From the IMG/VR virus record IMGVR_UViG_3300029957_000022, positions 1 to 36,801 of that record: a stretch of DNA of 36,801 bases; one strand, written 5' to 3'. The position numbers and the translations under genes are program-made. Of the stretch, positions 1-36,801 are shown one piece after another (positions within the stretch are counted from its first letter, which is position 1; every line of letters starts with the position of its first letter). The DNA comes from a virus. The notes beneath the pieces were generated by a model, which saw nothing but the letters and a program-made list of their open reading frames with translations, made no database searches and had not been told where the DNA came from.

Positions 1-599
1 CCCTGATCCGCACGGATCGAAATGTTTTCGTGCCGTGGCTGTCGCGCACCACTGATCGTTACCGGCCGCCGTATGGTATCATGTTGCAGGAGTCGCCACG
101 GCGCTGCGTGTTCGGCGGAACGTGGAACCCGGATAACACCGGGCTGTTCGATGATCCTACCGGCGCGCGGCGGTACTGGCCCGTGACCTGCACGGAAATA
201 AATCTGGAGTGCATACGCGAGACGCGGGACCAGCTCTGGGCCGAAGCCATCGCCAGATATAAGGCGGGGGAAAAATGGTGGTTGTCGAACCAGGAAGAAA
301 TTGCCGAGGCCGTCAATGAGCAGAGCCTACGCGAAGCCGATGATACTTGGGGTGAGCTGATCGACAGTGAGTTGCATGGCGTCACCAGAATTACGATCAA
401 CGATATTCTGTCGAAAATCGGTGTACCGATTGAGAAAAGAGACCGGCGCTGCGAACGCCGCGTTGGGCATCACATGCGCCGCATCGGATGGACCAGAAAG
501 AAAATGCGGCCCAGCGCGTATAAATCACCGATCTGGTATTTCATCAACCCCGATTGCCTGGGGCTGGAGATCGAAGAGCTGGAGCGCCTCAATCAGTGA
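1..599 (+). CDS. VapE-family phage primase/helicase, C-terminal part (5' truncated)
   Basis: The frame is open from position 3 at the left edge, so only the last 199 or so residues are present. Near its start the protein reads LSRTTDRYRPPYG, followed by a stretch with GTWNPDNTGLFDDPTGARR and YWPV. This pattern (a 'GT-N...D-TG-RR-WPV' loop after the Walker motifs) is typical of virulence-associated protein E (VapE), a superfamily 3-like helicase domain used in phage and island DNA replication. The ATP-binding part lies outside the window. The C-terminal 90 residues are basic and look like a DNA-binding or winged-helix tail. A GTG at position 30 is an internal codon, not a likely start. The gene converges with the leftward nuclease gene and their ends overlap by about 75 bp. 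Confidence 0.8.
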   Translation, partial: LIRTDRNVFVPWLSRTTDRYRPPYGIMLQESPRRCVFGGTWNPDNTGLFDDPTGARRYWPVTCTEINLECIRETRDQLWAEAIARYKAGEKWWLSNQEEIAEAVNEQSLREADDTWGELIDSELHGVTRITINDILSKIGVPIEKRDRRCERRVGHHMRRIGWTRKKMRPSAYKSPIWYFINPDCLGLEIEELERLNQ

Positions 600-947
600 C
601 CGGAAATGTCCCGCGATCCCGCCGTCCTGCTGTACAACCCTTATGAAGTTTTTTTGTTCGAGGGATAATCGTCCCGTAGCAGACTTCGCTTCGGGGGCAG
701 CAAAGATCGCAATTCGTTTGCCGACCATATCTGGCGTGATGGTGACTGATTTGTACCCGATGAGGTCGGTCGATCCCTTACAGAGTCCTGCATGAAGCGG
801 TCGAGCGCAAGCAAGAACCACGGTTCCGTCAGGAGTTTTTCTAACCAGTTTTCCTGTCCATCCGAGGCCAACATTGTTGCGAAAGGTTTTAATTCCATGC
901 TTCGCAAGCTCAAGCTGGGCTTCCCTCTGGACGTTTGACTCGCTCAC
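525..947 (-). CDS. VRR-NUC domain nuclease
   Basis: A 140-residue protein with the layout of stand-alone VRR-NUC nucleases: an N-terminal ESNVQREAQLELAKHGI helix, RNNVGLGWTG, then a G-STDLIGYKSV strand carrying the acidic residue and later AIFAAPEAKSATGRLSLEQ, which supplies the E-x-K and Q residues of the PD-(D/E)XK fold. These small phage proteins act as Holliday-junction or structure-specific nucleases, or are of unknown role. The start is uncertain: GTG at 947 or TTG at 953, both inside the methyltransferase gene, giving a 38-44 nt overlap. No strong ribosome site is visible, so translation is probably coupled. It is the last gene of the leftward operon and its end overlaps the convergent VapE gene. 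Confidence 0.8.
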   Translation of the reverse strand: MSESNVQREAQLELAKHGIKTFRNNVGLGWTGKLVRKTPDGTVVLACARPLHAGLCKGSTDLIGYKSVTITPDMVGKRIAIFAAPEAKSATGRLSLEQKNFIRVVQQDGGIAGHFRSLIEALQLFDLQPQAIGVDEIPDR

Positions 948-1761
948 GCGCAAAACCCATATCGTCTTGATTCAATTTAACGGGCGGAATAAACATGTCC
1001 ACCTGTTTAAGCGCGTTGGTCACACGCTGGCAACACATTTCAAAGTAAAGCGGATTTTGCTCGATTAAAATGCAGCGTCGGCCGAGCTGCACGGCCGCGA
1101 CTCCGGTTGTGCCGCTGCCGGCGAAAGGGTCGAGGATGAGCTGTCCATGCTCCGTAAAATCGGTAATCAGTTCGCGCATCAGCAGCAGCGGTTTTTCCGT
1201 TGCGTGTTTGACGGGCTGATCCTTGGCATCGCGTACGTTGTAATCACCGCGCGTTGCGGAGTTTGTGAGGTGCGTATAAACCCCACGTTTTCCCCCAGCA
1301 TTCCATTTCGCGTAGCCGGAGCCGCACCATGCCGTCACCATCGATTCATAACCTATGGCTGGGCCTTGACCATTCATTTTCGGGGTCGCGTCCGGTTTCA
1401 CCCAGACCATCGGTGATTTATATTTCAGGCCCTCTGACTCGATATCGTCGCGCCAGAAAGACACCTGCTCGGTTTGGCAGAACGCGATCAGCCAGCCCTG
1501 CACCATGCGTTTTGCGGCCGCGCAGGTCTTGCGGCGCATCGTCTCATCAAGGCTGGCGAAGTCGAGCTGCTGCCGATCCCCAGCGCCGCCGCGTTTGTTG
1601 CGGCGCGGCCGGTACTGTTTGTGCGCCTCTTCATCGTAGGGCGGGTCCATGATGAGATGGTCGATGGGTTCGTATGATCCATCGCGCTGAAGGTGGTAAT
1701 GCAGAATATTGGCGGCGTCACCCAGATATAGATCGCACGGCCCGATGGTTTCTTTACGCAT
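910..1761 (-). CDS. Site-specific DNA methyltransferase, beta class (N6-adenine or N4-cytosine)
   Basis: 283 residues. The catalytic motif DPPY is at about residues 39-42 and the S-adenosylmethionine-binding motif FAGSG at about 213-217 (in DPFAGSGTTGVAA). DPPY before FxGxG, with the target-recognition region between them, is the beta-class order seen in CcrM-like enzymes. DPPY enzymes modify the exocyclic amino group of adenine or cytosine; the target site cannot be read from sequence. The start at 1761 is chosen because ATGCGTAA overlaps the helicase stop by 8 nt and AGGG lies just upstream. No partner restriction endonuclease of a recognisable type is adjacent, apart from the VRR-NUC gene that follows. 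It may protect phage DNA from host restriction. Confidence 0.9.
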   Translation of the reverse strand: MRKETIGPCDLYLGDAANILHYHLQRDGSYEPIDHLIMDPPYDEEAHKQYRPRRNKRGGAGDRQQLDFASLDETMRRKTCAAAKRMVQGWLIAFCQTEQVSFWRDDIESEGLKYKSPMVWVKPDATPKMNGQGPAIGYESMVTAWCGSGYAKWNAGGKRGVYTHLTNSATRGDYNVRDAKDQPVKHATEKPLLLMRELITDFTEHGQLILDPFAGSGTTGVAAVQLGRRCILIEQNPLYFEMCCQRVTNALKQVDMFIPPVKLNQDDMGFARERVKRPEGSPA

Positions 1762-3193
1762 TTCGTTTCGCCCTCGCGTTCGCCTTTGCATAGTTAGGTT
1801 CGCGGCCTTCACGCGCCGCCAGTTTTATTTCAGCCCAGACGAACGGATTTTTGTATCCCTGCTCGATGCCGATTGCCTCCAGCTCTTCCCGCGTATCCGC
1901 GTTCGGCACCGGGATGCCGGCAGCTTTGCGTTGCTGCGCCAAGGCTGCTTTGTCGAGGCGCACAAGCTCACCCGGTTTATGCTCCACCTCCCGCCCATAA
2001 ACCGGATAAATAAATCCGCAATATGGGCATATGGGGGCCGGCCGATGCACGAATAGGCATTGCGTACAATTCCTGATCTTGATTTTAACTTCGTTCTCGA
2101 CTTCTTTTTTCTTTTTCTTTTTGCGACCTTCCAGCGACCACACGCGCGGCTCATCGGGCAGGAAGTGACGCCGCACGTTGCCAGCGTGATCGAGGATCAG
2201 TGCGCGTTCCTTGCCGGGATATGGCCGTAAAACACGGCCGACTTGCTGAATGTACAACGCTAGGCTCTGCGTCGGCCGCAGCAGGATCGCCGTCTCCATA
2301 GCCGGCAGATCGAATCCCTCGCCAAAGATATCGACAGATGTGAGGATAGTAATGTCACCAGCTCGGAAGGCATTAACAGCAGCCTTTCTCTGCGCGCGCG
2401 GCGTGTTGCCATCAACATGGATAGCTGAAATTCCAGCGTCTCTAAATTGCTGGGCGACATGTTCGGAATGTTTGATCGACACGCAGAACGCAACAGCGCG
2501 CTTTCCCGCCGAATGTTTCTGATATTCTCGGATTGCGTCACCTGTAATAGACGGCGTATCCATGAGGGATTCGTTTTGCTCTTTTGCATAGTCACCTGCC
2601 CGTGTATCGAGGTTGCTTACGTCCGGTATTCCAGGCTCAAAAACTTCATAGGGGGATAAGTATTTGTTATCGATGAGCCAGCGTACGCTGGGACCTTCTA
2701 CCATCGCTGTGTAAATATTTCCGAGTCCCTTTCCGTCTAAGCGTTCCGGGGTCGCGGTGAGACCCACCACTCTGGATTTTGGAAAGTAATCGAGAACGGC
2801 TTTCCAGGTCGGGCTGCAAGAATGGGCGCATTCATCGACGACGATGAGATTAGGTGTGTACGGAAATTTCTCCAGGCGTCGGCGCAGCGTGTCGATGCTG
2901 GCGATCTGGACGGGCTGTGCCGGATTGAAATCGTACCCTGCTGCGATGCACCCATGTTCGATACCCTCTTTCTGGAACGCCTCAATAGATTGATCCATCA
3001 GCTCTTGCCGATGCACAGTGAACAGCGCGGAGAAACCCTTTTTTACCGCGCCGTGGATCATTTTTGACGCAACGCGCGTCTTGCCTGATCCGGTGGCGCT
3101 GACGAGCAGAACCGCGCGATTTGTTTTTAATTTTTCGCGCGTCTGATCGATCATTAAATCCTGGTATGGGCGATCCTCGAAGTTGTCAGACAT
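1754..3193 (-). CDS. DEAD/DEAH-box superfamily 2 helicase
   Basis: 479 residues with a complete SF2 helicase core: Walker A ATGSGKT at about 33-39, DECAH (motif II) at about 120-124, TATP (motif III) at about 146-149, and motif VI QQVGRVLRPYPGK in the second RecA domain. This is the type III restriction/RecQ-RecG-like 'ResIII plus helicase C' arrangement common in phage replication regions. A lysine-rich patch is followed by CTQC-(10)-CPYC, a likely zinc ribbon. The gene overlaps the exonuclease before it and the methyltransferase after it by 8 nt each, so it is translationally coupled. Likely roles are replication or recombination fork processing, ATP-driven, in the cytoplasm. Confidence 0.9.
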   Translation of the reverse strand: MSDNFEDRPYQDLMIDQTREKLKTNRAVLLVSATGSGKTRVASKMIHGAVKKGFSALFTVHRQELMDQSIEAFQKEGIEHGCIAAGYDFNPAQPVQIASIDTLRRRLEKFPYTPNLIVVDECAHSCSPTWKAVLDYFPKSRVVGLTATPERLDGKGLGNIYTAMVEGPSVRWLIDNKYLSPYEVFEPGIPDVSNLDTRAGDYAKEQNESLMDTPSITGDAIREYQKHSAGKRAVAFCVSIKHSEHVAQQFRDAGISAIHVDGNTPRAQRKAAVNAFRAGDITILTSVDIFGEGFDLPAMETAILLRPTQSLALYIQQVGRVLRPYPGKERALILDHAGNVRRHFLPDEPRVWSLEGRKKKKKKEVENEVKIKIRNCTQCLFVHRPAPICPYCGFIYPVYGREVEHKPGELVRLDKAALAQQRKAAGIPVPNADTREELEAIGIEQGYKNPFVWAEIKLAAREGREPNYAKANARAKRNA

Positions 3194-3794
3194 GCTGCGC
3201 CACGCGGCGTTTGATCTCGAAATAAATCCGCAGCGCGGCCATCGTATCGTTCAGCGCGTCATGCGCGCCAACAATCTGTTCACCAAAAAAAAACTGATAA
3301 GCCTCGGCAAGTTTTGGAACCTTCGGCGTCTGGTGTAATCCGGCCAAGACCATTTTATCGGTCGGTGGCAGGTTGACGATATCGGCCGAGTTGCGCTGCG
3401 TACAAAAATGTTCACGGCCGTCGAACAGATCGTTAGCGTGAGAGATGCCGAGGCGGAGTTTTGCCATCTTGACTATGTTTACGTCGAACCCGATGTTGTG
3501 ACCCACCAGAACGTCGCTGCGCGCGATCATGGAATAAAGCATGGTTACGGCCGTGATCGGTTTGACGCCGAAGCGATGCACACGTTCCTGCGTGATGCCG
3601 TGCGCCGCTAGAGCGCCAGCCTCGATGGGAACACCGGGGTTCACCAAAAAATTAATCGATGATTGCACGTTTGCGTTTTCGTCCATCATCACGGCCGCGA
3701 TCTGCACTGGCCAGGGTTGCGCGGGATCGTCGGGTGGAAGGTCCATATTCGGAAAGCCGGTGGTTTCCGTATCGAATCCAAGAACGGCGGTCAT
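3186..3794 (-). CDS. DnaQ-like DEDDh 3'-5' exonuclease
   Basis: 202 residues. The three exonuclease motifs are visible: FDTETTG (D8, E10), GHNIGFDVNI (D104) and AHDALNDTMA with H178 and D183, which is the DEDDh pattern of the DNA polymerase III epsilon and RNase T group. Such proteins remove nucleotides from 3' ends of DNA or RNA. The ATG at 3794 overlaps the stop of the HTH gene as ATGA; an upstream in-frame ATG at 3830 lies inside the HTH gene and is less likely. No polymerase or BRCT domain is attached. In this operon it probably trims ends during replication or repair alongside the helicase. Confidence 0.88.
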   Translation of the reverse strand: MTAVLGFDTETTGFPNMDLPPDDPAQPWPVQIAAVMMDENANVQSSINFLVNPGVPIEAGALAAHGITQERVHRFGVKPITAVTMLYSMIARSDVLVGHNIGFDVNIVKMAKLRLGISHANDLFDGREHFCTQRNSADIVNLPPTDKMVLAGLHQTPKVPKLAEAYQFFFGEQIVGAHDALNDTMAALRIYFEIKRRVAQHV

Positions 3795-4018
3795 TTTGTT
3801 TTCGGTTTTTTCTTGGATTCCACAGCCCAATCCGCGAGAACAACCGCACCGCTGGTGTGTTTTTCGATGAGGGTTGCCGTCTCGATATCGGGGATATTAT
3901 AGCCGTCGATGATTCGTGCAACGGTTGACGGGTATTTGCCAATCGTTTCAGCAAAGTGCGACGGGCGGATATTGTTATCCCCCAGATAATTTGCCAGTTT
4001 TTCAGCGCCAAGTTTCAT
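3791..4018 (-). CDS. Small helix-turn-helix regulator, probable phage repressor or Cro-like protein
   Basis: 75 residues starting MKLGAEKLANYLGDN, then a likely HTH: PSHFAETIGKYPSTVARIIDG, matching the XRE/Cro pattern (turn at IGKYPS, recognition helix STVARIIDG). A LexA-type cleavage/dimer domain is absent; the tail ends KKKPKTK. It is the first gene of the leftward operon, ahead of an exonuclease gene with an ATGA overlap. Its own promoter overlaps an 18-bp dyad repeated at two other phage promoters, which makes this protein the best candidate to bind them, including by autoregulation. The ATG sits exactly at the predicted transcription start, as for lambda cI from PRM. Whether it is CI-like or Cro-like cannot be told. 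Confidence 0.75.
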   Translation of the reverse strand: MKLGAEKLANYLGDNNIRPSHFAETIGKYPSTVARIIDGYNIPDIETATLIEKHTSGAVVLADWAVESKKKPKTK

Positions 4019-4024
4019 GCCCCT

Positions 4025-4053
4025 AATATCCTGTATTTCCGGGGTTTTGTCAA
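4025..4053 (-). promoter_or_regulatory. Leftward promoter of the regulator operon
   Basis: On the minus strand a perfect -35 TTGACA (4053-4048) is followed after 17 bp by GATATT (4030-4025). The predicted +1 is base 4018, the A of the regulator's ATG, so the transcript would be leaderless. The -35 lies inside the 18-bp dyad at 4045-4062, so binding there should block this promoter. Confidence 0.7.
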
Positions 4054-4062
4054 TCGACAAAA
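4045..4062. promoter_or_regulatory. Operator dyad, copy 1 (TTTTGTC-AATC-GACAAAA)
   Basis: Perfect 7-bp inverted arms around 4 bp. It lies between the divergent regulator and recombination operons, overlaps the leftward -35 and ends 7 bp before the rightward -35. The same arms recur at 32779-32796 and 33876-33893 with different spacers. I infer it is the binding site of the HTH protein encoded at 3791-4018. Confidence 0.75.
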
Positions 4063-4069
4063 AATGTGC

Positions 4070-4097
4070 TTGACGCGGTGGGGGATAAATGGATAAT
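4070..4097 (+). promoter_or_regulatory. Rightward promoter of the recombination operon
   Basis: TTGACG (4070-4075), 16 bp, GATAAT (4092-4097). The predicted +1 is 4104, the A of an in-frame ATG, so again a leaderless transcript. The -10-to-start context GATAATAGGGTCATG closely resembles the divergent GATATTAGGGGCATG. Confidence 0.6.
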
Positions 4098-4103
4098 AGG
4101 GTC

Positions 4104-5117
4104 ATGGCAAAAAAACCCTCACCCATCACCGCAGCCACGGCTGCGGTAAAGCAGAAAGTCGCTGCGGAACCGAAGCTGCTGAAGGAAAAGGTTGCTGAGG
4201 CAAAGCCGGTCGAGCTGAATTTTCCGAAGATCACCAAACCGGGATTCGTCGATAATATCCCGGATTATTTTTATCACAGCGATTGCTGCGATTCACCTTC
4301 CATCAGCAGCTCGATGGCGAAAACACTCATCGAAGAGTGTCCAAAAAAAATGTGGGCTAACTCCTATATGGACCCCCACAGGGTGAAAAAAGAGGAACGA
4401 AATTTTGACATGGGTCACGCGCTACATCTGATATTTTTGCAGCCGGATCAATTCGCGGCCGGCATACAGGAAATCGAGTTCGCGGATTATAGGAAAGACG
4501 AAGCGAAGGCGCAGAAGCAACTGGCATATAACGCGCAGAAAATTCCGCTGCTCACGCACGATCTGCGGCAGGTCTGGCTGATGCGCGAGGCGCTGTACGA
4601 AAATCCGATTGCACGACAGGCGTTTGAAAACGATGGCGTCTCGGAGCGCAGTTATTTTTTGAAGGATAAAGAAACCGGCGTCTGGATGAAAGCGCGCCTA
4701 GACCGTGAAATGTTTAAGCCGCGCATCATACTGGATTACAAATCCACCAGCAGCGCAAACCCAGCCGATTTCTCGCGCTCGATTTATAATTTTGGTTACT
4801 ACATTCAGCAGCCCTGGTATCAGCATGTTTACCGCGAGGTGACGGGCGAAGATATCGACGAATGTTATTTCATCGCTCAGGAAAAAGAATATCCATTTCT
4901 GCCAACCGTGGTCGAGGTGAAGGCTGAAGCCATCGAGTACGGCGAAAAGATCATGCGGAAGGCGCTACGAAAGTTTGCCGACTGTCTGAGCAGCGGGAAG
5001 TGGCACGGTTACCGCGATCCCAACCGGCCGGATCAAGACGGAGTTATCACCCTTGACCTGCCGCAGTTTGCTTATTTTAATCTGGCCGAGCGCGAGGAAC
5101 GGGGAGACTTTGAATGA
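4104..5117 (+). CDS. RecE/exonuclease VIII-like PD-(D/E)XK nuclease
   Basis: 337 residues from ATG 4104. After a Lys/Ala-rich N-terminus (about 1-45) comes a RecE-type core: SPSISSSMAKTL, GHALH (H105), SERSYF (E181), KARLD (D200), ILDYKST (D211, K213) and the YYIQQPWYQ glutamines at about 235. These are the metal and catalytic positions of the phage PD-(D/E)XK family that resects double-stranded DNA 5' to 3' for single-strand annealing. ATG 4089, preceded by GGTGGGGGATAA, is an alternative start adding five residues, but it lies upstream of the predicted transcription start. The gene overlaps the TOPRIM gene by ATGA. With the downstream ATPase it forms a recombination module. Confidence 0.85.
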   Translation: MAKKPSPITAATAAVKQKVAAEPKLLKEKVAEAKPVELNFPKITKPGFVDNIPDYFYHSDCCDSPSISSSMAKTLIEECPKKMWANSYMDPHRVKKEERNFDMGHALHLIFLQPDQFAAGIQEIEFADYRKDEAKAQKQLAYNAQKIPLLTHDLRQVWLMREALYENPIARQAFENDGVSERSYFLKDKETGVWMKARLDREMFKPRIILDYKSTSSANPADFSRSIYNFGYYIQQPWYQHVYREVTGEDIDECYFIAQEKEYPFLPTVVEVKAEAIEYGEKIMRKALRKFADCLSSGKWHGYRDPNRPDQDGVITLDLPQFAYFNLAEREERGDFE

Positions 5118-6019
5118 AACAGGCGTATCTGAAAAAACGGTTTAACTCATCGTCGATCAAGCTGATAGAGCATGCCAATACCATCATCGATGAATATCAG
5201 GGCCAGGGCTATACGCTCACCCTGCGGCAGCTCTATTACCAGTTTGTCAGCCGCGACCTAATTCCAAATTCCCAGAAAGAATATAAGCGTCTCGGCAGCG
5301 TCATCAACGATGCGCGGCTGGCCGGCGAGATCGATTGGGATGCCATCGAGGATCGCACCCGTAACCTGCGCGGCCTTCAGACATGGGAATCCCCTGCTGA
5401 AATTCTCGAAGAGTCGGCCAACAGATACCGGGTAAATCCGTGGCTGGATCAGGATAATTATTGCGAGGTGTGGATTGAAAAGGATGCGCTGGTCGGCGTC
5501 ATCGAAGGGCCTTGTAATAAGCTGCGCGTCGATTATTTTGCGTGTCGCGGTTACACATCTCAGTCGGAGCAGCGCGCGGCCGGGGAACGGATCATCAATA
5601 AAATTCAGGCCGGGAAGAGCGTCACTATATTCCATCTGGGCGATCACGATCCCAGCGGAATTGATATGACAAGAGACAACCTAGACCTAGACCGACTTAC
5701 CATGTTCCTTCAGGATAATTTCGATCAAAGAAATTTCAGCGTTGAACGCCTCGCGCTGAATATGGATCAGGTTAAAAAGTACAAACCGCCTCCCAACCCG
5801 GCAAAAATGACGGACAGCCGTTTCGGTGGCTACGTCAATAAGTTCGGAAATAAATCCTGGGAGCTGGACGCGCTCGACCCAAGCATGATCGGAAAGCTGA
5901 TCGAAAAAAATATTCGATCACTGATTAACCAGCGGGCATGGGATGCCACAACGGAACGTGAGAGCGCGCAGGTCGAAAAGCTGCGCGAGTTCGTGGATGA
6001 AGCAAGGGATATGGACTGA
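5114..6019 (+). CDS. Topo VI-A/Spo11-like TOPRIM protein (Mini-A-like)
   Basis: 301 residues. An N-terminal winged-helix-like region holds TLRQLYYQF (residues 36-44), which resembles the catalytic tyrosine motif of topoisomerase VI subunit A and Spo11 (candidate Tyr41 or Tyr42). A TOPRIM domain follows with VWIEKDAL (E122) and FHLGDHDPSGIDM (D177, D179), the metal-binding glutamate and D-x-D. Length and layout fit the 'Mini-A' proteins described in mobile elements, which lack a B (ATPase) subunit. Such proteins might cut or rejoin DNA during recombination; activity is unproven. It sits in a coupled operon between a RecE-like nuclease (4 nt overlap) and a RecA-like ATPase (1 nt overlap). No GHKL ATPase gene is seen nearby. 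Confidence 0.75.
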   Translation: MKQAYLKKRFNSSSIKLIEHANTIIDEYQGQGYTLTLRQLYYQFVSRDLIPNSQKEYKRLGSVINDARLAGEIDWDAIEDRTRNLRGLQTWESPAEILEESANRYRVNPWLDQDNYCEVWIEKDALVGVIEGPCNKLRVDYFACRGYTSQSEQRAAGERIINKIQAGKSVTIFHLGDHDPSGIDMTRDNLDLDRLTMFLQDNFDQRNFSVERLALNMDQVKKYKPPPNPAKMTDSRFGGYVNKFGNKSWELDALDPSMIGKLIEKNIRSLINQRAWDATTERESAQVEKLREFVDEARDMD

Positions 6020-7053
6020 TGCCAACCGTAAACTTCGCCAAGGCTGAAGCCACGCGCCGCAGGGTTCTGCTCTGCATGATCGGTGAGTCCACATCTGGCA
6101 AGACCTATAGCGCGCTGCTGATCGCCTGGGGGCTTGCGAAGGGCCTGAAGAAAGATGGCAAGCCGTTCCTCATGGACACAGAGAACGGCCGTGGCGCTGA
6201 TTACGCCGACGATGACGTTGTGGGTGGATACATGTACGGTGAGCTGACGCCGCCGTTTACCCCGGAACGTTTCATTGAGGGGATCGGTGACGCTGAGAAA
6301 GCCGGCGCGGAGGTAATGATAACCGACACCTTCAGCCACGAATGGGAAGGTCTAGGTGGAATTATCGAGATCGCAGACTCGGCCAAGACCAAAGATGGTG
6401 GCGATCTCAGCGGCCTGGTGAAATGGTCGAAGCCAAAAGGCCGCCACAAAAAACTGATGCACTTCCTCGGTCGCAGCAACATGCACCATATTCTGTCGCT
6501 GCGCGCGAAGGATGACATGGAGCAGGTCGATCAGCTCGATGAGTCCACTGGCCGCACGAAAAAAACTATCGTGAACAAGGGGAAAAAATCGGTTCAGGAA
6601 AAGCGGTTCAAATTCGAGATGACCGTGCAGCTCATCATGGAAGATGGCGAGGACCGCGAGGGTTTTTATAAAGTCAGTAAATGCCCGAAAAACCTGCGGC
6701 ACATCTTCAAGACCGGCAACCGGATATCGATGGAAACAGGCGCGGCGCTGGCCGATTGGGTGAACCGCAGGAAGCCCATCGATAAGGAGCTGGAGAAACT
6801 TCGGTTCGCTGGCGAGGCGGCGGCCGCCAAGGGCAAGGAAGAGTTTTTCAAATGGTGGAATCTCAAAGACGTAAAGCCGAGCTGGGCGAAGCTGAAACCG
6901 TTTATGGATAATTTTTCGTCGATATCCAAGACGGCCGACGATGACGCCGCGCGGAAAAAGGCTGATGAGGCTTTATCGGTCAAGACCGAAAAACAGGAAG
7001 CTCGCAGCAAGACAGCGCCGTTCGATCCGGCCAATCCAGCCATCGAGGAATAA
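6019..7053 (+). CDS. RecA-like P-loop ATPase (AAA_24/Sak4-like), probable recombination protein
   Basis: 344 residues with Walker A GESTSGKT (22-29), an acidic DTENGRG region at about 53-59 and Walker B VMITD (99-103). The overall plan matches phage RecA-core single-domain ATPases of the AAA_24 or Sak4 group, used in annealing or strand exchange, often next to an exonuclease and single-strand binding protein. The C-terminal third is Lys/Ala/Glu-rich and probably partly disordered. It directly follows the TOPRIM gene (TGATG overlap). Assignment to Sak4 specifically is tentative. Confidence 0.75.
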   Translation: MPTVNFAKAEATRRRVLLCMIGESTSGKTYSALLIAWGLAKGLKKDGKPFLMDTENGRGADYADDDVVGGYMYGELTPPFTPERFIEGIGDAEKAGAEVMITDTFSHEWEGLGGIIEIADSAKTKDGGDLSGLVKWSKPKGRHKKLMHFLGRSNMHHILSLRAKDDMEQVDQLDESTGRTKKTIVNKGKKSVQEKRFKFEMTVQLIMEDGEDREGFYKVSKCPKNLRHIFKTGNRISMETGAALADWVNRRKPIDKELEKLRFAGEAAAAKGKEEFFKWWNLKDVKPSWAKLKPFMDNFSSISKTADDDAARKKADEALSVKTEKQEARSKTAPFDPANPAIEE

Positions 7054-7054
7054 C

Positions 7055-7183
7055 GTGGCCGCCACCAAAAAAACATTGAAGTGCTGCGCGGCCGCAATTT
7101 TAATATGCGTTTCCGGTGTTCTCGCGTACCTGCTGCTGTTTATTATTTTCTGGCCGCTGGTGGCCAACCTGCCTGGTGGATAA
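7055..7183 (+). CDS. 42-residue single-pass membrane protein
   Basis: GTG start at 7055, preceded by GAGGAATAAC, one base after the ATPase stop. The short protein has a basic N-terminus (AATKKTLK) then one long hydrophobic segment from CCAAAILICVSG through AYLLLFIIFWPLV, ending NLPGG. It fits exactly between the ATPase and the next ATG (7185), which supports a real gene. No known function; a small inner-membrane protein, possibly involved in exclusion or membrane anchoring. Confidence 0.6.
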   Translation: MAATKKTLKCCAAAILICVSGVLAYLLLFIIFWPLVANLPGG

Positions 7184-7184
7184 A

Positions 7185-7814
7185 ATGGTCAAGACCAAAG
7201 ATTACGATGTGCGCTCCGGCATCGTGCGCCAGCTCTTATCCGAAGGCATTGAGAGAAAAAATATCAGGCATGAAATTACGCTCGATACGTCGAGCAGCGG
7301 CGGCCGCGCCGATCTTGTTATACTGACGGACGCCGCGATCATAGGTATCGAAATTAAAAGCGGCAGCGACACCATAGACAGATGCAGCGCACAGTTCGAG
7401 GCATACCGCACTTCCTTTGACGCCATACATCTTGTCATCGATGCGGACCTTTCAAAGAAAATTACAGAGAAATTAGATTGGGATGATATTATTTTTCACA
7501 GCGAAGAGCTGCGCTTCAGTAATAAGTGGAATGATAAACGTGCATTACCAGGCGGATTACGTTTTGAGATATCGAAGATCAACAGCAGCGAAACCAGCGC
7601 CATATCGATGGCACGGCTCCTGTGGCGCGCGGAAACCGAATTTGTTACTGGAAGCATTGGGCATAGAATTAAACGCCGTAGCGATGCCCTGAAGTGGATC
7701 AGGGAGAACGCTTGCCTAAAGGAGCTGCGGCCGCTAGTCGTAAAAATGCTGCGCCAGCGCATCCCAAATCTCTGGGAAAATTCGTTCTGGTCTAAATTCG
7801 ACCAAAAAGCATAA
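7185..7814 (+). CDS. sce7726-family PD-(D/E)XK nuclease-like protein
   Basis: 209 residues. An N-terminal helix (DYDVRSGIVRQLL) leads to HEITL (E30), GGRADLVIL (D43) and IGIEIKSGSDT (E56, K58), a clear PD-(D/E)XK core. The order and the IEIKSGSDT-x-DR-x4-Q signature match the sce7726 family found in phages and defence-rich regions. ATG 7185 is preceded by GGTGG. It ends the rightward operon and its 3' end overlaps the convergent DUF3309 gene by 23 bp. Biological role is unknown; it may be a restriction-like or repair nuclease. Confidence 0.75.
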   Translation: MVKTKDYDVRSGIVRQLLSEGIERKNIRHEITLDTSSSGGRADLVILTDAAIIGIEIKSGSDTIDRCSAQFEAYRTSFDAIHLVIDADLSKKITEKLDWDDIIFHSEELRFSNKWNDKRALPGGLRFEISKINSSETSAISMARLLWRAETEFVTGSIGHRIKRRSDALKWIRENACLKELRPLVVKMLRQRIPNLWENSFWSKFDQKA

Positions 7815-7950
7815 GCAGGATCAGGATCAGTAGCACCAGGCCAAGACCGCCTGAAGGATGATAGCCCCAGCTCTGGCTGTATGGCCATGTCGGAAGTGCG
7901 CCGACCAGCATGAGGACAACAAGGATAAGTAGGATTGTTCCGAGAGACAT
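7792..7950 (-). CDS. DUF3309 small membrane protein
   Basis: 52 residues. It begins MSLGTILLILVVLMLVGALP, continues TWPYSQSWGYHPSGG and ends in a second hydrophobic stretch LGLVLLILILLMLFGRI. This matches DUF3309: two membrane segments around a W-P-x-S-x-x-W-G-Y-x-P-S-G-G loop. AGGGG precedes the ATG at a good distance. DUF3309 genes are common in proteobacterial chromosomes, so this may be a host gene carried at the end of the late region. Function unknown. It lies downstream of a strong stem-loop, so it may have its own promoter. Confidence 0.85.
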   Translation of the reverse strand: MSLGTILLILVVLMLVGALPTWPYSQSWGYHPSGGLGLVLLILILLMLFGRI

Positions 7951-7970
7951 TTTTTCACCCCTAAGTAAAG

Positions 7971-7996
7971 CGGCCGCGCACGGGTGTGCGCGGCCG
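7971..7996. terminator. Strong 11-bp stem-loop, probable terminator
   Basis: CGGCCGCGCAC (7971-7981) pairs perfectly with GTGCGCGGCCG (7986-7996) across a GGGT loop. It sits between the 37-residue gene and DUF3309. Downstream in the leftward direction there is only a weak T-rich tract (CTTTACTT), so it is an imperfect intrinsic terminator or an mRNA-protecting hairpin at the end of the late transcript. Confidence 0.55.
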
Positions 7997-8001
7997 TTGA
8001 C

Positions 8002-8115
8002 TTAATCGCGCTTATTATCGCGGTCATTACCGTTGTCTTTTTCGTTCTGCTTGGGATTAACCGGCTTAGTGTTGTCCGGCTGTTCTTTTTGATCGGGTTT
8101 CGGATTCGTACTCAT
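8002..8115 (-). CDS. 37-residue polar protein, unrecognised
   Basis: ATG at 8115 is preceded by AAAGGAAAACCC, a good ribosome site. The peptide MSTNPKPDQKEQPDNTKPVN continues with more Asn, Lys, Asp and Glu and ends RDNKRD. It is entirely hydrophilic and probably disordered, with no cysteines and no membrane segment. It sits in a row of very small leftward genes after the lysis cluster, just before a strong stem-loop. No function can be assigned. Confidence 0.5.
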   Translation of the reverse strand: MSTNPKPDQKEQPDNTKPVNPKQNEKDNGNDRDNKRD

Positions 8116-8170
8116 GGGTTTTCCTTTCAGTTAATCAGAACCGTGGATCGGCTCTGGGCGGCAGGATTCA

Positions 8171-8335
8171 CTAAGCCTGTTGCGCGATCTGTGTTTTCAG
8201 ATCGGCAATCGACTGAAGCATATTGCTCACATCGACGTTCTGCGGAAGGCCGGAAGCCTTCGCAGCGCGCAGGTCCGAAGTGACCTGATCGAGCTTGGCG
8301 TTCAACGCTTTTGCATTCTCATTGGGATTTGCCAT
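8171..8335 (-). CDS. 54-residue helical protein, unrecognised
   Basis: ATG at 8335 is preceded by GGAGAAATATA. The sequence MANPNENAKALNAKLDQVTS continues as an amphipathic helix, then a short LPQNVDVSNML segment and a second helix ending KTQIAQQA. It looks like a small two-helix or coiled-coil protein. It belongs to the cluster of tiny leftward genes downstream of the lysis genes. No family recognised. Confidence 0.6.
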   Translation of the reverse strand: MANPNENAKALNAKLDQVTSDLRAAKASGLPQNVDVSNMLQSIADLKTQIAQQA

Positions 8336-8358
8336 TATATTTCTCCGCACACAGTTAA

Positions 8359-8376
8359 GGAACCGGAATCGGTTCC
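8359..8376. repeat. 7-bp stem with GAAT tetraloop
   Basis: GGAACCG (8359-8365), GAAT, CGGTTCC (8370-8376), a perfect hairpin in the gap between the lysis genes and the 54-residue gene. No T-run follows on either strand, so a terminator call is not supported; it may be an mRNA structure or a protein-binding palindrome. The rest of 8336-8552 holds only a doubtful Arg-rich reading frame. Confidence 0.45.
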
Positions 8377-8420
8377 CGAAGCTGAGTAGGCTCCGCCGCA
8401 TGATATTTTTTCGATGTGGT

Positions 8421-8540
8421 TTATTTCTGTAGGCGCTGCTGCGGCGCTGCACGGCCGCGCTGCGGCCGGAGGGCATGCCGGAGCCGCTGCTTAAATATCC
8501 TGCGCTGCGCGCGCCTGAATTTATGGCGGATATGAGCCAT
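8421..8540 (-). CDS. Possible 39-residue arginine-rich peptide (doubtful)
   Basis: An ATG at 8540, 12 bases after the stop of the membrane-protein gene, opens a frame MAHIRHKFRRAQRRIFKQRL and on to LQK. It has 11 Arg, 3 Lys and 3 His in 39 residues. Only a distant AGG precedes it, so expression is uncertain, and a competing 23-residue frame with a better ribosome site runs the other way. The region is very GC-rich, which favours Arg codons by chance. Confidence 0.25.
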   Translation of the reverse strand: MAHIRHKFRRAQRRIFKQRLRHALRPQRGRAAPQQRLQK

Positions 8541-8552
8541 TTTTAATTCGGC

Positions 8553-9206
8553 CTAGACCAAGTTATGTAAAATCTTCATCACACCGACCAGCGCCGCGAG
8601 GCTGGCGCTCCAGCCGGCCGCCACGCCGATCTCGCCCCAGCCAGCGGAATACGCGGGGGTTCCCCAGATACCAAACGGCACGAATTTACCCACCAGATAG
8701 GCCACTGGCTGCGATACGGCCGCGATAGCGGCTGCCGCCGCCGCCAGCAGGATTGGGCCACCCACGGACGGCAGGAACAGCCCGGCGCCGTACAGCGCGG
8801 CCGAGCTGAGACCATAAACGATGACACCGCGAAACACGCCGACCGACAGCATCCCGAAAAAATCATAGGTGGTGCGGGCGCAGGATGACATGCCATCCCA
8901 TTGTGCCTGGGTGAGCGTCGGCATCCAGAACGCCGGCCAATCCTTCTGCGGCGACGGCCAGCGGCCCATATTCTGGTACGCGGCATGTGGGATCAGCATG
9001 GCAATGAATTGCAAAATGAACAGCAATGCAACCAAAGGAATGTTGACGGCCGGGGCTGCCAGAAAAACATAGCCGAGGGTAAAACTTGCGGCCCAGATCA
9101 AGCGCGCGGAGGTGGTGCCGTATGCCGATGAGCCGACAGGAAAACCGTTCCTGAGCCAATGGTACGAAAAAATCAAAAATGCAGTCACGAAGAAGAAAAT
9201 TATCAT
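8553..9206 (-). CDS. Polytopic phage membrane protein
   Basis: 217 residues with about five hydrophobic segments: the N-terminal MIIFFFVTAFLIFSY, two around residues 36-70 (LIWAASFTLGYVFLAAP; IPLVALLFILQFIAML), and two or three in the C-terminal half, including the alanine-rich GGPILLAAAAAAIAAV. A central soluble loop holds YDFFGMLSVG. The start overlaps the i-spanin stop as ATGA, so it is coupled to the lysis cassette. I do not recognise the family. It could be a holin-like or superinfection-exclusion protein; position favours a lysis role. Confidence 0.65.
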   Translation of the reverse strand: MIIFFFVTAFLIFSYHWLRNGFPVGSSAYGTTSARLIWAASFTLGYVFLAAPAVNIPLVALLFILQFIAMLIPHAAYQNMGRWPSPQKDWPAFWMPTLTQAQWDGMSSCARTTYDFFGMLSVGVFRGVIVYGLSSAALYGAGLFLPSVGGPILLAAAAAAIAAVSQPVAYLVGKFVPFGIWGTPAYSAGWGEIGVAAGWSASLAALVGVMKILHNLV

Positions 9207-9799
9207 GGCGTTGCTACTGCCTGAAGTTTTGAAATTTGCTGGATATTTTCGGCGCAGATCGAGTCATGCTCGAACATCTGGCCGATCCAATGCGCGATCA
9301 GTTGATCTGCGGCACCGGGGGTTGTGGCGGGATGGTTAGCAGTTCCACCGGAATTGTCAGGCGCTCCACCTGGATTTTTTGCTCCGGCAGCACTTCCGGT
9401 TTGCAGGTTCCGCAGCCCGTCAACCATAGCAATGATAGCAGAAGGCAGACACACCGTTGGCTTCGCATGGGATACCTCGCTTTGTAATCTGGCAAGGTCC
9501 GTGGCCAGTTTCACGTTGTTGTCGTTTTTTTCTTTCAGCGCCGCCTCATTATCGATCATCTGTTTTTTTAACAGCGCCGCGTCCGCCGCATTTTGATTGG
9601 CGATGGCGACAGAATTTTTGAGATTTACGTTTGCCGTATCGAGGCTGGCGTTAAGGGCCGTGATAGTCGTCGCTCGATTGTGCAGAGCTATTCCCATCCA
9701 TGTTAGGGTCACGACCAGCGCCAGGGTCGCAATCCCGATTAGAATCCACTTTGCGTCTGAAAAAGTTGGCACCGATGCTCCCGTTTCTAATGTTGTCAT
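9203..9799 (-). CDS. i-spanin (Rz-like), inner-membrane component
   Basis: 198 residues from the ATG at 9799. One N-terminal membrane segment (ILIGIATLALVVTLTWMGIAL) is followed by a long heptad-like periplasmic helix (about residues 40-115) with many Asn, Asp, Lys and Leu, then a Pro/Gly/Thr-rich stretch and a C-terminal domain with two cysteines overall. This is the Rz i-spanin plan: it bridges the periplasm and fuses inner and outer membranes with its lipoprotein partner. That partner is encoded inside this gene in another frame (9298-9468), the classic nested arrangement. Confidence 0.8.
   Translation of the reverse strand: MTTLETGASVPTFSDAKWILIGIATLALVVTLTWMGIALHNRATTITALNASLDTANVNLKNSVAIANQNAADAALLKKQMIDNEAALKEKNDNNVKLATDLARLQSEVSHAKPTVCLPSAIIAMVDGLRNLQTGSAAGAKNPGGAPDNSGGTANHPATTPGAADQLIAHWIGQMFEHDSICAENIQQISKLQAVATP
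9298..9468 (-). CDS. o-spanin (Rz1-like) outer-membrane lipoprotein, nested
   Basis: 56 residues from ATG 9468: a basic MRSQR start, hydrophobic core CLLLSLLW and the lipobox LTGC with Cys19. The mature 38-residue protein is proline-rich (IPPQPPVPQIN), as Rz1 proteins are. It lies wholly within the i-spanin gene in a different frame of the same strand. The two together make a two-component spanin, which implies a Gram-negative host with an outer membrane. Confidence 0.88.
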   Translation of the reverse strand: MRSQRCVCLLLSLLWLTGCGTCKPEVLPEQKIQVERLTIPVELLTIPPQPPVPQIN

Positions 9800-10022
9800 C
9801 GAGGATCGGTCCAATCGTGTAACCGATGATGACCCACATCATTGCCGACAAAACATCATCGGCTATGGCCTTACGGAGATTATCATCCTTGCCCCAGACG
9901 GTCAAATAAGAGATCAGGGCCGCCGTAAAAATAAGGGACAGGAAAACAACCCTGCGCCTGTATTTCCAGCGATCAAGCGACTCCTGCTGATCCGAACGGG
10001 GTGAGTTTGTAGGCTTGTTCAT
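9651..10022 (-). CDS. Holin-like two-segment membrane protein
   Basis: 123 residues from ATG 10022. A charged N-terminus (KPTNSPRSDQQESLDRWKYRRR) precedes a hydrophobic segment VVFLSLIFTAALISYLTVW, a short charged loop (GKDDNLRKAIADD) and a second segment AMMWVIIGYTIGPIL. Two segments close together, next to a lysin gene, suggest a holin. The gene overlaps the lysin gene by 50 bp and the i-spanin gene by 149 bp; the tail overlapping the i-spanin is polar and Asp/Gly/Ser-rich, as expected for a frame not free to evolve. Holin identity is inferred from position and topology. Confidence 0.6.
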   Translation of the reverse strand: MNKPTNSPRSDQQESLDRWKYRRRVVFLSLIFTAALISYLTVWGKDDNLRKAIADDVLSAMMWVIIGYTIGPILDDNIRNGSIGANFFRRKVDSNRDCDPGAGRDPNMDGNSSAQSSDDYHGP

Positions 10023-10419
10023 AGACCGAATCTTCATACCAGGCGTTAGGGGGGCGATTCGGATTTATGCCACTTTCATGGACGGCAATCGCCTGAGCGA
10101 ATCCAATGTACGTCGCCGCAGAGCCGAAGTCGAGCGCCTGATCCGGCTGCCAGCTATTCCATTGGCAGATTGCATCGACGTAAGCCGGTGTGTTGTTTTC
10201 ACTGGGCGGCGCATAATGATTCATCATCTGCGCGACGGTGCCGAATCCATATTTAACGTGATAGGTGTGCAGCACAACCATGATCGCGCGTATGCCGTAA
10301 ACAGGGTCGGTGAATTTGCACCACTTGCCGTCATTCGGAGGGCTGGCCAATCCCAGAAAAGGATCGTGAGGGTTGTACTCCAGATTTCCGGGATTATTGT
10401 TTCTGAGGGCGGGCAACAT
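9973..10419 (-). CDS. P5-like peptidoglycan hydrolase/endolysin candidate
   Basis: 148 residues. The start LRNNNPGNLEYNP, then F-TDPVYGIRA, a helix, a G-x-G-T-V-AQMMNHYAPPSENNT and AYVDAICQW form the conserved pattern of phage proteins annotated as 'structural protein P5' or virion lysozyme-like. These proteins are linked with peptidoglycan degradation in tailed phages. No signal peptide or SAR segment is present, so if it is the endolysin it needs a pore-forming holin. TGGAG precedes the ATG. It lies between the coiled-coil membrane gene and the holin-like gene. Confidence 0.7.
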   Translation of the reverse strand: MLPALRNNNPGNLEYNPHDPFLGLASPPNDGKWCKFTDPVYGIRAIMVVLHTYHVKYGFGTVAQMMNHYAPPSENNTPAYVDAICQWNSWQPDQALDFGSAATYIGFAQAIAVHESGINPNRPPNAWYEDSVYEQAYKLTPFGSAGVA

Positions 10420-10436
10420 TTTTTCTCCAGTTGTTA

Positions 10437-10904
10437 TTACGTCCTGTGGATTTCAATGGCCGCGCGTATATCAGACTGAAGATCGCGGCGCAGATCGTCG
10501 ATTTTTTTCCCAACGGTTTCATTCAGGTCATCGGTTTTTTTATTTCCGTCCTCAATCTTTTCATGGACGCGCTGCAAGCTGCCCTGAATATCCGCCTTGT
10601 TGCAGAAATTTTCGGTGATGTGGATTTGAAGGCGCGCCATGTCGAGTTCCGTATTTTTGATAGACAGCTCGATGCTCTTTATCGCAAGAAGATTTGCTTG
10701 CGCGGCTTTGTCTGCTGTATCTGCGCGGACTCCAACTGCACTAAGATCGGCCTTGGTCTCAGCGAATTTCTTATCCACATCATCAAACTTTTCCCCATTA
10801 GATTTCAATACCAATCCGCCGATCACCAGGGCAACCGCCCAGACAGCGGTTAACCCACGGAAAAACCAATCAAGAATTGTCGGATCAGTTGCTTGTTCGC
10901 TCAT
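10437..10904 (-). CDS. Membrane-anchored coiled-coil protein of the lysis region
   Basis: 155 residues. After MSEQATDPTILDWFFRG comes one membrane segment (LTAVWAVALVIGGLVL, about 18-33); the rest is a highly charged predicted coiled coil, ending in repeated K-I-D-D-L type heptads (EKIEDGNKKTDDLNETVGKK). One cysteine is at about residue 101. AAGGAACCC precedes the ATG. The topology recalls haemolysin XhlA-type accessory lysis proteins but with the membrane segment at the opposite end, so I do not assign that family. Located between fibre and lysin genes. Confidence 0.6.
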   Translation of the reverse strand: MSEQATDPTILDWFFRGLTAVWAVALVIGGLVLKSNGEKFDDVDKKFAETKADLSAVGVRADTADKAAQANLLAIKSIELSIKNTELDMARLQIHITENFCNKADIQGSLQRVHEKIEDGNKKTDDLNETVGKKIDDLRRDLQSDIRAAIEIHRT

Positions 10905-10919
10905 TTATGGGTTCCTTAT

Positions 10920-12533
10920 TTATTGGAGCTTAAACCCATAACAGGAGACATACCCACTGCTGTATAGATTGTTGAAATAATAAATGTCGGCCGATTCCAA
11001 CATCATTTCAACAGTCGAGGTTACGCCCACGTTGGCAGTGGTGCTGCCAAACTGTATCGGCGGCGGGGTGTTCGAGACGTTGTATGGATTCGAATAGTTT
11101 GGGTTCGGGGCCACCGCAAAATCACCGGCAGATACGCCCGTCGCTAAAACACCGGCCGTCACAACGATGGAGCCAGCAATCGACGGCACGAATGCCGCTA
11201 CAGGAACAGCTTGCCAGCCTGACGTTACGCCGGTCGCCATACTAGGCAACGCAGTGAGGTTATTTCCAGGCGTGTATCGAACGTCCTTACCGTATTGCTT
11301 GTAACCGATCAGATTGCTGCCCGCGTCTGTCAGCGCCACGCCGACGAGCGCGGAGAAAGTATATCCGGCAGGAAGCGCCGGCGAGGTCGCGGATTTATCC
11401 AGCAAGCTGGCAACGGTGGTGCCGTTATAGATGATGTATTTGAACAACCATTGATTGGCCATCAACGTGGTGCTAGTGCCAAGTCCATTCGCGCCGGTCG
11501 ATCCCGTGCTGAACGTGACGCTGACAGATTTCGCCTTGTGAATATTCCCGCTGCCATCTTCCAAAATAATTTCTTTGGCGGCCAGCGTTGCAGTTGTGTT
11601 CGACGCCCATTGCGCGATTAAGCCAGACGATGATCCAACGCACGGACCATCTGCAATCGCCAGCGCACCCATGTTGGTACGCATCGTCAGCGGATTTCCT
11701 TCGCTGAGATTATTGGCTACCTGAAAAAACGATGACGGCGTGAGGCTGGATGACAACAGGACATAGAACGTGCCGTTGTACTGAACCTGATATGAATCGG
11801 TAGCGACGATATCGCCGGCCGCGAGATCGATCAAACCGCTGCTGCCGTTTTTCTTGATCGTGATCGCGCCAGTGCTTTGCGCGTTAAGCGTGGTCGCGCC
11901 GGTATTCGTAAACCCGGCCGTGAAGGTGATGATGTTCCCGGCATTCAGCGTATAGCTGCTCGGCGTGGTGCTGCAAGTCTGCGCGTTCGCGCTGCCGCCC
12001 GTGGTGGCACCGGAGAAAATCTGCGACGTCGAAGAGAAAACCGAGATGATCTGGAATACGCCAGCGTTATAAGCAACGAGGGCAAATTGTCCCACCTGAA
12101 ATTCGCCGCCGACGAGCGCCGTTCCCTTAAACTGAACCGGGATATTTCCAAGGCCGTTGGCGTTGATATTCGTCGGTCCTGAATTTGTGTTCGCAATCTT
12201 GATGAGCAGCATCATCCCGGTTTTGTACGCGGGCGGCACGGGTGCAAGGGTAACGGTGACGGTGTTCGCGCTGCCGCTGGTGTCGGCCGCATAAGTCAGC
12301 GCGCCGCTTTGGATGGCTTGCGTGACCTGCGAGGAATTTGTTTTCGAGGGTGAATATCCGGCCGAGGCGAGGAACGCCATCAGCTCTTCCTGGATTCGAT
12401 TCAAAAAATCGTTATCGACAATGGTTGCGGCCGCCCCGTTCGCAGGATTTCCGCCCGTGAAGTAACCAGGCGTACCGGGTGATGCGGGGGTCGGAAGGCT
12501 GGCAACGGCGGTCGGTTGGTCAATTCTGAACAA
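10920..12533 (-). CDS. Tail fibre/receptor-binding protein
   Basis: 537 residues. The N-terminus (RIDQPTAVASLPTP, TPGYFTGGNPANG, DFLNRIQEELMAFLASAG) is the conserved baseplate-attachment segment of many Mu- and P2-type fibres. The rest is rich in Thr, Ser, Gly, Ala and Asn with beta-rich repeats, typical of fibrous trimers, ending in a short Tyr-rich region (YYFNNLYSSGYVSCYGFKLQ), a possible tip. The start codon appears to be TTG, since conserved residues begin at once and GGGGTG lies just upstream. It follows the gp48 gene as in Mu. No chaperone gene is obvious after it. Confidence 0.8.
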   Translation of the reverse strand: MFRIDQPTAVASLPTPASPGTPGYFTGGNPANGAAATIVDNDFLNRIQEELMAFLASAGYSPSKTNSSQVTQAIQSGALTYAADTSGSANTVTVTLAPVPPAYKTGMMLLIKIANTNSGPTNINANGLGNIPVQFKGTALVGGEFQVGQFALVAYNAGVFQIISVFSSTSQIFSGATTGGSANAQTCSTTPSSYTLNAGNIITFTAGFTNTGATTLNAQSTGAITIKKNGSSGLIDLAAGDIVATDSYQVQYNGTFYVLLSSSLTPSSFFQVANNLSEGNPLTMRTNMGALAIADGPCVGSSSGLIAQWASNTTATLAAKEIILEDGSGNIHKAKSVSVTFSTGSTGANGLGTSTTLMANQWLFKYIIYNGTTVASLLDKSATSPALPAGYTFSALVGVALTDAGSNLIGYKQYGKDVRYTPGNNLTALPSMATGVTSGWQAVPVAAFVPSIAGSIVVTAGVLATGVSAGDFAVAPNPNYSNPYNVSNTPPPIQFGSTTANVGVTSTVEMMLESADIYYFNNLYSSGYVSCYGFKLQ

Positions 12534-12585
12534 GGCTACACCCCATGAAAACAGTGAGTCGGGATACCACGATTCTTATACCCTG

Positions 12586-13191
12586 TCACGCTGCAACGGC
12601 AAACAGTGGATTCGTATGGGCGGGCGCGTATTCCTTTACCACGCATTCCAGCACATCTGCCCCGGTTAAGGCATACAGCGGCTCACCAGCCGCCGACAGT
12701 CCGGCGCGGAAATAAACCACATTCAGATTCGGCGCGGTAACCAGCCAGGTGAACGCCCATCCCGGCCCATAGACCGGATCACCGGCTCGATTTATTCCGG
12801 CCCGGAACGGAGCAAAATTAGTGATCGTCGCGCCGGAAAAACCAAGGGTCGCAATCAGGGCGATAAAATAATTCGCGCTCTGCCCCCCATCGGCTGCAAA
12901 TTTCGTGAGGACCTGTTGCTGCCGCTGTTGAATCGTCTGCCCCGGACCCGCGCATGGATCAGGCAGACCGAGAGACTCTTCCCACTCCGGCAAGAGCTGA
13001 ACGGTTGTCGCGGGAAACGCATCTTTCAATAGGAACGCAGCCGCATCAGTTACGCGACGGAAACTCGGTGCCATGGCCGAGCAGAAATCCGATTGCACGG
13101 CGTCGGGATCGCGGGGCCATACGCGGCCTCGCGGCATGAGGCTCTGGAACGCGCTCTTGAAATCTGCATCTGAATATATAGGAGCGCCCAT
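12586..13191 (-). CDS. Mu gp48-like baseplate protein (YmfQ/DUF2313 family)
   Basis: 201 residues, near the usual size. The pattern FKSAFQSLMPRGRVWP at the N-terminus and LPEWEESLGLPDPC with QRQQQVLTKFAADGG in the middle is diagnostic for the DUF2313 family, which includes Mu gp48 and E. coli YmfQ. In contractile tails it sits at the outer baseplate and links the wedge to the fibres. It ends EYAPAHTNPLFAV, also typical. It follows the gp47 gene after one base and precedes the fibre gene, in Mu order. Confidence 0.88.
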   Translation of the reverse strand: MGAPIYSDADFKSAFQSLMPRGRVWPRDPDAVQSDFCSAMAPSFRRVTDAAAFLLKDAFPATTVQLLPEWEESLGLPDPCAGPGQTIQQRQQQVLTKFAADGGQSANYFIALIATLGFSGATITNFAPFRAGINRAGDPVYGPGWAFTWLVTAPNLNVVYFRAGLSAAGEPLYALTGADVLECVVKEYAPAHTNPLFAVAA

Positions 13192-13192
13192 G

Positions 13193-14338
13193 TTACGCCC
13201 ACGTTATAGTGCCGAGCGTGGCAAGATATCCCGTGGCGCTGGTGATATCGGCAAGAGGCGAGGTGATGACGAAATCGACGATCCCAGGAATCGCATCGAT
13301 GGCCGCATAAATATCCGCCATCGCAATCGTGCCGCCGACATTTCCATTCGGCAGTTTTGCGCCACCGGGCGATCCCTCGCGTAGAAATACGTCCGTGATC
13401 GCAGCGGCCACGGCTTGCTTCATCGTGGTGTTGCTGGGATTAAGGCCAGCGATGGTGAAATTCTTTGGATCAGCTACCGGAGCGACGGCATAAACAAGCG
13501 CCGTGACGGGCTGCCGAGTCGGACCATAAATATAATTCGCCACAAGCAACTGATCGCCGGTTGCGGCAACATCGCGCGGCTCATTCGTGGCAACGCCGTT
13601 TGTACCCTGCGGGAATCCGCCAAACGCGGCCTCGGTTACATCGAGCATGGGATAAACCACAACCGTGCCGGCACCAGCTCCATTCGGAATAACCCACGCG
13701 CGCGTGACGCCGGGAATTTCCAGCGCCCATGTCACATAGTCCTGCGCCGCGCCGCCCTGCGGCGGGGCCGCGTATCGCTCCAGAACACGGCTGCGGAACG
13801 CATCTTGAGTTTCAACGTCAGCGCCGCCGACGAATGCAGTTGTCACAGTGCCGTTGACATTCACATTCTCAATGGCCTTTGAAAGACTCATAACCGATCC
13901 GACGAGCGTATTTCCGGCCGCGCCAGGTGTTTGATCCACGGCAGGAACCTCGACACTGCCGCCGCCGCCAATCGCAACATCAGCCGTCGAAATATATGTG
14001 CGGCCGTCACCGCGCACCAAAATTGTTCCCAGCGGAATATCCGTGCCAGCGATGCCTGTCAGCGTGGTGCCACCACTGGCAGCAACAGCACCCTTTTGAG
14101 TCACATTTTTCAGCGCGCCCCAGCCCTGCAAAAATTCATCAGTCGATGTGAAAGGAACCGCCTGAAGCGCAATCCAATCCAGATATCCGAATTGTAAATT
14201 CGTGAGACCGGCTTCGACTTCGCCAATCACTTTCAAGTTCGCGCGGCGCAGCAGACCATCGGCCCCGGCCAGAGCCACGTTGATATCGCCAGCGACTTGT
14301 TGCCGCAGCAGCGTGAGAGTTGGGCGTGAGTACGGCAT
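13193..14338 (-). CDS. Baseplate J-like protein (Mu gp47)
   Basis: 381 residues. The N-terminus PYSRPTLTLLRQQVAGDINV and the central segment GGADVETQDAFRSRVLERYA, followed by PPQGGAAQDYVTWALEIPGVTRAW in two parts, are hallmarks of the baseplate J family. The protein forms the wedge of the baseplate and transmits the signal for sheath contraction. It starts next to the end of the gp46-like gene (no gap), so it is likely coupled. Confidence 0.92.
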   Translation of the reverse strand: MPYSRPTLTLLRQQVAGDINVALAGADGLLRRANLKVIGEVEAGLTNLQFGYLDWIALQAVPFTSTDEFLQGWGALKNVTQKGAVAASGGTTLTGIAGTDIPLGTILVRGDGRTYISTADVAIGGGGSVEVPAVDQTPGAAGNTLVGSVMSLSKAIENVNVNGTVTTAFVGGADVETQDAFRSRVLERYAAPPQGGAAQDYVTWALEIPGVTRAWVIPNGAGAGTVVVYPMLDVTEAAFGGFPQGTNGVATNEPRDVAATGDQLLVANYIYGPTRQPVTALVYAVAPVADPKNFTIAGLNPSNTTMKQAVAAAITDVFLREGSPGGAKLPNGNVGGTIAMADIYAAIDAIPGIVDFVITSPLADITSATGYLATLGTITWA

Positions 14339-14800
14339 TTAGATCAACTGCTCCCAAAGCAACTGGAACCTGAACGACACAGGTTTTGTACCATCAGTTT
14401 GATTGATAGTCACCACCAAAGCCAGAAAATTAGGCGCGTTCCAGGACGCGGCAACATCGATGCTGGCGGCCACGCCATCATCGATCAACCATTGCAGGGC
14501 TTCTTTCGCGTAGTTTTGCGCGTCATTCAGCGTTTTCGTGGTGGGTGAAACGCGGCGGTCTATCAGCCACAATCTCGACCCGATAAGGTCCACATTTCCA
14601 TCCGGCTGCTGATCGGCCCACCAGCCGCGCCGATTCTGTGTCCCATCCGGGATTTCATCGTCGGCCGCAGCGAGTCGATCCGTAAACAGAGAAATCAGCA
14701 CGGCGGTTTGCAGATCGTCGCCGCTGGCAAGCTGCGCCCCAGCCATAATCCAATCGCCGCGAGAGTTGGGAACGTCCCAGATGGTTTTTATATCGCTCAT
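14339..14800 (-). CDS. Mu gp46-like baseplate protein
   Basis: 153 residues. The central segment with AVLISLFTDRLA, TQNRRGWWADQ and IGSRLWLIDRR is the signature of the phage gp46 family, a gpW/gp25-like baseplate wedge component. It ends with a beta-rich region typical of the family. ATGA overlap with the spike gene upstream shows coupling. Order gp45-gp46-gp47 matches Mu. Confidence 0.9.
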   Translation of the reverse strand: MSDIKTIWDVPNSRGDWIMAGAQLASGDDLQTAVLISLFTDRLAAADDEIPDGTQNRRGWWADQQPDGNVDLIGSRLWLIDRRVSPTTKTLNDAQNYAKEALQWLIDDGVAASIDVAASWNAPNFLALVVTINQTDGTKPVSFRFQLLWEQLI

Positions 14801-15390
14801 GGAATTTGCGGGGGATTAAGTGGTTGCGATGATCCTGTTGATCCGATGACGTAATCCGTGCGCGTGGTCGCCGTGTACACAGGCCCGTTGCCGTCAGCAT
14901 CATACTTCAATGTCTGATTCGCGTGAATAACAACTATCTTCCCGGTCAAATTCAAGGTTTCCGGCGTATCTATGGTGATACCGGCCGCCGACATGATGAT
15001 GTTGTTCCCTGAAAAATCAGCCAATTCGATCCCCGCGCTGTTCAGCTCGATGATGTTTCCGAACATATCGTAGAGCGCGACCGCGCCGTTACCGAGATCG
15101 CGCACGGTATAATTCTGGTTATTCGATGCTATGACGCAACCGTTCGACCTGTCGCCCGCAATAAATCCAACAACAACGTCAGTCGCCGGGGGATAATTCG
15201 AGGCAAAACCGTACTGTTGCATGACGGAAACATTATCCTTAATCTGATTGTTTCCGAGATTGATCTGCACGGTACGAATTAAACCACTGTCATCAACTTC
15301 AGTCGTTGTGCGGCCACGCCCCATAATTAAATAAATCTGGCGCTGCATGCGGCGCAGGTGATTTACGCAAACTTGGATCGGATCGATCAT
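14797..15390 (-). CDS. Baseplate central spike protein (Mu gp45/gpV type)
   Basis: 197 residues, the same length class as Mu gp45. The N-terminal OB-like domain holds GLIRTVQINLGN, and NVSVMQQYGFASNYP plus VGFIAGDRSNGCVI; the C-terminal half is beta-rich (ELNSAGIELADFSGNNI, MSAAGITIDTP), like the triangular beta-helix of membrane-piercing spikes. I see no H-x-H pair near the C-terminus, the motif used in P2 gpV to bind iron at the tip. ATGA overlaps join it to the neighbours on both sides. Confidence 0.88.
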   Translation of the reverse strand: MIDPIQVCVNHLRRMQRQIYLIMGRGRTTTEVDDSGLIRTVQINLGNNQIKDNVSVMQQYGFASNYPPATDVVVGFIAGDRSNGCVIASNNQNYTVRDLGNGAVALYDMFGNIIELNSAGIELADFSGNNIIMSAAGITIDTPETLNLTGKIVVIHANQTLKYDADGNGPVYTATTRTDYVIGSTGSSQPLNPPQIP

Positions 15391-16538
15391 TGTCCAGACC
15401 CCGCAGGTAACGGAAGAATATTTATCGGCCCAGGCGTATTTACTGTGGCCGCGCCTGTCGCATCTGCAATACCTTCCGCGAACGGCTGCGGAACGATGAT
15501 AATTGGTTCCGGCGTGAAGGCTTGAGGCGGATTCAGGATCAGCGATGCAGTGGTGCCGCCGTTTTCGTCGCGGACATACGTCACCTCATTGATGAGCCAT
15601 GTTACATTGACCAATTTAAGCGCAGGAATATTAATCGGCACCAGCGTGTTCGGTTCCCATAATTTTCCTGTCGCATCACGCCAGCTATCGACAACGGCAT
15701 GCAGCTCATATGCCTTTCCATAGCGCCTGTTGCTTTCCCACAGCGCGGTGTCGCGCGTGACTTGAAACGCCGGATTTATATCGCCACTTTGCACGATGAT
15801 AATTTTCTGGCGATGCCGAGGAACGGTCGGGTCCTGCACCTCAAAAAACTGATTCATCGAATTGTTCTGCCCGGAATCCAAACTCTGCCCATCGCTGAAC
15901 GTCGCCACAGATTGATATACGCAGACGTAATCGCTGAACCGCGTCATGTCGAAACGCACCTTGGCGGACTGCACATTCACGCCTTGCGTCAATCCGCTTC
16001 CGGCCTGTTTGGTCGATGCCTGGGTGAGCAAAATACTTCCGTCCGGCATATCGTAATACAGCAGTTTGTAAAAACGCGTGACGCGCTCGATGATTTCAAC
16101 GGCGGTCTCGCCGTACATCAAATTAAACTGCGGCACGATGATCGTTGGCCCGACATTCTGCGCGACGGTGATACCGTAAGGCTCCGACAATTTCTGCGCG
16201 ATCTGCAATGCGGTGCTGCTCATAATCTGCGCGTTGGGATACTCGGCCGAGCAATCCACAACGTCCTCGCTCTTGCTGCGCCCGGAAATACTGACGGTGT
16301 GCATGTCGGAATCAACCGACGCTTCATAGGTGTCTATATATCCGGTCAAGACCAAATCTTCCCCCAACTTGATCTGGCACTGCGCGCCAGGGCTGATCGT
16401 GATCTGCGACCCGTCTGGGTTGCGCTCCGTCATCTCGATCTGAAAATCGTTCGGCATGCGCTCGATGCCGCGCGTCACTCTGACGGTAGTCCAACCAGAT
16501 ATCTGCTGCTGACCAGAAATAATTGTGAGGTCATCCAT
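15387..16538 (-). CDS. Baseplate hub protein (Mu gp44/gpP type)
   Basis: 383 residues, close to Mu gp44. Recognisable segments are WTTVRVTRGIERMPNDFQIE at the start, ISGRSKSEDVVDCSAEYPN, and a region with GETAVEIIERVTRFYKLL, as in late control protein D/gp44 hub proteins. It forms the trimeric hub under the tail tube that carries the spike. Its start overlaps the stop of the preceding gene by one base and its end overlaps the spike gene by ATGA. Confidence 0.88.
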   Translation of the reverse strand: MDDLTIISGQQQISGWTTVRVTRGIERMPNDFQIEMTERNPDGSQITISPGAQCQIKLGEDLVLTGYIDTYEASVDSDMHTVSISGRSKSEDVVDCSAEYPNAQIMSSTALQIAQKLSEPYGITVAQNVGPTIIVPQFNLMYGETAVEIIERVTRFYKLLYYDMPDGSILLTQASTKQAGSGLTQGVNVQSAKVRFDMTRFSDYVCVYQSVATFSDGQSLDSGQNNSMNQFFEVQDPTVPRHRQKIIIVQSGDINPAFQVTRDTALWESNRRYGKAYELHAVVDSWRDATGKLWEPNTLVPINIPALKLVNVTWLINEVTYVRDENGGTTASLILNPPQAFTPEPIIIVPQPFAEGIADATGAATVNTPGPINILPLPAGSGQ

Positions 16539-17101
16539 CAGAAACTCAGGGCTTGAAATGTTACCGGCATGAAGGCTGGATGGCGCGGGTTCGCAAATCC
16601 AACCAACTCATCAGTTCGGACAATATCTTGGTAATACTGATATGCCAGCGCCAGCGACGGCATAGGTTGATTCATGGTGTACGTCCGCAGATCGGGTAAC
16701 GCAGCGCCGCGCGTGGTTAAATCCTGCGCCACGGCCGTGCGGAGATTTTGCAGCGCGATAAACGTCTCATCCTGCCCCTGGTTACCAGCGATCAGAATTT
16801 CATTATCGAGAATATCGCATACGATGTTTTGCAAATTTTCCGCATCATTTTGCGAGGTCGGCTGGTACTGCGACGAAGCCACGGCCAGCGCGACGGCAGC
16901 CGTCCTGCGGCACAAATCTGCCACGGCATTCTGCACATTGTTTTGCGCGAGGCCAATCACCGAGGTCGAGTTCACCTCTGCAATCGCAAAATCATTCAGC
17001 TCCGTAAAAATACGAATGGCATCGGCCGGGTTCGCAATCGATGCCAGCAGCGTGTTCGCCAAAACCTGTACGGCGGCCGCGAGATCGGATGGTTGACTCA
17101 T
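16538..17101 (-). CDS. Second half of a split Mu gp43-like DNA circularisation protein
   Basis: 187 residues. The end of the protein (LPDLRTYTMNQPMPSLALAY, then YYQDIVRTDELVGFANPRHPAF) matches the C-terminal end of intact gp43-type proteins, where a 'LP-Y...QPLPSL-LAYR-Y-D...E-...N-RHP-F' pattern is usual. The N-terminal part is Ala/Asn-rich helix. Together with the preceding gene (281 residues) it reaches about 468 residues, near the roughly 490 of one-piece gp43. The ATGA overlap at 17098-17101 shows translational coupling, so the two halves are probably made in equal amounts and associate. Confidence 0.7.
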   Translation of the reverse strand: MSQPSDLAAAVQVLANTLLASIANPADAIRIFTELNDFAIAEVNSTSVIGLAQNNVQNAVADLCRRTAAVALAVASSQYQPTSQNDAENLQNIVCDILDNEILIAGNQGQDETFIALQNLRTAVAQDLTTRGAALPDLRTYTMNQPMPSLALAYQYYQDIVRTDELVGFANPRHPAFMPVTFQALSF

Positions 17102-17943
17102 AACCCCTCCAAAATCGTTGAAATATTTGTGGCAGCACCAGCGATATTACCGCGATCCGCCGTGGCCGTATTTATCAGGTTTGCAACCTGACTCGCCACC
17201 TGGCTGGGCGGTACATAACTTCCAACGATGCTTCCAACGCTGCTGCCTGTCTTGCCACCAAAAAATCGCCCGAAAGAACCAACCATGTTGGCACCGAGGT
17301 TATAAATATTCGTGGCTTCCTTGCCGAGCTGCACGGCTTCACCGACCCAGCCGGAAACGGTTTGATATGCCTCGGTCACGGGAGCGACGGCCGCTACAAC
17401 CTGTTGCTGCGCGCTGCTGAATTGCTGCGTGACCTGAGAAACGAAACTATCGCTCATCGCCTGGTTCGCCAGCGATCCAGCATTCACAACAGCCATGCCG
17501 GTGTTCGATCCGTTGCTGGGATATAAACGCTGCCCGGATTCACCGAAACGGAAATTTATTTCGATCACGCGGCCGTGGCTTTTATGCTCACGAAAATTAC
17601 ATTCCAAAAGGCTGACAGTCAGCGTTCCATAAGTCGGATGCACCAACGTGCCAGGGCCTTTTTGCTCCGCAGCGGCTTGCATCGCCGCGCGCTGCGTTAT
17701 CACATCGTCGCCAACTAGGAACGCGGAAAATTCGTATTTCCGTCCCTTGCGGCCGATATCTTCCTGCCACGGCGTATCCCTGAACGGATAAACGTGTTCC
17801 GCATTCCTGCGGCCAACGCCGGTCTCAGCGGAATCCACAAAAAATGGTACGCCACGCCAGCTTGCTGGATAGAGCTGGTTGAAATAACTGCTCAGGGTTG
17901 CAAGAGGATTCCCAAGCGCAAGGATTTGATCGAGTTCACTCAT
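17098..17943 (-). CDS. DNA circularisation protein N-terminal half (Mu gp43)
   Basis: 281 residues. The segment YPASWRGVPFFVDSAETGVG with RRNAEHVYPFRDTPWQEDIG and YEFSAFLVGDDVI is the conserved N-terminal domain of Mu gp43-type proteins (DNA circularisation N family). In Mu the gene lies between tape measure and gp44, as here, and its product is part of the tail/baseplate. The C-terminal half (about residues 150-281) is low in complexity with repeated Ala/Val/Gln/Ser. The gene stops early relative to the family and the rest of the protein follows as a separate coupled gene. Confidence 0.85.
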   Translation of the reverse strand: MSELDQILALGNPLATLSSYFNQLYPASWRGVPFFVDSAETGVGRRNAEHVYPFRDTPWQEDIGRKGRKYEFSAFLVGDDVITQRAAMQAAAEQKGPGTLVHPTYGTLTVSLLECNFREHKSHGRVIEINFRFGESGQRLYPSNGSNTGMAVVNAGSLANQAMSDSFVSQVTQQFSSAQQQVVAAVAPVTEAYQTVSGWVGEAVQLGKEATNIYNLGANMVGSFGRFFGGKTGSSVGSIVGSYVPPSQVASQVANLINTATADRGNIAGAATNISTILEGL

Positions 17944-19523
17944 GGCACGGGCTGCAATCCATAATTGATGTTGACGGGCATCCTAACCCCCGGCGCTGGC
18001 TTCGTCACCACCGTGGTGCCGGCTGGCGCGCCGTTCAGGTTGATCTCAACCGTGCTACGGGCATTCTGCCCCTTCATGGCCGGCGTACCCATCAGCGCGC
18101 TTTGCACATCGTCCTGCGACATATCCCCCGCAGACCCACCGGACAGCGACGTATCATACGCGGCACTCGACGGTGTTTTTGGAAACGTAATGCCCTGCGA
18201 AGTCACGATCATCGGATTATCGTTTGACGCGACAGGCGACGGAATTGAAGTGCGCTTGCTGTAATCATCATATGATTCCAGCATCGACTTATTCGATCCG
18301 AAATTTCCCAGATGTATGCGCCACGGCAGAGTGGCAAGCTCCTTCATCATCTTCCATATTTCCTGAATCAGATCACGAAACGGCTTCCATTTTTCATACA
18401 GGATCGTGCCGCCAGTTATCAGTATTTCTGCCAACGCAATGATGCGACCGAAGGGGGTTGCCAGCATCGCCTTGCCTAAAAATCCGATGGCAGCAACCAT
18501 CGTGACGCCGATTGCCTCCGCCAGAAGATCAAACACCAACTTCACGTTGTCGGTTTTCACAATCCAGTTTGAGAATCCCTGCACAATCGGCTGGAACATC
18601 GGGATAATGTTATCGGTAAGTTTTTTCTGGAACGTGGACAGCGCAAGGTTCAGCCCGTCGAGCGCGCGGTTATAATCTCGCACTTTTTCGAGCTGGTCAT
18701 CACTGGCGACGTACCCAAGTTTTCCGACCATTTTTTGCCGCTTGCCATATTCATCAGGCCCGTACATCAGCATGGGCTTCATGAATCCGAGCTGCGCTCG
18801 ATCCAACATCTGCGACCGCGCGATTGGGGAAAACTGCTGCAACTTCATCGCCACTTCGCGCATCATTGAGTCCACACCCTCAGGGGTTTGGACTCGAGTC
18901 CGAATATCTTTAATCCCAATATCTGGGCGCGAGAAAAACGCCAGCATCTCATTGTTGCGGCCGAACGAAACATCTTCCATGTTTTTGGAAAAATTCTTCA
19001 GGCCAGCCGTCATATCTTCGGTCTTAATCCCGAATGCTTGGCCGGTATTCATCCAGCCTTGAATCGTTTTCTGGCTGAGGCTGGTTTCGTAATTCGTTAA
19101 TTTTACCTGCTTGGCAAGATCACCAAAATCGGCCGCGATCCCGGCGATACCAGCCACGCTGCCGATCCCGGTAAGGGCCAGCACAGGTCCCAAAATTCCA
19201 TTTACAGCGCCCTTCAGGTCACTGGCGGCGTCAGCCGTACCCTTGAAGGCGTTTTTGAGCTGGGTGAACCCGGCATTGCGTTCCCACTGGTTCTGGGAAC
19301 CCGTCATAGCCTTAAAAATCGAGTTCACCTCGCGCAGCTCTTTTTGAACCACGTTCAGTGCTTTGGGATCGAGCGCGCCGCCGCCCGCCGCCGCGCCACT
19401 GCCGGCCTTGCTGCGGGTCTGTCGAAATGCGGCGTTGATACGGTACAGTTCGGCGCTGACAGCGCGCATCGATTTCAGCGCGGGATTATTGTCGGCCGAA
19501 ATGACGAAATTAAACCTTTTCAT
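17940..19523 (-). CDS. Tail tape measure protein
   Basis: 527 residues, mainly helical. The N-terminus MKRFNFVISADNNPALKSMR is followed by a Gly/Ala-rich stretch, and the middle has hydrophobic segments (LVFDLLAEAIGVTMVAAIGFLGKAML, given here in two runs) as in tape measure proteins, which set tail length and are ejected into the host envelope. It lies after the frameshifted chaperone, its standard place. At roughly 0.15 nm per residue it predicts a fairly short tail, about 80 nm. The ATG is one base after the stop of the frameshift product. Confidence 0.85.
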   Translation of the reverse strand: MKRFNFVISADNNPALKSMRAVSAELYRINAAFRQTRSKAGSGAAAGGGALDPKALNVVQKELREVNSIFKAMTGSQNQWERNAGFTQLKNAFKGTADAASDLKGAVNGILGPVLALTGIGSVAGIAGIAADFGDLAKQVKLTNYETSLSQKTIQGWMNTGQAFGIKTEDMTAGLKNFSKNMEDVSFGRNNEMLAFFSRPDIGIKDIRTRVQTPEGVDSMMREVAMKLQQFSPIARSQMLDRAQLGFMKPMLMYGPDEYGKRQKMVGKLGYVASDDQLEKVRDYNRALDGLNLALSTFQKKLTDNIIPMFQPIVQGFSNWIVKTDNVKLVFDLLAEAIGVTMVAAIGFLGKAMLATPFGRIIALAEILITGGTILYEKWKPFRDLIQEIWKMMKELATLPWRIHLGNFGSNKSMLESYDDYSKRTSIPSPVASNDNPMIVTSQGITFPKTPSSAAYDTSLSGGSAGDMSQDDVQSALMGTPAMKGQNARSTVEINLNGAPAGTTVVTKPAPGVRMPVNINYGLQPVP

Positions 19524-19524
19524 T

Positions 19525-19937
19525 TCAGCCCTCTTTCAGCATTTCCCTAATCCGGTTCGCCTGATTTCTCCACCAGACCAATGCGCTTCCGGTTAAGTTC
19601 CACGCCTCTTTAGGACCCCAATGAAACGTAAAGGTTAGGTCTGCGACGAGTTCTCGCCAGTTTCCTGGCCAATGTCCAAAAAATCGGTGACGATCTTCGA
19701 CGCCTTCGCCAGATCGCTGCCGAGCATATTTCGGATCACGTTTTCGTGGTTGTTCGAGACCAGCGCGATCAGCTTGATCGTGCGCGCCATGTCGTTGCGC
19801 TTGCCGGCATCCTCGGCCATGTCGAGCTGGGCCGCCGTGGGTTCACGCAACGTGATCTCACTGATCGTGCGTTCCTTCATAACGATTGGCTGCTTCAGCG
19901 TGATCGTTACTTCTGTTTTCTCAACTGCATCGACCAT
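19525..19937 (-). CDS. Tail assembly chaperone, -1 frameshift extended form
   Basis: A -1 shift at T TTT TTG (19683-19677) joins residues 1-87 of the short form to a second frame that runs GHWPGNWRELVADLTFTFHW, GPKEAWNLTG and onward to REMLKEG, ending at TGA 19527-19525. The product is 137 residues. The extension has the 'DL-F-FHW-P-E' and WWRNQA pattern found in the extended forms of tail assembly chaperones (lambda gpGT, P2 gpE+E'). The extended form binds the tape measure during tail assembly, and the tape measure gene starts one base later. The shifted frame has no good start of its own. Confidence 0.85.
19635..19937 (-). CDS. Tail assembly chaperone, short form (Mu gp41/P2 gpE-like)
   Basis: 100 residues. 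The pattern VTITLKQPIVMKERTISEIT, LREPTAAQLDMAED with a helical rest is that of the Phage_TAC family. The short form is made in excess and coats the tape measure before the tube polymerises. Its stop TAA is at 19635-19637, 40 nt past the slippery sequence. It begins one base after the tail tube gene. Confidence 0.85.
   Translation of the reverse strand: MVDAVEKTEVTITLKQPIVMKERTISEITLREPTAAQLDMAEDAGKRNDMARTIKLIALVSNNHENVIRNMLGSDLAKASKIVTDFLDIGQETGENSSQT
19677..19683 (-). other. Programmed -1 ribosomal frameshift slippery site
   Basis: On the minus strand the in-frame codons GAT TTT TTG give the canonical X XXY YYZ heptamer T TTT TTG. After slippage both tRNAs can re-pair and the new frame stays open for 50 further codons with conserved chaperone sequence. 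The run of six T is absent from neighbouring codons. I did not identify a clear downstream pseudoknot by eye. Confidence 0.85.
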
Positions 19938-19938
19938 A

Positions 19939-20313
19939 TTACAGAACCTCCGTTACGGAGCCTCCTTCGAATCGTACCTCGAACGTGGCTTCCATTGATT
20001 TGACTTCCTGCACGTTGACGCACCACATATTCCGGCCCACTACCTGCTTGCCGTTCGCAAGAGTCAGTGAAACGGTTGTGTCCGTCATCTGATTGAAATC
20101 CTGAACCGTAAGATTGTTGGTGTCACGCAGGACGCCGGAAATAAACGGCGCGACGGGCAATTCTTTGTACCCGTGAACCTGATCCTGCCCGGTCAACGTC
20201 TCGCGCGTCACGGTGCTGGGCGACCAGGTGAGTTCACCCTGAAGCAAATAGGTGACTCCGTTAAACGTGATCGAGGCTACGCCAGCAAGCCTGTTAATTG
20301 GATTATCAGCCAT
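19939..20313 (-). CDS. Tail tube protein (Mu gpM type)
   Basis: 124 residues, the size of Mu gpM. The sequence MADNPINRLAGVASITFNGV, then GELTWSPSTVTRETLTGQD, and VQDFNQMTDTTVSLTLANGK and a final beta strand region is that of the Phage_tail_tube family. It polymerises inside the sheath as hexameric rings. It lies 10 bp after the sheath gene, in the usual sheath-tube order. Confidence 0.9.
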   Translation of the reverse strand: MADNPINRLAGVASITFNGVTYLLQGELTWSPSTVTRETLTGQDQVHGYKELPVAPFISGVLRDTNNLTVQDFNQMTDTTVSLTLANGKQVVGRNMWCVNVQEVKSMEATFEVRFEGGSVTEVL

Positions 20314-20323
20314 CGCGTTCCCC

Positions 20324-21814
20324 TTACGTCAACCTGAATTGAGCCAGCAGCGCGAACACATCGAGCTGATCGATAAGCGCCGGATCGAACAGAACATCGA
20401 CGCGGTACGGATACTGCGCGTTCTGTTCAACGATCAAACCGGCGATAAATTCGGCGCTGTTCTGCACCTGGCCATTGTATTCCATTTCCTGATACTGCGC
20501 GATCAGGCTGGCCTTGATGGTGCTGGGCGTGACGATGGCCGAGCCATCGGCAAACTTGGTGCCATCTGCCGCCAGCTTCACGCGCGCGTACTGCGAGGTG
20601 ATCGAGCTGCGGAGCTGTTGCAGGATCGACGCCAGATTGTACATTGTGTTGATCTGGAGATAGGAGTCGTCCGGCTGGCCAAACTTGTTCTGCTGATAGG
20701 TAGTGATCGTACCTTCCAGCGTGACAACACCAGCGTCCGAAACATCGAACGTCGAGATGCCATCGAACAGCAGCGTGTTGCGTTCCGTCTTGGGAAAACG
20801 CGAGGTGAGGGGCGGCGGCAGCATGGTGCTGAGGGCCAGCGTGTGGATCGGCCGCGCGGGGTCGGCGCGGAGCGCGGGCGCGGCGGTCCCGGCGAAGTCG
20901 GCCGCGATCAGCCATGCCGGTGTCGGGGAATCATAGAAACCCATCACCGAGGAATGCTGATCGTTCAGGCCGGTGCCGAATGTCACCAGCGCGCCGAACG
21001 TGCCACGGTACGCATACCAAGCATGGCCATAAAGCATTTCACCCCAGCTCCAGGTGCCGGCCGTATCGTTCAGATATGCGGTAACGGCCGTCATAGAGGT
21101 GGAGTCGGTAAATGCGGAAATCACGAAATCATATTGCTGGGTGCTGAGGTTCGCCAGCGCCGTGGTGAGAACGGGGTTCGTAGCGCCGCTGGCCATCGGC
21201 ACAATCGTGTAGGCGAGACCGGCAGGATCGGCTTCGCCGCCGCGCGCACCAAGATAATTCGTGCGGAGATCGATATCGTTGCCGCCGAGACCTTTGTTTT
21301 TCGCGGTGATATCAACCTTGCTGGTGGTCATACCATCAACGGCAGCCGTCACGGGCAAATTCGTGTTGGCAGTGATCGCAGCGACAACCGCCGTTGCAAC
21401 CTGTGCGGCGGTCTGGGCCGAGCTGATCGCGGTCTGGACATTTACGCCGCCGATGTACAAATTCAGCGTTCCGTTTCCGGTCGGTGCTGAAGTGAAATTG
21501 ATACTGCCAACGGCGAGAACGCCGGCACCATTATCGGAGACGGGCAAGAGCCACAATTCACCGAAAGGATCAGCAGCGCGATACGCCGCAACCATGAGTG
21601 CAAGCTGCGAACCGGGGCCGCCCTGCGTAATCGCATCTGAAACACCTTGGGAAATAATTGGAACATTCGGCACGGCCACGCCGGATGAAGTGATCGCGCC
21701 GATGATGACGGCGCGCGAAGTTACCTGCCCGGTGTTGGCCTGGGAATTATCCAGCTCGGCAAAAAACAGGGGAAGGCGAAGGTTCTGCGGAATGTTATTG
21801 AAAGGAACCGTCAT
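20324..21814 (-). CDS. Contractile tail sheath protein (Mu gpL type)
   Basis: 496 residues, matching Mu gpL (about 495). The N-terminus (FNNIPQNLRLPLFFAELDNS) and the C-terminal segment with VEQNAQYPYRVDVLFDPALI and DQLDVFALLAQFRL are typical. The insertion with beta-rich AVGSINFTSAPTGNGTLNLY is the variable outer domain. Sheath subunits contract on infection to drive the tube through the envelope. GGGGAG lies before the ATG. The complementary strand carries a long open frame here that I regard as a codon-bias shadow. Confidence 0.93.
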   Translation of the reverse strand: MTVPFNNIPQNLRLPLFFAELDNSQANTGQVTSRAVIIGAITSSGVAVPNVPIISQGVSDAITQGGPGSQLALMVAAYRAADPFGELWLLPVSDNGAGVLAVGSINFTSAPTGNGTLNLYIGGVNVQTAISSAQTAAQVATAVVAAITANTNLPVTAAVDGMTTSKVDITAKNKGLGGNDIDLRTNYLGARGGEADPAGLAYTIVPMASGATNPVLTTALANLSTQQYDFVISAFTDSTSMTAVTAYLNDTAGTWSWGEMLYGHAWYAYRGTFGALVTFGTGLNDQHSSVMGFYDSPTPAWLIAADFAGTAAPALRADPARPIHTLALSTMLPPPLTSRFPKTERNTLLFDGISTFDVSDAGVVTLEGTITTYQQNKFGQPDDSYLQINTMYNLASILQQLRSSITSQYARVKLAADGTKFADGSAIVTPSTIKASLIAQYQEMEYNGQVQNSAEFIAGLIVEQNAQYPYRVDVLFDPALIDQLDVFALLAQFRLT

Positions 21815-21817
21815 GCT

Positions 21818-22006
21818 CTACTCCCCTTTTACCTTCCGCGCCTCGGCGCGTTTCACAGCCTGAGTCGGCTGCACAACAGTTACATCACCATCCCGGACGC
21901 GGCGCAACCAAAAAGGTGATTCTGTCACCTCGACGCCTTCGCTCGGCACCAAAGTTTTCAGGATCGGATCGCGTATCTTCAGCCCAGGACTCGGTCGAAT
22001 AAACAT
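21818..22006 (-). CDS. DUF2635 protein (Mu gp38-like)
   Basis: 62 residues: MFIRPSPGLKIRDPILKTLV then GVEVTESPFWLRRVRDGDV. This is the whole DUF2635 pattern: 'P-PG-kVRDP' at the start and 'PYW-RRL-DGDV' later. The gene always lies just before the sheath gene in Mu-type tails, as here (3 bp gap), and its role in tail assembly is not known. Confidence 0.92.
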   Translation of the reverse strand: MFIRPSPGLKIRDPILKTLVPSEGVEVTESPFWLRRVRDGDVTVVQPTQAVKRAEARKVKGE

Positions 22007-22016
22007 GGCGGATACT

Positions 22017-22628
22017 CTAACCTCCCTCCAGCGGAATTACAAGGGTTCCTTCACTTCTGCCGTCAGGACCTTCGGTACGCGGCGCGGGCTTGACCGAATC
22101 AGGGAACGGCGGATCGGGATATGTGCCGGTCGGATCGAAACGATTGAGCGCATCCAGCGTGGCGTTGATCTGCGTAAGCGGCGTGGATGGGATCGCGGGG
22201 TATTGGTTCTGATCCTCAAAAAATTCGAGGCCGATATCCATGCGATATTCCGCAATATGTTTTCCCGTGTTGCTATCGATATCGCCGGTCGTTGTCACAA
22301 AAACAAACTGCTGCACTTCCAGCCGCAAATTATAATTCGTCAGCAGGGCTTGCTCGACCTGCCACACCAATCTATCGGTCGCCTCGCGCACCTGGGCCTT
22401 GGTGTTCGCCATCAAACGGATCAGCAGCCGCAGCGTTGCAACCGTGGTAAAATTCGGCTGCGCGCGCGACATGGACGTTTTATGTTCCGTTTCCCAATTT
22501 ATCAGTACGGCGGGCAGTTTTTCTTCGCCAACTGGCCAGTCATATTCGTAGCAGTTTTTTTTCGCGTCGGTATCGGCCGCAAGCAGCGCAGCGAGAGCAA
22601 GTTTTCTGAGGCGAACGCGAGTCAGCAT
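22017..22628 (-). CDS. Putative tail completion/terminator protein
   Basis: 203 residues. N-terminal RLRKLALAALLAADTDA, a central beta region around LPAVLINWETEHKTSM and a helix with VREATDRLVWQVEQALL fit minor tail proteins in the lambda gpU or gpZ position. The C-terminal 60 residues are Pro/Asp/Gly-rich, ending LVIPLEGG. It lies between the head-tail joining gene and DUF2635, where a tail terminator belongs in Mu-like phages. Assignment is by position and general pattern; the exact family was not recognised. Confidence 0.5.
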   Translation of the reverse strand: MLTRVRLRKLALAALLAADTDAKKNCYEYDWPVGEEKLPAVLINWETEHKTSMSRAQPNFTTVATLRLLIRLMANTKAQVREATDRLVWQVEQALLTNYNLRLEVQQFVFVTTTGDIDSNTGKHIAEYRMDIGLEFFEDQNQYPAIPSTPLTQINATLDALNRFDPTGTYPDPPFPDSVKPAPRTEGPDGRSEGTLVIPLEGG

Positions 22629-22630
22629 GG

Positions 22631-22978
22631 TTACACGTTTGCATAATTTTCGGTGAAATTCAGCATCAGCTTCAGATGCCCATGGCTATCGGGCCGCACC
22701 TCGCGCACATCGTATGTGTCGCCGCGCAGGATGATCTGGTCGCCCTGCTTCGGCGGCACGATAAACTCGATCTCGCGCGCGCCAAAAACAGGCATGGTCA
22801 CGGTGACGATCTGGCCGTCCTGCGATACATTCTCGCGGTACGCCTTATCGAACACGCCATCGATGGTGAATTTTGCGCCCTGTTTTGGCACATAAACGGG
22901 TAATGGATAACCTTGGTTTACTTCACCAAAGTTATCCATACACGGCTTCAAAACGAGTGTGTCGAAGTCAAGCGCCAT
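22631..22978 (-). CDS. Head-tail joining protein (lambda gpFII-like position)
   Basis: 115 residues, beta-rich: DFDTLVLKPCMDNFGEV, PVYVPKQGAKFTIDGVFDKA and the DGQIVTVTMPVFGAREIEF segment followed by VPPKQGDQIILRGDTYDV. The small barrel with 'G-F-D-...-P-...-GD-...Y-V' resembles the gpFII/'ATP-binding sugar transporter-like' phage proteins that cap the connector. It is two genes after the capsid, the gpFII position in lambda. Confidence 0.6.
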   Translation of the reverse strand: MALDFDTLVLKPCMDNFGEVNQGYPLPVYVPKQGAKFTIDGVFDKAYRENVSQDGQIVTVTMPVFGAREIEFIVPPKQGDQIILRGDTYDVREVRPDSHGHLKLMLNFTENYANV

Positions 22979-22983
22979 CGCCT

Positions 22984-23292
22984 TTAAGCGGCGGTGCGCG
23001 CCGTCCCTTTGTTCGCGGGACGCACGGACTGTGCCGCGTCCTCGGTAACCTTCACGCCAGCACCGGGCAGAGCGTGTGACAGATCGGCAGAATCGATCTC
23101 GGCTTGGGTAAGTTTCTTGGCCGAGGGATCGACAATGAAACCCTGCTTGAGCAGACGTTCACATTCTTTTTCCGCAACCTCAACTTGGCTGCCGGGACCG
23201 TGGACGCGCAGGGGCATTCCACGCGCGACACGGGTATGAATGGAACGACGCGGAGCAACCGTGACCGTCACCATTTTCTCTGATTCTGCCAT
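22984..23292 (-). CDS. Small head-region protein (gpFI position), unrecognised
   Basis: 102 residues, directly after the capsid gene. The N-terminal half has VTVTVAPRRSIHTRVARGMP and a 'GSQVEVAEKECERLLKQGF' helix, a pattern seen in small phage proteins in which a 'G--v-v----A--Ll--G-v' motif lies near the N-terminus. The C-terminal half is Ala/Asp/Lys-rich and probably disordered. In lambda the gene in this place is FI, a DNA-packaging accessory, but no sequence likeness to FI can be claimed. Confidence 0.45.
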   Translation of the reverse strand: MAESEKMVTVTVAPRRSIHTRVARGMPLRVHGPGSQVEVAEKECERLLKQGFIVDPSAKKLTQAEIDSADLSHALPGAGVKVTEDAAQSVRPANKGTARTAA

Positions 23293-23321
23293 TTTACTCT
23301 CCTACAGGTTTCCTGAAAAAC

Positions 23322-24410
23322 TTACGGATCGACGTTGGCCGTGACCACCGCGCTGAGGCAAGCGTTCACTCGCGCCGGGATCGGCAACGGCGAGGATTGC
23401 ATCAGGATGAAACGCTGCGCCGGGTCCGGTTGAGTCCAGATTTTCGGAGCATACGGCATCGTGGCGTAGTTGAAATCCGGGTCCATGATGACGCCGAACG
23501 CGCGGACGCCCATGAGCTGCGGGGTCGTCAACAGGATCGTGCCATCCGGGATCATCCGGTATTCGTGGTTCAAGGTGCCGCCTTCGTTGCCACCATCGAC
23601 GTACCAATCATTGTACACCCAGATGCGATACGAACCCCACATGCCCTTCAGGATCGCGCCATGCTTGGCTTCCGATGCCATCTGGATTTGGTTCTTCTGA
23701 GGATACGCAAGTTTCGACGTATCGCTGATGATCGCATTGATGATCGACTTGTCTTGCGTGAACCAATAGAACGGGGTCGGCGTCATGATGATATCGGTGA
23801 CGGTCGCGCCCGAAGATTTCAGAACGAGATTCTGCCACTGGTCGATATCGAGAGCCGGGGTCGCGGCGGCGTTGCCGCTATCCCACAGTGCGGTGCCGGT
23901 GAGCGTGACCGTCAGCGCGGCGTCACGGCCGAAGTCGATAGTGACGGCCGGAAAACCATCACCACTCATCGTCAGCGTACCGTTGACGAGTGATTGTGCG
24001 GCCATCCACTCCATGCGGCGCTGAATCATGTCGATCTGATCCGCCATCTCAAATTCGAGATTTTGCATCATACGCATGACGGGGTTCTTGTCGCCGCCGA
24101 TGCGCTCACCGATCATACGGCGAACGGGCCGGCGCAGATCGGGGGCGCGCTTATCTTTGATGTAGGGCGGCTTGAACGTGTTGGTCTGAATGCGGCGTTG
24201 CTCGACCAGTTTACCTTCGACCATAGGCGAGACGAAGGGGGCGAGACGCCGTTTGCCCACATCAACGTCGATGCTGACAAATTCCGTGTCGCTTTGTTCG
24301 ATCATCGGAAAAAATTGGTCCAGAAGAAACGTCTGGGCAACTTTCAGATTGGGAACGACCTGGATCAGATCATTGGTGTCAAAAATTGACGGGAATTGAT
24401 ATCCACTCAT
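23322..24410 (-). CDS. Major capsid protein (lambda gpE family)
   Basis: 362 residues, close to lambda gpE (341). Segments such as LLDQFFPMIEQSDTEFVSID, KRRLAPFVSPMVEGKLVEQR and FKPPYIKDKRAPDLRRP are characteristic of the Phage_cap_E family (HK97 fold). The C-terminal part has RAFGVIMDPDFNYATMPYAP. The ATG is preceded by GAGGAACGAAAC, a strong ribosome site fitting high expression. It follows the decoration gene, as E follows D in lambda. Confidence 0.93.
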   Translation of the reverse strand: MSGYQFPSIFDTNDLIQVVPNLKVAQTFLLDQFFPMIEQSDTEFVSIDVDVGKRRLAPFVSPMVEGKLVEQRRIQTNTFKPPYIKDKRAPDLRRPVRRMIGERIGGDKNPVMRMMQNLEFEMADQIDMIQRRMEWMAAQSLVNGTLTMSGDGFPAVTIDFGRDAALTVTLTGTALWDSGNAAATPALDIDQWQNLVLKSSGATVTDIIMTPTPFYWFTQDKSIINAIISDTSKLAYPQKNQIQMASEAKHGAILKGMWGSYRIWVYNDWYVDGGNEGGTLNHEYRMIPDGTILLTTPQLMGVRAFGVIMDPDFNYATMPYAPKIWTQPDPAQRFILMQSSPLPIPARVNACLSAVVTANVDP

Positions 24411-24464
24411 GTTTCGTTCCTCTTGTCCTGGAGTTACACTTTACTCTTCTGGGGGTTGCACAAC

Positions 24465-25166
24465 TTAGCTGGGATCGGCGGCGCTCACTGAATCCTTCAG
24501 GAAGATACTGAGTGGACGCAGAACCGGGGCCAGCGTGATGACGGTCCAGCTCGAATCAAACGTGATCGCGTTCTGGTTAAACTCGCCCGTGAAATACAGG
24601 CCTGCGTTTACGTCGCCCGCGCTCGGATCGGTCTGATCGACCAGAATCGCGGAGGGATTTTCGCTGCCATCGGTTGCGGTCTTGACGCTGGGAATATACT
24701 TCCCGCTGCCGGCCGCCACGGTGACATTGAACACATCGCCCGCAACGAAAGCAGGGCTGCCAGCCGTGATGGTGAAACCGATATCGTCGGCGTATGCAGA
24801 GCCGGTCACACCGGAGCTGAGTTTACGGCCCGTGGGATCGATCACATCGAACGCGGTTGCGGCCGTGAATTTTACGACATACACGCCGACCTGCGTCTTG
24901 TTGCCGACGCGGGTAACGGCGCTCATCGTGCCAGCGCCCGTGTTGCCGCCACCGGCTACGGCCGTGGCCGCGCCCAAAGCGATCTGACCCATGACGGTGC
25001 CGCGAGGCAACGGGGTGACGCTGTTTACGGTCGAGCCTGAAAGAACAGTAGCAATGCCCTGCGTGACGCGCGGGAACACACCTGCGATCAGTTGATCGGG
25101 CAGGTAGCTGTTGTCAAAATTCATCGGCTGTTGGGGAACGTCGCCGTTGGGGGTCACTGTAACCAT
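24465..25166 (-). CDS. Head decoration protein (lambda gpD-like) with insertion
   Basis: 233 residues, about twice the 110 of lambda gpD. The C-terminal part (DPSAGDVNAGLYFTGEFNQN, then a final hydrophobic strand) and the early LPRGTVMGQI match the HDPD family. Between them, about residues 75-155, an added beta-rich domain with VGVYVVKFTAATAFDVIDPT, GRKLSSGV and AGSPAFVAGDVFNVTVAAG is present, as in longer phage decoration proteins. It stabilises the capsid by trimer binding at threefold sites. Confidence 0.85.
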   Translation of the reverse strand: MVTVTPNGDVPQQPMNFDNSYLPDQLIAGVFPRVTQGIATVLSGSTVNSVTPLPRGTVMGQIALGAATAVAGGGNTGAGTMSAVTRVGNKTQVGVYVVKFTAATAFDVIDPTGRKLSSGVTGSAYADDIGFTITAGSPAFVAGDVFNVTVAAGSGKYIPSVKTATDGSENPSAILVDQTDPSAGDVNAGLYFTGEFNQNAITFDSSWTVITLAPVLRPLSIFLKDSVSAADPS

Positions 25167-25205
25167 GTTCGCTCTCCTAAAAGGTCTGCTTGAACTTTTT
25201 GAAGG

Positions 25206-25231
25206 TGCTGCCCGATTTTCACCGGGCAGCA
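25206..25231. repeat. 9-bp stem-loop between scaffold and decoration genes
   Basis: TGCTGCCCG (25206-25214), 8-nt loop, CGGGCAGCA (25223-25231). It is transcribed leftward, between the end of the scaffold gene and the decoration gene. No T-run follows, so it is more likely an mRNA stabiliser or partial attenuator, which could favour the abundant decoration and capsid messages. Confidence 0.5.
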
Positions 25232-25256
25232 GCCCCCATCTCTACTCAGGCGGGTA

Positions 25257-25916
25257 TTACTGCAATGCCTTGATCGGTTCCTCGCCGCGCTTGATGCGGC
25301 CAGCGTTGACGATGGCCAGAGCCTTTTGGCTCGAACTCATTTTTCCAACCTGATCTTCGCTTGTCGGGAACGCGCCGCCCTGATCTTCCGGTGCATCGGC
25401 TCCGACATTCGCGCTCGGCACATGCTTCATGCGTTCGTCGATGCTGCGGCGCGCGGGCGCGGCGGCCGCGACCGGCTGATCCGTGAGCGTGGCTTCCATG
25501 ATCGCAATCGCGCTGTCGGCCGAGAGATCGGTATGGAACGCAAACTGCGCCGCAACATGCGGGCGGCCAGCGGCGGCTTTGCTCTGGAAAATTGTCGCGC
25601 AACGCAGACGCTCTTCGAGGGTCGCGGCCAGAACTGCATCACCGGACTCTTCGGCGCGCGCCTTGGCTTTCTTGGCGTCCTTCTTTTTGTTTTCGTCGCG
25701 GTCGTCGTCCTTTTCTTCTTCCTCTTCGGATTCCTCGCCGTCCTTGGCTTTCGCCTTCTTCGCCTTCTTGCCATCTTCCTTGTCGTTGGCGGGCGGAGTT
25801 TCGGCGCGGTCCTTTTCGTTTTCGTCAACCTCTTTCGCGGAAGCACCTTTCGCGCTCGGCGCGGCGGCGGTGGATTTGACGAGATGGGCGTATGAGGAAG
25901 CGGACTGATTGGGCAT
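25257..25916 (-). CDS. Putative capsid scaffold protein
   Basis: 219 residues with extreme charge: residues about 25-95 are nearly all Lys, Glu, Asp and Ala (for example EESEEEEEKDDDRDENKKK). After it ERLRCATIFQSKAAAGRPH and AAQFAFHTDLSADSAIAIME match the pattern at the C-terminus of phage head proteases fused to scaffolds ('R-A-I--s--A-GR---A--LAF-T-ms---A---L'). Here this part stands alone as a gene downstream of the S49 protease, the place of Nu3 in lambda. It probably guides capsid assembly and is then cut by the protease. Confidence 0.7.
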   Translation of the reverse strand: MPNQSASSYAHLVKSTAAAPSAKGASAKEVDENEKDRAETPPANDKEDGKKAKKAKAKDGEESEEEEEKDDDRDENKKKDAKKAKARAEESGDAVLAATLEERLRCATIFQSKAAAGRPHVAAQFAFHTDLSADSAIAIMEATLTDQPVAAAAPARRSIDERMKHVPSANVGADAPEDQGGAFPTSEDQVGKMSSSQKALAIVNAGRIKRGEEPIKALQ

Positions 25917-25989
25917 TACGATTCTCCGATTAGAGACCAGATATAGGATCGATTCGCAGTCGAAAATCTATAGCCGGTATTCTTTAGTG

Positions 25990-26856
25990 TCAACTTATAA
26001 GTTTTAACATCTCGGAAAACGCCTCGCACGGTGCGTTCACTCCGTCCGCAAAACCGACCTCAACACCAGCCGCGCCGTAAAAACACGCGGCCTCTGTTTC
26101 ACGCACCTTTTTGGCCGATATTCCGCGATTTCGCGCCACGGTTTCGACGAATAATTTACCAGTTTCGTTGACCATTTCCTGGAGCTTTTTCAGGCCGTCG
26201 CTGGACAGCGGCTCGATCTCATTTCCGTCCACCTTCCGCGCGCCGTAATGCACCATCGTGACTCGCATTCCTTCTTTTTCGAGTCGCGCCGATTGGTCAA
26301 CGTGCATCGCCACCACGCCGACCGATCCCGTCATACCCGTGCGCGGCACGGTCACAACATCACACGCAGACGCAATCGCGTATGCCGCGCTGCATGCCAT
26401 CTCGCTGAGGATCGCCATCATCGGTTTTTCGCCGCGCATGGAATAAATTTCATCCACCAGATCGAAACACCCAGCGACTTCACCGCCGCCGCTATCGATA
26501 TCGAAAACGATTCCTTTGACCTGAGCATCGTTCAGCGCGGCAGAAAAATTATGCCGGATCGCATCGTAACCCGTCATCCCACTCATGGGATAAAGATATC
26601 CGTTTTTATGCACCAGCGTTCCAGTTACCGGAATAATCGCCACGCCCTGCTCGATATCGTAACCGACTTCTTTTGGTCCAGCGTGAACATTCGACGCGAT
26701 GGACCCTTGCAACTGAATCACGGTTCCGTCCGCGCGCTCCAACTGCGAAATTCCAAAGCGGCCGGAAAGAACAGACACGATTATTTCGGCTTTCTCCGGC
26801 AAGATGGCGACCGGCACGTTGAACATGCGCTGCGCGATATGCGGTAAATGGATCAT
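25990..26856 (-). CDS. S49-family prohead protease (lambda gpC-like)
   Basis: 288 residues. The fold markers are IIPVTGTL, GIVFDIDSGGGEVAG (119-129), LSEMACSAAYAIAS (catalytic Ser156 by analogy with SppA/gpC) and GARKVDGNE (Lys208, the likely general base). The N-terminal 60 residues are phage-specific. It matures the prohead by cutting scaffold and portal. The ATG overlaps the portal stop by ATGA. Unlike many relatives it has no fused scaffold domain; that part is the next gene. Confidence 0.9.
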   Translation of the reverse strand: MIHLPHIAQRMFNVPVAILPEKAEIIVSVLSGRFGISQLERADGTVIQLQGSIASNVHAGPKEVGYDIEQGVAIIPVTGTLVHKNGYLYPMSGMTGYDAIRHNFSAALNDAQVKGIVFDIDSGGGEVAGCFDLVDEIYSMRGEKPMMAILSEMACSAAYAIASACDVVTVPRTGMTGSVGVVAMHVDQSARLEKEGMRVTMVHYGARKVDGNEIEPLSSDGLKKLQEMVNETGKLFVETVARNRGISAKKVRETEAACFYGAAGVEVGFADGVNAPCEAFSEMLKLIS

Positions 26857-28493
26857 CCGATTTTCTCCGTCTGTACCGTCTCATCGCTTTCATGGCCCCA
26901 ACTCGGAATCGGCAGACCGCGCTCTTCAAACGCATCGATCTCTTCCTTGCGCTGATCGATATTTTCTTCCCAATCCGTGCCGTGCAGCGCCGACTGATCT
27001 TCAAGCGTTGTCATGCCGGCCTCGATGCCGAGCATCGACGCCTGGATTTCCTTCGTCGGATCGACGGTGCCGCGCGCGGGGCCGAGCCAGCGGCACGATG
27101 AATACGCGCCACGGCATTCCGCAAATTCCGGCGCGCCGGCCGGCAGCGGCAGATTATCAACGTCAAAACTCTCTTCCGCGAAACAGGAGAACACCGGATT
27201 CGCAAACCCGGACGCGAACTGCATGCGGCGGCGCTCCAGCGTTTTCCACGCCTCGACAATCGCGCCGCGCGCGGAGCTGTAATTCGACTTCGACCAATCC
27301 GACGAAATTTGTTCGTAGCTGAGACCAACGCACGACGCGATGTTACGCAGGAAGGTAGCCTGAAAATCAGCGAAGGCCGAGGACGGATGCTCTGCCTTCA
27401 CTGTCACGATCTCTTCGCCGGGGAACAAGTGCGGCATGCGCGCGCCACCGAGCGCAATATTTTTCTTGTTATGGAATGCCATGCGCTCCGTCTGATATGC
27501 GTTCAGCTCGGCGGAATTTCCCAGCGCCGATGCAACAATTTCAGGATCGAACGGCGACTTCACATACGCGCCGAACAGCGAGTTGATGATGGCCTGGTCC
27601 AGCTCCGCGCCGTCATACTGCGTCAGCATTTTGAGACGCTGCATGACAGGGTTGAAAATACCGATGCCACCGCGATGCTGCCCCGCGCGATCCGGCGTGT
27701 AGTGATGAATGACAACCGGACGGCCCCAATCCGTTTCGCGCGGCAGAAGGTCCCACATCATGGCATCGCCAGCGTTGAACCAATCGCCCTGGTGCGCGCG
27801 GCGAATATAATACGCGGTCGGCGCACCCAAATGATCCACCATCACGCCGCCGCGCATGAGCTGGTTATCATATTGATGCTGCGGGTTCGACAGGCGATCC
27901 GGGTCAATGACTTGAATCGCCGTCGCATAACGCGCCTTGCCTACGCCGATCCGTTCCGGCTGCCACAACACCGTCGCCAATGAATCGCCGTCGATCAGGT
28001 GATGCCTGAAAGCCAAATAGAACATTTCGCTGGCGGTTTTCGTGCGCTGCGCGTCACAATACCGGCCCGGATCGTTTGCCCATGAGCGATAATGAGATTC
28101 CAATTCACGGCCGTATTCCGCAGCCCAAACCGGATCGAACGCTTTGTTCCCGGTGTACGCGGCCAGCGCGCGGTAATCCGGCTTCGCAATCGGCCGGAAA
28201 GAACCACCGATGATGTTATCCAACGTCCGCGTGACCGCGCCACTCGCCCAGCCATCGTTGCGCGTGATATCGCGCGAACGGCTCACGATCCTATCGCGCC
28301 AAATATTTATCTCGGCGTCGGGCGACCACAGAAACGGATTCCACGTTCCCATGCGCTGACTGTACATATCGGCGGAGTCATAGGGCGTGGAGCCGCTGAG
28401 ACCATTGCCGCCAGCAATCGCGCTTAACTTCGTCGCGGGCGCAACCTTCATCGGCGCGCCGCTGCTGTCGAGAATTTTAACCTCGCCGTCCAT
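26853..28493 (-). CDS. Portal protein (lambda gpB family)
   Basis: About 546 residues (lambda gpB has 533). Markers of the lambda-type portal family are RDITRNDGWASGAVTRTLDN, QVIDPDRLSNP, GVMVDHLGAPTAYYIRRAH, and EEIVTVKAEHPSSAFADFQA with SYEQISSDWSKSNYSSARG. It forms the dodecameric DNA channel at one capsid vertex. ATG 28493 has GGGGA at a normal distance; ATG 28499, two codons earlier, is too close to it. The 5' end overlaps the gpW-like gene by about 17 nt. Confidence 0.92.
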   Translation of the reverse strand: MDGEVKILDSSGAPMKVAPATKLSAIAGGNGLSGSTPYDSADMYSQRMGTWNPFLWSPDAEINIWRDRIVSRSRDITRNDGWASGAVTRTLDNIIGGSFRPIAKPDYRALAAYTGNKAFDPVWAAEYGRELESHYRSWANDPGRYCDAQRTKTASEMFYLAFRHHLIDGDSLATVLWQPERIGVGKARYATAIQVIDPDRLSNPQHQYDNQLMRGGVMVDHLGAPTAYYIRRAHQGDWFNAGDAMMWDLLPRETDWGRPVVIHHYTPDRAGQHRGGIGIFNPVMQRLKMLTQYDGAELDQAIINSLFGAYVKSPFDPEIVASALGNSAELNAYQTERMAFHNKKNIALGGARMPHLFPGEEIVTVKAEHPSSAFADFQATFLRNIASCVGLSYEQISSDWSKSNYSSARGAIVEAWKTLERRRMQFASGFANPVFSCFAEESFDVDNLPLPAGAPEFAECRGAYSSCRWLGPARGTVDPTKEIQASMLGIEAGMTTLEDQSALHGTDWEENIDQRKEEIDAFEERGLPIPSWGHESDETVQTEKIG

Positions 28494-28767
28494 AACCATT
28501 CCCCGAAGTGAAAACCGGCACTATAGGCGAACGACCGCAAGGCGTGATGCCGAGCTGAGTCTTTAACTCCTGAATATACCCGCGAAGCATCCCAATGTCA
28601 GCATGCTTATAGGTGACCATTTTCTGCCCGTCGCCCTGCATGTAATTCACCTGCACAACCTTCGAGCCTGTCATCAGATCGTGCATGGCTTGTTGCGCGT
28701 CGGTCAGCCATTGCTGCAACGTCGCGGTCGGTACGCCGACCAAATCGGATTGTGCGGTGTTTATCAT
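28477..28767 (-). CDS. gpW-like head-tail joining protein
   Basis: 96 residues. An N-terminal helix (ATLQQWLTDAQQAMHDLMTG) is followed by a two-strand beta hairpin (KVVQVNYMQGDGQKMVTYK) and a second helix (ADIGMLRGYIQELKTQLG), the gpW helix-hairpin-helix layout. It plugs the portal after DNA packaging in lambda-like heads. The C-terminus is longer than lambda gpW and contains PIVPVFTSGNGYGRRG. It overlaps the portal gene and, by ATGA, the gene upstream. Confidence 0.8.
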   Translation of the reverse strand: MINTAQSDLVGVPTATLQQWLTDAQQAMHDLMTGSKVVQVNYMQGDGQKMVTYKHADIGMLRGYIQELKTQLGITPCGRSPIVPVFTSGNGYGRRG

Positions 28768-29096
28768 ATCAAGGTAACCTTTTTCCCGGTGACCGAGCTT
28801 AATTGAGACTCATATTTTTCGACTTCGCGCTTCATTATGTCGCGCAACGCCGTAAAATATTCAACTTCGCTGATGATTCCTTTGTCCACTAACAATAAAA
28901 CAATAGCGGAATGTTCGACCATCGCGGAGTTTATTCCAACACGCAGATGTTTCGGTTCTGTTGCATGATCCCCCACAAGACCCATCGATGCCGCCACGCC
29001 ACTTTGCATGGCATGACAGAGATTCCGATATTCAGTTTGGAGCGCCGCGCTTTGCGCGCGATCAGCATCACTTAAACCTTCGCCAAATTTTGCCAT
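28764..29096 (-). CDS. 110-residue packaging-region protein, unrecognised
   Basis: A helical protein: residues 8-35 and 55-100 look alpha-helical (SDADRAQSAALQTEYRNLC; HSAIVLLLVDKGIISEVEYF), ending SSVTGKKVTLI. Some hydrophobic stretches are too short to be membrane segments. It lies between the large terminase and gpW genes, coupled to gpW by ATGA. In lambda nothing stands here, so it may be a packaging accessory; no family is recognised. Confidence 0.6.
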   Translation of the reverse strand: MAKFGEGLSDADRAQSAALQTEYRNLCHAMQSGVAASMGLVGDHATEPKHLRVGINSAMVEHSAIVLLLVDKGIISEVEYFTALRDIMKREVEKYESQLSSVTGKKVTLI

Positions 29097-29098
29097 CT

Positions 29099-29440
29099 TC
29101 AGCTCCCTACCTCTTCATTGGTTCCTTCCCACAAAAATTGGGAGACCGGAAAATAATCACCGCAGCCGCAGCAGAAAGTCGATCCATAATACTTCGGATT
29201 TTTCGCGTATGTCTCGGCACACGCCATTGGCATCCGAGTATTCGTGTTGCATTTCTTGTGGACGTAATTTTTTCTCAGCGGTCGCACATGACCATTTTTT
29301 CTGTCCTCTTCCGGCAATGTCCAATGATCCTTTTTTTGACCGTCAGGCAATTTTTCATCGGTAGGAGCCGAGCATGACGTATCCAACTGCGGATCGCGGC
29401 CGCTGACAGTAACTTTTGATGGTCTCGGTTCGCCGGTCAT
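29099..29440 (-). CDS. Cysteine-rich packaging-region protein, unrecognised
   Basis: 113 residues. The N-terminal 45 residues are polar. After VHKKCNTNTRMPMACAETYA come KNPKYYGSTFCCGCGDYFP and a final FLWEGTNEEVGS. The four or five cysteines with C-x2-C spacing suggest a zinc knuckle. Proteins ending in this 'TYA-NP-FYGATFC--C---FPV-EF-W-GT---VG' way occur in many phages and remain uncharacterised. Its start overlaps the large terminase stop by ATGA, so it may help DNA packaging or bind DNA. Confidence 0.65.
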   Translation of the reverse strand: MTGEPRPSKVTVSGRDPQLDTSCSAPTDEKLPDGQKKDHWTLPEEDRKNGHVRPLRKNYVHKKCNTNTRMPMACAETYAKNPKYYGSTFCCGCGDYFPVSQFLWEGTNEEVGS

Positions 29441-31518
29441 GGGAGCATGTCGCTGATGGATTTCTTTTTCGGTTGCTGCGTGATGATCTTAACACCCGAA
29501 TCAGTGGCCGGCTTCCCGGATTCCTTTTGAACCTGCTCCAAACTCGAAATATTTTCCACTGGAATCAGAAAACTGTTCTCGGCCCAAGGCGCGGCCCAGG
29601 GCGGCGGACGATCCCATTTTATCTGCGAAACCCCATGTAAATGCGCGATTACATGCGTCATAACCATCAAATCGAGGGCTTCATTCCGCGCCCCCTTGTT
29701 GACTTTCTGCCACTTTCCAAGCGGATCGCGCACCTCGGCCACCAACTGCTCGAACCACGGATGCGGCGGCGCTTTGTTCGCCAGCGATTTTGGAAAATGC
29801 ACATACCACGGACCTTCATCGGCTTTCTGGAGCTGGCCGTTCAGCTCATCCTTAAAAATATTCGGGTTGAACATCGCAACCGGCACGATACCTTTACTCG
29901 CGGCGCGCTGTTTATTTCCAGATGTGTCGGGATAATTCACGCTGAGTTTCTTCGCCATGACGCTGTTCGCGCCCTTCATCGGCAGCGCGGACCACGCTTC
30001 CTTGTCATTTATCAGGCCGTAATTTCGCACCAGACCACGGTCTTTCCAGCGCATCCATGCGTCATACGCTTGTCGCGTCACACCTGGCAGACCGCCTGAA
30101 TCCCAACCTATCCCCCTTATTGGCATCGCCAACTGCGAATTTTCCGCCAGCGGATACGCGCGGCGCAGCAGCAGGTCGATCATTTCGTCCCAACATTTTG
30201 GATCAGTCGCCGGGTCGCCGTGAACCCTAAACTTATCCACCACCCAGCTTTCCGCGCCTATGCCCCAGCCGCGCACCAACACATCAAAATGCGCCACCTG
30301 AATATCGAAGGCAGCCGTCAAAAAACGGACTCCTTCGGGAACGGTTTTCAGGTGCAGCATCTCTTCACTGCGCGCCGCAAGGTCATTCGCCGTCACGCTG
30401 CCGTACGCGCGCGGCGGCGTATATGGGATACCGAATTGCTTGACCATGACCTGCTTCAGCGTCTCATCCTCGCCGCTGACTTCGTATTCGCGCTCCGCCT
30501 TCACCTTGGCGCGCGCCAGCGCGCCGATCCCGCCGAGGATAAACGGCGACATGGTGCCGACGATCCAGAATCCGGCCGTGCTGCGCTTCACACGCTCACC
30601 AGTTATGACTCCTTCAACCGATATCGACTGCCCGGTGCCTACCCAAACGCCGGTTTGATTCATCTCCAGGCGCTCACGATCCGTGATCGCGCAGCCGTTC
30701 ACGGGACACATCAGCACGGTGGTTTCCTGAATTTCATCCAGCGTTCCATCGACCGGATAGTGCAAATCCATAAAACGATCAGCCAGCGGGCAGGGCGACG
30801 AATACGCGGAGCAGTGCGGGCATTTCCAGTACCAAATTCTGCGGTCGCTATCGGCGTACACGCCCATCACGCCGTTGCTCCAATCCTTGTCAGGATTCAT
30901 GCCGCGCGCGCGATCAGGATGGCTTGTCACCAGCATTTTTGATTCATTACCGAAGGTCTGCCGGCGCACATCCAGCATCGGCTTTACGTTGCCGAGGCTT
31001 TCCGGGTATGCGTCGATTTCGTCAGCGACGATGCGCGGCGCGGATTTATTAATCAGGTTGGACGGCGTGGCCGACAGAAATTCGATCTGCATCACGCGAA
31101 AATTTTTGAAGTGCAGGCTGTCATCCGTCGATTTTCTACCCACGGCATCGCACAAAAATTTATGATTCTGGATCATCGGATTGATGCGGCTTTTTACATA
31201 CGCCTCTAAGCTGTCATCCGTCTGCATGAACCACAAAAAATTACCGGGGTTCGCCTCGATGGAACGCATCAGCCAGTTTTCACCGATGGTAGTTTTTCCG
31301 CTTTGCCCAGGCCCAACAATCGCTATCGTTTGAATGTTGAAATTATCCAGCTCATCCATCGGCTCGATGAGGTATGGAACCATGCTGTTGTCCCAGCGCC
31401 CAACGTGGCCACCACCTTCGTTATACAGCCAGCGGTACTTTTCAGAGAAACTGGAAACAGACAGGCGCTCTTTCGGCCGGAAATATTCTAGGATTATATT
31501 TTGATCTGCATCCCACAT
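29437..31518 (-). CDS. Terminase large subunit (lambda gpA family)
   Basis: 693 residues. The packaging ATPase has Walker A GPGQSGKT (69-76) and Walker B IVADEID (163-169). A cysteine-rich CPHCSAY ... CPVNGC element at about 240-285 is also typical of gpA, and the nuclease part begins with LTAAFDIQVAHFDVLVRGWG, where the aspartate binds metal. It cuts concatemers and drives DNA into the prohead. The gpA type implies cohesive ends or lambda-like cutting rather than Mu-like random cutting, by family inference only. Its ATG is directly after the small subunit stop. Confidence 0.93.
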   Translation of the reverse strand: MWDADQNIILEYFRPKERLSVSSFSEKYRWLYNEGGGHVGRWDNSMVPYLIEPMDELDNFNIQTIAIVGPGQSGKTTIGENWLMRSIEANPGNFLWFMQTDDSLEAYVKSRINPMIQNHKFLCDAVGRKSTDDSLHFKNFRVMQIEFLSATPSNLINKSAPRIVADEIDAYPESLGNVKPMLDVRRQTFGNESKMLVTSHPDRARGMNPDKDWSNGVMGVYADSDRRIWYWKCPHCSAYSSPCPLADRFMDLHYPVDGTLDEIQETTVLMCPVNGCAITDRERLEMNQTGVWVGTGQSISVEGVITGERVKRSTAGFWIVGTMSPFILGGIGALARAKVKAEREYEVSGEDETLKQVMVKQFGIPYTPPRAYGSVTANDLAARSEEMLHLKTVPEGVRFLTAAFDIQVAHFDVLVRGWGIGAESWVVDKFRVHGDPATDPKCWDEMIDLLLRRAYPLAENSQLAMPIRGIGWDSGGLPGVTRQAYDAWMRWKDRGLVRNYGLINDKEAWSALPMKGANSVMAKKLSVNYPDTSGNKQRAASKGIVPVAMFNPNIFKDELNGQLQKADEGPWYVHFPKSLANKAPPHPWFEQLVAEVRDPLGKWQKVNKGARNEALDLMVMTHVIAHLHGVSQIKWDRPPPWAAPWAENSFLIPVENISSLEQVQKESGKPATDSGVKIITQQPKKKSISDMLP

Positions 31519-32127
31519 TTACTCACCGGGTTTTTCCGGCGCAAAAATTGCCTCGCTGTCATTCACAAACGCGGAGCGCGCCTGGTCCATATTATCCCGC
31601 AACATGCGGATCACATCGTCGGGCAGACCCATTTTTTTCCCTATAAGGTTCGGCATCATGTCGAGCTGCTTTGCCAGCCGCGCCACAAGAACGCTCATGC
31701 GCCCGATTATATCCTCGCGCTCGACCAGCACACCCATTTTTTTATCCAGCTCTAGCTGGAGTAATTTTGTTTGAACAACCCCCTTATTGTCGCGCGACAA
31801 TAAATCCTCGCGGATTTTCTGCGCGCTTAACGGCAGATCATCTTCCTTGGTTCCTACATTTATTTGGCGCTTCAGCGCGCTGGCGGTCGGCTGACGTTCA
31901 CCGCGATACCATGTATTCTTTTTCAGCCATTCATCGACATGCTCCCAATTAAATTCCCAGCCGTGTTTTGTACCGCCAGTTTTCACGCGCGGAAAATCTA
32001 TATACCGAGCCACGGTTGCGCGGATCGTTTTTCTGTCAACGCCATAGCGATCCGACGCCTCCAGCAAACTTCCTGTCAGCCGAACCTCATCTTCAGGGCC
32101 ATATGATTTTCTACTGCGACGATTCAT
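31519..32127 (-). CDS. Terminase small subunit (Nu1-like)
   Basis: 202 residues. A winged-helix-like N-terminus (VRLTGSLLEASDRYGVDRKT, then W-FNWEHVDEWLKKN) resembles the Nu1 DNA-binding domain with its MerR-like wing. A middle linker is followed by a helix-rich REDLLSRDNKGVVQTKLLQL and DKKMGVLVEREDIIGRMSVL, the usual 'lV-r-ev---' pattern of small terminases. It recognises the packaging site and recruits the large subunit. It overlaps the gene before by ATGA. Confidence 0.82.
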   Translation of the reverse strand: MNRRSRKSYGPEDEVRLTGSLLEASDRYGVDRKTIRATVARYIDFPRVKTGGTKHGWEFNWEHVDEWLKKNTWYRGERQPTASALKRQINVGTKEDDLPLSAQKIREDLLSRDNKGVVQTKLLQLELDKKMGVLVEREDIIGRMSVLVARLAKQLDMMPNLIGKKMGLPDDVIRMLRDNMDQARSAFVNDSEAIFAPEKPGE

Positions 32128-32759
32128 TTTGCGGTTGCCAAAGCACGATCCATAGATTCGCTCATCACAGCATCCACATTTTTATCGACGATTTTTTGCG
32201 CGCGGTCGAAGTAATGGAGCTGCTGATGCACCACTTTTGGATCAGCAAACCGGATCAAAATTTTGAGGCGCTTACCACCTTTGCCGCCCTTCAATCTCTG
32301 GAACACGCCACCGATGCGCGATCCATTTTTCAATTTTATCTCGCCGGAAAAAACTGTGGGCTGCGCTTTTAGCGCCTTTATTTTTCCGCGTGGGATATTG
32401 CCGTACTGGTTCACGCCTATGCCAATCGGCCGCAGCATGGCGACATGCGAAGGGCCGGCCGGAATTTCTGCGCCGGTAAACTCGTATGGCTCCAGATATT
32501 CCGCCTGGATATCTTTGACAAAAACCACAGCCTCCAGCCGATTTTTATTTGATGGGATAAATGAAACGCCGCGCTTCGTGAACGGCGTTGCTGTTGGGAA
32601 TGTTTCGCTGATCTCTTCCGCTTCGCCTTCCACCACCATTTTTGCGAGACGATTAAGCGTCAAGGATGCGGCGTACGGCATCTGTTTTGTTGCGAAGTCA
32701 TTTAGCTCCGCAGCAAACGCATCGAGGTTAGATTTTATGCTGATTTCAAAATCGCTCAT
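32124..32759 (-). CDS. First gene of the late region, unrecognised 211-residue phage protein
   Basis: N-terminus MSDFEISIKSNLDAFAAELN, then KQMPYAASLTLNRLAKMVVE and a run of basic beta-rich segments (FTKRGVSFIPSNKNRLEAVV; LKGGKGGKRLKILIRFADPK) and a helical end. The 'MPYAASLALN--A' pattern also occurs in phage minor tail proteins of the gpZ type, so a head-tail or tail role is possible though it sits upstream of the terminase. The ATG is one base after the predicted transcription start, so the mRNA is likely leaderless. It overlaps the small terminase by ATGA. Confidence 0.6.
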   Translation of the reverse strand: MSDFEISIKSNLDAFAAELNDFATKQMPYAASLTLNRLAKMVVEGEAEEISETFPTATPFTKRGVSFIPSNKNRLEAVVFVKDIQAEYLEPYEFTGAEIPAGPSHVAMLRPIGIGVNQYGNIPRGKIKALKAQPTVFSGEIKLKNGSRIGGVFQRLKGGKGGKRLKILIRFADPKVVHQQLHYFDRAQKIVDKNVDAVMSESMDRALATAK

Positions 32760-32766
32760 GCCGGTG

Positions 32767-32794
32767 ATTATACAGAATTTTTGTCGAAAGACAA
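32767..32794 (-). promoter_or_regulatory. Late-region leftward promoter
   Basis: A perfect -10 TATAAT (32772-32767, minus strand) with TTGTCT 16 bp upstream (32794-32789). The predicted +1 is 32760, one base before the ATG at 32759. The -35 overlaps operator copy 2. Confidence 0.65.
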
Positions 32795-32796
32795 AA
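32779..32796. promoter_or_regulatory. Operator dyad, copy 2 (TTTTGTC-GAAA-GACAAAA)
   Basis: Same perfect 7-bp arms as at 4045-4062, with spacer GAAA. It overlaps the -35 of the late promoter, so occupation would be expected to shut off the packaging, head, tail and lysis genes. Confidence 0.75.
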
Positions 32797-32867
32797 TATC
32801 GTTCCCGCGCGCGGCGAGGAAAAGCACCAAAAAGAACACTAACTTTTACGCTAACATCATCACTGCT

Positions 32868-33274
32868 AGGTCAACAAATAGGTCAACAGAGAAGTTGTTG
32901 ATCTATAAAGTGAATTTCGGAAAGTAATGCTGAAAGTATTTTTTGTTGACCTTCCAAACGCAAAACTCTCGTAATAGATTCAGAGTCACGACTCCATAAT
33001 AGTACGTTACTACGGGTACAGACTCCTTATATAACTTCAAATTATCTAATAGTGGAACAAACATTAGAACTAATATACTTTCATTATAAATTACAACAAG
33101 TTACAACATGTTGACCTTTGTGTTGACCTATAGTTAAAGGTCAACGTGAAATGTATATAAATCATATAGTTATATATAATTACAAATAAATTACACTATA
33201 AAACTAGTGGTACAACATTGAAATATATAATGAAAGTATTTTTATAAATCACCTTTTCAGCTCGGAAGGTCAAC
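32868..33274. repeat. Iteron-like array of AGGTCAAC
   Basis: Seven exact octamers: forward at 32868, 32880, 33138 and 33267; inverted (GTTGACCT) at 32945, 33110 and 33122. A further copy with one mismatch is at 32897. The pairs 32868/32880 and 33110/33122 both have a 12-bp period. Copies 33122-33129 and 33138-33145 form an inverted repeat with an 8-bp spacer. Such an array suggests binding sites for a replication initiator or a second regulator. Confidence 0.75.
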
Positions 33275-33305
33275 GTGGTTTCCTGAAAAATCAATGACAT
33301 AGTTT

Positions 33306-33327
33306 TTCTGGTATTTTATTACCAGAA
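33306..33327. repeat. 8-bp stem-loop in the control region
   Basis: TTCTGGTA (33306-33313) and TACCAGAA (33320-33327) around TTTTAT. A T-run follows on the plus strand (ATTTT) and an A/T tract flanks it on the other side, so it could be a weak bidirectional terminator or an origin hairpin. Confidence 0.45.
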
Positions 33328-33392
33328 TTTTGTCGGATCAATAACCACGGGAAAAACAAAAAATGGCGGTTTAGAGCCAAAAATTAGTTAAC

Positions 33393-33409
33393 TGCCTAAA
33401 TAATAGGCA
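33393..33409. promoter_or_regulatory. Palindrome TGCCTA-AATAA-TAGGCA, copy 1
   Basis: Perfect 6-bp arms with a 5-bp AT spacer. A second copy with the same arms is 139 bp away at 33532. Likely a protein-binding dyad distinct from the TTTTGTC operator. Confidence 0.6.
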
Positions 33410-33449
33410 ACTTGTCCACGAAATAAAATTGCGCGGCAGTCAGGATTTT

Positions 33450-33470
33450 CGCGGGCGCGAAAGACCCGCG
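33450..33470. repeat. GC-rich hairpin in AT-rich region
   Basis: CGCGGG (33450-33455) and CCCGCG (33465-33470) around CGCGAAAGA. It marks a short GC-rich island that stands out from the AT-rich surroundings. Confidence 0.4.
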
Positions 33471-33531
33471 TCGCTTGCGGGGCCGGGGAAGGACCCTTTT
33501 GTTTATATATATCAATGTCTTAGATGGTGTG

Positions 33532-33548
33532 TGCCTAATAAATAGGCA
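33532..33548. promoter_or_regulatory. Palindrome TGCCTA-ATAAA-TAGGCA, copy 2
   Basis: Same arms and spacer length as the copy at 33393-33409. Two copies of one palindrome in 160 bp are not expected by chance and suggest a cooperative binding site. Confidence 0.6.
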
Positions 33549-33563
33549 GACGATTGATGATGT

Positions 33564-33688
33564 ATCAAGTAATGATGATAGTATAAGTGATTGATATCAT
33601 TATATAAATAGAGATTGTATTATATACTTGACAATGAATACACAATATAAACAGCTTTATATTGAATAAAGAAATGTCATTACTTGAT
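33564..33688. repeat. 12-bp inverted repeat ATCAAGTAATGA
   Basis: ATCAAGTAATGA at 33564-33575 is repeated inverted as TCATTACTTGAT at 33677-33688, flanked by more GATGAT-type sequence. It could form a long-range loop or be two binding sites. Confidence 0.4.
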
Positions 33689-33839
33689 GATGATATCAGC
33701 GCCATGACCAGCCGCAACACGTCACAAGATATCCCCCAGCATGGCAGCACGGCAGCACCATGACAGGCGGCGGCAGCGCATGACAACGCATAGGCGGCAA
33801 GCATAGGCCCGTGGCGTGTATATATAACAAGGTATGGCG

Positions 33840-33858
33840 GGGGATAATCTGGGGATAA
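33840..33858 (-). other. Two DnaA-box-like sites
   Basis: On the minus strand TTATCCCCA (33858-33850) and TTATCCC (33847-33841) stand close together. The first differs at one base from the DnaA-box consensus form TTATCCACA. This is weak support for an origin. Confidence 0.3.
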
Positions 33859-33875
33859 CGAAAGATTGTTGCGTT

Positions 33876-33893
33876 TTTTGTCTATCGACAAAA
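33876..33893. promoter_or_regulatory. Operator dyad, copy 3 (TTTTGTC-TATC-GACAAAA)
   Basis: Same arms as copies 1 and 2, with spacer TATC. It lies 6 bp before a possible -35 TTGCAA (33900-33905), 37 bp upstream of the nearest ATG and 73 bp upstream of the first well-supported start of the rightward operon. The -10 there is not clear (TATCAT at 33927-33932 is one candidate, with a 21-bp spacing). Confidence 0.75.
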
Positions 33894-33966
33894 TACCGCT
33901 TGCAACGTGTTAGTGATGGTGTTAGTTATCATGTTAGAAGATCAGAACGGAAACGAGGCCACAAAA

Positions 33967-34152
33967 ATGCAAATCGATCAGATCAAACCCGGCGACTTAG
34001 TTACATGGAATGAGGCGAGGGCTACGGCAATATTCCGGGTTGTGAAGATTGACGGGAATATGGCGCTTATCCGCCGCGCGGCGCGGGTAGAATATGAGAA
34101 TGGGAATCACTGCAAAGCCTTAATCGAAAACCTTGAACACGCTTGCGTGTAA
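33967..34152 (+). CDS. 61-residue protein, unrecognised (first of the right operon)
   Basis: ATG 33967 is preceded by GAGG at 8 nt. The protein begins MQIDQIKPGDLVTWNEARAT and continues as a small beta-rich domain (FRVVKIDGNMALIRRAARVE), recalling KOW/SH3-like barrels seen in small phage proteins. An ATG at 33931 in the same frame would add 12 residues but has no ribosome site. It begins the right-end operon, downstream of operator copy 3. Function unknown. Confidence 0.6.
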   Translation: MQIDQIKPGDLVTWNEARATAIFRVVKIDGNMALIRRAARVEYENGNHCKALIENLEHACV

Positions 34153-34178
34153 AACAAAAAAGAAAACTGGAGTCGAAC

Positions 34179-34532
34179 ATGAAAAACTTAGCGCAATTTA
34201 GGAAAGCCTTGACGGTAGGAAGCCGCTGGACTTTGGAACACGCCAGCGAAGTTGCGGCGGATTGCCGCGCCGCTTCGCCGCGTGAAGTGGTTCACGTTCA
34301 AAGCAATGCGGTTGCCTTCAGCATTCCCGGCGTTGCCTATAACGGTAACCCATATCAGACCGCAAGCTGGCTCTATTTTGATGGTGCTGGCGGCAAGGCG
34401 AAGTTTTGGGAATTTCCGGATGAAAATACCGCCGTAAAATATTTCAAAGCAATCGACGGCACAGAAGGAAAGAGAGCTGATATAGCGCGAATGATTTACC
34501 GCCGCGCGGTGGATCAACGGAAAGACAAGTAA
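34179..34532 (+). CDS. 117-residue protein, unrecognised
   Basis: ATG 34179 follows TGGAGTCGAAC, an identical leader to that of the next gene. The protein has a short N-terminal helix (KNLAQFRKALTVGSRWTLEH), a beta-rich middle that repeats Phe/Val/Tyr strands (VHVQSNAVAFSIPG, ASWLYFDGAGGKAKFWEFPD) and a helical end (TEGKRADIARMIYRRAVDQR). Basic residues at the ends suggest nucleic-acid contact, but no family is recognised. Confidence 0.6.
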   Translation: MKNLAQFRKALTVGSRWTLEHASEVAADCRAASPREVVHVQSNAVAFSIPGVAYNGNPYQTASWLYFDGAGGKAKFWEFPDENTAVKYFKAIDGTEGKRADIARMIYRRAVDQRKDK

Positions 34533-34554
34533 ACCCCAAGCAATGGAGTCGAAC

Positions 34555-35088
34555 ATGACAACCCCAGCAGAAACTATCGCCGCCCTTGGCCTAACGATGA
34601 AAGCGCATTTTGTCGCGCATAGCCAGAGCCGCAACGCGAAGCCGGTTAAAAAAATTGGCGACCTGACTCTTAACTGGAACATTGTAATTCTGAAGGGTGA
34701 AAGGACAATTTTAACCGTGAAATATTCGACGGGAGTCGCACACGCGCCAAGCTATACGCAAGGCAGCATGACGAATGACGAATGGGAAGCGGTTAAAGGC
34801 GAATGCGAGACCGGAAAAAAGCACATGATAAATGGGCCGTTTGGTTTGCGTAAAACCGGCGTGGATATCCTGCCGAAAATAGAGGATGTTTTTTACTCGC
34901 TGGCGATGGACTCCAGCGTGCTGGATGAAGCGAGTTTTGAAGAATGGGCTTCAAGCCTAGGTTATGACACAGACAGCCGAAAGGCAGAAGAAATTTACCG
35001 AGAATGCTTGCGGGAAGCCTTGGCATTGCGCGGCGCTATTGGTGAAGCCGGGTTAGAAAAACTTCACGCGGCATTTCAAGATTATTGA
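34555..35088 (+). CDS. 177-residue protein, unrecognised
   Basis: ATG 34555 is preceded by GGAGTCGAAC at the right distance; ATG 34543 overlaps that site and is rejected. The protein has the pattern DLTLNWNIVILKGERTILTV and KYSTGVAHAP, a beta sheet, followed by a helical C-terminal half containing VLDEASFEEWASSLGYDTDS and RKAEEIYRECLREALALRG. Proteins of this form are frequent in phage early regions and have no known role. It belongs to the right operon. Confidence 0.6.
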   Translation: MTTPAETIAALGLTMKAHFVAHSQSRNAKPVKKIGDLTLNWNIVILKGERTILTVKYSTGVAHAPSYTQGSMTNDEWEAVKGECETGKKHMINGPFGLRKTGVDILPKIEDVFYSLAMDSSVLDEASFEEWASSLGYDTDSRKAEEIYRECLREALALRGAIGEAGLEKLHAAFQDY

Positions 35089-35124
35089 GACCGGGCAACG
35101 CAACGCTAGAAACAGGGGGATAAT

Positions 35125-35583
35125 ATGATTATGGAAAATGTAGCACAAAAGACCTTGAAAACTTTCGGGATAACATTCCGGGAAGATTTTCATACCTTGC
35201 GCGGGGATCAGGTTCAGGCGTTGCTTGATGAGGCGAAGGCGCAGGGATACCGCCACCCGAAGAATGCAAACGGCTCCACGGCGCGTTATTTCTTCGCCGC
35301 CGTGCAGCGCAAACTTAAAAGCGGTGTTGATCCGGTAGAAGGCCCATATACGAAGCCGCAGGAAAACAAAACGGTAAAATGGGCGCGTTATACCGTGCGA
35401 ATGTTCAAAAAACGCGCGAAAATCTATAATGAGGACGTAGTGGATTTAATTACTGACTTACTGCATTTAGCCGAGGCGATGCAACCCAGCACGGCAACAG
35501 ATGACGCGGCGCAAGGCGTCATAGACAGCGCGTTAAATCATTTCCGCGCTGAGACCAGAAACCAACACGCGAAGGGGGAATAA
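35125..35583 (+). CDS. 152-residue protein, unrecognised
   Basis: ATG 35125 is preceded by AGGGGGATAAT. The protein is basic and helical, with EDFHTLRGDQVQALLDEAKA, GYRHPKNANGSTARYFFAAV and a middle WARYTVRMFKKRAKIYNEDV segment, and ends HFRAETRNQHAKGE. The Arg/Lys-rich middle part may bind nucleic acid. No family recognised. The next gene starts 3 bp after its stop. Confidence 0.6.
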   Translation: MIMENVAQKTLKTFGITFREDFHTLRGDQVQALLDEAKAQGYRHPKNANGSTARYFFAAVQRKLKSGVDPVEGPYTKPQENKTVKWARYTVRMFKKRAKIYNEDVVDLITDLLHLAEAMQPSTATDDAAQGVIDSALNHFRAETRNQHAKGE

Positions 35584-35586
35584 GCC

Positions 35587-36060
35587 ATGAACAAAACAGA
35601 ATTTTTAGCGCGGAATCCAGGTTGGAATCCTAATAGCTGGTATATCCCGGAAGCGGTCAAGGCAATGAATGCGCTGGGGAAACTTACCGACTCAGATATT
35701 GGCGCGCGGGTGGACTCATACTTTGAATGGTTTAAGGCCAAGCATGGCAAGGATTATGATCCTGCAATGCACAAGGTAGAAGGCGAGACCGCGAAGCGCG
35801 AGACGATCATAAAGGCCGCTAAGATCATCGGATATGTGGCTGGCAAGCCGGTGACGGTGCGGCCTATCACGGCGGGAACTGGAGTCGCTGAGCCTGTGCG
35901 CGATAGCGCGGGGGAGGTGCTTTACACGAAAGCGAAACGCACAGCCCCGGCGCTGTTTATCGTGGGGCATAACGGGCGGCGGATCGATAGTTTTTTGAAG
36001 CTGGAGAACGCCAAAAAATGCGCCGCGCGGTTCATAGAAAATGGAGGGGAAAATGTCTAA
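35587..36060 (+). CDS. 157-residue protein, unrecognised
   Basis: ATG 35587 is preceded by AAGGGGGAATAAGCC. It starts MNKTEFLARNPGWNPNSWYI and has a helical region with a Trp/Phe cluster (RVDSYFEWFKAKHGKDYD), then a beta-rich part with VGHNGRRIDSFLKLENAKKC and a final helix. Its end overlaps the next gene by 8 nt (ATGTCTAA), so the two are coupled. No domain recognised. Confidence 0.6.
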   Translation: MNKTEFLARNPGWNPNSWYIPEAVKAMNALGKLTDSDIGARVDSYFEWFKAKHGKDYDPAMHKVEGETAKRETIIKAAKIIGYVAGKPVTVRPITAGTGVAEPVRDSAGEVLYTKAKRTAPALFIVGHNGRRIDSFLKLENAKKCAARFIENGGENV

Positions 36061-36304
36061 ATGTTTTTATACGGTTATCGGAGTCTATGACGGCAGCGGG
36101 AAAGTTTTCTGCAACGCAGTTGAGGCCGAGTCTGCAATGAATGCGATGATTCATTTCAGCAAGGTTGCGGCGGCGGCGGGTGATGGGCATGAGCTGGAGA
36201 TTCTGGGGGCTTTCCCCGGTAAACTTGAACTGGCAGAGACGCCGGGGGAGGGTGGAAAATCCTCATGGGCTGCGGACTTAGCAGACCTTGATGAAGAGGA
36301 ATAA
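36053..36304 (+). CDS. 83-residue protein, unrecognised
   Basis: ATG 36053 is preceded by GGAGGGGAAA, a strong ribosome site. The protein (MSKCFYTVIGVYDGSGKVFC, then NAVEAESAMNAMIHFSKVAA) looks like a small alpha-beta domain, with an acidic end (ADLADLDEEE). It overlaps the gene before by 8 nt. The 69 bp after it hold a short hairpin, ACCGG/CCGGT at 36314-36331, and nothing else I can support. Confidence 0.6.
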   Translation: MSKCFYTVIGVYDGSGKVFCNAVEAESAMNAMIHFSKVAAAAGDGHELEILGAFPGKLELAETPGEGGKSSWAADLADLDEEE

Positions 36305-36373
36305 TTACTGCATACCGGGGGATACTCCGGTGGATAAAATGAGAACTGGCCGAAAGGCTCAAAGGGGGATATC

Positions 36374-36733
36374 ATGGGTGATATGAAAACAGATCAGACC
36401 ATGCGCGGGCCTTTCAAAAAATGTTTCGGTTCGCCGGTCAAGCAAAGTAATTTTGGCCGTTATAAAACTGTAGTTTCGCGGGGGCAGAGCGACAAACTTG
36501 AAATGGTAAGCATAACGGCCAATACGAAAGAGCTGGTGGAAGAGGTTGCAAGCATCGTGGATGCCGCGCCTAAATTACTGGAGGCATTAATCTTGTGCCG
36601 GGATCAGTTGAAAAACTATCGCTGGCATGTTGGCGAGTCTCTTGAAAAAAGAATGCCAGCCGATGCGATTAACGGCGCGTCTTATGCGCTGATGATTTCC
36701 GAAAAAGCAATCGCAGCAATGAAAGGAGGGTAA
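36374..36733 (+). CDS. 119-residue protein, unrecognised
   Basis: ATG 36374 is preceded by AAAGGGGGATATC. The N-terminal half is basic and the C-terminal half has APKLLEALILCRDQLKNYRW and AINGASYALMISEKAIAAMK, a helical pattern ('A--LLEAL----') widely seen in small phage proteins of unknown function. It ends just before the ribosome site of the next gene, GGAGGG, which lies in its own last codons. Confidence 0.6.
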   Translation: MGDMKTDQTMRGPFKKCFGSPVKQSNFGRYKTVVSRGQSDKLEMVSITANTKELVEEVASIVDAAPKLLEALILCRDQLKNYRWHVGESLEKRMPADAINGASYALMISEKAIAAMKGG

Positions 36734-36801
36734 GTGTTCGATAGGATGGCGGCCCGGATTAGGGCTATAGAGGCGAAGCAAGAGGAAATGAAGCGGGCGC
36801 A
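36734..36801 (+). CDS. Start of a further gene, cut by the window edge
   Basis: GTG 36734 directly follows the previous stop and has GGAGGG at a good distance. The first 22 codons read MFDRMAARIRAIEAKQEEMK and on; the frame is open to the edge. The segment looks like an alpha-helix with alternating charge. Nothing more can be said without the rest. Confidence 0.55.
   Translation, partial: MFDRMAARIRAIEAKQEEMKRA

Follow-up and report, generated by a model that had tools for sequence, protein, structure and literature searches.

What an orphan relative of Spo11 and of the A subunit of topoisomerase VI (Topo VI-A) does in a phage, and whether the position of its gene between two recombination genes tells us, are the questions raised by the locus described here. 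It lies in a 36,801-base IMG/VR virus record that was analysed over its whole length (hereafter the window) and that carries a contractile-tail phage gene set of sheath, baseplate, capsid, portal and terminase; the window is a complete virus contig as recorded, and the virus itself may be incomplete. A preliminary description of the sequence had suggested that a Spo11-like break or nick made here feeds end resection and annealing, in a phage recombination pathway not yet described.

A Mini-A gene between an exonuclease and an ATPase

The gene occupies positions 5114..6019 of the + strand, begins with ATG and encodes a 301-aa protein of Topo VI-A/Spo11-like type (winged-helix 5Y-CAP plus TOPRIM). 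On the same strand it is preceded by the gene of a 342-aa RecE-like PDDEXK exonuclease (4089..5117; PF12684, E 1e-22; phrog_412 exonuclease VIII, E 8e-82) and followed by that of a 344-aa RecA/Rad51-fold ATPase related to the AAA_24/Sak4 annealases (6019..7053). The latter assignment draws on a match to PF13479 (AAA_24) of 26.7 bits, slightly below the 27-bit cut-off, and on a model with a pLDDT of 92.4 whose top PDB match is the RAD51-paralog complex BCDX2 (E 8e-8). The coupling to both neighbours by overlaps, as first described, is readily seen: the sequence ATGA contains both the Mini-A ATG at 5114 and the exonuclease stop TGA (5115-5117), and TGATG contains both the Mini-A stop TGA (6017-6019) and the ATPase ATG at 6019. 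A recent foreign origin of the gene is unsupported by base composition, with a GC content of 51.2% compared to 50.8% for the exonuclease gene and 53.7% overall.

Judged from its sequence, the reading frame at 5114-6019 is a real gene and not a chance ORF, since the protein matches phrog_6247 “DNA topoisomerase” (E 2e-113) and has many relatives in phages and contigs. Homologues with 39-53% identity are present in 75 phage records, and further relatives number at least 536 in viral contigs and 210 in genome contigs; they belong to phages and prophages of highly diverse bacteria and some archaea. One of these relatives, the Mini-A of Pseudomonas phage NP1 (42.8% identity across 98% of the query), is the example of the subfamily given in a 2021 review (Fig. 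4A of PMC7614492). Mini-A proteins are described, in sources that follow Takahashi et al. 2020, as type IIB topoisomerase-like proteins from bacterial and archaeal viruses (PMC7614492, PMC8185306, PMC8084294), and reviews regard them as mostly from mobile elements or viruses and uncharacterised (PMC8185306, PMC11302465, PMC8084294). With homology over its full length, a truncated Topo VI-A-like fold, a viral gene and no B subunit detected, the 301-aa protein is almost certainly a Mini-A, and the designation as an orphan Topo VI-A/Spo11-like protein of this type is borne out by the homology to NP1 together with the fold match described below. The family has already been named, and the window protein adds one more uncharacterised member to it. 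We found no published activity for any Mini-A in the literature and the reviews assign no function, although the protein is encoded by those 75 phage records and by hundreds of the contigs searched.

Scans of the single protein with Pfam and NCBIfam assigned no family, and a sequence search of PDB chains with the protein (P0001) and its 22-member profile gave no significant match. Takahashi et al. are reported to describe a subfamily-specific C-terminal motif in Mini-A, and we would guess that this is perhaps the WELDAL in the C-terminal part of the window protein. In Roseobacter phage RDJL Phi 1 (HM151342.1, 14412-15271) the Mini-A match is split across two annotated ORFs, so that either the gene is broken or the sequence contains an error; in the related RDJL Phi 2 the Mini-A gene is intact and in one piece.

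Fold, active site and B subunit

The AlphaFold2 model of the protein, built with 113 sequences, has a mean pLDDT of 91.9, and its sole PDB match with E <0.001 is Methanosarcina mazei Topo VI-A (E 3.7e-5, probability 1.00, 317 columns), such that structure prediction recovers the expected fold. The global TM-score to this protein is low at 0.32, which we tentatively read as reflecting a differing orientation of the domains in the model. A fold search against viral models gave one short significant match and no others.

The putative catalytic tyrosine motif and TOPRIM triad named in the preliminary description are present as stated, with conservation assessed in 152 non-redundant sequences, of which 151 span the catalytic columns. 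The TLRQLYYQF motif (residues 36-44; 5219..5245, + strand, as are all codons given here) lines up with STLRELYY in the archaeal Topo VI-A proteins. It contains R38 (5225-5227) and Y42 (5237-5239), and downstream of it lie the TOPRIM metal-site glutamate E122 (5477..5479), the DxD motif D177-H-D179 (5642..5650) and E250 within WELDAL (5861..5863); R38, Y42, E122, D177, D179 and E250 are each invariant in 151/151 covering relatives. The choice between Y41 and Y42 had been left undecided at first. Since Y41 varies in the same set (F in 4, H in 1) and Y42 is invariant, the tyrosine conservation expected among homologues is upheld for Y42 and not for Y41, and Y42 is the nucleophile candidate. Mouse SPO11 also has two tyrosines in tandem, and there too the second one, Y138, is catalytic (PMC11922746).

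In M. mazei Topo VI-A, the corresponding chemistry involves Y106, E202, D254 and D256, along with a clasp between R102 and E342 whose E342Q variant cuts more (PMC13040014). A profile alignment to 57 archaeal Topo VI-A sequences places Y42, E122 and D177/D179 in register, with a weak score (E 0.014), and makes E122 the counterpart of E202 and the two aspartates those of D254/D256; in a shallower Topo VI-A profile comparison (E 0.025) the tyrosine region alone aligned. The spacing from R to Y is four in all Mini-A, matching R102/Y106. An ELDAL-like motif occurs in 146/152 Mini-A and ExxA[FL] near the C-terminus in 50/57 archaeal Topo VI-A, from which we infer, outside the computed alignment, that E250 is the equivalent of E342. 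An R38/E250 clasp like that of R102/E342 in Topo VI is therefore proposed as probable. It is also important to consider the size of the protein, which at 301 aa compares with a Topo VI-A median of 366, and the number of residues before the tyrosine, with a median of 42 in Mini-A and 99 in Topo VI-A.

That no B subunit accompanies the protein was confirmed by domain search, as neither Topo-VIb_trans nor HATPase_c was found in the 36.8-kb record while positive controls matched. Topo-VIb_trans was also not found in 50 other Mini-A phage records, some of which may be incomplete, again with positive controls. The window thus holds no GHKL ATPase (B) module of the kind that marks a type IIB topoisomerase, and we do not class Mini-A as a true type IIB enzyme. 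Without a Topo VI-B no ATP-driven strand passage is expected, so that it is doubtful whether Mini-A could act as a true type II topoisomerase. We considered the downstream ATPase as a substitute for Topo VI-B and rejected this as unsupported, as it has a RecA fold rather than a GHKL fold and partners the exonuclease in phages that have no Mini-A. The genomes G071, G080, G089, G099 and G085 hold a second TOP6A-Spo11_Toprim match (the first four archaeal, more distant and 428-444 aa long, and that of G085 in an 872-aa frame), and these second frames are possibly Topo VIII-like proteins.

The recombination module with and without Mini-A

The window has a PDDEXK exonuclease beside a RecA-fold, annealase-like ATPase for which annealing is predicted, and the two together make up a recombination module. 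Sak4 of HK620, a RecA homologue, carries out annealing that is stimulated by SSB (PMC5928155), and in PaMx25 Mini-A and a Sak4-like gene overlap by one base. The closest relatives of the window's ATPase in viral contigs, at 78% identity, come from three loci (L187-L189) that also match the window in the exonuclease (69%), helicase (82%) and DnaQ-like protein (69%). In these the exonuclease stop overlaps the ATPase start, also in the TGATG form, with no gene between, and Mini-A is absent from all three records, two of which are no more than short pieces; repeated sampling of a single virus could account for all three. Mini-A is likewise present at 0/84 ATPase loci. The exonuclease lies directly upstream of the ATPase (within 200 nt) in 35/63 non-redundant loci and 200-2,500 nt upstream in a further 17/63 (loci among L198-L266), where the gap holds unknown genes or one for a DnaQ-like exonuclease, for Nmad5 or for an SbcC-like ATPase, and it looks like a frequent insertion site. 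The pair without Mini-A is thus the common state, and most simply Mini-A would have entered the lineage of the window as a single inserted gene. A second block missing from the closest relative, L189, lies on the other side of the ATPase from Mini-A (7057-7814, + strand), and consists of a short ORF followed by a gene for a PDDEXK-like protein (7185-7814, + strand; phrog_984, with weak HSDR_N_2 and MmcB-like matches).

Viewed from Mini-A, the flanking genes are highly variable across loci. The exonuclease family of the window occurs within ~6 kb of Mini-A at 4/181 loci and its ATPase family near Mini-A at 2/181, with the window counted in both. As such similarity-based counts of neighbours undercounted functional classes, we added class-level Pfam scans comparing 143 proteins within 2 kb of Mini-A (a trimmed set) to 150 proteins at 2-6 kb. 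Among the matches listed, which cover the top 25 families, the near set gave ERF (3/143) and YqaJ (2/143) and the far set RecT, AAA_24 and PDDEXK_1 (2/150 each), that is, no excess of recombination genes near Mini-A, with small counts on both sides. A conserved neighbour system for Mini-A was therefore rejected, given the variable flanks, the 0/84 and 4/181 counts and the lack of a near excess, and Mini-A is an accessory gene with no fixed partner. The proposal that the neighbours reveal a recombination pathway finds no support in these same counts, nor in the 2/181 for the ATPase or in the close relatives that run the exonuclease-ATPase pair without Mini-A.

The idea of a recombination setting fares better in part. 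Mini-A does sit inside a recombination module in the window, and exonuclease/annealase operons recur in its subclade, a group of 29 members with a FastTree local support of 0.94: an exonuclease or annealase was detected at ≤2.6 kb in 7/29 members of this subclade compared to 6/123 of the others (Fisher p 0.0035; leaving out the window gives 0.010), in a post hoc test in which three of the seven positives are related Rhizobiales prophages. What does not stand is the generality of this setting, as Mini-A frequently occurs without such neighbours. Such operons were seen at L102-L105, L026 and L127: in Rhizobiales prophages a YqaJ-like exonuclease and a RecT-like protein precede Mini-A, and L127 has the order RecE-like exonuclease, RecT-like protein, small ORF and Mini-A; the two RecT-like labels come from how the proteins cluster, where their genes lie and what the sequences look like, and neither matches a curated family. 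Relatives of an N6/N4 DNA methyltransferase encoded in the window at 910-1812 (- strand) also occur near Mini-A in Rhizobiales prophages.

Possible activities and known systems

Computation gives a winged-helix plus TOPRIM fold, catalytic residues that are fully conserved, no B subunit that could be detected, and a lone gene apparently inserted between an exonuclease and a RecA-fold ATPase that pair without it in relatives. The reading that we favour is that Mini-A serves the phage as an accessory enzyme which, without a B subunit, cleaves and rejoins phage DNA while it replicates; to this we would tentatively give somewhat less than an even chance. Mini-A would then amount to the half of a type IIB topoisomerase that cleaves DNA, operating with no ATPase (B) subunit. 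By analogy to the biochemistry of Topo VI-A and SPO11, a dimer would form on bent or supercoiled DNA, Y42 of each copy would attack the backbone at the metal site of the other (E122/D177/D179), and the enzyme would become linked to the DNA 5' end. The R38/E250 pair may restrain the tyrosine, comparable to the R102/E342 clasp of Topo VI, such that cutting would be gated, largely reversible and ATP-free. By transiently cutting replicating phage DNA and sealing it again, the enzyme might relieve supercoiling or entanglement, which is the least certain step, and Mini-A could be an optional aid acquired into whichever early operon a phage has. There is precedent for chemistry of this kind: mouse SPO11 cuts without partners, needs the second of its two tandem tyrosines and can reseal nicks to give topoisomers (PMC11922746), and Topo VIII of M. 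marina and A. degensii shows relaxation or cleavage without ATP (PMC7614492). The lack of a fixed partner and the apparent gain as a single gene fit a self-sufficient activity, while the recurring exonuclease/annealase operons of the subclade count against the favoured reading and would suit a recombination role.

Such a role would have Mini-A break both strands of phage DNA, or nick it, in a programmed and essentially irreversible way; once released, the ends would be resected by the exonuclease and passed to the ATPase for annealing or pairing. This is unlikely in our estimation, and reversible topological use is favoured over it. The Spo11-type active site is intact, SPO11 dimers alone are enough for breaks (PMC11922746), and both the translational overlaps with the exonuclease and ATPase and the post hoc subclade linkage (7/29 vs. 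6/123, p 0.0035) are in keeping with programmed breaks, but the exonuclease-ATPase pair lacks Mini-A in the closest relatives and at all 84 loci, and most Mini-A loci in turn lack these neighbours, with no excess in the near/far comparison. After a Spo11-type cut, moreover, the enzyme stays covalently attached to the 5' ends (PMC11922746), and these capped ends would need release, so direct resection by a 5'-3' exonuclease is not expected; a Rad50/SbcC-like AAA_23 ATPase is found in just 7/50 Mini-A phage records, though a host nuclease could release the ends. The genomic position, which was the main argument for a new pathway, does not hold up well. It seems slightly less probable again that Mini-A is here a B-independent phage Spo11 whose programmed breaks feed the adjoining exonuclease and ATPase, in which case the initiation of meiotic recombination would have a stand-alone counterpart in prokaryotes.

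About as improbable as this last proposal is a nuclease directed against host, plasmid or rival phage DNA, comparable to the TOPRIM nucleases of Wadjet (JetD) or Gabija, with the phage's own DNA spared. TOPRIM dimers related to Topo VI-A do serve as defence nucleases (PMC13040014), weak DUF2399 scores were obtained for 8/22 Mini-A (best E 1.6e-4), and the gene is accessory and solitary, yet nucleases of the Wadjet/Gabija type work with partner ATPases, for which no consistent candidate was found at Mini-A, and the strictly kept tyrosine argues for transesterification over metal-only hydrolysis. DNA methyltransferases, which could protect, are among the commonest near neighbours, but the Pfam DNA_methylase counts among the matches listed are only 6/143 near and 2/150 far. 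We give the least weight to the resolution of replication or recombination intermediates, in which Mini-A would cut or unlink joint molecules, catenanes or concatemers before packaging. The Mini-A gene of PspYZU01 lies directly before the terminase genes, terminase domains occur in 3/143 near proteins (among the matches listed) and Mini-A otherwise tends to lie among DNA polymerase, helicase and nuclease genes; the terminase neighbour is however an exception, and a preference for junctions or catenanes is hypothetical.

Closely related phages with and without Mini-A in the same exonuclease-ATPase module make the question of function testable, as do the naming of Y42 as nucleophile candidate and the proposed R38/E250 clasp, from which a mutant that cuts more, like that of Topo VI, is predicted. 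If Mini-A is a simple enzyme that acts without B, it would also be informative on the way in which Spo11 came to need little help from a B partner.

Relative to the Topo VI-A of archaea and plants, Mini-A shares the fold and catalytic residues, and probably keeps the clasp residues, but is ~60 residues shorter, has a short N-terminus before the tyrosine and lacks a Topo VI-B. With Spo11 it has in common the catalytic core and a tandem tyrosine pair with the second as the candidate, which makes B-independent chemistry plausible, whereas it is phage-borne and has no Rec102/TOP6BL-like partner, and programmed breaks by it are hypothetical. The two flanking genes of the window make a module like the Sak4/RecE-like recombination modules of other phages, although in relatives of the window phage this module is complete without Mini-A. 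The closest likeness is to the published Mini-A, given the end-to-end homology to the NP1 protein and the occurrence in a phage of a short Topo VI-A homologue without B; no tested feature differs from these, and of all loci examined the one in the window phage was alone in having Mini-A flanked by a RecE-like exonuclease and a RecA-fold ATPase.

Follow-up and report, generated by a model that had tools for sequence, protein, structure and literature searches.

A probable iteron replication origin beside the cos site of a vapE-encoding tailed phage

Background

Iteron origins served by self-loading helicases are described for the PICI/SaPI rep-ori modules and for SCCmec Cch2, where, in passages of two reports, the helicase carries a C-terminal DNA-binding domain and the origin combines short iterons with an AT-rich region (PMC7581432, PMC6092414). 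SaPI Rep and SCCmec Cch2 are described in one of these passages as binding their iterons through the C-terminal domains (PMC7581432), and the reported Cch2 iteron is AAGTG. In E. coli PICIs, according to a passage of the other report, sets of iterons on either side of an AT-rich region drive plasmid replication (PMC6092414). The part concerned of a report on a Vibrio satellite describes an initiator of a different kind, RepA_N (PMC7145576).

Phage P4 is the closest described system in terms of repeat and layout. Its type 1 repeat, which we read from the annotated P4 record because the literature searched offered no usable iteron sequence, is GGTGAACA in 11 of 16 copies, and six copies in mixed orientation are clustered in about 100 bp inside the annotated ori (9086-9809). 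This ori lies between the divergent early genes (minus strand) and sid (plus strand), away from the gene for the helicase-primase alpha, its repeats being 2.3 kb from the alpha start. Ten annotated type 1 repeats are also found at a second P4 site, crr, on the 3' side of alpha. Short repeats are likewise found at cosB of lambda, where bases 1-190 of the record, between the left end and the nu1 gene, contain three copies of a 7-mer.

Here we analyze a 36,801-base stretch of viral DNA (IMG/VR record IMGVR_UViG_3300029957_000022), hereafter called the window, in which a first-pass annotation had pointed to an iteron-like array and suggested either a phage replication origin, with the phage VapE protein as partner, or the operator region of a second regulator. 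In the open-licence literature that we searched, we found no paper that joins VapE with iterons or origins. Our results favor a replication origin of an already known kind, in which an iteron array is served by a self-loading SF3 helicase.

Results

The octamer AGGTCAAC occurs seven times in the window, counting both strands, and every copy lies inside 32868-33274. Together with the near copy AGATCAAC, these repeats form the array of about 400 bp that the first-pass annotation had described, and its account of two tandem pairs at 12-bp spacing, one in each orientation (iterons 1 and 2 on the plus strand, 4 and 5 on the minus strand), and of one inverted pair (iterons 5 and 6) holds (Table 1). 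Its view that chance would yield far fewer copies is also borne out, as only 0.52 copies are expected in the whole window and seven were reached in none of 100 shuffles. Within 32760-33906, the best 8-mer containing all four letters has seven copies against a maximum of four in 1000 Markov resamples. The array is AT-rich, as had been noted, with a GC content of 0.297 compared to 0.537 for the window, and the 100 bp of lowest GC in the whole window (0.15) begin at 33149. Short iterons in both orientations are found together with AT-rich DNA. The site is a divergent gap between the minus-strand late operon (minor tail protein, small and large terminase subunits), which starts at 32759, and small plus-strand early genes, which begin at about 33907-33967.

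Table 1. Features of the array region and of the genes discussed in the text (positions in the window).
Feature	Position	Strand	Remarks
VapE, C-terminal 189 aa (PF05272)	30..599	+	cut by record start; proposed iteron reader
Terminase large subunit, GpA type	29437..31518	-	
Terminase small subunit	31519..32127	-	phrog_141/57
Minor tail protein	32124..32759	-	first late gene; phrog_1924
Palindrome TTTTGTC-N4-GACAAAA	32779..32796	.	probable repressor operator, late operon start
Iteron 1, AGGTCAAC	32868..32875	+	exact copy; L003 alignment agrees 4/8
Iteron 2	32880..32887	+	12 bp from iteron 1; L003 aligned octamer 8/8 identical
Near copy AGATCAAC	32897..32904	-	L003 2/8, not conserved
Iteron 3	32945..32952	-	exact copy; L003 3/8, not conserved
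Iteron 4	33110..33117	-	exact copy; L003 8/8
Iteron 5	33122..33129	-	exact copy, 12 bp from iteron 4; L003 6/8
Iteron 6	33138..33145	+	exact copy, inverted to iteron 5; L003 7/8
AT-rich stretch, GC 0.215	33146..33266	.	candidate unwinding element; includes 33149-33248
Iteron 7	33267..33274	+	exact copy; L003 7/8
Palindrome TGCCTA..ATAGGCA, copy 1	33393..33409	.	also terminator-like, on minus strand
Cos site GGGTCCTTCC...CGCGGGTC	33454..33496	-	pattern 33463-33496 plus 9 bases to presumed strand end
Palindrome TGCCTA..ATAGGCA, copy 2	33532..33548	.	pairs with copy 1
Palindrome TTTTGTC-N4-GACAAAA, copy 2	33876..33893	.	early operon start; putative operator

Single-mismatch forms of the octamer do occur elsewhere in the window. 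One lies at 865, near the vapE end, and three more (TGGTCAAC twice, AGGTCAAA once) fall within 360 bp at 26167-26522, inside a minus-strand open reading frame (25990-26856); this trio is probably due to chance.

Other elements share the gap with the array. The palindrome TTTTGTC-N4-GACAAAA at the late operon start overlaps a promoter-like TTGTCT-16-TATAAT of that operon (32794-32767, minus strand), a third exact copy is located at another gene start (4045-4062), and the same palindrome is present in the relative L128 (at 3009 and 11763). The three copies of the window are probably operators of a phage repressor. The TGCCTA..ATAGGCA palindromes are likewise paired in the relative L003 (2876 and 2932). 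The region also contains a cos site, which the first-pass annotation had missed. The pattern GGGTCCTTCC...CGCGGGTC has 117 matches in IMG/VR, and because 20 of these, representing 15 distinct strings, sit 8-9 bases from a sequence end, we take it to mark cos, with the cut about 9 bases beyond it. The cos at about 33454-33496 is of a widespread type; identity with L003 over 33440-33500 is 0.82, and a slightly looser form of the pattern is absent from all 164 vapE loci collected for the survey described below. A search of NCBIfam returned nothing for seven proteins, and no Rep_3-like initiator, as would be expected for a plasmid-type RepA/Rep_3 origin, was seen in an unsystematic scan of window proteins.

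For the repeats, the first-pass annotation had proposed a check in related phages, and here the array is indeed retained. A search with the minor tail protein led to four close relatives (75-76% identity), and the array region is present in L003, L004, and L005, which keep four exact AGGTCAAC copies in addition to variants (ATGTCAAC and GTGTCAAC in L003). These three contigs are near-identical, and the conservation therefore rests on one independent relative. When the region is aligned with L003, identity is 0.70 at the iteron bases compared to 0.52 at the other bases, a value for the iterons that is equalled by 149 of 5000 random octamer sets. Five of the eight octamers match L003 in 6-8 bases, while three (32868, 32897, and 32945) are poorly conserved. 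A DNA similarity search with 32400-34400 against phage records gave no match. A more distant minor tail homologue (L007, 35% identity), considered as a test of whether array and packaging genes travel together, was uninformative, the gene being in another context.

The relative contig L301 has at its end (2-259) an open reading frame that may resemble part of an IS66-type transposase and, between the array and the minor tail gene (3442-3735), a 97-aa open reading frame that may resemble the DNA-binding part of a transposase.

The window encodes a helicase of the self-loading SF3 family in the form of a VapE fragment, which matches PF05272 with an E value of 6.8e-29 and whose residues from about 103 to 176 form a predicted winged helix. 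In the relative L128, the VapE of which is 76% identical to that of the window, a gene encoding a DnaG-type zinc ribbon comes before vapE, and the VapE protein matches the 7pds chain 'PriRep1 with dsDNA' (E 1.7e-35). Qiao et al. reportedly published a structural paper on self-loading SF3 helicases in 2022. In an AlphaFold2 model based on 51 sequences, the C-terminal ~80 residues fold into three helices plus two paired strands (pLDDT 93-97), and the structural neighbors of this domain are winged-helix proteins with Z scores of 5-6, which may reflect a common arrangement only. The C-terminal domain of VapE is thus predicted, from modeling, to be a DNA-binding winged helix.

Comparison with P4 and with satellites narrows the statement of the first-pass annotation that no phage system with this repeat has been described. 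The P4 type 1 repeat is only one base away from GGTCAACA, and the octamer of the window itself lies beside a helicase gene in streptococcal satellites; the statement is thus correct only in part. The likeness to P4 concerns the repeat and the ori layout. The window differs from P4, a satellite, in showing no second repeat site near vapE, with no exact AGGTCAAC outside the array. It also departs from the strict PICI layout, in which ori lies directly 3' of rep, with no AGGTCAAC found near 599.

An IMG/VR scan for a spaced AGGTCAAC pair gave at least 120 stretches. Among the matches listed, L060, which is Streptococcus satellite phage Javan9, has the only AT-rich, multi-copy array in both orientations outside the window lineage, and this array lies on the 3' side of a gene for a D5_N/DUF5906 helicase. 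Most of the AGGTCAACNNNNAGGTCAAC matches listed had copies in the same orientation, many of them GC-rich and probably coding repeats, and were rejected as relatives. When five of 84 matching records of Streptococcus satellites were examined, AGGTCAAC was found in two and AGGTAACA (8-9 copies) in three, all five arrays occupying the same place 3' of the helicase gene. The arrays of Javan9 and Javan727 resemble that of the window in having the identical octamer (7 and 8 copies, respectively) in both orientations, AT-rich DNA, and one pair at 12-bp spacing, and they differ in lying directly 3' of the helicase gene, which in Javan9 is of the D5_N/DUF5906 type. The satellite feature tables that we inspected assign no function to either array.

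The association of arrays with vapE was surveyed in 164 vapE loci from viral and genome contigs, 97 of which remained after removal of near-duplicates by shared 5-mers. We searched blindly for any 8-mer present at least four times per 400 bp and in both orientations, with a score cut-off of at least 11. As controls we used 101 of the at least 120 loci with the AGGTCAAC-pair pattern, namely those at least 5 kb in length, with L060 omitted and AGGTCAAC-like words masked. Mixed-orientation clusters were found in 52 of the 97 vapE loci, compared to none of 97 shuffled loci and two of the 101 controls, which are shorter (mean 9.7 versus 15.1 kb). Of these clusters, 37 lie from 350 bp upstream to 500 bp downstream of the vapE stop codon, 13 at 0.5-6 kb on its 3' side, and two elsewhere. 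The remaining 45 loci have no such cluster, seven of them offering less than 600 bp 3' of vapE.

The motifs are specific to lineages (CTGGGACA, TGGGAACA, GTTGGTGAC, AGGTGGTAAC, and others) and share a common form. GG-N0-3-AC is present on one strand in 51 of the 52, whereas letter shuffles within the consensus give a mean of 11.2 and a maximum of 20, and AGGTCAAC itself fits this class. Among eight vapE phages picked by hand from 60 of 607 matching records, the cluster starts no more than about 400 bp from the end of the gene in five (LPPA36, PS3, LWP01, phiFL4A, and Adelaide), and no cluster was found near the vapE end in ARB25, Javan100, and RcCWillis. In Listeria weihenstephanensis phage LWP01, whose motif is GTGTCAACA, six copies of GTGTCAAC, resembling the L003 variant, lie just 3' of the VapE gene. 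Covariation between the motif and the C-terminal domain is weak, with a partial r of 0.12 that was reached by 39 of 999 permutations (L145, L243, L219, and L130 omitted).

The GC skew of the window has its minimum at 33.0 kb, at the array, and its maximum at 13 kb, and third-codon skew fits this course. Split at a boundary that was chosen from the skew, the minus-strand genes have values of +0.073 (1-12.5 kb) and -0.043 (12.5-32.8 kb). The skew of the relative G001 tracks the strand of the genes, and its maximum, at 35.2 kb, is not opposite the array. Other vapE arrays (L145, L243, and L219 omitted) have no skew switch, as 14 of 31 are positive at 2.5 kb, which does not exceed the control points. 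Being supportive in the window, but neither in the relative nor at other vapE arrays, the skew is equivocal and was set aside.

Discussion

We consider it likely that the array is a phage replication origin bound by the SF3 helicase VapE. The observations behind this reading are the repeats themselves, the retention of the array by one relative, the VapE fragment, the association of arrays with vapE across the family, and the likeness to the P4 ori motif; the last two in particular support the origin, with VapE as partner, that the first-pass annotation had suggested. By analogy with SaPI Rep and SCCmec Cch2, as described in passages of PMC7581432, and with the E. coli PICIs, as described in passages of PMC6092414, VapE would bind the AGGTCAACA repeats through its C-terminal winged-helix domain, its hexamers would assemble over the interleaved AT-rich DNA and melt it, and replication would start with a separately encoded DnaG-like primase. 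We infer binding, melting, and replication at this site from that parallel, to which the match of the VapE domain to PriRep1 (7pds) adds a further point of likeness. The position is different, as the PICI/SaPI and SCCmec origins lie directly 3' of the helicase gene and the array lies several kilobases away, at the divide between early and late genes. Among vapE elements, a site beside cos in the gap that separates the early from the late operon is unusual, and it matches the layout of the P4 ori. Against an origin stand the position of the array, which in most array-bearing vapE elements is 3' of the gene and here is between cos and the terminase genes, in the place of cosB; the nearly half of the surveyed vapE loci that have no cluster; the weak link between motif and domain; the skew of the relative and of other vapE arrays; and the single independent relative behind the conservation.

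The main rival is that the repeats are a cosB, that is, sites for the small terminase subunit that place terminase at the adjoining cos for packaging, a reading suggested by the position of the array between the cos of this region and the packaging genes. The position is that of lambda cosB, with its three repeats, although the lambda 7-mer is an unrelated word. We nevertheless regard a cosB as unlikely. Of the 92 matches to the cos pattern that offer 500 bp or more on the packaging side, only two have an array (at least four copies, score at least 9), both of them from the window lineage, and five others have isolated AGGTCAAC words, one or two each. Moreover, the array extends from about 180 to about 590 bp from the presumed cut, farther than the 190 bp of lambda; its motif belongs to the vapE/P4 class; and the small terminase subunit is 51% identical between the window and L003, compared to 76% for VapE between the window and L128. 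A search for more homologues of this subunit, made to examine the cosB reading, yielded the window lineage only.

An operator array, through which a phage regulator would govern both divergent promoters, early and late, would suit the intergenic site and the -35-box-like TTGAC inside GTTGACCT. The promoter-like sites that we found do not use the repeats, however, and satellites have the same octamer arrayed on the 3' side of their helicase genes. Transcriptional control, and with it the second-regulator operator of the first-pass annotation, is made less likely because separate operator-like palindromes already occupy both divergent gene starts, with the third at 4045, and we rate it slightly below even the packaging alternative. 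A dual role, with origin iterons that also regulate transcription or packaging and so couple replication, cos cutting, and late transcription, is suggested by the crowding of the array, the AT-rich stretch, cos, and two putative operators into about 1.1 kb; it seems very improbable. That the repeats arose by chance or are decayed and functionless is scarcely credible: the three poorly conserved copies would fit decay, but the copy number far exceeds expectation and the array is kept in a relative.

Returning to an origin read by VapE, what is new is the placement of such an iteron origin next to cos, where early and late genes diverge, in a lineage of tailed phages, together with the breadth of the rule among vapE phages. 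Similar iteron clusters lie at vapE in many of the phage and prophage loci surveyed, and a VapE origin would often be findable from sequence alone. 'Virulence-associated protein E', which is misleadingly named and commonly encoded by phages, would gain a function as an origin-reading initiator helicase, and the GG-N0-3-AC class makes the specificity of helicase for origin directly testable. More broadly, VapE could initiate replication generally in the tailed phages of many bacterial phyla, with a C-terminal winged helix that reads one motif class, GG-N(0-3)-AC(A), in P4 alpha, PICI Rep, and VapE alike, the letters being specific to each lineage; in the present phage, the origin would have moved from behind vapE into a single control region of 1.1 kb that it shares with cos and with the early and late operators, where replication and packaging may be coupled. 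We offer this wider proposal tentatively, with slightly more doubt than confidence.

In a set of vapE loci of the survey that are mainly alphaproteobacterial, such as L278, L182, L289, and L265, the array lies 2-5.5 kb 3' of vapE rather than directly behind it, and the origins would therefore move relative to vapE.
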